From Linnemannia hyalina (lineage: Eukaryota; Mortierellomycota; Mortierellomycetes; Mortierellales; Mortierellaceae), in the NCBI GenBank assembly GCA_019671135.1, contig JAHRHY010000011.1, positions 682,001 to 746,000 of the forward strand: DNA of 64,000 nt, written 5' to 3'. A program made the position numbers and the translations under genes. The notes under the pieces were generated by a model. It had not been told where the DNA came from. It searched no databases and was given only the letters and a program-made list of their open reading frames with translations. Positions 1 through 64,000 of the stretch are shown here, piece by piece (the stretch's first letter is position 1; each line of letters begins with the position of its first letter).

Positions 1-334
1 AAGCGAAAAGTTGGGGGAGTAGATAGATCTGATATTTATATTTAGGAATTGGTTTGTTTTATTCAGTGTGTGCTGTTGAGTGAGCGTATCGTTTTTGTTT
101 TGTTTTGTTTTTGAAGACTACAGAGAGATGTAAGAAAGCAAAAATATGGTCATGATAAAGGGCAAAAAGATGAGAGGAGCAGGTTCGTGAATGAGAGGAT
201 ACTAAGGGATGTCATAAGGGGCTTGTTTTTCAGAAAGCAAAAAAAAAGAAAGATGCATTTGAAAAAGAACAAAAACTAAAAGGGTATAGAAAAAACAGAA
301 AAAAGTAAACTACAAAGAGAGTGATCGACATGCT
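1..334. other. 3' flank of the CC1-box gene, no gene seen
   Basis: AT-rich sequence with several A-runs and no credible coding frame. It lies downstream of the stop codon of the minus-strand coiled-coil gene and probably holds its 3' UTR and polyadenylation region. The window edge prevents saying what follows. Confidence 0.5.
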
Positions 335-3300
335 TTAGCGGTCGGTCAGGAGGGCATCGGGTCCGCGGTAAACGGCAATGGCAAGAGCAGTCGACAAGAT
401 CGAGATGAATCGGCACCAGCGCCAGACAAGACGGAAGAGCACAAACACGCTCTGGACCATGCCAAAAATACCACGACGCGACCGACGGCCAAGGTAGTAG
501 CCATCCCGACGAGGGTTGTAGCCGAACGACGAGGCATCATAGTCCTCGAAATGGGCCCAGCCAACAACAGACTCTTCATCGTCCTCTTCATCGTATGACG
601 AGTAGTCGCTGTAGTCATCGTACAGATGGCAGCAGCATTCGCCATCGGGGCTCGACGCACGGAGGTCATCGCCGCTGCCGTGGTGGTTACCATTAAGGTT
701 GCTATCATGGTGGTGGTGGTGCATGGGATCCGAGCAGTCCGAAAGATCCTCATCATCGTCAGATCCGGATCTGGATCCGCCTTGGTGACGGCGCTTACGG
801 AGCTGGTGGTGGTGATTCTCTTGACGACGGCGGTAGAGTTGGTACCGCTCGACATCGCTGTCCTCGCCGCCGTGGCTTTCAGTCGTCATGCCACCGGCAT
901 CAGTATCGGTGCCGACAGGTTGGAAGCGACTGCGACGGTGGTGCTTCTTGCGGATGCAGTTCGACGACTCACAGGCAGACTCTTCATCCATATCAATGTT
1001 GCGGATCCTCTGGCGCCAGCCCTTGACGCGTCCACCGGTATCATCCGAGAAGAACTCGGACTCGGAGTCGTGGCGATGGTTCTTGAGGGCCTTGGGGGAC
1101 TTTGGAGCATGGATACCAGGGAGGTGGATTTGCTGCTGTTCCTGTTGATCGGCAACAACGCGAGGAGGGCCAAAGAAGGAGACATCGCGGAACCATTCCG
1201 ACTCGAGTTCTGCCAGAAGAGTACGACGAGGGCGTTTGGGTCCAGTGGGTTGACCACGGAGGTTGGGCGATTTGACGACCATGGGTTGGGGGGTCGACCC
1301 ATGGAGGATGGTCTTCAGGGCCTTGAAATCGGCATCGTCACGGCGCCAGAGACTCTGCATGGGCGACGAAGGCTCTGAAGGCGACATCAAAGGCGAGTTC
1401 ATCTGTGAGAGCCTTGAACTCATCGTGCTGACGGTGTTCTGCAACTCTTGAATCGTGTTCTCCAACTCCCGGACGTGGGACGTCTGATTGTTGTAGGCGC
1501 TCTGGAGGTCAGAGAATCCACAGAGATTGGTCATTAGGTCCTCATGGTCCTTCTGCATATCGAGCAGATCCTGAGCAATCTGCGCAGTCTTCTTGTCAGC
1601 CTCGGACTTTTGCTGCACCAACGACAAGTTCATCCTCTCGAGCGACTTGAGACGGTCCCGAAGCTCCTCAAAGATGCGGTTATCCTCGGCAAGCATCTCC
1701 TGAATGGTCATGTCATCCCCCTGCATTTCAACCGCCATAGTCGCCATAGTCGATCCAGGAATAGATCCAGGGGCTGGGAGCTGGTTCTTGAGTTGGATCC
1801 TGCGCATGCGAATCATCCGACTGGCCTCAATCAACCGTCCGTTCTGTTCCTCGAGATCAATTGCCTTGGCCGTCGACCTCTCGAGCTCGCTCTTGACCGT
1901 CTTGATCTCCTGCTCAGCCTTGCGACTGCGCTTGAAAGCCTGTCGTCGTCCTTGCTTGAGCTCCTTTGTCAAAGCGTCAAACTTCATCTGAAGCTCAGTG
2001 TTGCGATTCTCTAAACTGGCCAGTTTCTCAATATCCTGGCGTGATCCCGACCGCATGTTGAATCCACCATTGTGGCTCTGATTCCGACGGAAGCCGTTGT
2101 TTCCTCCAGAAGAAGACAGTAGCGACGACGAGTGAGTCATGGATCGGTGCTGACCGGGTTCGAGATCATCGACCCAGTTATCGTCGTTGGTATCGACCTC
2201 GGCCCCCAATTCGTCAAGGCTAAATCCGACTCCCAAGCTGCCGCTAGTTGTTGAAGTCTCGGAGGGGGGCGAGATTTGGATGCTTCGAGGTTGCAGGAAC
2301 TGTCTATGCTTGTTGTGTGCACGATGCTGTCGGATCTGCGTGAGGACCTTTTGGTATTTAGCCTCGAGGCTGTTGTTGGTTGTTGCAAGGTGGTTGTTGG
2401 TCTGTTCCAAATGGTTGTTCGTGGCCTCCAATTGGCTTTTTGCCGCCTCCAAATGGTTGTTGGTTACGATAAGATCTTGGCCCATCATTGCGGCCAGTCC
2501 AAGGTCTATACGGGGAGGATATGCAGATAGATGGATAGTAATAAGAAAATATGAGTACAAAAATACCCAACAACAAAAAGCAAAAATAAGTATAGATATG
2601 GAATGGGAGGGTAAGATATGGATGGGAGGGTAAGGGGTGACGAGTGGAAAGAGAAGAGAAAGAGAGCATGTGATGGAGGGAGAGGGAGTAAAATAGGGAA
2701 AGAAAGTGTGTGTGTGAGGGGGATGGGATGGGAAAGGAGGGAAAAGAAAGGAGAGGAAGGGATGCGGGATATGCATTATAGAGATACTCAAACGCATGAG
2801 TAGAAACACAGCATTGACAGGGCAAATGATGTGTTAGTTTCAAAGAGAACAGTAAAAACAAACTTTGTTATTCTTACCTCGATCCTTTTCTTGGATAGCC
2901 TCGTAAGCGTTCTGCAACAGCATGCGGAGATCCAGCTCGTCGAGCTTCTCGAGACCCATCTGCTCCAGAGTAGGAGTGGCAGCCTCGCGCTCAGCCCGAC
3001 TGTAGTTGTTCTCAACCTCCAAATGATTGTGGTCATAGTGTTCTTGGTGGTGGTTGAGGCTGTGGTCGTAGTCCTGTTCTGGGAGTTGTTGTTGTTGCGG
3101 TGGAGGGGAGAGGAGAAGCTCGGGGGTCTGAGGGTCCAAGGGCGAAGCTGGGCGTTGTTCGCTATGGCTATGGCCGTGTGATGATAATGTAGTCGTTGTC
3201 GTTGTTGTTGCCGAGGCCAAGACCTTGTGTTGAGGGAGAGGAAGGGGATGGTCCGAGTCGTCCTCGCCATGACCACTACTGTAATAATCTGATGTCACTG

Positions 3301-3550
3301 CGGCGGCATCGTGCTTGCGAGAGAGGAGGACGGCATCGAGGGAGGCCATCATATCGGACTCGGTCGAGTCTGCGTTGGTGGTGTTGTGCTGTGCATCGTG
3401 GGGAATGGATGATTTTGTGAGGGAGAATGCGGGTGGCTGTTTGATGGTGGTGTTGTTGATATCGTTGTTGGCTGCTGGATTGCCGTTTGCGAGTGGACTG
3501 ACGGGAGGTGAGACCATCGAAGCGGCGGCCGTTTCTGCACGCATCGCCAT
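335..3550 (-). CDS. Coiled-coil protein with CC1-box (HAP1/TRAK-like) motif and hydrophobic C-terminal tail
   Basis: Two exons (3550-2878, 2505-335) joined by a 372-nt GT-AG intron encode 947 residues. The start is the first ATG of a low-complexity, proline- and histidine-rich N-terminus. The splice joins EKDR to DLGLAAMMGQDLI (residues about 221-237), which fits the CC1-box pattern AAxxG of HAP1, TRAK, BICD and Spindly, the site that binds dynein light intermediate chain in those animal proteins. Coiled-coil heptads follow (about 235-290, 380-460 and 490-590), and IFEEL at about 502-506 resembles a Spindly-type motif. An acidic, Ser- and His-rich linker leads to a basic patch (RRSRR) and a hydrophobic stretch at about 903-937, ending nine residues before the stop. 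This looks like a membrane-associating tail, although it is interrupted by Arg and Trp. Inference: an organelle-linked dynein adaptor. It could instead be an unrelated coiled-coil scaffold with a chance AAxxG match. Confidence 0.8.
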
Positions 3551-5990
3551 GGGGGTCGTAATTTGTATCTATTTGTTCGTTCGAGTCTTGTTTTTCGTCG
3601 TTATCGAGCTGTCGTTATTGAGGTGAGGTTGAAGGAGTGCAGGAAGAGGATGAGGAAGAAGACTGTGTGAGCAAGTGAAGGTTGAATGAATGAGAAGAGA
3701 GAGTTGTCACTTTGAAGGCTTTGTTTCTTTAGCGATGGGGAACTAACGAGTTGCTACAAGACTTGGCAAGGCAAGCAGGATATGGTAACAGTAAGAAGTG
3801 GGAAAAAGAGAGGAGAGTAGGAAGGAAGAGAGAGTGATTGTGTAAGAGAGAGAGAGAGAGAAGAGATAGTGAGAGAGAGAGTGAAGGTGAGAGTGAGAGT
3901 GAGAGAGTGAATCAAGAGAGAGCAAGGAGAAGGAGAGTGAATGGGATGTGTTTGAATGGCGAAATGGATGGAATGTGAAGAGAAAGAAGAAGAAAGAGAA
4001 AAAAGACGAGAAGTGATAAAGACCCTTTTTGGGGGAGCGAAGTGAGAGGTGATGTCTGATATTTTCCATGTGTGAAAATGTCTCCTCAGTCTCAGTCTAC
4101 CAAGTGTCAAGAAGAATAGTGTTGAGTGATCGTGCCTGAGAATCAAGACCGACACGCTCACAGCCTCTTATTCTCTCATGTCAGTCAATCAATTCAAAAA
4201 TGCTCTCTCTGTTTACTGTAATAATAATACCTTTGAGTTTGCATATGATCATACAATACATTACACGCGACTTGTCATTAGATATACCTCTCCTCTCACT
4301 CCCTTCTTACCTACCTTCTTGGCCCACCCGCCCGCACTCGTAATCATCATCCACCTTCTCTTGATTTACTTTTTCATTTTATGATACTGGAACCTCCTTC
4401 CTTAAAGAAATAGCAACGGTTGTTTTTGCCGCAACGCTGAACCTCCCATAGTCCAAGCGATAATAATAACCCCATCTGTCGTCTTCAATGGCAATAGAGA
4501 AAGGACTCTTTTGCAAAAAAAAAAAAGAAATCACGGAGGAAAGGCAAACGGAGAAGAGGGACGGCAGGAGAGAGACGGAGGGAGGTGGTCTGTTGTTTAT
4601 CTACTTTCAGGTGAAAAATCACAGGGCAAAACCAAAACAAGAACACAAGCTCGACAAACAACCACGGGTGCATGGTCCACGCCCTATTTTTCGTTAGTTT
4701 CGTAATGCGTGCCGTGCGGGTCTGACCATGAGTATTTTTTTTATGTGCTCACAGTCAAATAGCACTCAAGCTCATTTCGTCGTTACCCCGACATCCAAAA
4801 CACCTCTGCTCTCTGCAGCAAACATATACACTTACGACGAACAACAAACAAACGAACGAACGACAACAAGAGCAATGCCATACCAACCCATTGCTAAAGT
4901 GAAGGATAAAAAGGATAAAAAGGAGAACTTACTTTTTGGGGGGGGAAAGTCCTCGGTCTGGAATTTTCTCTCTCTTTCTCTTGCGAGCCGCCCGCCCACC
5001 TACATCCAACGTACACAAAACTCCTTCAAGAATTGATCCATGTCCACGAACCTACTAGCGTCTTTTTCATTGCCATCAATCTCACTTGCAGGTTATCTTC
5101 TTCCCGTCGCCAGTGTCCCGTTCATGCCTCGCCTTCATCATTTCTCTCGTTCTTGCCTGTCGCTTCCGTATCTCCCTCGTCTTCTCTTTATCTCTCTTTT
5201 TTTATAATCCCAGGCCATGTCCCAAGCCCAGAGAATGAACCCGAGCACATGTACACACGTTCCTGGAGACACATGAAGAGCCGCAAAGGCCCAAGTTCTT
5301 CCTCGATCCATCCTACCTACCCACATGTCAAATCTTCAAGAAAAATAATGATCCATCTCGCTTAATTCCAGTTCAATGATAGTAACAGGTTTATTTTCCT
5401 TTCACAGCAATCTTCGTTCTCTATCCTATTGAGATCCTGCGTCTGTTCGATATCATTACCAAAGAGAGTGCGAAAAGTGAAAAAAAAAATGAAGGGACAA
5501 GGAGCAGCTGCCCTATTTATCCCTCTATCAAAACAACAAAAAAATCTACGAACTGTTATTGTTCCACTCCCGAGATATCAACCAACTCTTCAACCCTTGT
5601 CTGATTCGGAACATGTCCAAGTCCATACAAAACGAAGCATTTCATTCTTGAGGAGTTCCGCAAGGATGGAACCGACCTATTTTGCTCTTTTTTTTTCCAG
5701 GGTTCAATATCTCCTTCCTACCTTTGCATCATCAAAAAATAAAACAAAAAAAAAGGTGAGTGACTGAATGATGGAGTGATTTTGTCCTACAAAGGACAGG
5801 GTGCATTCACGCATGGCCCAAGCTCCTTCCCGCTTATCCCCTTTCTCTTTCGCCCCTACCCTTTCGCCCTTTTTTCACTATTTTATTTCCCTCCGTCTTT
5901 CTCAGGCCTGGGCAGGCAGTGCAATTGATTGACACATGTCAAATTCTTGTCTCTGTCTGCTGCTCTTCGTCTGTCCGTCCCGCAGACGTA

Positions 5991-6700
5991 CTACATGTTC
6001 AGGCCCTTATATATTTGCTTGGATTTAATGTTGAGACAAACCGAATGGCAGTATATTATGGGATCCGTAAATCCAAGCATAGATATGGCTGGGCTGAACA
6101 TCCAGTTTAGTGGAAAAGATGCTTCGTAGTCTAGATTCTCGACACTCAAAAGTAACATGCGCCGCGACATCATAAATGGTCACAATCTCTGCAATGCCAT
6201 TCGAGGACACTTGCTCGAGCAACAGCGGCCACTCCGCCTCCAGCCCCAGGACGGTGATGGAACTATCATTGGATGTAGGACAAGCTTAGTTCTAGGTCAT
6301 GCCCCGGAAGGATATGGTAGGCAGAAGGGGCGATGACAAAGTCGACAACGATGTCATAGATCTGATACGCGATAAGGCCATATCATGGTTCTAGGAAACA
6401 AAGAGGATATCGGCATGCCTGAATTTTGCAAAGAATTTGGGTTTACACGCGAATAAGACGCACACGCGGCCTTCTCGAGCCTTTCTTTCAACAAATCTGC
6501 TGCCCCAGTCCTCTAGAGTGGCAGTTGGCGAAAAAGTACAAAAAACATCGCAACTCAATGGCGGTAGCGGCCTTTTTGGGCATCTCGGATGGCAGAGTAC
6601 GAAATCGAAGTCTCGACAAATAAGACTGTAGGAGATCTTGTGGATAGAGGCTAATTCTTTTGCAAGCAGGCTTCTTCGGTCGCGTCCTCAAGATCTCAAA
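5991..6700 (-). pseudogene. Degenerate coding relic, unidentified
   Basis: On the minus strand three pieces read like protein but lie in different frames and are separated by stops: one near 6490-6690, one near 6300-6400 (containing YDIVVDFVIAPSAYHILPG) and one near 6025-6280 (containing LGLEAEWPLLLEQVSSNG). Codon composition is closer to the window's exons than to its spacers. I do not recognise the family, and the frames cannot be joined by ordinary GT-AG introns that I can see. A decayed gene or transposon fragment is the most likely reading; chance open frames remain possible. Confidence 0.25.
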
Positions 6701-6749
6701 GGTTTAGTCGAACACGCAAACATATTCCATCTTTGTTTCAACCGGCGTT

Positions 6750-7091
6750 TTGCAGCATACAGTATCATTTAAAAATGAGGCACTCGGTCGCTGTATTTCT
6801 CGTCATGCCAATGCTGATTGTTCAACATTTGACGCTATCATAGAGTCATATACTCAATCATCGACAGCCTCATACGCGCAATTCGATGCGGAAGCCCCTG
6901 CTGACGAGTTCGAGCACGATCACGACACAAGTGCATCGATCAGCAAGTGCGACTGGCGCGGCCTCTTACGTGAGTGGGGGGGTCTCCCAGAGAAACTTCC
7001 GATAATAACCGACTCCGGTGGTACAGGTTATTCAACCCCTGGTAAGAGGACCAGGACCGTCGTTTCAAGACCGGACAATGGTTTAGGGTGA
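6750..7091 (+). CDS. Doubtful ORF of 113 codons
   Basis: An open frame encodes a hydrophilic, Ser-, Asp- and His-rich peptide (for example DAEAPADEFEHDHDTSAS). Its composition is coding-like, but it starts at a non-ATG codon and has no recognisable domain. A possible donor (GTGAGT, near 6970) suggests it could be an exon piece of a lost gene. It may belong with the relic just to its left, although it lies on the other strand. I would not treat it as a functional gene without transcripts. Confidence 0.2.
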   Translation: MQHTVSFKNEALGRCISRHANADCSTFDAIIESYTQSSTASYAQFDAEAPADEFEHDHDTSASISKCDWRGLLREWGGLPEKLPIITDSGGTGYSTPGKRTRTVVSRPDNGLG

Positions 7092-8040
7092 AAGTTCTGG
7101 CTACCACCCTTTGTTCACCTTGTGCTCACACACACGAGGCTGATATTTGAATAAAAATATTTGCGTCTATTTCATCACCCTGTTAATGGTTTACGTGAAT
7201 GAGCCTTTTGCTACTCGAGCAACGATTCTGACGCGCTTCCTAGGATCTTTCCCACTGAATTGAAAATATAAGTGTTTTAAATTCAGTGGTAGTTCACACG
7301 CCCTAAATATGCCCTCGACCTAGCCTACCGGCCCCATACTATGACGCTTGATCAAGCGGTTCAAAACACACCCACAAACAACGAGGGTCTCGCTCATTCA
7401 TTCGATGTAGATAAAAATAATAGGCTTTTTACGTGGACTGAGTTACGAGAGAAGAATGACATTTTTTTTTATTCATTTTGAGGTGAAAAGTGGAGAAAAG
7501 GGTTGAGGAAATGGAGGTGGAGGTTGGAGGTGGGAGAGAGAAAAAAAAAAGAAAAGGTTCGAGAGCAAACTAAATAGTTCGGCCCAAGCTAAAAACAAAA
7601 AGGCAAATGAAGGCCGATGCGACTACCTCGATCGATCGTTGCTATTGTTGAGCTTCGCGACTATTTAACAGCTGTTGAAGGAAAAAAAAAGAGAAAAAAA
7701 AGAGGGGGAGGGAAAAAAAAAGAAAAAAAAAGTATGAAGTATTGTGGTAGGTTGTGGGTTTGGTGGAAAGGTCAAATTGAGCAAAGCTACTTTTTTTTGA
7801 AAGAAATGGAAAGGCAAAAAAGGCCCTTTTGAAGGGTATAGAAAAGTAAAGGTATGAGCAATAGATGGAAAGAAAGACAGAGAGGCGAGAGATAATTACA
7901 AGGAAGGAAAAGGTCGACTCACACACACACCTCGACTTCGTTCTGCCATCTAGACAGTCAATGCCAGACTGCGCGAGGCCAAGCATGTGGAAAAGAGGAA
8001 GGGCTATAAGGAAAAGTGGTGCACAAGAACGAAAAGCTGC

Positions 8041-10820
8041 TTAGAGCTCAGAGGTCACGGCGGGCTTGAGACCGGCCTTGGTGACGATCGTGTCCAGGAT
8101 ATCCTGGCCCTTGATCGCGTCCAGGACCTCGCTCTCCCTAGGAACCAGTCCAATCTTGCGAAGGCGGTCCTCCTTGGCCTTGCCCAGAGTGATCAATCCG
8201 TTGGCCTCCAGCATGTTGATCAGATCCTGGTACTCGCCTCGGCTCAACGCTCCAATCTTGTTGCTCGATCGGCATGTGCTCGTAAAGTGATCAAACACCT
8301 TGCCCACCTCACAGTCGACAGTCTTACCGCCCTTGATCTTCATCACCAACACCGTCAGGATAATCTGTTGATGGACATTCAGTCCCTTCATCTTCTGCAC
8401 CAAAGGCGACCCGAATGCGGACGCAAGTGCCTTTTGAACATGCGCTACCGTCACCTTGGGTGCATCCTGGAGTGTGATCGGACCAGAGCCATCTTGGGCA
8501 CCCGTCAGCTCTGCCATCGAGCCCGTAGTTGAACGGCGTACAAGCGATGCACGGTCTGCACCTCCCGCGGCCCTGTTCTCCAAATCAGCAAGTCGAATCT
8601 CGCTCAACGGCGCGAGCGCCGAGGGCCGTCCTTGTTGCTGTTGCTGCTGGGCTCTCTCCTTCTTCTTGGTCTCAACCTCCACCATCTCGATCGTCTGACG
8701 ACAGATATCAAGAGCCTTCCTCAAATCACCCGTAGCAGCGGCCACTTTACGCGCACAGAGTTCAATAGCGGGACGCTGCATCAACGGAGCAACACGAGGC
8801 TTTCCATTTTCGTCGCGTTCATCGGCCTTGTTGGAGTCCTCGACAGAGAACAGGCGGTCCATGATGATGTCACGGATCTCTGCAACCTGGTACGGATTAA
8901 AGTTCAGCAGCTGAGGCTCGCAGTTTCTAGCCTTGAGTCTAGGCAAGAATCGGTCCGTCATGTCCAACGCGTTGGCTATACCGACCAAGGTCAGCCGAGA
9001 TCCTTCGGTGGTGGACCACTGGAATAGCTTGTAGAGCACCTCCTGGTCCTTGGTCAGCAGTTGGTCAATCTCATCAAGAATTGCAACGCTATGATCCACA
9101 TTAGGCAGGAGAATAAGTCAGTCAGTTTTCAGTACTCACATCTCTTGTGATGTTGATGAATGGCGGGCAATTTGAGCAGGAAAGGCGTGACAGGAACAGT
9201 TCATGTGCACTTACAACATGACAGCCTTCTTCTTGTTGTCCAGAACCAAAGTCTCGAGAGTCTTGATGACAGTCTCCTTGTCCTTGGACTCAGCAACATA
9301 ACCCATCTCCTCAAGCATCTTTGCGTAGACGAGTCGAGGATCCTTGATGGTCATACAGTTGATCATGATGGTTTTGATTTCATGATCAGCCGACTGCATC
9401 TCTCCCTCCATGTCACGCATGACCTCCTTCAAGAGCGCCGTCTTTCCAGTTCCAGGCTGACCAGAGATATAGAGGGAGCCCGCCTTGGCTGTCAGGATAT
9501 GGTTCTGGCAAAAAGTCCTGATTGTCTCACGTTCAGCTACGCGTCCGACTAGGCGATGGGGCTCAGTGGTCCTTCTGAACAGTGCCTTGGCATCCTGGTA
9601 GTATCCGAGAGTTGTTGACTTGGGAGCAGTTGAAGTGGGAGCAGATCCAGTCGAGAGGCTGGGTGAAGTCGCACGAGAGGAAGCAGTCGAGTTGGCCTTT
9701 CCTTGGCTGAGGGGGAGAGTGACATTCTGGTGCGATGTAGTCCTCTGAAGGCGCTTCGGAGTCGAATAACCTTGTTGCGCCTTGCTGGGAATGGCATTCT
9801 CGTCGTTTGCGTTCTCGTCCTGTGCGCCCTTGCCTACCTTCCTTCCCTTTGTAGCCTTGCTGTTTGCATCCATCACGTCTAAATCAAAAAGTGGAATGCA
9901 AACAAATGAAGTGTGAGTGCGTGTTGATAGTGGGTTGCCAAGTATTCTAGCATCAGTATTCGCCTAAACTCAACGACTATGATAGTCGCGAGCGTATCTG
10001 GTTCAATTTTCTTTTAACTTACCTTTGGTGGGTTTCATCATCTTGTTCAAAGCAGGCGTCAATCCGGTAGTCTGGTTGTTGTTGCCCTTGGACGCGTTGA
10101 GCGCAGGAGAGGAGCTCGAGGGGGACGCATCAAGAGGGGTCAACAACCCAGACCGTCTTGACCTTCGGGGTGTACCAGTAGGAGCCAATGCCACAGGAGA
10201 GTCAGTGGTGTTGTGTGTGTTTTCAATATCATCGTTATCGCAGTAGACAACCAATTTTGAGGAAGAAGAAGTCCTAGTCGGCAACGAAGGACGGGAAGTC
10301 CTCTTTGTTGATGTTGCGCGAGTCGGTGTGCTGGGTGGCGTGATTGGTCCGTCTGATAGGCCCATTTTCATCTTCAACGGTGGCGTCGTCCCCTCCTTCT
10401 CGCTAGTGGCTGAGGACGATGATAATGTCGTGGAACAGGCAATTGGCGACAATTCAGTCGAGGCATTACTAGTCGACGAAGAGGGTGCCTGGGAGTCATC
10501 ACTAGTGTCGCGCTCTTCCCTCTGGTCACTGCCCAGGTCAGCAGCAGCAGCAGAAGCAGCAAAAATATGGAAGTTGGGCGCTGCCACAGGCTTCAGGTCA
10601 AAGCTAGCCTGCTGCGAGGACATAACAAGGGTCGACCTGCGCTTCGACGGCGAAGGGGGGAATGCTAATTATACATAAAAAGCAACATTAGACACAATCT
10701 CCTTCGTTTGATCAATCTCTCATCTTTTGCGTGCTCCAGACTGGTTTACTAACCTCCGACATCCTCCTCCTCGTCCTCTGCAAAGATGAAAGTTCGCTTG
10801 CGGAGAAAAGTCGATGACAT
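8041..10820 (-). CDS. CDC6: Cell division control protein 6 (CDC6), replication-licensing AAA+ ATPase
   Basis: Four exons (10820-10754, 10664-10023, 9878-9215, 9088-8041) give 806 residues with phases closing exactly. CDC6 joins ORC at origins in G1 and loads the MCM2-7 helicase. The AAA+ core shows Walker A GQPGTGKT (about 376-383), Walker B LDEID (about 462-466, rebuilt across the exon 3/4 junction), a sensor-1 region (VGIANALDMTDR) and a C-terminal winged-helix part. The N-terminus of about 340 residues is disordered and Ser/Thr/Pro-rich. It carries basic clusters beside SP or TP sites (SPSKRR, STPKR, TPRRSRR), typical of CDK-controlled nuclear localisation and degradation. There is no BAH domain, which argues against ORC1. 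The protein is longer than yeast or human CDC6 because of the N-terminal extension. Confidence 0.93.
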
Positions 10821-11516
10821 GATTGCAATAATACTGACAACACTCGGTCAAATATGAAAAAAGAGAGTGGGAGATGACTGGCTAATGACAACTTATTCGA
10901 CGAGGACGATTGAGAATCGTGAGGGAGAAGGGGAAGAAGGACGAGAAGGAGTGTCGATCTTGTTTGTTATCCGTCGCGGTGTTCGATCCTTGAGGATGTA
11001 TGGTTGTCGTTGTAGCTATGGTCGAGTCGAGTCGAGTGAGAGGAAAGAGGGGGTGTAAGAGAACACAAAAATCGGAAATCTTACACCCCCGTGCTGTGAG
11101 TACCGTAGAGAGCGTGTCTGCTAACGCAGCCCAGCCATCAGAAAAACACAATCACAAAAACAAAAGCGCCTTCATTTGCCCCTTTTTGGGGTACACATCT
11201 ATTCCGCGCCTTCATCTATACGCGTTAAAACCATTACAACAAGCACCCAATAACGAACAGCTAACAACAACAACAATAATAACAACAATATAATAATGAC
11301 GAACAGTGAACAAAGGCAGTGACCGAGCAAAAGATACCTAGCGAATGACTCGTAACGAGTACTGTTTGTATATTAGCTCTGGCGATAAGCTATTCTTCAA
11401 TTGTTGTTTAATCCGATTTCTAACGCCCAACGTCTACGCTGTTGTTAGCTCTTCTGTCCCTCAACCACACCACGAAACATATACCACCTCTTTCTCTTCA
11501 ACCGACTCCATCCCTT
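10821..11516. promoter_or_regulatory. Spacer containing the CDC6 upstream region
   Basis: About 700 bases between the start of CDC6 and the 3' end of the nucleoporin gene, both on the minus strand. The part near CDC6 (10910-11060) is purine-rich on the plus strand, so pyrimidine-rich on the coding strand, as upstream of other genes here. No frame looks coding. I could not identify an MCB-type cell-cycle element with confidence. Confidence 0.4.
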
Positions 11517-14500
11517 TTAGTGACGCTCAACAAGGCTCCGGATATTGCGGATCAACAACTCGATAAACGTATTCCTGGACGTATTGTCCCATCCAATCTT
11601 TTCTTGTGACTAGCATTATTAACATAGCAAAACAATAGCAAGGTCAGCACTCGTTTGTCCTGCATAATAAGGCAGAAACCAACAATAAAAAAAGCGTGAG
11701 AGCGAGGCAAAGAAAAGAAACTTACGAGGTCAAGTCCCATGATGTTGTCAAGTGTTGACAGAACAATGTTGCTCACATTACGCTTCAACTCTTGTGCTTC
11801 GGCTAAAGTCGGCTTGAAGTTCTTTGAAAGCTGGCTCTGACTCTGACTCTGGTTGAAGTCAGCGGCCGACGGTCCCACAGTCGACCTGAAAGTAGACTGC
11901 GCACCATTGCTTCCGTTCAGCGCACCGCTGCGACCAAACCGAGAGGCCCCCAGTCCAGGCTGCACACCACTAGCATCCAGCAGTCCTGGGTACTGGCCCA
12001 AGTAATACTCAAGGTGTCTCCAGAACAACACCAACGCCGTCTCCAAAACATCTATTCAATAGCAGTATGCAGCCAAAACAAACGTCAGAATGTTTGTCAT
12101 CATTGGTTACCGGCATCAAACTACATCCTCAACGTCAGACTTACAAAGTGACGATGTGACTTCGTGGGTCGAGGTGAGCAACATCTTTTGCAAGACTTGC
12201 ACAGCCAATTGGTCGCGCTGGATGGCCACAAGCGAGTCAAGGTAGTCCTCATCTGAAGCCTCCAGGATCTCCTGCTTCTCATCCGGCGTCAAAGACGAAA
12301 GTATACTGAGCTTGAGCAGCTGAGTCTGATGCCTCTGAATTCCTCCCTGCAACTCGGTGGTTGTCCGGTTCATCAAACCAACAAGCGTTGCTAACGAAGG
12401 TACCGAGCTTGAGTCGTATCCACTTGTGGTTGTCGAGACAGTCCATGTGAAAAGTGGCGTGAATGGCGCTGCCGTCGTCGTTGCTATTTTGTACACATGG
12501 TTGCATATTTGAGGTATTAGAAACTAATCGCGTGAATCAAAAAGCATTTGCTCCATCAAGCATTAATTTGCTCCGTCAACATTAATTTGCTCGCATCTCG
12601 TTGATGTACCTGTCCGGCTATTGCTGTCAGTGCGGATCTGGCAGTAGGACAAGAGGTTCTTGCAGATATCGCGCGCAAGGCTCTTGGCATCACGCTCGAA
12701 CAGCGTGGTTCCTTTTCTGGCAGTCAACGAAGGAGCTTGCATGCTAGCCATCACCTTTTCAGAGTCAGAGACAGGCTGAAGAGACGCGGACCATTGCTCA
12801 ACCGAGAAGTATTTAGGGATCAAGGCCACCAACAAGCTATGCAAAGGACCAAAAACCGATCCAGCAGACTGAATGTCATGAAGAAAGAACAGAAAAAATT
12901 ATCAATGCGAATTCAAACCACGCCCGAGTTCAGTCGCAACAACAATTTATAACGAAGCATGGTACTTACAACTGTCCTAGTAGCAATGTGTCCAGCAAGC
13001 TGGTTCAAGAATGCCGTGATGGATCGGAGCTCACGGAGCGAGTTGATGGTGGTAGGGAAATCATCATCTCTGAGAATGGAGGCAATGGTATCCTGATGAC
13101 TTGTCACAAACAACTCGGCCTATTCGTCAGAGTAATGAAATAAAGTTAGCAAGGCGACATGACATACACATTTCGGTAGCTTGGAAAGTAAAGACACGAA
13201 GGTTACCTTGTTCGCAGCAGTGCGATGGTTGCGTCCAAGGTTGGCCAAGATGGCAACACCGACCTGGAGCATTGGGTAGACAATATTGTGGTATCGGTTG
13301 CCCTCCGTTTGCTCGAATGGTCCAAAGTCTGTATGCCACCAAAAGAGATAAAAACGGGTGTTAGTTCAATTCAATTCTCACAAAAACAATAAGAAAGCAT
13401 GTAATAGACTCAGAAAACTTACCGGTGGTGTTGAGGTTGGTGCGCATGTCAATGACGGCAGCAGAGGCGGTCAAGACATCGAAGTAACCGTACTCAAGAA
13501 GCTGCTCGGCACCATCTCTGCGCTGGGCAATGCGCAAGAACAAAGTCAGTCTGGTCTCGCTCACGATCGGCACCCTGCTCACACGACCCTTGATGCTGGC
13601 CTGCAAGTCCAAGTCTTCTCTTGTCATGATCTCGATAAAGTGCTTCAGGTAGTTGCGCTGGACCAAATGCACCAGGACCCGGTTGGTGTTGTCCTTCTCA
13701 AACAAGCCATAGAGCGTGTTCAGCAAGGTAAACGCGGCAATCTTACAAACCTGATCGATATCTGAGGCGTCTTTGCAAACGACCTCAAACAGACGGTCAC
13801 CCGCTTCGGACACGAGAACCTGGTTGCCCAGCTCCAATGCTTCCCGAACGTCATTGTCTCCTCGACCGTTTTGCTGTCCGTCCAAGCGGTAGTGCTCTGC
13901 AGACTTCATGCTGCGATGAGCATCGCCCTCCGAACGAGTGTACTGGAAGTAGTTTACCAGAGTCGAGTACAAGTTGCAGCGAGACTGAGACGTGCCAGTC
14001 TTGAGGATACAGGCAATAATGTTCCTTGCGACGCGGTGGAGACGCTCGGCAGGAAGGCGCGCATCGATCTCGCGGGGGTCGGCCGAGGTCGCTTGGAAGA
14101 TACACTGGCGGAAATGGTCGGTGCGAAGGCGCTGAAGAATGCAAAGGGCAGCCTTGCTGAGAATAGTCGCAACGTCGGCAGTGCAGTCTCCCTGGAGCTT
14201 GAACAGAATAGCCTCCAGGACGTCATAGAGCATACCCTCGCGCTGCTCAACCTTCAAGAAGTCAAAGCCGGGGCCCAAGCTGATCTCGATCAGTTCGCGC
14301 CATGCCTCAAACGCGCCCCTCCGGCCAGCCTCCAGCTCCCTGACGTGGTTCCTGGCCAAGCAGTTATCCAGGATGCTCCACATCTCAGCGTGAACAGCCG
14401 TCCGGTGCAAGGGGCTCGAGATCACATTGTCCTTCTCCAGGTGGGACTTGCGGATCCACAAAAGCGAGCAGATCTTGCGAATATTGATGACATCAACACC

Positions 14501-17500
14501 GTGCTCGTCCGTCTCAACACAAGCATCGACGGTGATATCCGCAAAATAGTGACGCTCCAACTCCTGAACCTTGACGTCGTCGTCCCAAGTAAAATCGAGG
14601 GAGTCCAAGAGCTCCAAGACCTTCATGCGGGGCTGGGTTAAGTGCCCGTTCTGGTTCTTTGTCAGCGAGTACATAAAGTCGTCGTCGTGGGCGGAGCGCC
14701 CGTTGTCGGTGCTGCTGAAAAGAAGCGAAAGAAGCCTGATGGCCTCGCGGCGTTGGTTGGTATCGCAGGCGACACGGAGCTCCAAGGCTGAGGTCCGCAT
14801 GACCCATGACCGCTGGTAAAGCTGCGAGACCAAGTTGACGAAGTTGCCCCTGAAGCGCGATTTGTCCATCCTTGTAAAAGTGCCGTCATCTCCCTTCAGA
14901 CCATCCTCAAAGCGGAAAGGAAGCGCGCGTAAGTGACGGTAGAAGAACGCCTCTTGCGTCCGGAGATAGCGCATTGTAGGCGCTGTCGTCTCGGCCTCCG
15001 AGCAAAGTCGGTAAATGAGCTCCTGGCACTTCTCGGCGAGCTGAGGATGAGTGATGTATAATGGAACGGACTCAGGCGCGTTATAGTCTACGTCCTGACC
15101 ATCCATGCCTCGCCTCAACAGGTCCAAGATCACGTGTAGGACGGTGACAGAAGTAGGGTTGGAGAGGGCATCCTTGTTCTCGGAAGTGATAATCCTGGAC
15201 TCTGTAGGGTAGCCGAGCAAAAAGTGGGCAATTGAAGGTGGGCTGCGAGACTCGTCCAGGTTGTCCAACAAAAGTCGCATGATTTGGAGACGGATCTTAG
15301 AGCCGGTGAAGCTGGGACCTCCCAAGACAGCTCGCCTCTGGGCAAGAGTGAGCGAGGAGTCTGGCCCGTCAACGGACATAGAGTTATCTGCCGATGCTGA
15401 TCCTGCATCAGTCGACTGCTCCTCGTCCTCGGCTTCCAGCTTGTTAACAAAGCCGAACAGGATCTGGTTGGACTGGGGCGAGTTCTCCAACAGACGCACA
15501 AGTCGGTTGGTGACGATGCCACGGTGACCACCCACTCCGCTGCTGGTGAAGAGATGTGACGCAGACAGGCGATCCAGGATCTCGATCGAGAGGGAGCAGA
15601 TCTCGTTGCTCACATCGCAGTTGATGTAGCAAGCGATGTCCACAATGGCCGAGTTGCTGTAGGTCAGATGCTGCTCCAGTGGGACCAATGATGACAACAG
15701 CGAGTTCCTTGAGGTCGACGTCGTCAGCAACACTGGGACAATGTACTCCACGAACACATCCTGAAGCTGCATGACCTTGCTGACAATCCTGAAACTCCGG
15801 ACGATGGAAGACTTGAGGTAGGGTGTCGTCCGATCCTCCTTGTTGAGAACATCAACACCAGTCGAGATAATCCGGAAGATCTCCTGCAAGACATCCCCTC
15901 CGGCCAACAAGCGCGTCAGAATCTCAAAGGCGGGGTGAAGAGACGCGCGGAGAGCGTTGTTCCTCTGCGTTTCGATTGCTGTCTGATCCTGTTGAACGTG
16001 GGGCAAGTCGCCAAGAATAAACGATCCAATGTCGAAGGAGAGCAAGCACCGCTCCATAAAGTCCAGGCAAGCGTCGATCACTTTCCACTTCTCGTTGGCG
16101 ACACGGTAAGAGCGACTGAGGGCCTTGACGAAAATCTTGTCGAGGATGAATCGCGCGTAGGGGATGACTCCAGGCTGGCGGTAGGTGGATCCAAGGTTAT
16201 CGGGAATAGTAGGGGAGCCGCCAGAGAGAAGATCCTCGGGGTTCAGAGGCACCTGAACAAGACTACTGAGTAGCCGCGTGAAGGCAATGGTCTCTGGGAA
16301 GGTCTCGTTGCTCGTCTCGATCACGTCAATGTCAAATCCAATTCCAGAATCCATGTTCTCGTTCTCCTGGCGGGTGGCGGCGGCAGCTGGGACGGCAGCA
16401 TTGTCGCCGACAGCAGCTTTTGGCTCTGGAAGGGCGGTGCTGTATGATTTGGGCAAGATCCTGGTTTGATCGAGGTATTCCCAGACAAGGTTGGCGTTTT
16501 CGGTTCCAGTAGAAGAGGGTGTGGCGAATGCGGCAATGCTGTCCAGGATGCAGGCCTTCAGATCGACCGAGATTGGGCAGATGAAGAACAGGAAGAGAGA
16601 ATGGATCACCTGCGACTGCTTGGAATCGTTCATAGCTGCGCGGGCCACGGGCGAATATTGACCCACGGTGCACAGCAGGTTCAGGAACGACTTCAGGAGC
16701 GCCTCCTCGTCTGGGCGAATCTTCTCGATCTTTCTTCCCGAGGTAACTTCGCCATTCAATTCCTTGGTGTAAAAATCGATGGCCTCGAACAGCTTTCCCC
16801 ATGAGCAGAGAGTATTGGGGGTCGCAGAGCTCTGAGTTCCATATCGACCGCCGTTGCTTTTCAGGAAATCGTACGCGTATTGGGCGCACTGGGGTCCGGT
16901 AGCGAGCGATCCCAGCATGTCGAAGAAGGATCGTGCCGTGTTCTTGCAATCCACTCCCCACTTGAGGAATCTGTAGAGTCGGTCGTCGTTGTTGGGCCAG
17001 AATCGAAGTCCTGCTTCAGGGCGATCCTTGTAGATGAGTGCGACGACGGTGAAAAGAGCCTCGAGATCGTTCCTGGGGGCTGCTGTGATAGCTGCTGACT
17101 GTGATTGCCGGAGGGATGACTGGTGGACAGCATTATCTTCCTCCCTATGCTTGATCTTCCTGAGGAGGGGTTGCATGGTGATAATAAAGTCGCGGACCGT
17201 AAACTCCAAGAGGGCAAGGACACCATCCTGCAAAGAAGGGTCGAAACGAACAGCCACTGGCTTTCCAACAGTTGTGTCGAATCCATCCGTGTTCTGATCA
17301 ACGATGCCCAACAGCGCATTCGAGATCACGAAGGGGACCTCAAATGGCTTTCCAGTGACCACGACCTGCGACTTGAATCCGAGAACGTAGTTGGCGATAA
17401 ACTGAAAGGTGCTCATCTCGATTGCCCTCTCGGCGACAGCCTGAAGATCGTCCTCCGTAAGTCCTGTTCCGTTGTTGCTGTTGCTCGAGATGTTTCCGAC

Positions 17501-18579
17501 GCAAAGGCTGAGCTGGAAGAGAATGGTTGCCTGGATCGCAGGCACAGCCCAGTTGGTCGACGTGATGAATTGGGCGTACTCGGTCACAAAAGTATTCTTG
17601 GTCATGTACTCGGGGAACACTCCCTCGGCCTTTCCGCGGATCCGCATATGTTCTGGCGAGACCTCGAGTGCGGCCATGACGGTGGCGGTGAGGTAGATGG
17701 TGATGGGATCGGAGAGGTTCATCGTTTTCAGCGCTGTGATGGTCGCCTTGAGAACAGTGCTGGGGAGTTCGTGATAGAAGGCGATCGCAAAAAGGATCCT
17801 GGCAAGAAGGGTGCGCTCCTGTTGGATATAGTCAAGTCGGTCCTCGTTGATCGCCATACCGAGCTGCGCCACCAAGTTGGACGTCTCTGTCATGTCGTTC
17901 TTGAGCGATTTCGATTTTTTGTCGAGAGTCTCCAGTGCGACGAGAGCCTTGTTGGCGAGGTTACCGCTGGCTGCAGCCAAGAGCTCGTTCCTGAAGGGTA
18001 CTATTGCTTTGCTGAACTCTGTGGGCGAATCGATGGTGCCAGCGGTGTCGAGGATGGCGTAGATGAGATAGAGAAGCGCGATCCTCTCGCGATGGAACAA
18101 GATGATCGATGTGTCTACTGGGTTCCTGTCATATCGAGTGTGTTGTTCAATTCCGTGCTGAAAGAGCGATGCGGCGGCGTACTCGTCCATTTCTAGCTGA
18201 TCCGACAGAATAATGGCGCCTGCAATGAACTGCTCGTTCACCGAGCGCTCCTTGCCTCCAATCACAGGAGATCCTACAATCACATAGAACAGAAATACGG
18301 TGGTCTCATACTGTTAGTATCTTTGAGATCAATAGGACCCTTCGTCACGATAACCAACATAGAAGCCAGATAAAACTTAATCGCAAAAAGCGTACCGAGC
18401 TTTAACTGTGCTCTGTGTGCGGCGTTGGGTGCTTTGGAGCTCAAAAGGGCGAGAATCGACGACTTGTTGGCCTCCAGGTGGCTCAGCACAGTGTGAACAT
18501 AGTCGTGTGAATCCGATCGCAGCGCGCTCTGAACGTTCCTTGCGAGCTCCTCAAAGACCGCTGTCCACTGTGGTTCCAT
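11517..18579 (-). CDS. Nuclear pore inner-ring nucleoporin Nup205/Nup192
   Basis: Eight exons (18579-18396, 18273-13423, 13328-13207, 13119-12970, 12868-12610, 12483-12145, 12051-11726, 11609-11517) give 2107 residues; all phases close. The main exon alone is 4.85 kb. Nup205/Nup192 is a very large alpha-solenoid scaffold of the nuclear pore inner ring that binds Nup93/Nic96-type partners. The protein is helical throughout, without FG repeats or membrane segments. Its N-terminal block (ILSDQLEMDEYAAASLF, about residues 75-90) and its length fit the family (about 1700-2000 residues). The last exons encode a conserved tail including ETALVLFWRHLEYYLGQ. Identity to Nup205 rather than the related Nup188 is judged from the N-terminal block and is the less certain part. 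Confidence 0.85.
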
Positions 18580-19147
18580 GTTCGATCTGGGAGCGATGGT
18601 TTTGGCAAGGGATTAAAGAGAATGGGTGCTCAGTCCTAGGATGGTTTTCAACGCGTCTGTTGTTTGCTGACGAATCCTTCTTTTGGCTTTTTTTGTTGTC
18701 GATTGAAAAGTGTGGTGAGGAGGATCCACAAGGACACAAAAGGGTTCGCGAAATCTGTTCCTGCTGCTGATTTCCTTGGGGAGTCGAGGACGGAAGGCAG
18801 ACGAGGAGGAGGGTGTAGAGTATGACGAAGGAAAAAGGAGGATGGATGAGGAAAGAAAAGAAAAGGGCGTGCAGGGTGCGATGGAGGGGAAGGAAGGTTA
18901 GAGCCACGGCAAGGTTGAATCAGTCCCTCAAGAAAAATGGTGCGCTTTCGTGTTTGTGTCTCTCTGTGTCGTTGTGGCTCGTCAAATTTAAGGGGTATGT
19001 GACTTTCAAACGCGACTCCTCTTGCTCCTTTACACCAACCAGACCGCGTGGCGCCGCCCTTTTCTCTGGCCTTTATTCTCACACCCCCAGCTCCACGACC
19101 TTCCTCACCCACCCAACTCATTTACTCACCAAGCAACCAACAGAACT
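18580..19147. promoter_or_regulatory. Divergent promoter region, nucleoporin / serine hydrolase
   Basis: 568 bases separate the start codons of two divergently transcribed genes, so both promoters must lie here. Frames that run through it are low-complexity and not conserved-looking. A pyrimidine-rich stretch (about 19080-19130) lies just before the plus-strand start. Confidence 0.45.
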
Positions 19148-20013
19148 ATGTCCCGCATAGTTCTAATCCCAGGCAACGGAAACGACAATGTCGAGTCCTC
19201 AATGTGGTACCCATCCGTCATTAGCGCCCTCACCGAAGCTAAAAACCCCACCACCCAACACCTCCTCTTCCCCGGAGGAAACTTTCTCGAAACCTTTCCG
19301 GACCCTTTCGACGCCCGCGAAGAAATCTGGATCAAATATATGGAGGACGAGATTGAGATTGGAGAACAGGATGTGGTGATTGGTCATTCAAGTGGTGCGG
19401 CCGCCATTCTGAGATATGTTGAGACCAGGAAGGTCAAAGGTGTTGTCCTTGTCAGCGCTTATCAATCTGACCTCGATGACCCTTCAGAGGTAAGATAGAA
19501 GAAGACAAAATCGAGCGGAAAGAGAGTTGAAAGGAGGACAAAAAAAAGGAAGAAGCTAGATGAAGAGGTGAAAGAATTTACAACGTGTCGCTACCAGACT
19601 TACAGCTTCTATCGTTGCACATTCAAACTTTCTTCACAAGCGCGAGGCTGGATACTTCAATCGACCCTGGAACTGGGACGCCATCTCCAGGAACGTCGAA
19701 TGGATCACCCAATTCTGTAAGCATCATTTCTATGTTTTTCTCTTCTTTTTTTTGCATTCTTTCATAGTTATATTGCAGTCAATGCTCAACACAGAGTTAG
19801 ATTGCACACGAGTCGCTCTAATCTCCAAATGCATGTAAAAATAACCTTGCAGCTAGCCCAAGCGACCATCTGGTGCCAATCGACGAACAACGCTTTGTCG
19901 CCAGTAAAATTGTCGGGATCGACTATATTGAGCTCCCCAACCGTGGACATTTCATCCGCGATCGTGCGTTCCCGGAGCTGGTCGCCAACGTCATACAAAA
20001 GATGTCTTCCTAG
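19148..20013 (+). CDS. RBBP9/YdeN-type serine hydrolase
   Basis: Three exons (19148-19489, 19641-19716, 19853-20013) give 192 residues, the usual size of this small alpha/beta-hydrolase family (Pfam Ser_hydrolase). The nucleophile elbow GHSSGA places the catalytic serine at residue 81. The acid is likely Asp144 (in SSPSDHLVP) and the base His172 (in NRGHF), matching the order in human RBBP9. The second exon encodes GYFNRPWNWDAI, the family's conserved segment after the core. No signal peptide or membrane segment is visible, so a soluble cytosolic enzyme is likely. The natural substrate is unknown even for well-studied members. An in-frame upstream extension exists, but the ATG beginning MSRIVLIPGNG fits the family start. 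An AATAAA lies about 25 bases after the stop. Confidence 0.9.
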
Positions 20014-20240
20014 TCTATGTAGCAATCGGCCCCTCGAGAATAAAAACGAAATCTCAACAAAGCATCCGTTTTCGCGATGATTGACTGTAAGCGACAATGA
20101 CAATGCGTGAACGAAAATGAAAGGTATTCTGCTTTATTTGTAACTGGGTGCATATGTTTCTTTAACCATAATCCTGCAACGAATCGAAAACTGAAAGTCA
20201 AAAGTCATACAGCCATAAGAAAGAGGTAGCAAGGGGTTCC

Positions 20241-21676
20241 TTATGAGATGAGAACCATCCAGGCGATGACAAAGTAGAACAAGAATAATGGGTAAACACC
20301 AAGCGCACGACGGTTGGCCAGGTTGGAATCTGAAAGGAAGCCCAACGAGGCCCAAGACGCCCAAGCAAAGGCGATCCCAGAGAGAGGCAGACGGATATAG
20401 ATGTTGGAAAGGAACATAGAGACGATACTGACGAGAACCAGTGGGAACAGGCAGTATCCAATCACACACACGCTCTGGAAGAACGACCTATAACATGTTA
20501 CATAGAGACATGACAAGATGTTAGGACATCAAGAGTAAACTGGTCAGTCTCTTCTGTCATCCAAAAGTGATATCCGACATCCAATTGAGTCCTGCAAAAG
20601 ACGTACACTCTTCCTCCGAGAAGCTTGGCATTCACAGTGACCACTGCGGATCCCAACCAGACAATGATGAAGATCCAGGTGAAGACAGTGATCTTTTGAT
20701 CTGGCTGAGCCCTCATACTCAAGACGCTATTAAAAGTAATTTATGCAAAAAGTGAATTGCCATTAGTTTCCAAGCCTTGTTTCAAACTCGACCCCGCAAT
20801 CGCGTCCTCTGGTTAAGTGGAGCCTAACGCAAGCATGATGTTTGTTCCTGAAAACCTACATGGACAAGGTCAAGCACATCAGGAGAGGCCCCCAAAGATC
20901 CCCTATAATAGAAGAGAGACGACATCCAGATTGATAGTCCATATGGTTAGTCTTCCTTGCTGGGCGCCTTTTGTTCTATGAAACTGAAAAGTATAACGAT
21001 CTGAAGCGCCTGCCAAACTCTGCACATACAGTCCTTGAGAATATCCTTGCGTCCTTTGGGATATAACACCTGCTGCAGTTTTGCTCCAACATTGCGAAGA
21101 TCACGGAGCTATTGGATCCATTGGAAGAAAGGCAACGATACAAAGAGTCAGACAAGGAGTGAAAAAAATGTGCCAAGCAGACCGAAGAAAACAAAACGTG
21201 TCGCGTGTCAAATCCTGAGTGGCTGTAGGCTCCACGGGCACCGTCAGGAATGACAGCGCACTCATTCGAATGTGTTTGCACCTGCTGCAATGCCTTCACA
21301 AACTTACAAGAGTCTCGGAGACGGGTTCGTCCAGGGTATCAATAGCGCTTCCAATACCACTGGCCTGTCCAACGCCAAGCCCAACACCGCCTCCAATGTT
21401 GCCGGTGGGTGCACTGTTACTGCTACTTCCATGACCACTGGAAGAAGAGCCGATGTTTCCAGTGACCTTGGGGAGGGGACTCTTGGTGGGGCTGAGAGGT
21501 TTTTGTCCAGGAAGGGGCACATCGTCGGGTTCGATGGAGGGCGAGTTCATGCGGTGGGGGATGTTGGTCTCGAAGGGGTTGTCGTAGGTGTCAGAGTAGG
21601 ACGTTGCTTCGACGTAGCTTGGCGCTGCTGGCGACAAGAAGTCATCTGGCTCGACAGAGTTGTGTTGGTGGTTCAT
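20241..21676 (-). CDS. YIPF6/Yip4-type Golgi membrane protein (Yip1 family)
   Basis: Five exons (21676-21308, 21108-21030, 20902-20860, 20726-20607, 20487-20241) give 285 residues. The N-terminal 125 residues are hydrophilic and cytosolic. The rest contains about five transmembrane segments of the Yip1 domain. Family landmarks are rebuilt only by splicing: KDWDLWGPLLMCLTL across exons 2-3, NAKLLGG followed by SFFQSVCVIGYC across exons 4-5, and NRRALGVYPLFLFYFVIAWM at the end. These match human YIPF6 in order and spacing. Yip1-family proteins bind Rab GTPases and act in ER-Golgi or intra-Golgi traffic. It lies tail-to-tail with the serine hydrolase, 227 bases apart. Confidence 0.9.
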
Positions 21677-22078
21677 CCTGACAAGGGGTTATGCGTTGTT
21701 TTTCTTTTGCAGGTGTTGTCCTTTGGGGTTTCTTGGTGTGTCAGATGTGGTGCCGGTTGTTGGTTCCAAGAGGTCGATTGAGGATGAAGTTGAAAAAGAA
21801 TGAGAGTAATAAAGTCTTGGAAAAGGGTCAAAAGAACAGAGTTTGGAAGGATAGGGCTGGTTTCCTTGGAGAATATCGATGTCACCGAAATGGAGCGAAT
21901 CGCTTCCTGAACAAAAGACGAGATTCAGGGCTAAAGGACAATATTCGAACATGGGAGTGGAGATAATGCTTATAGTTTTATTTTTCTATCCAACAGACAA
22001 TCACGCGAAGAATCAACTCGCCATGTCTCTTGGATATCGTCGTCCTCCCTTTGAATCCAATTCGCGTGTAAAGAGAAT
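21677..22078. promoter_or_regulatory. Spacer upstream of the YIPF6-like gene
   Basis: 402 bases between the 3' end of the elongase gene and the start of the YIPF6-like gene (same strand). It must contain the YIPF6-like promoter and the elongase 3' UTR. No coding frame is credible. Confidence 0.35.
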
Positions 22079-24209
22079 TTACTGCAACTTCTTGGACTTC
22101 TCCTTGGCAGCATCGGCCTTGGCCTGCTTGGCCAACTTGGCATTCTTTCTGTAAAAGTTGTAGAAGAGGCCGAGCATGGTCCACATGTAGACCCAGAGGA
22201 GGGCAGTGATGAAGAAGGGGTATCCGGGGCGGCCCAAGAACTTCATGGCAAACATGTCCCACGACGACTGAATAGACATCATGCAGAACTGGGTCATCTG
22301 CGAGCGGGTGATGTAGAACTTGACGAACGACACCTGCTTGAATCCCAAGGCAGACAAGAAGTAGTATCCGTACATGATAACGTGGATGAACGAGTTCAAG
22401 GCAGCCGAGAAGTAAGCTAATTGCATTGTTCATTCGAAGGAATATTGTTGTTAGTTGTGGTACGAGAAATAAATGTAACTGGCCATTGAACACATTTCGA
22501 CAAAAAGAAGTGACATACCTTCACCGTTGGGAGCGACAAAGGTGACCAACCACCAGATGGTAAAGATCGAGGAGTGGTGGTAGACGTGCAAGAACGAGAT
22601 CTGACGGTTGTTCTTCTTGAGCACCATGATCATGGTGTCAACGAACTCCATGATCTTGGAGAAGTAGAAGAGCCAGATCATCTTGGCCATCTATTCTCAC
22701 GTTCACAAAGGTTGAGGGAGGAAAAGAACACATGTCAGTCAGCATAACAGGAAGCAGGAAGGTAGCATGAGTGCCTGTGTTTGTGCATGCGACATAGTTT
22801 GCTGAGGCAAAACCGAAAAAAGTTCCCCCGCTCAATTCAATGGCTCACTGGCCTAAGCATTCATATGAGATTGGTCGTGCCGTGCCACATTTTTGTTCCC
22901 TTCATCACACTATTCATCTTTCGCAGGTGGCAAAAGGGACGGGAACACAAAAAACTATTTTCCACCTTCTGAAAACTCCAACTCCTTCCCTCCTGCCCTG
23001 CCCTGCCCTGCCCCTGGGTCGGACAAACAGGCGCAAGCGCGTGCAATCTCCATTACACGAACAAAAATATCAAGTGCTGGATCAATTGGATTGGTCAATC
23101 GACCAAATAACCGTGTTTCCGTCCATTATCTTCACGTAATCCCAAAAAAACAAAATAACAACAAACACACGAACGCGAGAGTTCAAAAACAAAAAATGGG
23201 CGAGAAAAAAAGTATGTCGCCGAGAAAAAGTGTTGATGCTCCTGCAGGGGTGTCTTGAACCATGAATTCCTTTTGCTCCTGAAGAAAAAGTGACGTCTGC
23301 TGAAAAAGTAGAGAGCGATTCCCTTTCGTCAACCCTTGGGACAAAAAAAACGAGGTGAATTCTGTTGACGGTTGGCGGTTGGAAAGTTGGTTATTCCCGA
23401 GAGCCAAAGCTGGTGTAGGGGGAAGTAGTCCTGTTCCTGAATTCCGCTGTCTGTCCGTGTTCTGTTATCGTGTCCTTTCTTTTTCTCAATCAATTCAACA
23501 TCAGCTTCAGTCCCTCTTCCTCCTCGTTGCCCCAATAAACACTAGGACAAACACAAAACAACGACGAGACCTTTCCATCGAGTTGACACCGACAAGAGGA
23601 GTACGATGGGAAACACAACCAGAAAAAGAAAACTCAAAAGAAAAAAAGAAAGAAAGAAAAGATGTGGGAAAAAAAACCGTAAAAAGACAAAGAAAAGGTA
23701 CCATCAAGTCAAGAAAAGCAAATCAGCGTTAAAGTAATTCATCCTGCAGACAGATAACTTACAGGGAAACCGGTGGAGGTGTGATCAGCCATGTTCTCAA
23801 AGAGACCGTAATTGGATTGGTATGCTTCGTAGAGGACGCCGCCGCACATGTAGGCGCTGATAGAGACCAGGCAGAAGTTGTGGAAGAGCGAGAAGGTCTT
23901 GACCTCGAACCTGTCAAAGTTCTTCATGATCTGCATACCGACAAAGACGGTGGCGAGGTAGGCAATGACGATCAAGACGACGTGGAAGGGGTTCATCAGG
24001 GGCAACTGGGCAGCGAGGGGAGACTCAACAGCGGTCAAGAAGGCGCGGTAATGGTGAACGACGGCAGGGAAGAACTTCTCCATCTGGGCGGTCAGGGCAT
24101 CTTCAAGGGGGTCGACATAGGGGGCAGCACGGACACCGAAAGCGGTGGCAAAATCAATAAACAGATCTTGAGGCAGCTTGTTGGGGATGAATTGCGAAAT
24201 CGACTCCAT
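22079..24209 (-). CDS. ELO-family fatty acid elongase, C18-PUFA (GLELO) type
   Basis: Three exons (24209-23763, 22690-22519, 22416-22079) give 318 residues, the same length as the Mortierella alpina delta-6/C18-PUFA elongase. ELO proteins are ER membrane 3-ketoacyl-CoA synthases; the GLELO type extends gamma-linolenic acid (18:3) to dihomo-gamma-linolenic acid (20:3) on the way to arachidonic acid. The histidine box HVYHH is at residues 184-188, preceded by KMIWLFYFSKIMEFVDT. A polytopic hydrophobic core and a Lys-rich C-terminus (AKEKSKKLQ), compatible with ER retrieval, complete the picture. Exon 2 begins exactly at an internal ATG codon. Intron 1 is 1072 nt, far longer than most introns here. 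Substrate choice is inferred from close resemblance to GLELO, not shown by the sequence. Confidence 0.93.
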
Positions 24210-25339
24210 GGCGAATCAACTTTTTTTTTCTTCTTGACTTCGGAAGAGGAAGGAGGAGAGGGGAGAGGAGGAGGAGTAAAGAAGAAGAGGGGAAGAAAAG
24301 AAAAAGGGAAAGGGAAAAAGGTAAAAAGAAAAGAAAAGAAAAGAAGAAAAGATAGAAAAAACAAGAGTCGGGACCTGTTCCTCTGTGCCTGAATAGATAA
24401 GCAACCCTGAACAAACAAACCACAAAAAACATATGCACACAGGTCTGAACGCAGAACAATACCTTCTTCCCGTTTACTTTCTTCAGCCGTGTCAATTGCG
24501 TTTAACGACAAGCGAGTCTAGTCCTTCTTCACAGGTGTTTACCTTCATTCATTTTTCTTCCTTCCACCATTGACTGTCTGTTACGATCAGTATGTTTTCT
24601 GTGTTTGGTGATTCTTTTTCCGCTCAAAAGGATTTTTGTTTTCGATCTCAGGGGGAAGGAAAAGAGGAAAGGAGGAAAGGAGGAAAGGAAGTGTCCGAGA
24701 CCCCGGGAAAGAATCGCGGACACTCATTCGGCATTTGCTGGGGGCACTCTATCCTAATTATGCTGACTACACGGCTATGCCGTTTGACTCGCTCTTTTCA
24801 ACAACAGAAATAAGTACTTGAAAAGAGAAGGGAGTGTGTGCGCGCCAATGGCTCTCTCTTTTAAAGTGAAAAAAAAGGAATAAGAAACCTTAGAAAAGTG
24901 TTTGGCCAAAGTACGTGCCGAACACTTCCCGTAATGCCATCATGCTTATGCATATTCTGTACCCTTCTTCCCGTCCATCTCCCAGGCTCTTCATACACTG
25001 CCTCCCTCTCCCACTCACCCACTCCAGACTAAGTCCCAAAGGATAGAACATATCGACAGAGCGAATAACATATGTCCGCTCCAACAGCACGTACTCACTG
25101 TCCGCCCTTTTCGGCATTTTATTGTTTCATGAAGAAATGCGGGGACACCACTGGTCAATTGACCTGGAATCGTCCATAATCAATTGGTGGGAATTGTGAG
25201 TATCCAAGAGGGCATGAGGAAAAAAATGAATGCTTGTATTCAAATGAGGACGTGGAAATATGCACATAGCCTTGTTAATTAACCTAAGGGAAAGGGAGGG
25301 AGAGAGAAAAAATACGACTTGACTTGAGAATGGTCCTCT
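24210..25339. promoter_or_regulatory. Spacer containing the elongase upstream region
   Basis: 1.13 kb between the start of the elongase and the 3' end of the SAM/NAB-like gene. Directly upstream of the elongase ATG (24225-24350) the coding strand is an almost pure pyrimidine tract of over 100 bases. Around 24655-24690 the GGAAAGGA motif is repeated. No coding frame looks real; the frames here are low-complexity. Confidence 0.4.
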
Positions 25340-27458
25340 TCAACCTTGAACTCCTGGCGTGTGTTCACTTGGTCTGAAAATATCCTTACGCTTCTTTGAT
25401 CTTGTTGATGTTGCCTTGCTTCCATCTAGACCCAAGGAGGCGAGTGTAGGTTGATGTGCCTTCCATGTGAGCGGTTTTGGTTCGGCCTTGGTAACACTTG
25501 GCGTACCAGCTGCCGTGGCGACAGCGGGCTTGCCCGTTAGCGATTTTTGACTAGCATCGCCTTCTGGATCGACTGTGGTGTCTGTCTCAGCCTCCTCGTC
25601 CGCCTCCGCATCCGTGCCAGCATTTGCTCCCCTCTCGTCCACCTCTGAAGGGTCTCCGTCCGTGCGGACCTTCTTGCGCTTCTCGTACCACTGATGTTTC
25701 CGTTCCTTGTTCTTGAGCGAGCCGAGTTCCTTCGAAACACTCTGTCGATTCGTCTCGACTCGGGCCAGGTTCTCACGCAGCTCCTTGGCCTCGGTCTCAT
25801 AGGTATCCGCGTGCGCGATCTTGTACTCGGCAGCCTCTAGGCGGAGCAATTGGGCAAGTAGTGCCTCCCGCTCGGCGGTCTTGCGATGCAACTGTTCCCC
25901 AAGGGATGCAATGCGTCGGAGACGGGCAGTCGCAGCATTCGACGCGTTCGCCTCTCGTTTTTGGATCAGACGTTCCTTGCTTGCCTTATGGTCCTTCTTC
26001 ACGGCTGCCTCTGGCAACTTGGATCGCGACTTTCCGCGCTTGTAGTGATAGTCCTCCTCCAGCAACTTGGCCTTGGCCTTATTCCAGAGCAGTCCCTTGT
26101 TGGTCAACAGGCTCGAATCCTCCAGGGCAAGGTTTTGCGCCGCACAGTTGATGGCGTGCTCGTATTTGGTGAGCGAGCGCGACGAATGCTTTCCGTAAAT
26201 CAACGCCTGATGCATAATTAATTCCCTCGTTGCTGGATCCAGTTCGGCCGACTGTGATGTCTGGTTGGGCGTGTTGCTCCATGATGACGACGAATTGGAG
26301 TTGAACGAGCTGGGTTCTGGGTGTGCCTGCGAGTTGTCTTCAGGTGTTGATGACCGCCTCCTTTTGGTTCCCTGTCCTGCCTCGAGCTATTGACATGGGA
26401 AGTAATAGGAGGCAGTGTTTAGTAATGGAGTGTGTACGCAGTATAAAAAAACAATATCAAACAAAGGCAGTGCAGAAAAAGCAAAGTTGGCAACGTACAC
26501 TACTGGAAGCACGGCGCGCTTGAGGTGACTCCTGGGGTGCGACAGTATCCGAGTGCGACAGGTAATGACCTGTAGATCCACGAGGCGCCGGGCCAACGTA
26601 CTGATAGATGCCTCCCGAAGACAGGACCTGTGAGGGAGTCGGAAGACCTTGGGTTGATGACTGCGCGTTGGTACGTTGGCTGCTGCTCTTGCCAGTGGTA
26701 GATGCCTGGTGATAGAGTCCTGGAGCCTGGAAGGAGCCTCCGTTGTATCCTCTAGACGACTGGGACAGGTTGAGAGGTTGTTGAGAGGACTGAGAGGACT
26801 GAGAATGCTGGGAAGGCTGAGAGTGCTGAGAGTGCTGCTGGAAGAACTGAGAGTGGGAATATTGCAGCATACTGTGGGGCTCTGGCTGCATGAAGGAGCT
26901 CTGAGGGTTGTCAAAGTGCATGGACCCTAGTCGACTGCGTTCCCGAAGATCCCGGATTCCCTTCCTGAAGGTCACGGCATGAAAGGGCTTCATTGGAATG
27001 GCGTCCATAATACTCTTGAGCTCGTCGTCGTCAAAGTCGATGATGAGGGGCATGGCGTCGTCTGAGGCACCTGCTTCGTTGAACGATTGCAAGTATTGCG
27101 AGAGATTGCAGTTGTTCAGGAAGGCGGGCAGGGACGGAATCTCTGAGAACGGGACAAAGGTACTGGTGTTCCTGCGGAGGGCAGCAGGGACGTGGAGGGT
27201 CCTGTTAGCGGGGCGGGTAGCCTGAGCATCGGCAGCGAGGGAGGAGGACGCGGTGGTGGCGGTTGCCAGGGCGGAGGTGGCGCCTAGACTGGGAGGTGGT
27301 GGCGAAGGGGTGGGCGAGCGTGTTGGAGGCTGCTGTTCCTGATTGGAGTCGAATTCGCTATCGGAGGCGAGGATGGGTGAATTGCTTTCGTTGATGGTCT
27401 GCTCGCGCTGGGAGTTGGCGGGAGCAGCGCCGACGGTTGGACTCTGGTTGGTTGCCAT
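25340..27458 (-). CDS. Nuclear protein with NAB/SAM-like domain, coiled coil and NLS
   Basis: Two exons (27458-26499, 26386-25340) give 668 residues. Residues about 108-173 (NCNLSQYLQSFNEAG through MKPFHAVTFRKGIRDL) resemble a SAM-like fold and specifically the NCD1 region of the animal NAB transcriptional corepressors. Ser/Gln/His-rich low-complexity sequence follows. The splice brings in a nuclear localisation signal (TKRRR, about 326-330). A second compact block (about 368-443, ending YHYKRGKSRSK) looks conserved, then comes a charged coiled coil (about 453-547) and a basic tail. Inference: a nuclear regulator. A simple SAM-domain protein is the alternative. A G19 run and a short TA repeat lie within 300 bases upstream of the start. 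Confidence 0.8.
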
Positions 27459-27583
27459 GGGTTGTTGATACTGTTGTTGTTATTGACTATTGACTGTTGG
27501 CGGCGCGAGTAAAATAGAAAAGTGAGAGTGGAAGTGAGTGGGGAACAAAGATTTTTTTTTTTGTGGCAGTTGATACTATTTCA

Positions 27584-27602
27584 GGGGGGGGGGGGGGGGG
27601 GG
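27584..27602. repeat. Homopolymer G19
   Basis: Nineteen consecutive G on the plus strand, about 125 bases upstream of the ATG of the minus-strand SAM/NAB-like gene. Such a run could form a G-quadruplex or simply be a replication-slippage tract; its length in the assembly may be unreliable. Confidence 0.9.
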
Positions 27603-27710
27603 TGGGGAGAGAAGAGAGTTTGAAAGACCAGTGGCGGATGAGGGAGATCGAGGTCGACGGACACACACACGTTGCAAGGATGACAGACAGCCCAGCAAAA
27701 AATAATAAAA

Positions 27711-27740
27711 AAAAAATATATATATATATATGTATATAAA
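27711..27740. repeat. TA-rich microsatellite
   Basis: An A-run leads into alternating TATATA with one TG interruption. It is a simple repeat in the upstream region of the minus-strand gene. Confidence 0.8.
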
Positions 27741-28030
27741 TGGGTGCAATGGAAAATAAACAGACAATGAGGATGATGGAGGAAAAGTGGGAGAAGAGAG
27801 AAGGAGTGAAACCAAGGTGGAGACATGGACAGAAAAAGCAGGGTGCTTTTGGTGGCGGTGGCTCAGCGAGACTTTCTTTTCTTTCTTTCCACTGTGGAAA
27901 GATGTGACTCAATGCGTCCACTTTCGTTTGACACCATTCACATAAAAGGACAATGTGCGTTATTCTTGTGTACTTTGTTTTTTTTTTTTGTTTGTTCGTT
28001 TTTAGTATTACAGGTGGTGTATAGAACGGT

Positions 28031-29627
28031 CTAGCTCTCAGATCCTTCCTCCTCTCCAACAATATACGGACTTTCTATGACCTCCTTAAACGTCTTGTAG
28101 TTATGGTTCGCAGGCAGGTCGCTGTCCAGACTCGTGTAGTCCGTGATCGCAAACACAATCTCGCCAAAGGTACGCCCTTTCTTGACGCCTCCCATGTAGT
28201 TGGTATGGATCACCTCCTTGAAGATGTTGGCAACCGACTCGGCAGGATTGTGCAAGCGACCACAACCAAAAGCCGATAGCACGATAGCGTCGTGGCCTAT
28301 AGAAAAATGCAAACAAGCAGAGGATATATCAATATGCTTGTTCGGGATAGAAGACAAATATGCCGATCGCTTGGATCAAAATAGCCAACTGACTTACCGT
28401 TGTCAAGGGCAATGCGGAACATATTTTGGATTTTTTTCTTGGTAATGATTGTTGCCCTGTCGCCGAGGATCATCTCATTCGCCTGGTTCGGAACCAGAGG
28501 GGGGTTACGAAGTGGAGCCATAGCCTACAAAAAAAAAGAGGCAAGACAAATATTAGATATATCTTTTCCAATTGTCAACGCGCCCATCGTTCGGGATATC
28601 CACTCGCGGCATCACAACTCACCAAAAAGCTCATCCATTCTGGACGATCCATGAACTCATTTTTGTCCTGGCTAGATTTTCTTAACACAACCATGTTAGG
28701 GCAATAGACTGCTCCTTGACTAGGCAACGGATAAAATTCGGAACGCCTGGGCTCGGTGTCTAAGCACTGATAGAGGTTCGTCCTGAGGAAGAGTCCTGCT
28801 TCCTGTGTTGTCCCGTCCGCCCGGTAGTCTACACAGTGTTGAAAGACAGGTAAGCAAGTAAGCAAGCAAGAAAATAATAAAGTCTGAGCCATGGGACGAA
28901 CAAGCGAAACATTTTAATATTTCAGGTGAGCAGTTTACCCAGGAAACACAAACAAATAAAAATTGACGGAAAATACCGTACCTCCACCTGGGAACTCTCT
29001 GTTTGCCATGTCGAGGACGATGGGCTTGTATCCTTGACGCTTCAGGCGCAGGGCCTCGTCCAGGGAATCGGCATTGACGACCCTGATGATGGGGTCCTTT
29101 TGATTGTCCATGATTTGTCGTCTAATGCGTGATCCTTGGTATTGCTTCGATCTCCTAACTCCCGAAAACAACTTATCCTTGTCCAAGGTCACAACGGATC
29201 CAGTGCTGGAGACGTACGATAACGATTCGACCGCCTGGAGAGTCTCGGCCATCCGTGGTCCCAACCGGGAGCTCCTGGAGAAGCGGAAGGAGGTGATTGA
29301 CGAGAAGAGTCGGGTGATGGCAAAGAAGGCGACCAGGATCAACAATGCCGCTGTGAGGCGGTACCAATTGCTCTCATATCCTCCACGCCGAGTCCGTATC
29401 CGGTGGTAGCGCTTGACCTTGTTGGCGAGCTGTTGTCCATATTGGAGTATCCGTGCAAAGCGAGACTGGGACCTGGGTTGAGAGAATCCGGGCAGGTTCA
29501 TGGAGTTTGTCCTGATGGTGATGGGTTTGACGTTGTAGTGTTGGTGGAGCTGTTGCTGTTGAAGCAGCTTTTGTTGCATCGAAACAGGGCGCGATGGGGT
29601 AAAGTCCTGTCTCATCGTGGCGGACAT
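28031..29627 (-). CDS. PARG-like (TIGR02452/DUF2263) macrodomain-fold protein with N-terminal membrane anchor
   Basis: Four exons (29627-28982, 28828-28623, 28524-28398, 28296-28031) give 414 residues. After a Gln-rich basic N-terminus, residues about 90-108 (LTAALLILVAFFAI) form one transmembrane segment, suggesting a type II-like anchor. The remainder matches the microbial-type poly(ADP-ribose) glycohydrolase family: VLDMANREFPGG followed by TTQEAGLFLRTN, a middle block with VYCPNMVVLR, and the late motif LSAFGCGRLHNP. Classic members carry GGG...QEE with the second Glu catalytic; here the segments read GGD and QEA, so activity is doubtful or chemically different. The substitution lies next to a splice junction, but the reading is forced by phase. 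The cellular role is unknown. Confidence 0.82.
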
Positions 29628-31206
29628 GGCTTTTGAGCGTAAGTCCTGGTAGAGGTGATCAGATGAAGAGGTTCTTCCCGAGGTTGAGTCCTGTTACTGT
29701 TCTTGAGGAGGGATGGTATTGGGAAGAGAGAAGAGAGAGAGAGAGGGGCGAGAGGAGGAAGGAATGGGAAAGAGGGAAGGGAGAGGAAGAAAGAAATGAT
29801 GGGGTGGACAAAAGGAAAACGAAGCAAATAAGAAAAAGAGTGGAGAGGAGTTGAGAGCACTGAAGCAAAAGGAAGAAAAAATGTCCCTCCACCAGAATCC
29901 AATCGAGCTGCAGGAGATGAGAGGGGAGTGCTTCTTGCCCGAGAACAACTGTCATCTCTATCATTGGTCAAAAGTATTTTGACCCTTCACTCAGTGCAGA
30001 CAAAGTGATCAGTGATGGTGCCTGTATTGGGGTCGACCCTCTGCTATTGATCGTCGATCATCTTATGAATAGAGACCCCTCCATGGCCACATCTTTATTC
30101 TTGAATCTCGAGTGATAAAGAATCCTACCTATCATAAGAACTCCTCTATCCTTTGTGCATACCAGGTCCGCGAGACAGCGAGCTACATGATGTCGACGAA
30201 GAGCACAAGGCATGTTAATTTCCTAATGGTTTCGAACGCCACCATGTCTCATCTTTCTTTTGTCTTGCCAGCTGTACTCTCTTGTATCGATCTCATTCCT
30301 TTCCTCCCCTACTCTCTCTAATGAAGGCACTTTGTTACATTTCTCCTACTTCACTTACCACAAGAACCATTTGTCCATGCGTCCCGGATTTTGCTTCCTC
30401 ACAGATTTTGGAAAAGGGCCTGTCCGTCCGTTGAGGAGGAGAGGGATGAGATAGAGACTCTAAATAAAGTCGACCCTTCCAACTGAACGCTTCATTCGAT
30501 TCACTCCTCCTTCCTTCCGTCGACTCTAAAATAAACCGCCCAACTCCTGCAGATTACAGGCACTGAAGAAGGAGCAGAGAGAGACTCCTTGTATTTAGCT
30601 TCATTTGTTTCGTTGTGATCGGCGAATGAATTGTGTGTGCAAATTACCAACTCCACAATTGTGGCTATCTCACTTTAGAGTCTCTTTGAGTGAAAGGGGC
30701 TTTTGGCTTTTTGTTTCGTGATGATCACGGTCTATGCAGTTTTGTTCTTTTTACCTTGAGGAATGGTCGCCACGATTGTAAGCAATCGCCTAAGAGAAGA
30801 GGATGTGGCAGAGCCGCAACAACCTTTTTGCACAATTCCGCTCTTGATGATTTCAGCCAACCCGTTGTTCTCCGTTTGATATAAGGAGTATGATGGACAA
30901 TGAAAGCATCAATTGGACCCTGGCAGAGTTACCAAGAGTACATGGCATCGTTGAATTGATGATAAAGGCCTCGCAGACCAAGTTGACCGAAGCAGTTGAA
31001 GCGACGTGGGTATCACTTTTAGATCAGTGACCTTGTTCGAATCGCCTTTTGCATGCCCCTGAACCAACGAAATAAACAACTTTCTTTGATCAGTGACAGT
31101 CACGCTTTGCGTTCAGCCAGGGCGACGCGGACCTTTTCTTTGTTGATTCACGAATCCTTCTTTTCAAAACTCACCGACCCGACACCATTCACATAGGACA
31201 GCAAAG
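29628..31206. promoter_or_regulatory. Divergent spacer, PARG-like gene / NAA10
   Basis: 1.58 kb between two divergent genes. The part next to the PARG-like gene (29700-29880) is a strong pyrimidine tract on its coding strand. The region 30100-31100 has several short open frames, none with a family resemblance or splice support. Nothing resembling a tRNA or other stable RNA was recognised. Confidence 0.4.
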
Positions 31207-32598
31207 ATGAACATCCGCGAGGCCACCGTACGTCAACCTCCTTGTCTCTAACGGGAACACTTGGAAAACGCACTGGGGCTACCTTAGATCAACAATGAAG
31301 AAAAAAAACGACACTCATGTCAGCTCCCTTTGTTCTATTACGAAACGTAGCTGGATGACATGATCCCCATGCAGAACTGCAACCTGCACAACCTGCCCGA
31401 GAACTACCAAATGAAATACTGTAAGTCCAAACGCATTCTCTTTCGTATGTTTTGTCCACCATTCAAATCGAGGTAAAGGATACAATGTGAACCGAGGGTA
31501 CGCTGAAACTGACATACCATGCCCTATTGTTTATGACCCTTTAGACTTCTACCACTCCCTGACCTGGCCTCAGCTTTCATACGTTGCAGAGGATGAGAAG
31601 GGCAGGATCATTGGATACGTTCTCGCCAAGTTGTAAGTTTTTACTTTTGCGCGCATTGGAAGCTCATGGGAGGAAAACATCACGCTCATGGTGTCAATCA
31701 TACGCCAGGACGCCCTCAACAGGATCTTTAGTCATTCTGCACTGCTACCACATCGAGGAACAAAACAAATACGCGGCGGACCGAGCAAAAGCCGTACGAG
31801 ATGGATATGCATCTTGGCTTTGACAAAATCTCGTTCACAATGAAGCTAACATGAATGTTGTCGATTTCGACTACTAGAGAGGAGGATCCCACTGCAGAGC
31901 CTCATGGACATATCACCTCGTTGTCAGTAATGCGTACCTACCGTCGTCTCGGAGTTGCAGAAAAGCTGATGACCCAGTCTCGTAAGTGTTCTCTTTGTGG
32001 ACTATGCTCTTACCTATGCGTATGACAGGATCAGGCTATCAGGGCACACGCCCCCTTTGTGAAAGTCGTTTTCAGCAAGTCAGCGGAAAGAGATACAGCT
32101 CGTACTTGTCAGCATATTTCCACTACATCAACAACAACAACAGCCTTTGCTTCCATTTCGTCAGAGAACGGCGCCATTGCAGCAGGATTGTTTTCGTCGC
32201 ACCTTGCGTTTTTGTTAGGACATCTGTCTCTTTCGAAAACCAAAGGGTGCCAATGAAACAATCGACTATCGTGTTTTTCTTTGTAACTAACAGAGTCGCC
32301 ATACTGCAACATTTTTTCTTTTCTTTACACAGAAAACGCCATGCGGGATGTCTTCAACTGCAAATTCGTGTCACTCCATGTCCGCAAGAGTAACCGTGCC
32401 GCCCTTCAGCTCTACAGAGATACCCTCCAGTTCACGTAAGTCATCTTCTCTGTAGTGGTTTCTCTTTCTGAGCATTTGGACCAATGTTATTTACAACATA
32501 CCTACTTTTGCAATCACTGGCATAGTGTTCAGGACATTGAGAAGAAGTACTATGCTGACGGTGAGGATGCATACGCCTGCCGCAAGACTTTGCAGTAA
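31207..32598 (+). CDS. NAA10: NatA catalytic subunit NAA10/ARD1, N-terminal acetyltransferase
   Basis: Six exons (31207-31227, 31351-31420, 31545-31632, 31878-31981, 32333-32435, 32526-32598) give 152 residues. NAA10 transfers acetyl from acetyl-CoA to the alpha-amino group of nascent chains after Met removal, with NAA15 at the ribosome. The GNAT core is nearly colinear with human NAA10: [29 protein letters not shown], the acetyl-CoA loop RRLGVA, and [15 protein letters not shown], ending [16 protein letters not shown]. The protein stops at the end of the GNAT domain and lacks the long acidic tail of animal and yeast forms. The first coding exon is only 21 nt. Identification is secure because the motifs are continuous only after splicing. 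Confidence 0.95.
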
Positions 32599-32843
32599 TG
32601 CAGGGACGGGATATCAGGACTCGAGGAATGGTGTCACAACAGCGTGGACGAATGCAATAAACGGACGATGATGAGAACCCTACAACTTTGGCTGCCTCGT
32701 TACCCTTTCATACAGGTTCTCGGGATTCATTACCGCAATGGCTATGGTTGGTATAGTTGTTTGTTAAAAGGTATGGACTACATAATACTACCTGCGGATC
32801 GTTCTTCAACACTCGCTCGTCTTGCAAAAAAAAATTCGCGCCG

Positions 32844-35030
32844 CTAGTGACCTAACAAGCCTGCGAAGGTAGCGTTCATGAACATGCCCTTGGGATCATA
32901 CTTCTTACGGATGGCATCAAACCGATCGTAGCGCTCACTGCCTTGCTTGCGGAGATATGGCACAATTCCAGGAACATGCTCCCACATCTTTGCCCAATGG
33001 GGTCTATGTTTTGTCGAATTCATGAAGTAGTGTACTGTTAGTAGGGACGAGATCAGGCGCCTTTTCTTTTGTTTTCCTGGAATTGGTTGTGTGTGGGATA
33101 TATTTTTTCTTGCCTGGCGTGGAAGTTGTCCATCCAGAATTTGGCCATCTTGCTGGAGAACTCGTCAAAGCCAGGAGTGTTGTTGACTGAGAGAACTTCG
33201 ACCATGCAGTAAATCGCTTCAGGGTCGGTGTCGTAGGCGGCAGACATGAGCATGGTCGAAGCTTTAACGAACCGCATCTCTAGCGTCAAATTGAATGGGT
33301 ACTCGCCGCGGTTGGCGTACTCGTACAACTATGATTGACGGGAATCACCAGCAGGAAGATTAGATAATGAAAAATGAAGGGAACATACTGCAGGAAAGAA
33401 AACCAGAGGGTCAATGAAAGAAAAAAAAACCAGAAATGTTACCTGGTCGATAACATAGTTCCACGCAACAACAACATTCGAAAAATCCTCATTCGCCTTG
33501 AACGCCATCTCCAGATCGACACAAGGGAGATTATCGATCCCTGCCTGATAATGAATCGCATCCGGCGCTTCCAGCACTTCGTCTGAATCCTTCCCCCCAA
33601 CAGCACTAAACATCAACCAATTCACAAACGGTGTGCTCTTCGGATTCGCCGCCATGAAATCATACAGGTGATCTCCAAACTGGGTCTGATACCCCTGGAT
33701 GATTTGCTTGAAGGCTTCACATTCGGGGCTGACGCTGATGGGCTCAGTGGTCCGACGCCATTGCTTGATCCAGATCCGGTCGTTGGCGGCTTCGAGACCG
33801 GGGGTGTTGAAGGGCCAGTAAAAGATTTCGGTTTGGTCGTTCCCAAGGACCATTGCTTTTAGTTTGGCACCGTCTTGTTCTGGGGTGGAGAAGTAATCGC
33901 TCAATAGCGGGTATCTGTCTGTCTAAGCTCGTAAGAGAATGATGGAGTTTTTTGTTGGTTAGGAATGGGAGGAAATCCACACGTTCACATGGGCATTGAC
34001 TACCGAAACGATCGACTGAAGGCAGGTGGATAGACATGTCAAAGATCATGAGGGGTTGTCAACACGTTTTGTTCTCTTTACCATGCGGAGTCTGAACATG
34101 GGTTCGACACGGAGGGTATAGGTGTAAATGATGCCGAGAAGACCAAGGTTGACGGTAGCGGCGGCAAACTCTTCAGGGTTTTTGATTTCTGAGAATGTGT
34201 TCAGGTTGCCATTGGCATCGATGATGGTGACTTCGGTTACAAGGTCCGGTAGCGTTCGAGTATGTGTCGCAGCGCCATGCTGGATAAGATGGAACGGAGA
34301 AGAGAAGCGTCGGCAGTAGAGAGGAACGAAAAGAATGAGGATCATTCATGCGTTAGTTGTGAGCCTTCTTCATCCCAGTCTTCATTTCATTTCGGTCAGT
34401 GCGAAAATGTCACTTACACATCCAAGGGACATGATACCGCCGTACCGTACCTAACAGCATACAATAGCAGAACATGTTGGCATCACCGCTCAATCCAATT
34501 GACAACTGTGCAAAAGAAAAAAAGAAAAAAAAAAGACATAGCATAGTGCTTACAGAATCAAGGACGACATTGGAAGGCAAAGTCAGCGGCGGATCATGTT
34601 TCCTCAGCGTATCATCTAAATCTTTGACCAACACCCCCGTCTCCATCGTCACTGTCCACGTTTTCTGCGCACCATCATAAACAGGCGCATGAATTTGTTG
34701 CATCCCATTCACATCCACCAGGTACCCATCCGTGACCGAACTCGACGACCATGTATGTCCAGAACCCGCACAACGGATCTTTTTTCCAGTAGCCTTTGCC
34801 TTGAGGACAATAGCTGTCAGGTCCTGGAGGGTCTTGGGGTGAAAGATCTCGGTGGGGTTGCAGAATTGGTTCTTGGCCCAATTGGTCCAGGCGGCATCCT
34901 TGGTGGATGGTTTGAAAATGGAGCGAAAGAATGCGCCGAGGTCCTTTGATTTTTTGGGAGTGATTGTTTTGGTGGGGGAGTTGTTGTTGATTTGGCGAAC
35001 GGCCTTTTCCTTGGCGGCGCTGATTGTCAT
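32844..35030 (-). CDS. FAD-linked sugar-1,4-lactone oxidase (D-arabinono/L-gulono-lactone oxidase family)
   Basis: Six exons (35030-34554, 34450-34418, 34279-34082, 33922-33443, 33328-33114, 33003-32844) give 520 residues. The N-terminal part is a FAD_binding_4 (VAO-type) domain with AGSGHTWSS at the usual flavin-attachment position; the C-terminal part is the ALO domain ending in HWAKMWEHVPG and YDPKGMFMNATFAGLLG. Family members oxidise aldono-1,4-lactones with O2, producing (D-erythro-)ascorbate-type compounds and H2O2. Exon 2 is only 33 nt (RYGGIMSLGC). Intron 5 has a GC donor (AG|GCAAGA) instead of GT, required by phase. No clear mitochondrial presequence or membrane segment is seen, so location is open. 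A decayed partial copy lies 0.8 kb upstream on the same strand. Confidence 0.9.
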
Positions 35031-35829
35031 TGTTGTTTTGTTTGTTTTTCTTTTGTTTCTTGTGGTAGTGCTTTTTCGAAGTGAGGCTGTAAGAATGAAG
35101 AAACAAAGTTGGATGAAGAATGGAAGAAGTTGTATGCGTGTGATGTTTGGCGGGTGAACTTAAATGGTGATAAGCACAAGAAAGGGCGATCCATCCTTTA
35201 TCAGCCCTGCAACTTTTTTTCCGCGACCCTTTATTCTACTTGAACTCCTCTTTCTCTCTCTTTCTCCCTCTTTCCCCCTATGACTCTGGGCCATGCACAC
35301 TAGCTCACCTCATTGCCTCCTATATTTTTAGTTCCACAATGACCTCCTTTTCTCTTCCTCGTCTCAGCCCATGATTTTCTTTCAAGCACTATGGTCATGT
35401 TACCGCGCCATCCTCCTCCTACTATGCCCCCTCTCTGCAATGTACCACTTTGTCAGCAGGACTTGGTCTTGAGGAGACTTTTTTTTAAAAATTCCTAATC
35501 AAAGCGCGCACTATGATCCCTGTCGTTTTATTTTATATGTGTAGAAAAATAGGCCATTGACCATCACAGGAAGGGAGGAGGGATCTTATCTACCTGCCCG
35601 CGTGCATGCATGTTGTATACATAGTAGCATCCATGCATGTATTCGTGTCCATGTGGCGGACTGCGGTTGTGCATAGCCTACACAATTCCACACTCGCCAC
35701 GGCCTACACTACAGCCAGTCGCCCTCGCGGTTCATTCATCACGTTTACCCATGTAGGGAGAAATATATGTTTTTTTCTACCTACCCCCGCCCTGCACCGC
35801 AGTGCTGCGTGCCTGTCTGCGCAAAAAAG
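35031..35829. promoter_or_regulatory. Spacer between the lactone oxidase and its decayed copy
   Basis: About 800 bases. The part next to the oxidase start is T-rich on the plus strand. The rest has mixed composition with short palindromic CATGCATG-like words (35600-35640). No coding frame is supported. It must hold the oxidase promoter. Confidence 0.35.
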
Positions 35830-36355
35830 CTAATGTCCTAAGACACTAGCAAAGGTGGCGTCCATGAATATGCCATTAGGATCATACTTCTTGCGGATGA
35901 CCTCGAATCGATCGAAGGCAGGAGACAATACCGCAGACGAGCTCCCACATCTTCGCCCAGTGGGGGTGGGGGGGGGAGTCAAAAAAAAAAATTCGCGTTC
36001 TTGAAAAGTAAAAACCTGGGAGATGTTAGTAAATCTACGATGGACATTTCGTCTTTTTTTTTTTTTTTCTTTTGGATCTTTTGGCGTTATTTTTTTATCT
36101 TGCTTGTAAGTTTTCGCTCAATGGAGGGTATGTGTCCGTCTGTAAACAGAACACGCAAAGTGACACGTTAGTAAGACAGTAGTAGAAATATCTACATAGG
36201 CATCAAGGACAAGGGCGAGTGTGACCCGTGGGTGTAATGTACCACTTGGAGCTTGAACATGGGTTCAACACGAAGGGTGTAGGTGTACGTGTATATGACT
36301 CCAAGGATACCAAGGTTGACGGTAGCAGCGCCCAACTCTTCGGGGTACGACAGCC
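35830..36355 (-). pseudogene. Decayed tandem copy of the lactone oxidase
   Basis: Three pieces of the neighbouring oxidase are recognisable in the same order and strand. At 36355-36245 is the end of exon 3 (EELGAATVNLGILG, then YTLRVEPMFKLQ). At about 36150-36105 is the start of exon 4 (TDTYPPLSE). At about 35971-35830 is exon 6 (HWAKMWE, then after a frameshift FDRFEVIRKKYDPNGIFM to the stop). The FAD domain, most of exon 4 and all of exon 5 are missing. A deletion inside exon 6 changes the frame. It cannot encode a functional enzyme. The surviving sequence differs from the intact gene at many positions, so the duplication is not recent. Confidence 0.88.
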
Positions 36356-37093
36356 CTTTCTATACAAACTTGTCAAGGCAATGGCGAAGAAAACAAGGTA
36401 GCAGAGGCGTCGTCTTTCTTTGACCCCGCTTTCATTTTTTCGCCGCAGAAGAACAGCTTTGTGTCCAACAGACTAAATGAAAAAACGTGTAGCCAAGTCA
36501 ATACTTTATCGTGGGCGTGAGTATATGGCAGTGGTGATGGGGCTGGCAGTGGTGATGGGGCTTTGTTCAAAGCTGCCGTCATGGGATAGTATTCGCCCAG
36601 CTGGTCATTGACTTTGCACTCTTGTCAAATTTGTACGGCTGTACACTAATGCTTATTTTTGTGGTGTTAGATTATCCTCTCCCGCCTAATAAAAAGCACG
36701 TCGATGATGATGTTGGGGCCGTACTATCCTCATTCGTACCAAACGCGCAATGCATTCCGAAATAGAAAAAACGCAGTAGATCGACTGATCGCGTTCTAAT
36801 AGTGAATCCTAAACGAACAAGAGGTAGTAAAGTTCAGACTCTCCGCGGGAGGTAGGAGAAAGGATTTGCAGTGCGCGTACTGACTCAATGGCCCCCCCAA
36901 AAAAAATGACAGCAGCAACAACAACGATGTATCTTTAGAGAACAAAATAGTATAGTTGTTTATTTCCTCTATGACTCCGTTTTACATAGCCGGAGAGAAT
37001 TGGTCATGGTTATTCGCTATTTTAATGAGTTTGTTGACTTCTTCCACTTTCCGTTGCATTTTTTTTGTCTAAATGTCTATTGAAGAAAACACT
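36356..37093. other. Spacer, no gene seen
   Basis: About 740 bases between the oxidase relic and the 3' end of COX6A. It contains an 18-nt tandem duplication (GGCAGTGGTGATGGGGCT, about 36525-36565). The short open frames show no family resemblance. No RNA gene was recognised. Confidence 0.4.
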
Positions 37094-38161
37094 TTACATG
37101 TTGATATCGGGGTTGAAGAACAAAGAGTCATCACCCCAGGGGAAGGCCTATGAGAAAGATAGAAATGTGAAAATGGTGAGTGTTCATTCTATACTGTGTG
37201 TAATTGCACTGGCGAATGAGGTAACTAGAAGTGAGCAGATGATTACCCTGGCGCGCATGCGCATGTAGGGGTACTTGATGGCCTCGTGACCCTCGTGGCG
37301 CTCGTGCTCCAAGTGAGCCTGGTGCTTAGCCCAGAGGTTGTAGGCGTTGGCAGAGGCAGCGACGACGGCGGGGACGCAGACGTAGATGGAAACCTTGCGC
37401 CAGGTCTCGGCAGCGGCTATTGTATTAAGATAGTTGGTTGACGAGGGGGGAGAAAAAAAGCAATTAGGCCAGTGTATACGAGAAATGTCGTGTAAGAGTG
37501 GCCACAGAAAAAAGACGCGAGAAAAATAGTGGTCCGTTGGTGTTTTCTGTAAATATTCAAGGGCTGTCCGGGCATCCTTTGTTCACTGTTGATAGTGGTC
37601 CCAATGACAATGCCCGTGCATTAATGAAAGTACAGGGGAGAGAAAGTGAGTGGTGGACAAGAAAAAGGGGTAGAGAGAGAGGAGAGAGAGTCCAATGGAC
37701 ATAGGAAGGATAGAGGATGCACGTGCAGGAAGAACGCGTTATATTTTCGGAAGTTTGGCCGAATATTCGGAAGAAGCGATCCGGAGGTCTAATCCTGGAA
37801 TGCGGTGTGGGATGTTCAAACCATGAATTACTCCTTCCGGCGATCCCGATGGTACATGGCGAGGGCGAGGGTTTAACTCTTTGTTCCCTTGTCATTACCG
37901 ATCCTGATCTATGTTCTATAGGTTCTGTTCCTGAAATATGTTCCGTTCCTGAATTGTGCCTGTCGTTGTAGTTGTGTCGCGAATAGGAGAGGAGAAAAAA
38001 GGTGCACAGGAGAAAAAGGGGTTGTTGTTGTTGAGGAAGGGAAAAGACGTACGACCGGCGTGCTCCTTGATGGCGTTGCGCTCGGCCAACCAGGGGTTAG
38101 CGGCGGTAGCGGAGGAGGAGAAACGGATGCCCTTGGCGGCGTTGGCGATTCTGGAGGCCAT
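37094..38161 (-). CDS. Cytochrome c oxidase subunit 6A (COX6A/COX13), mitochondrial
   Basis: Three exons (38161-38053, 37416-37247, 37147-37094) give 110 residues, typical for the family. The N-terminus (MASRIANAAKGIRFSSS) is a basic, Ser-rich, non-acidic mitochondrial targeting sequence. One transmembrane helix follows (VSIYVCVPAVVAASANAYNL). The matrix- to intermembrane-side signature is spread over the last two exons: HEAIKYPYMRMRAR, then AFPWGDDSLFFNPDINM, the hallmark PFPWGDG...LFHN-type ending. COX6A is a nuclear-encoded regulatory subunit of complex IV. Intron 1 is long (636 nt). The gene is divergent from NOG2. Confidence 0.94.
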
Positions 38162-38503
38162 TTTGTGAGTGATGTGGTTGATGTTTTATGAGAGGGGAGA
38201 GAAATAAGAAAGCGATGAAGAAGGCACTTGACATGGCACATAACAACGGAATCCACTCGAAAACAAGGTTCCCCCGGGTTTGTGAAACGTAGTAGGATGA
38301 TAATTCATCGCGAGTGTTAATTGACCCAAGAAAAAGAATATCAATTGATGATTCAGCAGTCACCTAGAAAAAAAAAAAAGAAAAAAAAATCACAACAGAC
38401 AAACAACAGAGGCTGCGAGAGTGATAAAACAAGGTCAGACATCAGCTCTTGCATCCTTCCCTTTTACCCCTCCTTTACTCATCACAATACACATCACACC
38501 GCC
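38162..38503. promoter_or_regulatory. Divergent promoter, COX6A / NOG2
   Basis: 342 bases between divergent start codons of a respiratory-chain subunit and a ribosome-assembly GTPase. An open frame in the NOG2 frame extends upstream through part of it, but the ATG in the context GCCATGG at 38504 gives the conserved NOG2 start. A-rich runs occur at 38370-38390. Confidence 0.45.
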
Positions 38504-40926
38504 ATGGGTCAACTGAAGAAGGAACACAACAGAGTCCAGGCTGCAGGCGGGTCAAACGGCCTCGGAAACGTCAAGGTCAAGGGAGAGAACTTCTACCGTG
38601 ACGCCAAGGCCGCCAAGCAGGTCCAGCTCCTCAAGGGTGGTCGTGCTACCCGCAACGCCCAGGGCAAGGTCATCAAGGCCGCCTCCTTCCAGTCCAAGGT
38701 CGTCGAGCCCGGTCGTGTCGCCCCCAACCGCAAGTGGTTCGGAAACACCCGTGTCATCGGCCAGAAGGCCCTCGAGAGCTTCAGGGAGAACCTTGCCGCC
38801 AAGGTCAACGATCCCTTCCAGGTCCTCTTGAGACAGCACAAGCTCCCCATGTCCCTCCTCCAGGACCCCGTTCACGTAAGGATTTATTTTCTGAATTTAC
38901 AATCATTGTCTCCTTGTACCTCCTCTTGTCCTGAATTTGTTCATGCAGCTAACCCTCTATTTCTTCACCACTTTACTACAACATAATAGGTCGGCAAGAT
39001 GCATGTGTTGGAGACCGAGCCTTTTAACGACACTTTCGGAAACAAGGCTCAGCGCAAGCGCCCAAAGCTGGCTATGGGCAATTTGGAGGAATTGGCTGCC
39101 AAGGTCGAGTCGACTCTCGAGACCTACGATGAGAAGGCAGATAAGAACTTGACAGCAAACGTTATCACAGACTGGATCGAGGAGGCCAGAGACAGTGTCT
39201 TCCAGAAGGGTCAGTCGAAGCGTATTTGGGGAGAGTTGTACAAGGTTATCGATTCCTCGGACGTTGTCATTCATGTCTTGGATGCCCGTGATCCCCAGGG
39301 AACACGTTGCGCCAGTGTCGAGTACCACATCAAAAAGGAGGCTCGCCACAAGCAGCTGATCTTTGTTCTTAACAAGTGCGATCTCGTCCCCACCTGGGTC
39401 ACCGTAAGTTTTCTTGATTGTTGAACTCCCATCATTGAGTACTCGCTTGTAATTACCTCATATTCTAACGACTCTGTTACTTTGCCCTCTTATAGGCCAA
39501 ATGGGTCAGGACGCTTTCCAAGGAATATCCTACCCTCGCTTTCCACGCCTCGATCAACAACTCGTTCGGAAAGGGCTCATTGATTCAGCTCCTTCGCCAG
39601 TTCTCGACACTTCACGCGGACAAGAAGCAGATCTCGGTCGGTTTCGTCGGTTACCCCAACACTGGAAAGTCTAGCATCATCAACACCCTGCGCGGCAAGA
39701 AGGTCTGCAACGTCGCCCCTATCCCCGGAGAGACCAAAGTCTGGCAGTACATTACTTTGATGAAGCGTATCTACTTGATCGATTGCCCCGGAGTTGTCCA
39801 CCCTTCGACCACCGATACCGAGACAGATATTGTCCTCAAGGGAGTTGTCCGTGTTGAGAACATCAAGCAGCCCGATGATTACATCCCTGAGCTCCTCAAG
39901 CGCGTCCGCCCCGAGTACATTCAGCGCACATACGAGTTGGACCACTGGGAGGACTCTGTCGACTTTTTAACCCAGCTCGCCAAGCGTACCGGAAAGTTGG
40001 TCAAGGGAGGTGAGGCCGATCTCGGAAGTGTTGCCAAGATGGTCTTGAACGACTGGTTGCGCGGCAAGATCCCATACTTCTGTCCTCCCCCTGAGGGTGA
40101 CAAGCCCGGTGGAGAGTCGTTGTTCGAGGGAGAGGAGGATGTCCCCGTCTATAACAGCATCGACCCCTCGCTCCCCAACGTCGAGCAGATCTTCTCCAAG
40201 ATCCCTGTCGTGCAAAAGTTCTTGCCTGATGATCTTGCCCAGAACGCCGCTTTGCTCGAGGAGGAGAGGAGCAAGAAGGAGAGCAACGCCCCCGAGGGTG
40301 TCCTTCCCGAGGAGATTGATGAGGACGATATCAACAAGACTGACGATGAGGATGAGGATGAGTCGAAGACCGACGCCAAGGTCCGCAAGAGCAAGGCTCA
40401 GCTTCGTCAGGAGAAGAAGGCCAAGAAGGATGCCAAGGCCAAGGCCTCGACTGTCCTCTCTGGCGAGAAGCTCGACTGGGACGATGTCTTTGCCAACGTT
40501 GTTGGTGAGACTGTGGACGCTATCCCCGGCCAGGCCGCCAAGGACGCCGAGGACGATGTCGACAGCGAGTTGGAGCTCTCGGACGAGGAGGCTGAGCGCA
40601 AGCAGAGGATCAAGACCCGTGCTGCTGCCAAGCGTACCGCTGCTGCTTCTGGTTTCGAGGTCAAGGGTGCTGCCAAGAAGAAGGCTGTCAACAACAAGAG
40701 GAAGCATGTCGAAGAGACCGAGGAGGTCAAGGAGGTCAAGGAGGTCAAGGAAGAGTCTGCCAAGCCCGTCAAGGAGGCCCGTATGACCACCAACAAGGGC
40801 AAGGTCGGTACCCACTACTACGAGACTGCCAACGTCAAGAACAAGAACCGTAACAAGGTCAAGCCCGAGGATCCCCACAAGTTGGCCACGAAACTCAGGG
40901 ACCAGGGCAAGAAGCGTCGTCAGTAA
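38504..40926 (+). CDS. NOG2: Nucleolar GTPase NOG2/GNL2, 60S ribosome assembly
   Basis: Three exons (38504-38875, 38990-39403, 39496-40926) give 738 residues. NOG2 is a circularly permuted GTPase that binds pre-60S particles at the ITS2/H38 region and gates nuclear export. The permuted motif order is visible: G4 NKCD (252-255) precedes G1 GYPNTGKS (314-321), and G3 DCPG follows (358-361). The N-terminal NGP1NT domain contains [17 protein letters not shown]. After the GTPase come an acidic stretch and long Lys/Glu-rich, nucleolar-type basic tails. Codon use is strongly biased to C- or G-ending codons, as expected for a highly expressed gene. A long antisense open frame over exon 3 is a by-product of this bias. 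Confidence 0.96.
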
Positions 40927-41155
40927 AATATATTCTGTCGTTCGTTCTCTTCTTTTGTTTTTTGTTATTTGTTTCTTAGCATCTAGACAACCATCCATTT
41001 CCTTAGCATATTTCCATCTTCATTTTCTCTCTTCTCAAACGCTGATCTTGTACATTACTAAAAGATAATTACCCCCACGACTTGATATTCGCCGATTGCA
41101 GTGAAGAATGAATACCAAATGCCAAATGTTTTATTACTTTGTTGTTGTTTGTTCA

Positions 41156-42876
41156 TCAGTCGTCGTGACCTTCGTGTGCGTTGGGGTCAGGGCCGGTGTT
41201 GACGGCGCTTATACTCTCAATCTCGAGTTCAAAAGGTCCCGAGGTCCTATCGATGATGGACACACCCACATTCTTGACCCTCTCCCTATAGATTTCGATC
41301 TGCTCCTCCTGAACGAAACCCTGGTTCGTCAAAATAAAATCCTTGAACGGGATCTAGTTTCATGTTTTTTACAAGTAGAGAGAAGGATAGGGGTTAGATG
41401 AGATTGCAGATTGTGTGGGCAACTGCAACCGCCTCTCACAGTTTCATCCATCCAGTTCCTGATCCGATGAAAGAGAAAACCGCTTATTTACCAGTACAGT
41501 CTCCCATTCGCCAGGAGTTTTGAGGAAGAGTCGGTGTTGGTAGAGATCGGTAGGGACGACGCCATCGGTCTGGAGATTGACAAAGTATTTCCGGTTGTCG
41601 CCCTTAACCTTCAACTGGAGGTATTCGAACAGACATGTATCCCAAACAGGCGTCCCGAATATCGACGATTCTTTTGTCTATTTCAACCCGGAACGTATGC
41701 GATAAGAAAGAAAAACAATGAGTTAGAACAAAGACGCGAAGTGGAGTGTGAGACCGGGAATTTAGGTTGGAGAAAAACGAGCGGGAAGGGACCTGTGGTC
41801 CCATGGATTAGGATGACCCCACCATGTCTTTCATATGTTCTTTTTCACTCCGCTGTCCATTGTCCGCAGTGTGCGCGCTATCCATTGTTCCCTTTGGAAT
41901 TCCCACTCCTCCCATTCCTGGATACGCATGTCTGAGGTTCTGTCCGCATTCGTTTCGCTGTTTGCACACTTTCCAATCCTTATGCCGCTTAGCACGGTCT
42001 CATGCTCGCTCACCTTTGTTCTGCATCCTGCATATCCACTCTTTTCGACGCTTTCGTTCTCGGGAAGGTCCAACGACAACTGTCCAAAGAAACGACCTAA
42101 AAGTGATTCGCATAAATATGTTTGTAAAATGACACAAAAACAAAACCATCCTGGGGAATTAGTTATCAGAAACACACACCGTCTCACTCTCCTTCAGTCC
42201 ATGGTCAAGTTTCTTGAACACTCCTTCAGCTCTTGTATTAGCGCGCACAAGCAAGTTTGTTGTAATCCTGCTTTGTTCTCCTGCTTTGATGATTTTTTTG
42301 ATCCATTGCGTTGTTGTTCGGTTATTTTCTGCTCCTTGCTTGACTGGACTAAAATGTCGTGCTAGTGTTGCTTGACAGGACTCACCGGTGCCGTTCTTGG
42401 TGATTTCGAGGTTGGCTTCGGAGAAACCGCCAATGTCCTTGTCGCAGCCCACAAGCCAGCCCTTGAGATCCTCATCCACCTTCAGTGAAGCCATTGGTAG
42501 TTCTCTCTTCCAAGGTGAGTGGTCCATTCTAGCGACTGTTTTGTTTCCGATTATAGAAAGCAAATAAAAAAAAATGATGTTAGTTCCGCCCTATATTGCC
42601 TCAACATGAATAACCGAGAGAGAGGGAGTGTAGATTCCAATGTCCTGTTTCGCCTTTGTAGTTCCTCTTCTTTATCCTTCTCTAGGCATAAGCTCGATAT
42701 TTTTTTCTTTGACGTGTTGAAACTCTGTTACTAGGCGTCGTTCCGTCTGATTTGTGTGGGTCTGTTCATCAGATCGCGCCTCCTGTTTTGAGTTGCATGG
42801 GTAGTGTGTGTTTGTAATTACCCTTGACGGTCTCTGCTCCGAGAGCTTTAAAGGAACGTCGTACGAAACCGAGCAT
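41156..42876 (-). CDS. CIA30-domain protein, complex I intermediate-associated protein 30 (NDUFAF1-like)
   Basis: Five exons (42876-42822, 42535-42386, 42096-42014, 41677-41492, 41353-41156) give 223 residues. CIA30/NDUFAF1 helps assemble the membrane arm of mitochondrial complex I. Family landmarks appear in order: WLVGCDKDIGGFSEANLEI, then GRFFGQLSLDL and SGYAGCRTK, then LQLKVKGDNRKYFVNLQTD, then VGVSIIDRTSGPFELEIESI. The N-terminus (MLGFVRRSFKALG) is short, basic and amphipathic, compatible with mitochondrial import. Exon 2 must start at 42535; the alternative acceptor seven bases downstream breaks the frame. The protein is shorter than animal NDUFAF1, matching fungal CIA30-only proteins. 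Its partner complex I is also represented here by NDUFA1. Confidence 0.9.
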
Positions 42877-43656
42877 CTTGTCCTATTCTTTTCTTTTTTG
42901 TGTCCTGGTGTCCTTGCGCGTTGTCTTGGTTCAGGTTCTGATGAGAAAGTCCAGCGTCCGTGATGCAAGCAAGATGGGCGATGCAAGAAGAATAAAAGAT
43001 GGTGGCGACCTCGTCCGACCATTTTTTTTTCCTAAACTCGCATGTCTGCCTGTGGCTTTGAAAATGAACAAAATGCCAAAAAGTCCCATCCTTGCACTGC
43101 CCTGCCCTCCTCAAAATGGACGAACCATCCCTTTGGGTCGTCCCGCTCGCACGAACCACCTTTCTTTTTCTTTCCTTCCTCAAACGCAACGATTCATGCA
43201 TTTCCTTGATTGCCTCTCCCTCTCCTCTCTTCTCTCTCCTCTCTCTCCTCTCTCTCGTCTCTCCTCTCTCTCGTCTCTCTCCTCTCATCCTTTCCCTCCC
43301 AAAAAAAAACAACCTGCGATGCACGGTGCATTATTTCTTTTCTCCGTTTTGTTTGCGTTGCTTTTTATTCACCGTCTCGCTGCTATTCGTCCGTTCTAGA
43401 AGAAAAAAAACATCAATTCAGGGCGTAAAGCGCCTTCATTCATTCATTCATTCATTCATGTTACACCGCACGCTGGGAAAAGAATGAATGCCAACAAAAA
43501 GAAAACGTTAATAGAAAAAGTCGCGAGTCATTATTGTAAGGTTATGTTGTTTCGTGCGCATGAGAGAGATAGTGTGTGTGTGGATGTGTAAAGGAGAGAC
43601 TATATGGTTGAAAGGGAAGAGCTATCACTACATTGAATGAATGGTACCTATCCGTC
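42877..43656. promoter_or_regulatory. Spacer upstream of the CIA30 gene
   Basis: 780 bases between the CIA30 start and the YPD1 stop, both on the minus strand. It contains a long (CTCTCTCCT)-type low-complexity tract on the plus strand (43205-43300) and four ATTC repeats (about 43438-43460). Frames crossing it are simple-sequence artefacts. Confidence 0.4.
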
Positions 43657-45819
43657 TCATTGCTCCAATTGCTGCTCGCCATAAAGCACCTTCAAATAGG
43701 TCTCCGCCTCATCATATTCACGCCTCATCTGGATCAGGAGGATCCGAATCTGATTCTCAGCCTCTTCATTCGATATCGAAGAATGCTGACCCGCCGCGTC
43801 CATCCCCTGACCATAGTACTGTAGCTTTTCACACGACGCCTTGACCTTCAGAAGTCCCAATTGTGCAGACGAGCCCTTTAGGAAGTGACCTAGCCGTGAT
43901 AATCCCAACAGGTCTGACGCCGACCTAAGCGTACAGTAGAACAAAAAAAAGGGGGTGAGTAGTCGTGGAGAGATAAAACGGAAAAGAAAGAAATGATCGG
44001 CGGTAAATTTGGATGGAAAGTAACAACAAAGACAAACAGTGCAGCGGAAAAAAACAAAGTTGCATTGAGAAACACATTGGACAAACAGGGCACAACAAAC
44101 ACAAGGACATAAAGACAGAGACGGTTGAAACCGATGGGGGGCAGGGCAAAGGAAGGATGGAAGAACGGTGCGCAGAAAAAGGAAGTCCGTGAACCATGGC
44201 GTGTACTCTATGCCCCATACAGTCCCACGCCCCTGGTTATGTGTTTTCTTCATCGTTCTTGTTGTCGCCATCTTTTTGTTACCACGGGTTCAGCTTTCTT
44301 TTGTGTTTCTGCTCTGTCTCCAAGCGGGAATAAGGAAGAAGGGACAATGTAGTTCTATCTTTGTTCCAACAACTATCCATCCCCCTTTCACCACACCACA
44401 CTAAACACCACAATGCCACCACGCAGGCATGAATGAAATAAGCGCTTAGCGCGAAATTCTTGACCAAAACACAACCACAGACAAAGACAAAAATAAAGGG
44501 ACTCTTGCTTGAACATATGGGACACATGAATACAATGCTAGGGTACTTTCTCTCTCCTCACTCTCTTTCGTTCTGGTCATTTGAATGCGTGTGAGGAGGG
44601 ATGAATGAGTAGAAGGACGGTGGTAGGACCAATCGAAGCAATGACAGAGTACAGAACAGAATAGAACCGAAAAAAGGAGTAGGGCCACCGATTAGCCAAT
44701 GCAATGCCTCATGCCTTGCGTGGCCCTTGTTTTGTCTTGTCTTATCCGCATTCACACACTCGCACATACACTTCTCCCGTCCTTGCCAATCGCGGAGTCA
44801 AACTCCCAGTCTTACTCTTTCTCACTACACCATACCTTTTCACTTATCACGCGCATGAACACCCGCTGCCTGCCCCCAAATAAGTGCAGAGAACAACGAC
44901 CAAAATAAGAAAAGAACAAGAACTAGAAAAAGAAAGATAGCGCTAATTTTTGTGAGGAAGACTGACTGAACCGATGACCCGCTTTGTGTGCAAATCATAC
45001 AGGGACCGCATGGCAAAGGTCAAGGGAACAAGTGAACAAATAGGCCCTCCCTGCCCCAACATCATCATTATTCATCCATCGCCGCCACTACTGTCTAAAA
45101 ACAAAACATCCTCCTTCTCTTCCCAACAATCCCTTGCATAAATGCATAAAGCACAAAACAACAAAAAAATGTCTCCCAACTGTAAACTTACATGGCAGCG
45201 TCCATGTCACCAAAGGCTCGCTGCGCCTGCTCAAAGTAGTTGTGGACTAGCGTCCTCGAGAACTCGTCGTCATCCTCCATATCCAAATCGAGTAATTGGT
45301 TAAATGTCGAGTGGTCCACAATCCCTTCTCCATCATTGCTGGTCGTATTGCTGAGCGATGGTGTAGGCGAAGAAGGTGATGGGGACCCGGATCTGGACAG
45401 GTCGCTTCCATTATCAGAGTCGTCTCTCAGTTCCTACGGGGATGTATGGGGGTGAAAATGAATGAGCCTGTCTATAGTATGTGTGAATCCGAGATCAATG
45501 AAATGGTGGCGTGTATCTTGTCGTTGTACATGTCTCGCCCTTCCGAAGCAAGGCGTAGTTTTGCACCTTCATGTTTCTCCTTGTCTTCCTTCCCTTTCGT
45601 CATCGTCCTTCCCTCGTTGTCTCTCCACTCCATGTCCTCTCTCATTCCTCCGACTTTGCTTCTTGCTTCCTCATTCCGAGGAGTGTGGGTAAATGAATGA
45701 ACAAGAGCCAGGAAGTCAATGTAGGAATGAGAGAGGGGAAGCCGTAGGTAGGGCGCCCCCCGTCCCCGAGTTTTCTAGATCCAGTGCACGTGATCCTTAC
45801 GCTTACTTACCACTGCCAT
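43657..45819 (-). CDS. YPD1: Histidine-containing phosphotransfer protein YPD1
   Basis: Three exons (45819-45811, 45433-45192, 43924-43657) give 172 residues. YPD1 relays phosphate from hybrid histidine kinases to response regulators (SSK1, SKN7) in the osmotic and oxidative stress pathway. The HPt signature LGHFLKGSSAQLG places the phosphorylated histidine at residue 97 with the conserved lysine at 100. Helices before it (FNQLLDLDMEDDDEFSRTL) and after it (an EAENQIRILLIQMRREYDEAETYL segment) complete the four-helix bundle. The first 40 residues are a Ser/Pro-rich disordered extension absent from yeast YPD1. The first coding exon is just nine bases (M-A-V), the weakest point of the model. 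Intron 2 is 1267 nt, the longest found in this window. The next gene upstream is an ATF-type bZIP factor. Confidence 0.92.
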
Positions 45820-46912
45820 GATTATCGGTTGCGTGTGTCCAAGTTGGGTGTGGGTGCTCTTTTTGTTCGTTGGGGCGAGTAAGTGAAATCCACGAGAAAG
45901 AGCGAAAAGTAGGAGGTAGAGTTCTTGTTTTGAAAGGGGAAGGGAATTGAAGAAAGAGGGTGTAGGGTGAAGTGGTGTAAAAAGGGGGTTGAAGAAAGAA
46001 AAAAGAGAAAAGAGAAGAGAAAGGAGGGAAGAAGAAAGGAAAAGGGAAGAAAGGAAGGCAATGGAAACAAAAAAGGGACGGAACGCCCAACGGCAAACTC
46101 GTTTATGCAAAACAAACGACAAAAGGGTCAGGGCTTTCCTTCTTCTTGTGTTCATCGATTCATCCCGCGGGTCTTTTCTTCTTCCATCTCTCCCCTCCCT
46201 CTCTATCTCTTTCTTTCTCTGTCTCTCTGTGCCTCCTCTGCTGCATCAGGTCTGTTTGCCTGCCTTGTCTGTCTCTCCGTCGAGGCAGTACAACATTTTT
46301 TCTGCTCATCCTGATCCTGTGCTGCCGGTTTCTTTTGCTCGCTGACGACACTGGTAAAGAGGGAGCATAAACGTCAGGCGCTGCAAAAAAATGTAGAGGG
46401 AAGAGGGGATACAAAACTGTCTTCCCGATTGGATCGAAAAGAAGGTTGTGCTGTGGCCAACGGACATGCAACGAAAATGAAAACGATACATGAGTTTTAT
46501 GTTCATTATTTTTCGCACAGTACACGAGACGCGTCTCCTTTGGATTTAAAGCTTGTCTAACGTGCACGCGTATCGTACAAAAATAAATGCACAAGGGTGG
46601 TTTCGTCGCAATTGGATTATATTGTTTTCTGTGGTTTTTGGGGGGATTTTTTTCTTCCGTTAGAAAAGAGAGACAGAATGTGTGTGTTCGTCAAAAGACA
46701 GAGGCTTTTTATTTTGTCGTTCAAAGTGCGATATAATACAGTGCGATGGAGTCCTAGAGTATGTACAAGTTGGTCGTGGGGGGAATTATCAAGCATGATA
46801 GATGATAGAAGTAAAGGAAGTAGAAGGTGGGGGGAGGGTGCGAAAGGCAAATGAAATAACCACAGAAAGATAGGCAATAATGACGAGGAGCAGAAAAAAG
46901 AGTCCGTCCAGC
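45820..46912. promoter_or_regulatory. Spacer containing the YPD1 upstream region
   Basis: 1.09 kb between YPD1 and the 3' end of the bZIP gene. Close to YPD1 (45960-46070) the coding strand is a near-continuous pyrimidine tract. From 46160 to 46330 the plus strand is pyrimidine-rich instead. Frames crossing it are simple-sequence and not convincing. Confidence 0.4.
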
Positions 46913-49020
46913 TTAGAATCGCTTGAAGTACGATTGGCCGGGAGGAGCCTGGACTCGAACGGATGGAACATTGAAGCTGCTCTGCACAAACTTCTGGATG
47001 ACATCGCATCCGCAGTCGCGGTGGCACAGAATCATGTTCTTCAGAGTGCGGACCTCTTCCTGTAGCTCATCAAGAGTCTCGTGCAGGGCCTGATTGCGAG
47101 CAGTGATGACGTCGGCATCCCCGATGGTCTTGAGCGTCTGCAACCGCTTCTTCTCGCGGCACTTAGAAGCCGCCATGCGGTTGCGTTCCAAGAACTTTTG
47201 ACGTTTGGCCTCGGGAGACTCCTCCTCAGAGGAAGAGTGCTTGCGCAGCTGGGACAGAGTCTTGGCGACACCGACATTCTTGGTTGACATGTCGGAGTTG
47301 TTAGTGGCCGTGGTGCTATAGACTTTGCCCTTGGACTTTGACGCAGTAGAAGCCCTCTTAGACTTTGTTGATGTCTTTGACGACGGCTTGGAGTCAGACT
47401 TTGACGAGATCGCAGAGGCAGCGGCGACAGCGGCAGCACGCTTAGAGGTTCGGGTTCGTGTCATCTTGGAAGTGGACGACTCGCTTGCAGCCGAAGGGTC
47501 TCGAGAGGATTGCGAGCTGGGTGAGGTAACAGTGTCTTGTTCGTCATGGCCGTCGTTGTACTTGTTTGAGTCGACATCCATGCCGTTGTTGTCGATGTCG
47601 CTCATATCTTGGTCGTCATCGTCGGAGCTGTCGTTGTCGTTGTTGTCGATGTCGGCTTGCTGAGCTGGGTAAGAATCGTGGGCTTGGTTGGGGTTGGCCA
47701 TGGTGATGCTGTTGTTGCGGAAGATGCCTGTGGGAACGAGGGAATCGGGAGAAGGGGAATTGAAAGGAGAATCGGGCGAGAGCCGAGGGAGATCTTGATC
47801 ACTGTGGTACGACTTTTTGGAGGGAACGAGTTTGTCATAGATGGCATGGTATTCGTGAGTAAGCGTGTGTGAGGCCTCGGGATGGGAGATGAGATGATCC
47901 GAAGTTATGGACATCATGCGTGGGTGGAAAGTTTGGATGGGGCTGGTGTTTGAAGAGGGATAGAACGATTGGGAGGTGGCTGCCGACGACGACGACGAAA
48001 AGGAAGAAGTAGAAGATGGGGGCGAGACACCGGGCGTCGTTGGACGCATGGGCAGATATGATTCATCAAAGACCATGTCGGACCAAGGGTGTTGAATGGG
48101 AGCAGAGCTGATGGCGTTCCTGTTGTTGTCCGAGTTGAAAAAGTCGACGTCGGTCTTGAAGGGATGGCTGTTGTTGTTGTTGTTGCTGTTGCTGTTGCTG
48201 TTGTTGCTGTTGTTGTTGTTGTTGCTGTTGGTGAGATATTTGCAGCTGGCGTCAAAGGGACTGTAAGAGTTTTCGAAGTTGAGACCAAAGCTGATATCAT
48301 CACATTCCAAGAGGAAGCGAGTAGGAGTGAGATTGGCCGTGTCTTTTGAGGAAAAAAATGACAGAGAGAAAGGAAGGAGGGAAGGGAGGGAAGCGAAGAA
48401 GGCAAGAGAAGGATAAAATTGGTAAGATGTATAAGTATATCATCTCGTAATTGACATGGTAAATGTACTGTACAGACAGGCACACATTAGGAGGGCGTTT
48501 GAGGCTTTTTTAAAGTAAGGAATGGCTAATAGACAATGTATTCATTCATTCTACAGCACGGGTACTGCAATCCATCGCCCTTCTTTTTTCTTCTTTTATC
48601 TGGTTGGACGTGTCGCTGTATGCTGCAGGAGAAGAATACTCTGATATGACGGGCACATGCACCCATACAGGAGTAGAGATAGTAGAAAATCTATCTCAAA
48701 AAAAATGCGCGCCGCCATGGAGATACAGGTAAGAGCGCGAAAATTGGCTAAAGGGGTTGTTGATTACGTGTGTTGATGTTGTTATTGTATTGGTGTCTCT
48801 GTTAGATTGAAAGTGAGAGTGCGTGTATTTGAAAGCTTATCGGCTTGGGAGTGGGGGCGTGCGAATACACACGTGTGTATGGGTATGACAAGGGCAGGAA
48901 GAACCAGAAGACGAAGAAGACGAAGAAAAGGCAGGCTGTCTGTGTATATAACGTGTGCGTGCGCGCAAGAGAGCACAAGGGCGGGTTCTTACCTCGACGA
49001 ATTTCGGCTTCCAAAGACAT
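46913..49020 (-). CDS. bZIP transcription factor, ATF/CREB (Atf1-like) type
   Basis: Two exons (49020-48993, 48342-46913) give 485 residues. The basic region KRQKFLERNRMAASKCREKK (from about residue 389) has the N-x3-A-A-x2-C-R signature (NRMAASKCR) of ATF2/Atf1-type factors that bind CRE sites (TGACGT). A heptad zipper follows (to about 450), then a Cys-containing tail. The N-terminus begins with a conserved-looking DTANLTPTRFLLECDDISFG segment, made continuous only by splicing. Poly-Asn, Ser-rich and Asp-rich low-complexity activation-type sequence and SP/TP sites fill the middle. Inference: output factor of a stress MAPK pathway, like Atf1 downstream of Sty1/HOG. The neighbouring YPD1 fits this, but linkage may be chance. 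The first intron is 650 nt after a 28-nt coding exon. Confidence 0.92.
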
Positions 49021-49948
49021 AGTATTGTGTGTAGGTGTTGTTGTTGTTGGTCGTTTTTTTTTGTGTAGACAGAAGAGTCAAAGAAAGCAGTCGAGTGTGT
49101 GAAGACAGTAAGAGTATATTATTTTTTCCTGCCTTGTGTGTGTCGTGGTTGTAGTTTGTTGATGTGGTTGTTGTTGTAGTTGGTTACTGTTCTGGTGGGA
49201 AAAGAAGAGAGAAAGGAGCGAAGAGGAGAGAGAGGATTTGAAGAATGAAGCGAGAGAGAAAGGTTTTATGAGTGAGTGGGAGTATTAGTTATTGTTGGTA
49301 GACGCGATAGTCAAAGTAGAGCGAGTGAGAGAGAGAGAGTAAGTGTGTGTGTGAGAGAGTGAGAGAGAAGAAGGAGAGGAGAGAAAAGGAAAGTGAGGTT
49401 CGTGGGTCCCCTTATATAGCCCACGGGCGAGAGAGGGTTGGTGATTGAATATTGAATAATCATGAAGAAATATTACCCCGCCCGCTTTGTAAAATTAGAG
49501 ACGGCCACTCACACACACACGCTTCGGAGCCTTTCTTTCTTTTTCTCTTCCACTGCCCTCACCCGCACTAAAACAATTAAAACAGACTCACTCCTGGGCC
49601 CGGGCGCCCTTTCTTGCATTGTCGCATTGTCGCCCTTGACCTTCCTAATGTCTCTCCCTCCCTCCTTAGTCCGCTTTTCTGACTATGTTATTCTTCTTCT
49701 CCAACGTCTCTCTTTCTATGAAAAAAAAAACGAATGCCCTCCTTCGCACTGACACCGCTTTGCTAGTTCTTTTTGTCTCGTCTTTTCTGTGTTTTTACTT
49801 TTATTTCCCAATGCCAACAAGAGATATCTCCCCGCTCCCTTTCTCTCTCTTTATCTGCGACTCTCTTTTCTTCTACTTCCTTTTTTTTCACTGCCTTCAT
49901 ATAGACTGCGGACTATGTCTTTTTTTTTTCTTTTCTTTTTTTTTATCA

Positions 49949-49979
<31 letters not shown>

Positions 49980-51582
49980 GCGACAATAATGCATCGAATG
50001 CATGCAAATGGGGAAGATAAAGAGGTATCCCTTAATCCTGCTCCGGCCATCGTTTCCGCTCCTCTTTGACAACCCCGATCTGGCATCCTTCTGTTGTGGT
50101 TCTGGCGCTGAACTGTAAATTCGCGATTCATCGTGTTTTTTTTGTTTTTCTTTTCTGCTCACAAACATACCTTATTCAAGTGAGAATAACAGATACATAA
50201 TACGCCCTTTTTCAAGCTCTAGTTTTTTTCTCATTTATAAGTTCTCTCCCTCCCTCTCTCTTTATCTCCCCTATTGTACTCCATCGTTGTCTCATTTCAG
50301 CTCCCTCTCAACACCAATATATATGGAGGGAGCAAAGATGGGGAACGAAACAACGGGCGAATGAATCCCATTTTGGTTACTGTTCGTAATTCTTTTCAGT
50401 CCTCTGCCCACTTTGACTTGCTTTTCTCAATACGGTGATTTTGGTGTCCGAGCGACTTGAAAGCGTTTTGGACTGCGTGTGTATGTTTCTCTTATCCATC
50501 GCCCATGAGAGCAACGGAGAAGGGAAAAAGAGAGCAAAGGGAAAGGCCCAAAAAAATTAACTTTACGGGGAATCAGGTATTGCCTCCCTATGCCATCATC
50601 GTCCACCCTTTTTGATCCACTAACGAGCAACGATGATCCCCTTTTGCTGAAAACAGTAAATAAATTAAAAAACAAAGATCAGTGCCTGGGATCCTAATTG
50701 GTCGCCTGTCCTGTGCCACATCCATTTCTTCAATTGAGTTCATACATATGTCAGTACTCTAAAATAATCAAACAGACGCTCTGCTCTTCCTTTGACCGAA
50801 TCATACCCGAGGTTTGCTGCGTCATTTTCTCCGACCACTCTCGCTCTTCCCTTCAACGACTTTTTTTTTTTTGTTCGTACCTTTTTATCTCTTAACATGG
50901 CACCCTTGTCATCAGTCCAAAGGCTAGTGGTCTACTATAATCAGCACTATTCCTCTTCCCATGAGACTAAATGACCTACGACACTTTTTTCTATTCGCTA
51001 CTTTGGGAGTCTTGATTACAGTAGACCGCTAGCCTTTGGACTGGTAACAAGGGTGTCATCCGTTGTTAATCAATAGGGTATCAAGAGTAACAAAAAAAAA
51101 AAAAAAAAAAAAAAAAATGTCTTTTACAATTGCTCACGAAGATAGAGCATGGTGGTGGTAGCGGTGGTGATGATCCTATCCCGCTGCCTTTTTAGGAGAG
51201 CAAAGGGAGTGATAGAGTGAAAAACGAGAGGGAGGATGAACGGGGCACAACTGGGCGGGCGGGTGACCCTGACTTTTTTAATGCAGCAAATCGGGCCGAC
51301 GACGAGAGAAACCATATCGGAGGATTTAGGTTTGAAAAGAAAAAAAAGGATCAATGATGTCATGTCATATTTCGTTCCTGCAAGAGCATTGTAATACTGA
51401 ATTAAACACGCCCTGCTGTGTCCTTCCCACTCTCAGTCCCTCTCTCTCCTTTCTCTCCTATCATCCAATGTGGCCACTTGTTCATCGTATGTGTGTGTGA
51501 TTTTTAACGTTTTTTTCTTCTTCTCCTTCTTCTTTGGATCCCCCATTGGTGTAAGATGACGCAGAGAAAATGAAATGACGTC
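49021..51582. other. Long spacer upstream of the bZIP gene (2.5 kb)
   Basis: Just upstream of the bZIP start the plus strand is GA-rich (49200-49390), so pyrimidine-rich on the coding strand. Positions 49500-50000 are T- and C-rich on the plus strand with long T-runs. A MITE-like inverted repeat is at 50901-51054, followed by an A26 run (51092-51117). The open frames are short and simple-sequence. I see no gene. Confidence 0.45.
50901..51054. mobile_element. MITE-like element with ~42-bp terminal inverted repeats
   Basis: Two arms (50901-50942 and 51013-51054) are inverted copies starting CACCCTTGT and sharing CAGTCCAAAGGCTAG, with about four mismatches over 42 bases. The 70-base centre shows no coding capacity. 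Total length is about 154 bases. Miniature inverted-repeat elements of cut-and-paste DNA transposons have this form. I could not define a clear target-site duplication, and no transposase is in the window. A long hairpin of another origin is the alternative. Confidence 0.7.
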
Positions 51583-51978
51583 TTAATTGCCACTATTGTT
51601 TGCTTGTTTGATGGCACTCATATAGTCAACTAGATTTCGATCGGGGCTTTCAATCTCACTACCATGTCCAGGAGCCTTGCCTCTCTTTTGTTTTTTGTTC
51701 TTTGTTCCGTTTCCGAAAATAACAAAGTTCTCACGTTCTTCAAACATCTGTCGCTTTTTCTCTCTTTCTTCTTCATCAATGACACGCTGCACGAAGGTCT
51801 TCTTTTGCTCTCGCAAAATAGAAAACAACAAACACAACAACAACACCAGCAACAAAAATAAAGCTGGTAATTGAACCATTGTAAATACGTTTGCAACACA
51901 CAGGAGAACAATAAAGAGAAAGCACACAAGGTAGAGCCCAATTGCTTTTTGCAGTGGTTTCTCCTTTTTTCCCACCAT
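51583..51978 (-). CDS. Small two-TM membrane protein, unknown (tentative)
   Basis: An intronless frame from a true ATG encodes 131 residues. Residues about 14-32 and 37-55 are strongly hydrophobic with a short turn between them, predicting a membrane hairpin. The rest is highly charged (EEEREKKRQMFEERENF, then a Lys-rich stretch) and ends NNSGN. The layout (short basic N-terminus, two helices, cytosolic charged tail) looks like a real small membrane protein rather than random frame, but I recognise no family. It is divergent from NDUFA1, 380 bases away. Translation of an unspliced or extended transcript cannot be excluded. Confidence 0.45.
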   Translation of the reverse strand: MVGKKEKPLQKAIGLYLVCFLFIVLLCVANVFTMVQLPALFLLLVLLLCLLFSILREQKKTFVQRVIDEEEREKKRQMFEERENFVIFGNGTKNKKQKRGKAPGHGSEIESPDRNLVDYMSAIKQANNSGN

Positions 51979-52358
51979 GTGTTAGATACTGCTTTCCTAA
52001 CCTCCAAACTCATTGTTTATCTTTCCGTTTGACATGAAGAAGATTGCAGCACATCATGCTTGCTTCTATCTATCTAGTGTTCAATGTTCAATCCATGGTC
52101 GTTTCTCTGAATCGATAAAACTTTATCTTTGGTAAAAGTGCCCATATATCTTGGTTTTGTCGCGATTCTGAATTTTTTGAAATAGTGTGCTGCTTTGTTA
52201 ATTTTACGATTCGGGAATCTTCTATGACGCTGCCTCGGACATTTTAATCGGCATGTCGGATGGAGCGGTCTGGGAGAGGATGATCTTTGTCGGGTTTTTT
52301 TTGACTGTGTCTAGGAAAACTCCACTTCTCTCTCCACTCACATCAACAACTTACAGCC
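51979..52358. promoter_or_regulatory. Divergent spacer upstream of NDUFA1
   Basis: 380 bases before the NDUFA1 start, AT-rich at first and pyrimidine-rich near the ATG (52310-52350). It would also serve the small membrane-protein ORF on the other strand, if that is real. Confidence 0.35.
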
Positions 52359-53467
52359 ATGCCAGTCCCATTCGAGGCCTTGATTCCCCTTGGGTAAACC
52401 ATCCCTACCCGTCTTCCCTCCCTCCTCCCTCAGCCGGCAATACCGACCTCCTACCCCGACTCCTTTCATCACACATTCTGCGCGTTCTGATCTGTCCAAC
52501 ATACTGAATTCCAAACAAGGACTCGCTTAAGAAGACATCACGCTCCGCTCATCTGTCTTCTCCAACATCTAATCCCATCTATTGTCCCTCTTTCAATGTA
52601 GTTTGATCACCGGTTTCTTCGGTGTCTCCGGTATCCTCTTCCAGAAGCTCAAGACCAGCGTCAACGAGGGCCAGGTACCATTCAACAGCAACAACAACGC
52701 ATCTGCACGACAACGGAATAGCTACCTGAAGCCGGACACGGTGGAGCATAACACTGGCGGCAGCGGAAAGGAGATCAAGTCAGTTCAGGATATCGTGCTC
52801 ACCTCGCATATAAACTCGCTGAAAGTGGAGGGATGGGATTATTGGTCGCTATCAATTACACTCTTCGAGACGAGCACAGAGCAAGAACGACGTGTTGCCC
52901 AAGCTCGTGAGGACCAGGACATGCTCGCCTTTTGCGATCTGCGGAGTCAGGAGCTACAAGCGGGTTTAGCTGAGGAAAATTCAGGAACGACAACAACGGA
53001 CCGCCAATTTGTTACATGGATAAATGCGCGCGCAATTTGATCCTGATCAGGATCTCACAGACGACGTCTCTTAAGCAACGACGCCAATCATGGCGGATGA
53101 TTTCAGGAAACAAGCACACTTACAACATCCTTAGGCTTGACATAGACTAGCAATTGACATTTTGACATTCCTTTGTATTCTTCCTTGAATTGCGATGTTA
53201 GCCCCCAAGATACGGTCTTGACCGTTGGGACAGAGTCATGTTGGATCGCGACTACCGCCTTACAGGAACTCAGCGTGGTCAAGCAGTAAGTCGCTTGCCT
53301 ACTTGGATTGATCTTACCACAGTTGATTTTCCTGTATTACTTGTTGTATATGAGTTAGAGCTGACATCTATCGTTTTCCTCGTATATAAATCAATTAGCA
53401 CCAAGCGACGGCGCCTTCGGCGTTCTCGACTAACAGTGCCTGGAACTTGGAGAAGGAGCACCTGTAA
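52359..53467 (+). CDS. NDUFA1: NADH:ubiquinone oxidoreductase subunit NDUFA1 (MWFE), complex I
   Basis: Four exons (52359-52393, 52602-52674, 53202-53285, 53399-53467) give 86 residues, close to the family's usual size. MWFE is a single-TM accessory subunit of the complex I membrane arm. The spliced N-terminus MPVPFEALIPLG plus LITGFFGVSGILFQKL forms the membrane anchor. PPRYGLDRWDRVMLDRDYRL is the conserved hydrophilic motif, followed by TGTQRGQA and an ending in AWNLEKEHL. None of these is contiguous without splicing. Intron 2 (52675-53201) is odd: its first 363 bases stay open in the exon 2 frame, so retention would give a different, longer protein. Confidence 0.93.
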
Positions 53468-53880
53468 AGAAGAGAAACGGAAAATAACAACAACCACAAC
53501 CCACCATAACTACCTATCACCGCCCACCCACAACCACTACAACTAGCGACATCGATGACCGATAACACCACTATGATAAAAAATACAGCGTCCTAAAATC
53601 CTCATCGAAACGCGTGTTGTCTACAAAAATAAAAACGCTTTTAGAATAACCATTGCCCGTTATCTTTACGCTCTTCTTTCGAGCCGAGACTTGCAACGAT
53701 AAAAAAAAATGCAATACATGTAAGAAAGACAGAGCTCACATAGCAGATCGTATGCGTATTATTGTTGTACATGATCCACAAGAAGCTATACATTGTGATT
53801 ACCATTTTTTGAGTGTATTGACAGGGGAAAAAAGAGTATCTGGTGTTGTGTTTGCTTGTTGTAATCCTCCGACGTTTTGT
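53468..53880. other. Spacer between convergent NDUFA1 and LSM7
   Basis: 413 bases between two convergent stop codons, AT-rich. It must hold both 3' UTRs and polyadenylation sites. No gene is seen. Confidence 0.5.
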
Positions 53881-55011
53881 TTAGATGACGGCCTCGTCTT
53901 CTTGGATGAAGGGGTTGGCAATCTCCAATGTACCGTCCATGGGGGAGATCAAGATGACGGAGGGTCCACGGCAGACTACCAAGCCCAAAGTTCTGGTCTG
54001 GTTCAATAAGCGGCCATCCTCTGGATCTATTTGAGAGGAACGTACATGTGGAGAGATAGTAGATAGTGACGTATGGTGAGCCATTTGCGGCCCGGTAGTC
54101 TTGTTTTTTTTTGCTTTCGTCGATCCTGTGTATATTGACGACTGTTTGTAGCTCAGCTTACCTCTCAGGCACTCCTCGGTCTCGTCAAGAACCAAGTTCA
54201 ACAAGGGATCATAACCCTTCAACGTTCCAATGACTATTTTCAATTAGGGGAAAGCAAAAATGAGATTAGTTTCATCCGATAATACTGTGTCTTCGCGTCG
54301 CAACTATTCATGAATCATATTTCTCTTTTCTTTTCTTTTCTTTTCTTTTCTTTTCTTTTCTTTTCTTTTCTTTTCTGGGGTTACCTTCGCGGCCACCGCT
54401 GTATTTGACACGAATCTTTTGATCCATATACTTTCCGAGATCGAGGATCGACTCCTTCTTGGGACGCTCGGTGTGTGAAGAGTTTCCGCCTCCGCGTCCA
54501 CCGCCACGTCCCCCTCCCTGGTGCCCTCCGCGTCCGCCGCCGCCGCCACCTCCGCCACCGCGTCCTCCGCCTCCACGTCCGCTATATCCGCCTCTTGGCT
54601 ATTTAAAAGTTTGATGGAGAGAGCGATAAGTCGTGTGAGTCAAACTGCTTTCTGTGTCGGTTTTCTGCAGCTTCGTAGAGCAGGCAGCGATTAATTTCTT
54701 TCTGGTGATAACGCGGGTTTTGACGTGGTTAAAAGACCGGGTCCTGTCCTTCTTAAAGGCACAGAGTCTTTGGACTTTGCCAAATAAGCCCTCTTGTTCC
54801 TTCCTGCTGCTGGCTCAGCCTCCAAAACAAGACGTCGGTTTATATGTGTTGTCCTAGTTGTTTCCACGGATTGTCTGCCATTCTCTTTTGTCTGCCGGTC
54901 ATCGTTATCCCTGATGCCTTCTCAATCCCCATGGGCTCTTAAAACCATGTCCTGCTCGTGTCGTCCTTTGCTCCTTGTGATGCCGTGAGTGTTCCTTACT
55001 CTGTCTGACAT
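53881..55011 (-). CDS. LSM7: U6 snRNA-associated Sm-like protein LSM7
   Basis: Four exons (55011-55000, 54598-54385, 54233-54162, 54026-53881) give 147 residues. LSM7 is part of the LSm2-8 ring on U6 snRNA in splicing and of the LSm1-7 ring in mRNA decay. The Sm1 fold is rebuilt by splicing: ESILDLGKYMDQKIRVKYSG, GGRE joined to VIGTLKGYDPLLNLVLDE, and Sm2 TLGLVVCRGPSVILISP. The N-terminus is an unusually Gly/Arg-rich RGG region of about 40 residues, a feature also seen in other fungal LSM7 proteins and compatible with RNA binding. The first coding exon is 12 bases. Ten TTTTC units sit in the intron next to the exon 2 donor. The gene is divergent from a SET-domain gene. Confidence 0.93.
54326..54375. 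repeat. Pentanucleotide microsatellite (TTTTC)10
   Basis: Ten perfect TTTTC units on the plus strand (GAAAA on the LSM7 coding strand) lie within LSM7 intron 2, ending nine bases from the donor site. The tract fills a third of the intron. Its copy number is likely variable between strains. Confidence 0.95.
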
Positions 55012-55231
55012 GTCTGCTAGTTGTGTGTGTGTGTGTGTGTGTGTGTTATTGAGAGAGGGGTTAAAAGAACTGTGATGGCGGTCCCTGGTAGTGCAAAGCG
55101 AAGCATGTCTAAGCCACGGATCGTACCCACACTTTTTTTCGTTCTCTCTCAAGTTCACTTTCAATCTTTTTGTTACTCCACACGCACAGTCTACCTAAAT
55201 ATCTAGCTATCTACCTACCCTTCTACGAGCT
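55012..55231. promoter_or_regulatory. Compact divergent promoter, LSM7 / SET-domain gene
   Basis: Only 220 bases separate the two start codons. They include a (TG)12-type dinucleotide tract (55022-55046) immediately upstream of LSM7 and a T- and C-rich stretch before the SET gene. Shared regulation is plausible but not shown. Confidence 0.5.
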
Positions 55232-56398
55232 ATGGATAAAGACATTCGGTTACATCAAGGTACTCCACAGCCTACCCAAGCACAGGTCCAGGGAACAGCG
55301 GCGTCATCATCCCAGTCTCCCCTTCTTACCCAAAGAGGAGGAGAAGGAGGCCATGTATCAGAGATCGATCCAGGCCTGCTGCCGATCAACTGGCCAAAAC
55401 ACGTCAAGTACCTCGTTGACTATGAGTATCATCCATCTATCCCTACATCAGTCCTCGACCTTGTCCAAGGTAGACGACGCAAACTGTTCGAGCGAGCCAA
55501 CAACCACGCGGCCGGAGGAAGACTCAAGTTGCCAGAAGGCCCGGATGACAAGAAGGAAGAACAGGAGGAAGAGGAAGTGAGGGATGAGCTGGAGGTAGAG
55601 TATGATGATATTCCTTTGGGGCATGCGATCCCGGGGTATCTGCCGCCGGTGCCATTGTCGGGTCGTCCGAGGACTGTACCCTCCGTATCTGTATCAGCCA
55701 TGGATCTGTCATCGTCCCTTTTAGCTGCTGTCAACCTAGCAGACCCACAACCGACCATCGCCTTCTCGCCGGCTGTCAGCGCTCCTAAAGCGCCGTCGTC
55801 ACCCTCCTCGAACCATGACCCCTCACTTCCCTCTTTAAGCACCACCCCTCAGGATCAGTCGACAACGACCATTCAACAACAACAACAACAACAGCGACCA
55901 CCATTGTACGAAATCCGATTGATCACCGGCCCAGCCACACACCCAGTCCTGGGCTCCTACGGTCTCTTCGCCACAAGAAACCTCCGCCCCGGCACGCATC
56001 TCCTCGACTACATCTCTCTTGTCGTCCCTGACGAACACGCAGACCCGGATTCAGACCACACCCTCTACCTCTCCAACGACCTCAACCTCGACGCCTCGGC
56101 CCACGGCAACCATGGTCGATTCGTCAACGATTTCCGAGGGATCCGAACTCAATCTCAAGGGCCCAATGTCGGGTGGGATTTGTATCGGGATGCGGAGACG
56201 GGACAGGTGAGGATGGGGTGTAAGGTGTTGAAGTTTATTGGAAGGGGGGAGGAGATTGTTTGTACTTATGGCAAAGCTTATTGGAAGTCGAGGGGTGTTC
56301 CAGTCCAGGGGGAGGAGTGGGAGGATGGGTGGGATACTGATCCGGAGGATGGTAAGGATGTTCCTAGTGAGATTGACGACCACGACGACGAACAATAA
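55232..56398 (+). CDS. SET-domain protein, variant (VNDFRG) subgroup
   Basis: A single intronless frame encodes 388 residues. The N-terminal half has a conserved-looking INWPKHVKYLVDYEYHPSIP segment (about 52-71), an acidic stretch and low-complexity Ser/Pro/Gln. The C-terminal SET domain (about 225-351) shows GSYGLFATRNLRPGTHLLDY, then GRFVNDFRG at the position of the canonical RFINHSC motif, and GEEIVCTYGKAYW at the end. The catalytic-type tyrosine (Y346) is present. The NHSC asparagine-histidine core is replaced by ND, a variant found in a fungal SET subgroup. No pre- or post-SET cysteine cluster is visible. A lysine methyltransferase of unknown substrate is the best reading. It is one of the few unspliced genes in the window. 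Confidence 0.82.
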   Translation: MDKDIRLHQGTPQPTQAQVQGTAASSSQSPLLTQRGGEGGHVSEIDPGLLPINWPKHVKYLVDYEYHPSIPTSVLDLVQGRRRKLFERANNHAAGGRLKLPEGPDDKKEEQEEEEVRDELEVEYDDIPLGHAIPGYLPPVPLSGRPRTVPSVSVSAMDLSSSLLAAVNLADPQPTIAFSPAVSAPKAPSSPSSNHDPSLPSLSTTPQDQSTTTIQQQQQQQRPPLYEIRLITGPATHPVLGSYGLFATRNLRPGTHLLDYISLVVPDEHADPDSDHTLYLSNDLNLDASAHGNHGRFVNDFRGIRTQSQGPNVGWDLYRDAETGQVRMGCKVLKFIGRGEEIVCTYGKAYWKSRGVPVQGEEWEDGWDTDPEDGKDVPSEIDDHDDEQ

Positions 56399-56994
56399 AA
56401 TGACGACGAATAATACATAACGACCGACCTAAACAATTGAATGGAAGCGACCAGCATGGGTAATGGACAAAAAAAAAAAAAGACTGCTTTTAGGATGATT
56501 GGTTTGCGTGAAATTGAATCGAATTCATGGCCAGACAAAGACGCAAAAGAGTGGCTCTCTCCGACAAAAACATTGTACCCACAAGCAAAACATTCGCTTC
56601 CTGAACCCCTTTGACACTCCAATTGAGAGCGGACACCTGCGGCCAATAAAACCAAGTGACTTGCAATAAAGAAACAGTATGAATCCTTCTGTATTTCAGA
56701 AATATGATGAAACCCATTGCTATACATATGATAACAGTCGTCCGCAAGGATGTGCTTAGGATCTAAGTATGCGAGGCAACCTTGTTTACACATCGCGTGC
56801 CATTTGGTGTTCTGACCCTTCCCTTCCTTATTCCCATTGAACACTAAAAAAAGACGTTGAAACTGACCTGACAGATTATTTACACCGTCCTTTGATCACT
56901 TTGTATAACTGATTAATTGTTTGGTAAAGAAGTACCTGTTGCATGCCGAAGACGAACTGTTAGACAAAATGAAGACAGCCCTCTTTATTTTTTT
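56399..56994. other. Spacer between convergent genes, no gene seen
   Basis: About 600 bases between the SET gene and the 3' end of the unknown minus-strand gene. It is AT-rich with an A-run at 56470. Frames on the minus strand are hydrophobic but unsupported. Confidence 0.45.
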
Positions 56995-58397
56995 TTATTT
57001 CGCTCTAGAATCCAAATCACGTCTGGCTCCTTCAACATTCTCCTGCCAGGACTTGGCAAGTCGATCATCAAGTAGAGCCGCACGAGCCTTCCAGTACGAA
57101 TCCGTCTTCTTGTGGTGTAAGATCGCCTCATTCATCTCTCGACTCCACTTGCGACTGCTCCACGTCCAGCTACTCTCGGGGGTTCGCTTCTGGCTCTTGA
57201 TCGACAAAAGGATTTGTTCAGCCATGCTGTTTCTAACACCCCTCATATCGAGCCTCCTCCCACCAGCATATTCCCATCGCCTAAGCAGATAGGTATTCAA
57301 ATAGTTCGACAGGATCTTGTGTTCCGCGGCTTCCAGGGGTTCGCGACAGCCCACCGCTTGGATAAAGTCGCTGCACCTCTGGATCTTTGCATCTTCGTCA
57401 TTGTCTTCACCGTCATCCTCATCCGAATCATAATCTGTCGTCTGTCCTTCATTTTCTTCCCTATCAACATCCTTGCCGTTTCGAACAATCTTCAGCATCG
57501 GCTGATCAGAGGCCAGCATGTACCGTCTGCAAACAATGTCAAACGCGGCAAGATTCTTCTCCAGAGCGTTCATTTTCCTCGCCTCGTAGATCGCTTTCCG
57601 TTTCCTCTCCAGCCTTTCCTGCTTCTTCTGTTCCTCCAGGACGGCAATCTTGCCCGTCATCGTTGAAGGACCACCTGGGTCTGTCGCATTGAGACTCTGT
57701 CCACGAGGAGGGGTTCCATTGTAGTCAGCAGCAGCAGCTAACACCTTCACGTCCTTGCCGGCCTCATTGTCGTTGTGTGGTTCTTGGTCTGACGGGGTCC
57801 CGGACTGAGCAAGATCCTGGGGTGCTGATGTGGAATTTAGCCGTGGTTGATCCGGGTGCGTGTCGCTGGACAAGATCTTCATTGAACCAGATGATAGAAA
57901 AGAAAAAGGAAACAATTAGAACGAGCTCAGACGATAGCTAACGAAGCCTTGTAGTGCAGGGAATGAGCAATAAAGCGTATATGTACCGCATGTTGGCAGG
58001 TCATCAATTGCGCATGTTGGCATTGATGACTGTACGGACAAGGAATCAAAGCCAGAGGAAGGTAATGTCCTGGTAACGCAGTCGGCAATTGAGAGGAAGG
58101 CTGCCATCCTGCAGGCTGCGCCCATTGAGCGGCGAACGACTGGTTCCCCCACGATTCGGGGCGAGGAGGGAGAGGTGCTAGATGCTGTTGCTCTTGAAGA
58201 GTGCTTTGAATACACGCCAAAGGAGTAGTGTGACTCTGAGAGGAGTGGTGGACGTAGTGAATGTAGTGATGGACTGCCATGGGGGTGCATGACATTCCTT
58301 TAGTCATGGGGTTGTGAGTGCAATGAGCATGTGGTGAATGGCAGTTGTTGCAAGGTGCCATTCCTTGTGGTGATGGTGCAGGTGTCGATGTGTCCAT
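56995..58397 (-). CDS. Unknown protein: His/Cys-rich start, acidic middle, basic conserved-looking C-terminus
   Basis: Two exons (58397-57987, 57876-56995) give 430 residues. I do not recognise the family. The N-terminus packs Cys16, Cys19, His20, His23, His25, Cys26, His28 and Cys37 into 22 residues, a possible metal-binding cluster. Low-complexity Pro/Gln sequence follows to residue 137. The second exon contains a Lys/Arg-rich coiled coil (EEQKKQERLERKRKAIYEARK), an acidic run (DYDSDEDDGEDNDEDA), and a compact helical block with RRWEYAGGRRLDMRGVRNSM, SSWTWSSRKWSREMNEAILHHK and SYWKARAALLDDRL that looks folded. The acceptor of exon 2 (AATGAAG) is weak, so the junction is the uncertain part. 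Confidence 0.65.
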
Positions 58398-59698
58398 GGC
58401 TGTGAATGAGTGTGTGAATAGTGTGTTGAAGGAAAGAGAAAAGCAAAAAGGCTGCAAATCGAGGACGCGTCGAGGGAAATAAATAGGAAGGATGTCTATG
58501 AATTAGCACCATAAGTGAACCAGTATACCCAAAGCTCATGTGGGCATGCTCCACCTCTTTTGCATTTCACCGCTTCTTTCTCGTCCCTTCCTTCGTCCAT
58601 TCAACCCCTCCTCCATATAAATGTAACATCCGCTGCACTTAGTATACCAACCATCTGGATCCTTTCTTGATACCTCTGCCTCTCCCCTTTTAAACATCCC
58701 TCAACTTCCGTTTCTTTAGGATGGCACGACGAAAGAAAAAAAAACAGGCTAAACCCTGCAAGGCTCACGCCCATCGGTGCCTTCAAATACAAAATAAATA
58801 AGAAGAAGCCTCGCCACCAACGCGTTTCGAAAATGACAAGTGTCAGGGGGTAATGTCACCAGCTATTGCTCCCTTCCAAGCCTGAAGAAGTGTTGATCCA
58901 TTTTACTCACGCCTTTTTTTTTTTTACACTTGATAGGAATTTTCTTCCCTTTCAGCTAGCATCTGTCATGATAATCTTCAATCCAAAGCCAGGTTGTTTG
59001 TTTCCTTGTCTCGTTCCAAGCCGACCCTGAATGATCCATACTCTCTGGAGAATCATCGCAAGAACAAGTAGGGCGAAACATCCGCGCCTGTTGTCCTTGA
59101 GTGTTGTGATCGATTGCAATTTTTCTTGCCCGCGGTACTAAAACAACCTTTTATTCGTCATTGGGTGATAGACTCAAAGATAGCGGCGATGTCACCTACC
59201 ATATTGCAGTTCACGGCTTGCTTTAAAAGGCTGTGAAGAGTTTCATATACCCTGAGTAAAAGTGTCTACTCCTCCATCCAATAAAAAAAAAAAAAAAAAA
59301 AAAAACAATACAAACATCCGGGCTCGCAACCACGCCAACAGTTAGCGACTAGCAGGATTTGAAATATCCCTACACCATTGTCAACTGGAGTCGAGTAACG
59401 GAGTCGCGTCGGCCTCAAGAAATCTACGTCGAGGGCTTGTGACAGATAGAAGAAAAGAAGACGATATGAAAATATAAACTGTTCGGGGATGTAGTTTCTG
59501 TTGCAGAACAACCGATGATAAGAGCGCACAGAGAGGATCCGACACATATGTTTTTATTGATGCTGGTGATGTATTGTGCTATTCGACAGATGCTATGTCG
59601 TAGTGCGAATGAACTGGTGTAGTGGATACGCTTATGTGGTCGGTGTAAGGCGTCACGATGAGTGGAAAGTTAAAGCGTCCTCTCAAAACCAAGGTTAC
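58398..59698. other. Spacer, 1.3 kb, no gene seen
   Basis: It holds the upstream region of the unknown gene, then mixed-composition sequence. A 23-base A-run lies at 59283-59305. The 100 bases after it are more GC-rich than the surroundings, but I could not fold them into a tRNA or match a known RNA. Confidence 0.4.
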
Positions 59699-60226
59699 CT
59701 AGATGCGCTTCTGAGAAACGGTCATCTGCTTCCGAGCACGCTCAAGTGAGATTCGTTCCTGCTCCAGCCTATCGCGTTCATTTTCGAGTCGTCGTCGTTC
59801 CTGTTCAACACGCTGCAGACAATCCTGGGTCCACTGCAACTGCTCACGAGTTTGTTGCATCCGCTGCTCGTTCTCCTTTAAACGATCCTCCCGATCCAAC
59901 TGGTCAAGCTCCTTCTCTCGTTCCTGGAGTTCACGGAGTCGAGTCTGAAGAGAGGCACGCTCTTGACGGATGGTGGTTCGTTCCTGGGTTCGCTGGTGTT
60001 GTTGTTGGTCTTGTTCTTGTTTCTGGCGCTGGGTGTTGCGGTACTGCAGTTCCTGCTGGAGTTGGTGTTCCTCAGCTTCGCGCTTGTTGAAAAAGCATGG
60101 TCGATGCTGCTTCTGCCGTTGAGATGGTGCCTGGTTCTCGCCAACTTGTTCCGCCCCAGCTTGGATCGCGGGCACAAAAATCGTGTCGTCAAACCGCAAA
60201 GGTTCGGTAAAATCGCAGTCCAACAT
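59699..60226 (-). CDS. Small Gln/Glu/Arg-rich coiled-coil protein, unknown
   Basis: An intronless frame gives 175 residues from the ATG at 60226. The same frame stays open further upstream, but that part is low-complexity and contains a pyrimidine tract, so it is probably 5' UTR. The first 25 residues (DFTEPLRFDDTIFVPAIQ) look ordered and specific. The rest is a continuous charged coiled coil (QEREKELDQLDREDRLKENE, then RVEQERRRLENERDRLEQER). No family could be named. A related-looking but frameshifted coiled-coil locus lies immediately upstream on the same strand, suggesting a tandem pair. Confidence 0.6.
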   Translation of the reverse strand: MLDCDFTEPLRFDDTIFVPAIQAGAEQVGENQAPSQRQKQHRPCFFNKREAEEHQLQQELQYRNTQRQKQEQDQQQHQRTQERTTIRQERASLQTRLRELQEREKELDQLDREDRLKENEQRMQQTREQLQWTQDCLQRVEQERRRLENERDRLEQERISLERARKQMTVSQKRI

Positions 60227-60576
60227 GATGCTGACTATCAGGCGAGGGTTACTATTACTGTTGTTGTCGTCTTTGTTGAAAGCAGTGGAGGTCGTTTGTG
60301 TGGTGTTCCAAGAAGGTGCTTCTCTTTTGATGAGCAGCGAGGATGAGTTGGAGGGAGAGAGAGAAAGAAAAAAAAAAGAGAAGAGAAGTAGCAACTGCGT
60401 TTTGATTACACCACAATGCACGACCACACACCATACCCTTAACATCAATGACAACTGACAACAATGATCAACTGAGGTGCAAATGTGAAGTGTGGTGTTA
60501 TTGAGAAGCGAGAAAAGGATATCGTAGTTGGAGCAAGAGGGAGGGGGGAGAGCCAATCTCCGAGCGCTACCTTGGG

Positions 60577-60913
60577 TCAAGGCTTTTTGCTCTCCACAGC
60601 TCTATGACCTTTCCTCAATCTTGTTGAGTTTGACGCCAGTGTTGCAACTTGACGTCGCTCCACTCGAATCTTCATCAGCTGCCGGTCATACTCCTCGAGT
60701 CTCTGCAACTCCTCTGCTTCCATTTCCAGCCCCCCCCCCTAGCCTGGGCTTGAGCTTTGGGGTCATCTCGCCTGGCAAGGTTGAGAGGCGGTCTTGACGC
60801 TCATGTTCGTTCCGGATGGTCCTCGACCTCGTGTTGTTCTTGCTGCCGCTGCGACGGCTGCCAGTCAGGCCCCTTCGGCTCCTGCTTCTGATCCTGTGGT
60901 TACTGCTGCTCAT
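60577..60913 (-). pseudogene. Frameshifted small coiled-coil locus
   Basis: From the ATG at 60913 a basic Ser/Arg-rich frame runs to a run of ten G (plus strand C10, 60730-60739). The continuing protein-like frame (EMEAEELQRLEEYDRQLMKI to VESKKP and a stop at 60577) is one base out of register. With nine bases in the run the whole would be one open frame of 111 residues. Either this is a young pseudogene, a slippage-prone tract read correctly only in some copies, or an assembly error. A pyrimidine tract upstream (61090-61165) resembles those before true genes. Parts of the other frame before the run are also Gln/Glu-rich, so older decay is possible. Confidence 0.45.
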
Positions 60914-62407
60914 TTGGCAGGAGTTGTTGCTTAATCTCCTAGAGTCATCGGCGTTTGCATTGTCCTTTTGACAGCAACGGCTGTTGCTGGTGTTGGCGGA
61001 TGGTGGAGGCTTGAGTGGTTGTTGTTTTGAGTGGGTTTATGTTGTCGGTTGTGAAAAAGAGGCAAGATGTGCTGTTGTGACGAGAGGCGAGAGGAAAAGA
61101 GAGAGAGAGAGAGAGAAAGAAAGAGAGAGAGAGTGGGATGGATGTCAAGAGAAAAAAGTAAGGAAGGAGAGAGAACGAAAGTACCGCTTAATCTGTCACA
61201 TCACTACATGACGATAAGTGACGCGTCGGCGTAGGCGTAGCTTATGTCTTTTTTTCCTACTCTTAACTCTAGACAACCTACCCACGATACGCAAAAACAC
61301 GAGAATGCAACGACGATTGAGAACCCAACCCCTACTAACTATCTTCCTCTCCCTTGACAACGTACAGTGCCCTCCCAAAATGTATCGTACTAAGATATAG
61401 AATACGATTGAATTGGATCATATGACCAATTCAAAAAGCTACTTCAAGAAGGGTCCAAGGTGCTGGTACAGACTATCCCTTAGTGCCCGCACCATCTCTC
61501 GAGTGAATTGTTTTCCTGTTCTAAAACGATAGTTCGATACATTTTGGGAGGGCACTGAACAATGACAATTGCGAAATCGAAAAATGCGATGTCACAAGAC
61601 ATGATGCTCCAACTCACCTAACCAACCAACCGCCCCACAAACACACCCTCACACAGAAACAAATTGTGTCGTCGAATGCCCCGTTTGTCTGTCCTCTCTG
61701 AACCTGTTTGTCCTGTTGCGGGGGGGGATTGGCCCGGGACCTCATGTCCGATGACGATTGTCGAATCCTCTCTCTCTCTCTTCCCCCTATTTTTCAATCT
61801 AAAACAAACATGCATCAAAAGACAAACAAGTCAGACAAAACCGCTTTCGTAAGAAGAATGACCTTACAACGGTTCACATGCAAGCAAGGCAGAAAGTGCG
61901 AAGGAGGGATGGGAAGATGAGAGAGGTCCCAGGGCGTTAATAGCATCATAGTCCCAAAAAAGGAGGGACACATGCCCGTTGCGATACGTTGTTAGATTGG
62001 AGCTAAAATCGGGGACCATGCAAAAAAAAGGAGAATACAATATGTCCATTTTTGTCAAGGTCTCTCTGTCGTTCGCCAAAAAAAAGTGAATGAATGAGCG
62101 AAACGGAAAGAGAAAAGAATGATATAAAAAATAAAATAAAATTCAATAGACAACGACATTTTCCGAGCAAGGTTCATCGTTACAGATTTTCCTGTGCCAT
62201 ATGTTTAACGATGGTTACTACTACAACGAAAAGGAGAAGATGGAATAGAAACAACTCTCTCTGAAAAAGCACGGTCGTTGTTGAATTCAATTGAGTGAAT
62301 GCTATGTTAAGAATGATATATGATATCGGGTGTCCACAATCTTCTAGACAGCTGGACCTCTACATGTAGACCCTCTCCCTCCTTCCCTGTAACTCTCTCA
62401 TCACCCC
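60914..62407. other. Spacer with a MITE-like element, no gene seen
   Basis: About 1.5 kb. It includes a GA-rich plus-strand tract (61090-61165), the inverted-repeat element listed separately, and AT-rich sequence leading to the ELP1 3' end (62100-62400). No coding frame is supported. Confidence 0.4.
61365..61557. mobile_element. MITE-like element with perfect 23-bp terminal inverted repeats (Tc1/mariner-like ends)
   Basis: Positions 61365-61387 and 61535-61557 are exact reverse complements, beginning CAGTGCCCTCCCAAAA. Weaker complementarity continues a further 15-20 bases inward. An internal palindrome (TGAATTGG ... CCAATTCA, about 61409-61434) is also present. CAGTG ends are typical of Tc1/mariner/pogo-type transposons. 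The left flank ends in TA as expected for their target site, but the right flank starts AA, so the duplication has decayed or the assignment is wrong. The 193-base length excludes a transposase, so the element is non-autonomous. Confidence 0.85.
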
Positions 62408-64000
62408 CTAGACGAGATCGACGTCCCAGGGCTCTTTGCTCATAACGGGAGGCTCGCCATAAATCTCTGCAATCTCCTGCTCGGCAATCTCCTCCAGCTG
62501 AGCGATCTGGGCCTGAGCGACCGCCTCATCGTGACGCGACATCGAATGGGCATTAGCCTGGTTCTGGCGGATGAGCTTCTTGCGTTCGGCCTTGGCCTCC
62601 TCGGCGGCCTTTTTCTTTGCCACGAACTCGTCCGTTGGGGGAATGAAGGTGATTAGCATCTGGTCGCTGATGTCCTGCAGGAGTTTTGAGAATTCCTTTT
62701 GGAGGACCGATGCGCGTTCGAGCGACATGGTGGAAGCCAAGCACTTGAGCAACGCATGCACATCCGCTACAAAGGAAGTTAGAGGGGAAATTTAAGAAAA
62801 GGTAAGGGTCAAAGAAACGTCCAAAAGGTGATGATCTCACAACCGGCGCTAAGAACAGCGATCCTCAAATAATAGAATACAAACAATACTTACGTTTAGT
62901 GGCATCGACACGAACAATAAGTTTTCGGAGAGAGTTGATTAGGTACTCTTCCTCAAACGCACTACCCTTCTTTCCTCTCTGACGTTTCCTATCGTTCCTC
63001 TTCTTCAATCTAGCCGTGTATCTAACCATGGCGTCGAAAGGGTAATACAAACACGTAAACACGTAAACATAAACAAAAATAGCGTAAAAAATAGTTCCAC
63101 TAATTCAGTAGAACCAAGGATAGAGCAAACAAACAAAATATAACAGGAAACTTACTGGGAGGATGACTTGGAAGAGTGAGAGGACTTGGAGAGGACAGAG
63201 TTGGCAGCAGTGTATCGACTGAATCCAGAGGCCATCGACGTCGTATCCGACATCATATCAACATTGTCCAGCGCATCATCCGGTGTCATATCCTCCGCTG
63301 CCTCCGCCATTGCCTTCTCAATCTTCAGATTCCTCACCTCCTTCAAACGCTTGGTCTGCTTGTCAAACTGCTCCTGCATTTCGCGGATCGAGTCCATCAT
63401 GTCATGGTGGCCATCGGCAATCCCGGGTGTAACATGTGTCGCCATTAGGTCGAGGCGGTTATACAGGTATGTTGTCCGTATAGCCTCCGACCAAAGTCGG
63501 CCTTCGAGCAACGCCGAAACCGCTTCCTCCGAATCCTTCGCGTATTCTGCCAAAAGCACGCCTGCTTCGTTGAATCGCTTATCGACCTTCATCCGCTCAG
63601 CAAGTCCGCGAGCAAGGTACGCCATTGCAGGGGCATCATAGTTGAGCTGATGCGCCAAAACTACGGCCTCTCTCCAGAATCCTGCCTCCTGGTATGCCTC
63701 TAGTGCCTTTTCCTTGTCACCTGCCATTACGTAGGCGACTCCTGCCTGCTCGTGGTCTCCGTTGATCGACAGACTGTCTCCGTAGATCTGGAGGATCGCC
63801 TTGTGCTTGGTAGGGTTCGATCCAAAGACCTTGAGCGCGTCCTTATAGAGGTTGTGCTGGCGGATATAAGATACACAGTCGTCAAAGTACTTCTCGCCGG
63901 CCTGGCTCAGGTTTTGGAGGGCGCTTTTGTACTTCTTCAAGTGGTCGTCAATCCTGAACCGCTGGTAGTACTTTTCCAGCGTCCGAAGCTCGTTTAAGAA
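62408..64000 (-). CDS. ELP1: Elongator complex subunit ELP1 (IKAP), C-terminal part, cut by the window edge
   Basis: Three exons are present: one running off the window (64000-63156), 63021-62894 and 62766-62408; only the C-terminal part is here. ELP1 is the scaffold of Elongator, which modifies wobble uridines (cm5U) of tRNAs. Helical TPR-like repeats are visible (LEKYYQRFRIDDHLKKYKSAL, VAYVMAGDKEKALEAYQEAG, EAVVLAHQLNYDAPAMAYLA). They are followed by a Ser-rich stretch and the basic segment ARLKKRNDRKRQRGKKGS, which corresponds to the tRNA-binding basic region near the ELP1 C-terminus, then FEEEYLINSLRKLI and the conserved C-terminal helices. The last residues read EPWDVDLV, like the W-containing terminus of known ELP1. 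Exon phases close exactly. Confidence 0.92.

Follow-up and report, generated by a model that had tools for sequence, protein, structure and literature searches.

Does the gene at positions 335 to 3,550 of this stretch of Linnemannia hyalina DNA encode a dynein adaptor that carries its own membrane anchor? The window, the whole 64,000-nucleotide stretch that we analysed, holds on its minus strand a gene of two exons (3550..2878 and 2505..335) that join in frame to give a product of 947 residues; all features described below lie on that strand. We consider it reasonably probable that the product is a CC1-box dynein–dynactin adaptor in which a hydrophobic tail replaces a separate cargo receptor. 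The gene, its motifs, their conservation, the similarity of the CC1 segment to BICDR1, TRAK and HAP1_N, and the occurrence in the genome of dynein and dynactin parts that would fit it are what the analysis shows.

Exon 1 (2878..3550) encodes residues 1-224 and the first base of the next codon. It includes the start of the coiled coil and two conserved segments, DMMASLDAVL (3326-3355) and PTLEQMGL (2951-2974); the N-terminus is of low confidence and probably disordered. A 372-bp intron (2506..2877) of the GT...AG type, running from GTAAGA to CCGTATAG, separates it from exon 2 (335..2505), which supplies the remainder of the protein and the stop. Predicted removal of this intron (2877..2506) yields EKDR|DLGLAAMMGQDLI as residues 221-237. 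The original prediction that splicing creates the CC1 motif is borne out by this in-frame join and by the homologue models, 26 of 31 of which traverse the same junction (P0013 is shorter by two residues there). Four others begin at or after it (P0016, P0022, P0028 and P0029), and P0031 continues beyond EKER into different sequence, as an unspliced model would. The anticipated layout also proved accurate. IFEEL, expected about 270 residues downstream, starts 273 residues from the first alanine of AAMMG, and a hydrophobic stretch extending to residue 937 indeed follows the basic RRSRRG (residues 898-903).

The core of the CC1 box DLGLAAMMGQDLI is AAMMG (2480..2494; residues 229-233), the putative site of the helix of the dynein light intermediate chain (LIC). 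The pattern AAxxGxx[LIVM] occurs in 29 of 31 homologues; P0028 and P0031 do not cover the site, so every one of the 29 sequences that do retains AAxxG, whose conservation the original prediction counted on. In all 29, the residue before the G is M, V, L or I. This is the position of BICD2 Y46, where substitution by D eliminates LIC binding (PMC7655957), and of I132 in the AAxIG of the TRAK2 CC1 box, where the same substitution lowers dynein binding and minus-end motility (PMC8319186). In the predicted structures of both modelled homologues, AAxxG sits inside a helix near the start of the coiled coil. Shuffling the query gave a chance rate of 0.042 AAxxGxx[LIVM] matches per 947 residues. Conservation of the CC1 region as a whole reaches only the 62nd percentile (26 rows, 3 of which lack part or all of the segment).

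Similarity searches point to a CC1 box of BICDR1/TRAK type, which we regard as supported at the sequence level. Isolated CC1 segments matched the HAP1_N profile at positions 71-114 in five of five cases (E 8e-8 to 7e-5), with no match from either of two reversed segments or from the one segment with AAxxG altered. A five-sequence CC1 profile retrieved six PDB sequences at E<=10, with BICDR1 at ranks 1-3 (E 0.028-0.048) and TRAK2 also among them (E 0.68), all adaptor matches having E above 0.01; the reversed profile gave one unrelated match. Full-length PDB searches returned coiled-coil or chance matches and no dynein adaptor, and an NCBIfam scan gave nothing above a cut-off.

Membership of the HAP1/TRAK family is a separate matter, and here the original prediction of a HAP1/TRAK-like adaptor is supported for the CC1 box and not for the family. 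The full-length query scores 22.8 bits against HAP1_N (PF04849; E 1.2e-6), below the gathering score of 33.9, and none of the nine full-length proteins with scores (the query and 8 of 8 homologues scanned) reaches that threshold; 6 of 29 homologues nonetheless bear a precomputed PF04849 label. The similarity is restricted to the CC1 box. Domain scans of the protein found no Milt/TRAK domain (PF12448) among the matches listed, a domain that, with its loss in some family members, is described in PMC5064798. Another open frame in the same genome reaches 24.3 bits for HAP1_N, at profile positions 209-288; we therefore dropped the HAP1_N score alone as proof and give weight to the position of the match and its controls. 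Other coiled-coil families match parts of the protein, but no E among the 30 matches listed is better than 1e-4, against the 1.2e-6 of HAP1_N.

Tandem 21-bp units (2372..2461) encode inserted heptads (TNNHLEQ-like), which make the CC1 coil longer. The query and four homologues from Linnemannia each carry 28 extra residues, and a fifth (P0002) carries 35; since only these two lengths occur, the register of the coil is preserved. The conserved LEAKYQ (2351..2368; residues 271-276) lies close to where this first coil ends. An HBS1 element (QxxY/H followed by glutamates) was not convincing here: QxxY occurs in 20 of 29 homologues, the query has EAKY, and no glutamate patch was seen.

The Spindly motif required reassignment. 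IFEEL (1661..1675; residues 502-506), originally proposed for this role, lies within a long predicted helix in the most conserved block of the protein, IQEMLAEDNRIFEEL, and IF[ED]EL is found in 30 of 31 homologues (P0031 does not cover the site). The published consensus is LΘxEΘ (PMC9481740), and its only strict occurrence in the query is LLAEL (1205..1219; residues 654-658), within TLLAELESEWF between two low-confidence stretches; IFEEL departs from it with I at position 1. We thus propose LLAEL as the Spindly motif and rank IFEEL second, as a near-match; because the block around IFEEL is the most conserved of all, another role is likely there. LLxE[LF] is present in 29 of 29 homologues covering the region, and in the P0010 model a short low-confidence helix starts at LLAEL. 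Taken on its own LLAEL is weak, since shuffled versions of the protein yield 0.55 LΘxEΘ motifs each, and searching the PDB with an LLAEL-region profile turned up no adaptor and nothing related.

At the other end of the protein, a hydrophobic tail helix GIFGMVQSVFVLFRLVWRWCRFISILSTALAIAVY (368..472; residues 903-937) is a candidate membrane anchor. It comes after a basic patch, RRSRRGIFG (461..487; residues 898-906), and precedes a conserved C-terminal peptide, RGPDALLTDR (338..367; residues 938-947). Upstream, ECCCHLY (620..640; residues 847-853) forms a cysteine cluster, with CCC in 27 of 31 homologues, that could be a site of S-acylation. For GWAHFEDYDASS, FFAT and LIR readings were also considered. 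The tail is a single confident helix of 35-36 residues in the models of two homologues, and RWCRF occurs in 27 of 31 homologues, or 27 of the 28 models that reach the tail: P0023, P0030 and P0031 end early, and P0019 ends in different sequence without the tail. A tail search found 27 matches among 77 candidates, confined to homologues of the query.

Attachment of this tail to a membrane is likely. Its hydrophobicity is moderate (best 19-mer 1.43 on the Kyte-Doolittle scale; positive on an insertion scale), and three conserved arginines lie within the helix, so an in-plane or protein-binding tail is also possible. Of the membrane-anchor claim, a hydrophobic tail common to the family is supported, while a transmembrane anchor would be one candidate form of the attachment. 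In tail-anchored proteins, one transmembrane segment lies at the C-terminus, no more than about 30 residues from the last; here the helix runs to 10 residues from the C-terminus, but is moderately hydrophobic. KASH proteins have a transmembrane helix and a luminal peptide ending in PPPX. We rejected a KASH identity, as tail-bearing homologues end in ALLTDR or a close variant.

Candidate partners are encoded in the same genome. An exon assigned to the dynein light intermediate chain bears LSNFFQSL, which fits LxxFFxxL, the residues of human LIC1 that enter the CC1 pocket (PMC7655957). This exon has a weak match of its own to DLIC (E 0.0029) and follows, in the expected order, an exon matching DLIC 234-299; a PDB search with it retrieved no LIC chain, so its identity as LIC rests on order, strand and the weak DLIC match. 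The LIC piece of interest surrounds TEALSNFFQSLMTRK. We also found dynactin p62 and a p25-type protein, the p25 model matching in 6 of 14 control genomes as well and exceeding its cut-off in one, and a HOOK_N match.

Two family searches gave 31 homologues, and all 29 with an organism name belong to Mortierellaceae. These searches and the tail search revealed no named organism outside that family among the matches listed. The expected conservation across Mucoromycota accordingly narrows to Mortierellaceae among the matches listed; the homologue search needs several shared five-residue words and, in the two family searches, scored candidate lists of limited length, so diverged relatives elsewhere may exist.

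Three other readings account for part of these observations. The protein could use its CC1 box as a static dynein anchor or tether, resembling a cortical anchor, rather than as an activating transport adaptor, because the coil after the box would lack the length needed to orient dynein on dynactin. Canonical activating adaptors have a coil of 35-39 nm (PMC9481740), and in neither homologue model does a coil of that length run unbroken from the CC1 box almost as far as the Spindly motif: in these single-chain models the helix after the CC1-box G lasts 26 (P0010) or 57 (P0001) residues, and a low-confidence gap of 82 or 94 residues follows the first coil. Yeast Num1, dynein's cortical anchor, is adaptor-like and activating there (PMC7649786). 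We nevertheless judge a static tether unlikely, as contact with dynactin is suggested by the later helices (87-106 residues each in the homologue models) and by the conservation of a Spindly-type motif, and JIP3 activates although its coil is short and its Spindly motif follows only after a gap of 197 residues (PMC7615804).

A soluble CC1-box adaptor whose tail helix binds a protein partner on the cargo would suit the moderate hydrophobicity, the three arginines and the strong conservation of YRGPDALLTD. We hold this to be improbable, since a W/F/L/I/V-rich helix of 35-36 residues behind RRSRRG, with a cysteine cluster upstream, resembles membrane-binding tails, as far as sequence allows that comparison. 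Finally, the CC1 box could be a product of chance or convergence in a lineage-specific, golgin-like coiled-coil membrane tether unrelated to dynein. The sub-threshold HAP1_N score, the equally high score of another genome frame elsewhere in that profile, and the location of the most conserved blocks in the later coils are compatible with such a protein. The motif-specific profile matches with their controls, the retention of AAxxG in every covering homologue and the LIC motif of the host argue against it, and make coincidence distinctly unlikely.

We return to the proposed membrane-linked CC1-box adaptor and its place among known systems. In the PDB, the CC1 segment is matched best by BICDR1 (BICD family-like cargo adapter 1; VIRQKEKDLVLAARLGKALLERN against profile VIQEKERDLDMAAMLGQDLVETN), an animal protein with a long coil. 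BICDR1 is linked to its cargo by Rab proteins and is not known to carry a hydrophobic tail. TRAK1/TRAK2, HAP1 and Milton, the HAP1_N family, share with the fungal protein the CC1 box at HAP1_N positions 71-114, and TRAK2 appears in the PDB list; the fungal protein differs in its sub-cut-off match, limited to that box, and in giving no Milt/TRAK match. TRAK relies on Miro to reach mitochondria (PMC10746525, PMC10011603), whereas the fungal protein has a tail of its own. KASH5, termed the first dynein adaptor to possess a transmembrane anchor of its own (PMC9242646), is an animal protein that binds LIC through an EF-hand pair rather than a CC1 box and has a KASH peptide. Membrane-anchored Nesprin-2 has CC1-box-like and Spindly-like motifs (PMC11310688) but in reversed order, with spectrin repeats and a need for BicD2. 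JIP3 resembles the fungal protein in its short first coil and long gap before the Spindly motif (PMC7615804) and differs in using an RH1 domain for LIC and Arf6 to reach cargo. Fungal Hook, likewise a dynein adaptor of fungi, engages LIC through its Hook domain and not a CC1 box (PMC7655957).

In the mechanism we propose, the first coil would form a dimer, and the small residues of AAMMG would open a pocket that accepts the LSNFFQSL helix of the host LIC. LLAEL would dock at the p25 end of dynactin while the two later coils run along the dynein–dynactin complex. The C-terminal helix would occupy the cytosolic face of an organelle's membrane, where it may act as a tail anchor, and dynein would thereby be recruited to that membrane. 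That the protein dimerises, binds LIC and p25, inserts into a membrane and supports motility is our inference; on this view it probably fastens dynein directly to the membrane.

For fungi, the work cited here names two dynein adaptors, Hook and the anchor of Num1 type (PMC8047447, PMC7649786). It is quite possible, if short of probable, that this protein is both the first dynein adaptor of the CC1-box class to have a membrane-binding tail built in, an arrangement new for that class, and the first fungal CC1-box adaptor, kept across Mortierellaceae beside Hook. If so, the CC1 box would be placed outside animals, and either CC1-box adaptors would be older than the split of animals and fungi or a LIC-binding box would have arisen twice. 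One polypeptide would do the job of animal TRAK and Miro, giving, after KASH5, a second route for membrane proteins to engage dynein themselves. For early-branching hyphal fungi, it would offer a single handle on how organelles are moved other than through Hook or a Num1-type anchor.

The gene lies on the minus strand (window 335-3550), where exon 1 (3550..2878) and exon 2 (2505..335), separated by a 372-bp GT-AG intron, join in frame to encode 947 amino acids. As originally noted, the predicted splicing makes the CC1 box: the join produces EKDRDLGLAAMMGQDLI (aa 221-237), and 26 of 31 homologue protein models cross that junction too, with P0013 two residues shorter at this point. Four models begin at or past the junction, while P0031 reads EKER and then unrelated sequence, like an unspliced model. 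Genome searches with the tail, CC1 segment and IFEEL block revealed no second copy in the 51.5-Mb genome, the sole other match having an E-value of 6. Elsewhere in the window are pieces of a Cdc6/ORC1-type AAA ATPase in neighbouring frames (Pfam; 8041-9963, minus strand), a 1650-aa open frame for a large Nup192/186/205-family scaffold nucleoporin (13361-18313, minus), a GTP-binding protein (MMR_HSR1; 39496-40926, plus), a bZIP factor (46913-48439, minus) and a SET-domain protein (55199-56398, plus).

The CC1 box points toward known dynein adaptors, although formal HAP1/TRAK membership did not hold. Residues 219-262 match Pfam HAP1_N (PF04849) with E 6e-5 and 22.8 bits against a cut-off of 33.9. 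HAP1_N is the best family in 8/8 homologues scanned, its matches beginning at profile position 71 or 72 in every case and never reaching the cut-off. With the limit set at E<=0.01, 20 of the 30 rows of homologue set A1 match it, among them one consisting of exon 1 alone and some lacking the CC1 site. Because another open frame of the genome (L001, G000:C6:943191-943430) reaches 24.3 bits at profile 209-288, this score alone is not decisive, and we therefore scanned isolated 120-residue segments. All five natural segments hit profile positions 71-114, with E-values of 1e-6 (query), 8e-8 (P0024) and 2e-5 to 7e-5 (the other three), and neither of two reversed segments nor the one with AAxxG altered did so. 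Five of 29 available segments (P0007, P0012, P0018, P0024, P0026) were also built into a CC1 profile and compared with all 177,635 PDB sequences. Six matches appeared at E<=10: BICDR1 constructs at ranks 1-3 (E 0.028, 0.029, 0.048), TRAK2 (E 0.68) and two unrelated proteins. The BICDR1 and TRAK2 matches all span profile 34/35-73, box included. The reversed profile yielded one unrelated match, and no dynein adaptor came up in the PDB with full-length queries.

A search with aa 180-947 recovered at least 29 homologues, and a profile built on 21 of these brought the count to at least 31, both additions being short; the tail of P0013 gave 27 matches among 77 candidates, every one already known. 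The search works by shared short words, and the family range holds among the matches listed. The closest of these is from Linnemannia elongata (92% over the searched part), and the 29 homologues with an organism name (all but P0022 and P0031) represent 12 genera, all Mortierellaceae, rather than the spread across Mucoromycota originally named as support. The anticipated conservation of AAxxG was borne out: AAxxGxx[LIVM] occurs in 29 of 31 homologues, and the other two do not cover the site. In 29/29, the G is preceded by M, V, L or I, at the position of BICD2 Y46 and TRAK2 I132 (excerpts of PMC7655957 and PMC8319186). By identity in 15-residue windows of set A3 (26 homologues, three with the CC1 segment partly or wholly absent), IQEMLAEDNRIFEEL scores highest at 0.979, with PRRTLLAELESEWFR and LSTALAIAVYRGPDA at 0.936 each and QEKDRDLGLAAMMGQ at 0.785. 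The protein's most conserved part, QLPAPGSIPGST ... IQEMLAEDNRIFEEL (window 1661-1783, aa 466-506), includes the point where a conserved proline breaks one coil from the next.

Two sites resemble the Spindly motif. The original choice, IFEEL (aa 502-506), is conserved as IF[ED]EL in 30 of 31 homologues (the remaining one does not cover it), but it has I in place of L and lies inside a long helix. The consensus LΘxEΘ (PMC9481740 and PMC7615804, in part) has exactly one strict match in the query, LLAEL (aa 654-658, within TLLAELESEWF). Since LΘxEΘ arises by chance 0.55 times per shuffled protein, conservation is the one support for LLAEL: LLxE[LF] is present in 29 of 31 homologues, the remaining two being truncated. 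A short helix starts at this site in the P0010 model, between low-confidence stretches; in P0001 it is four residues long and of low confidence.

AlphaFold2 single-chain models of these two homologues (mean pLDDT 53 for P0010, 51 for P0001) place helices at 138-192 (CC1 box), 275-362, 385-490, 546-557 and 778-812 (tail) in P0010, and at 206-291 (CC1 box), 386-472, 498-599 and 909-944 (tail) in P0001. The first helix ends 26 (P0010) or 57 (P0001) residues past the G and 82 or 94 residues then separate it from the next, whereas the coil of canonical adaptors runs largely uninterrupted for 35-39 nm (PMC9481740, in part). JIP3 shows that dynein activation is possible with short coils and long gaps (PMC7615804, in part). 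An insertion of 28 residues (query, P0001, P0003, P0004 and P0006) or 35 residues (P0002) follows the CC1 box in the query and in five homologues, each of the five bearing the name Linnemannia; the other 24 of 29 homologues having the site lack it. These inserts are whole heptads with one leucine each, encoded by 21-bp tandem units, as expected if coil register matters. Within the otherwise low-confidence N-terminus, DMMASLDAVL (window 3326-3355, aa 66-75) is conserved in many homologues, falls in a low-confidence predicted helix of P0010 and is possibly a short binding motif.

At the other end, RRSRRG precedes the tail helix (aa 903-937), and a conserved RGPDALLTD follows it. In each model the equivalent stretch folds into a single confident helix (block means mostly 77-91) whose arginines are spaced 4 and 3 (RLVWRWCRF). 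RWCRF is kept in 27 of 31 homologues; of the remaining four, three are truncated and P0019 has a different ending. Hydrophobicity is moderate, the best 19-mer reaching 1.43 on the Kyte-Doolittle scale and, in six proteins, summing to +3.5 to +4.1 on an insertion scale without position weights. Most cautiously, the candidate membrane anchor can be described as a membrane-binding helix, which would be a short tail anchor (about aa 918-937) or a helix that lies within the cytosolic leaflet. About 50 residues upstream, a CCC cluster (aa 848-850; 27 of 31 homologues) might be acylated. Directly ahead of the basic patch and tail, GWAHFEDYDASSFGY (window 515-562, aa 873-888) is strongly conserved.

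Among the genome's genes is one for a dynein light intermediate chain (DLIC), with four exon matches over the cut-off. Downstream it is followed on that strand by an open frame (L014:2189-2971) that contains TEALSNFFQSLMTRK. This frame sits in the right order behind the exon assigned to DLIC 234-299; its own similarity to DLIC 325-382 is weak (E 0.0029, 17.0 bits, cut-off 19.7), and no LIC chain turned up when it was searched against the PDB. In TEALSNFFQSLMTRK the residues L, F, F and L are spaced as in LIC1 (L444, F447, F448 and L451), where these four enter the pocket of BICD2 and Hook (PMC7655957, in part). Dynactin p62, Hook, a Miro-type EF_assoc_2 domain and a p25/DCTN5-type protein are encoded as well; the p25/DCTN5 model also gives matches in six of the 14 control genomes, exceeding its cut-off in one of them.

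The original observation is confirmed, and its interpretation is supported in part, formal HAP1/TRAK membership aside: a fungal lineage has a putative adaptor of the CC1-box type that carries its own tail. None of the top-ranked open-licence papers, in the portions available, describes a CC1-box adaptor from Mortierella or a HAP1_N protein from a fungus; the HAP1_N family paper PMC5064798 covers animals and Dictyostelium and mentions neither fungi nor yeast. Nesprin-2 has CC1-box-like and Spindly-like motifs in reversed order and requires BicD2 (PMC11310688, in part). The Linnemannia protein would dimerise, with the LIC helix sitting in the AAMMG groove (aa 229-233), LLAEL contacting p25, the later coils running along the dynein-dynactin complex and the tail inserting into an organelle membrane; it may activate dynein. 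Because Hook is also present, the natural guess is a cargo organelle other than Hook's, with mitochondria, the nuclear envelope and lipid droplets as candidates.
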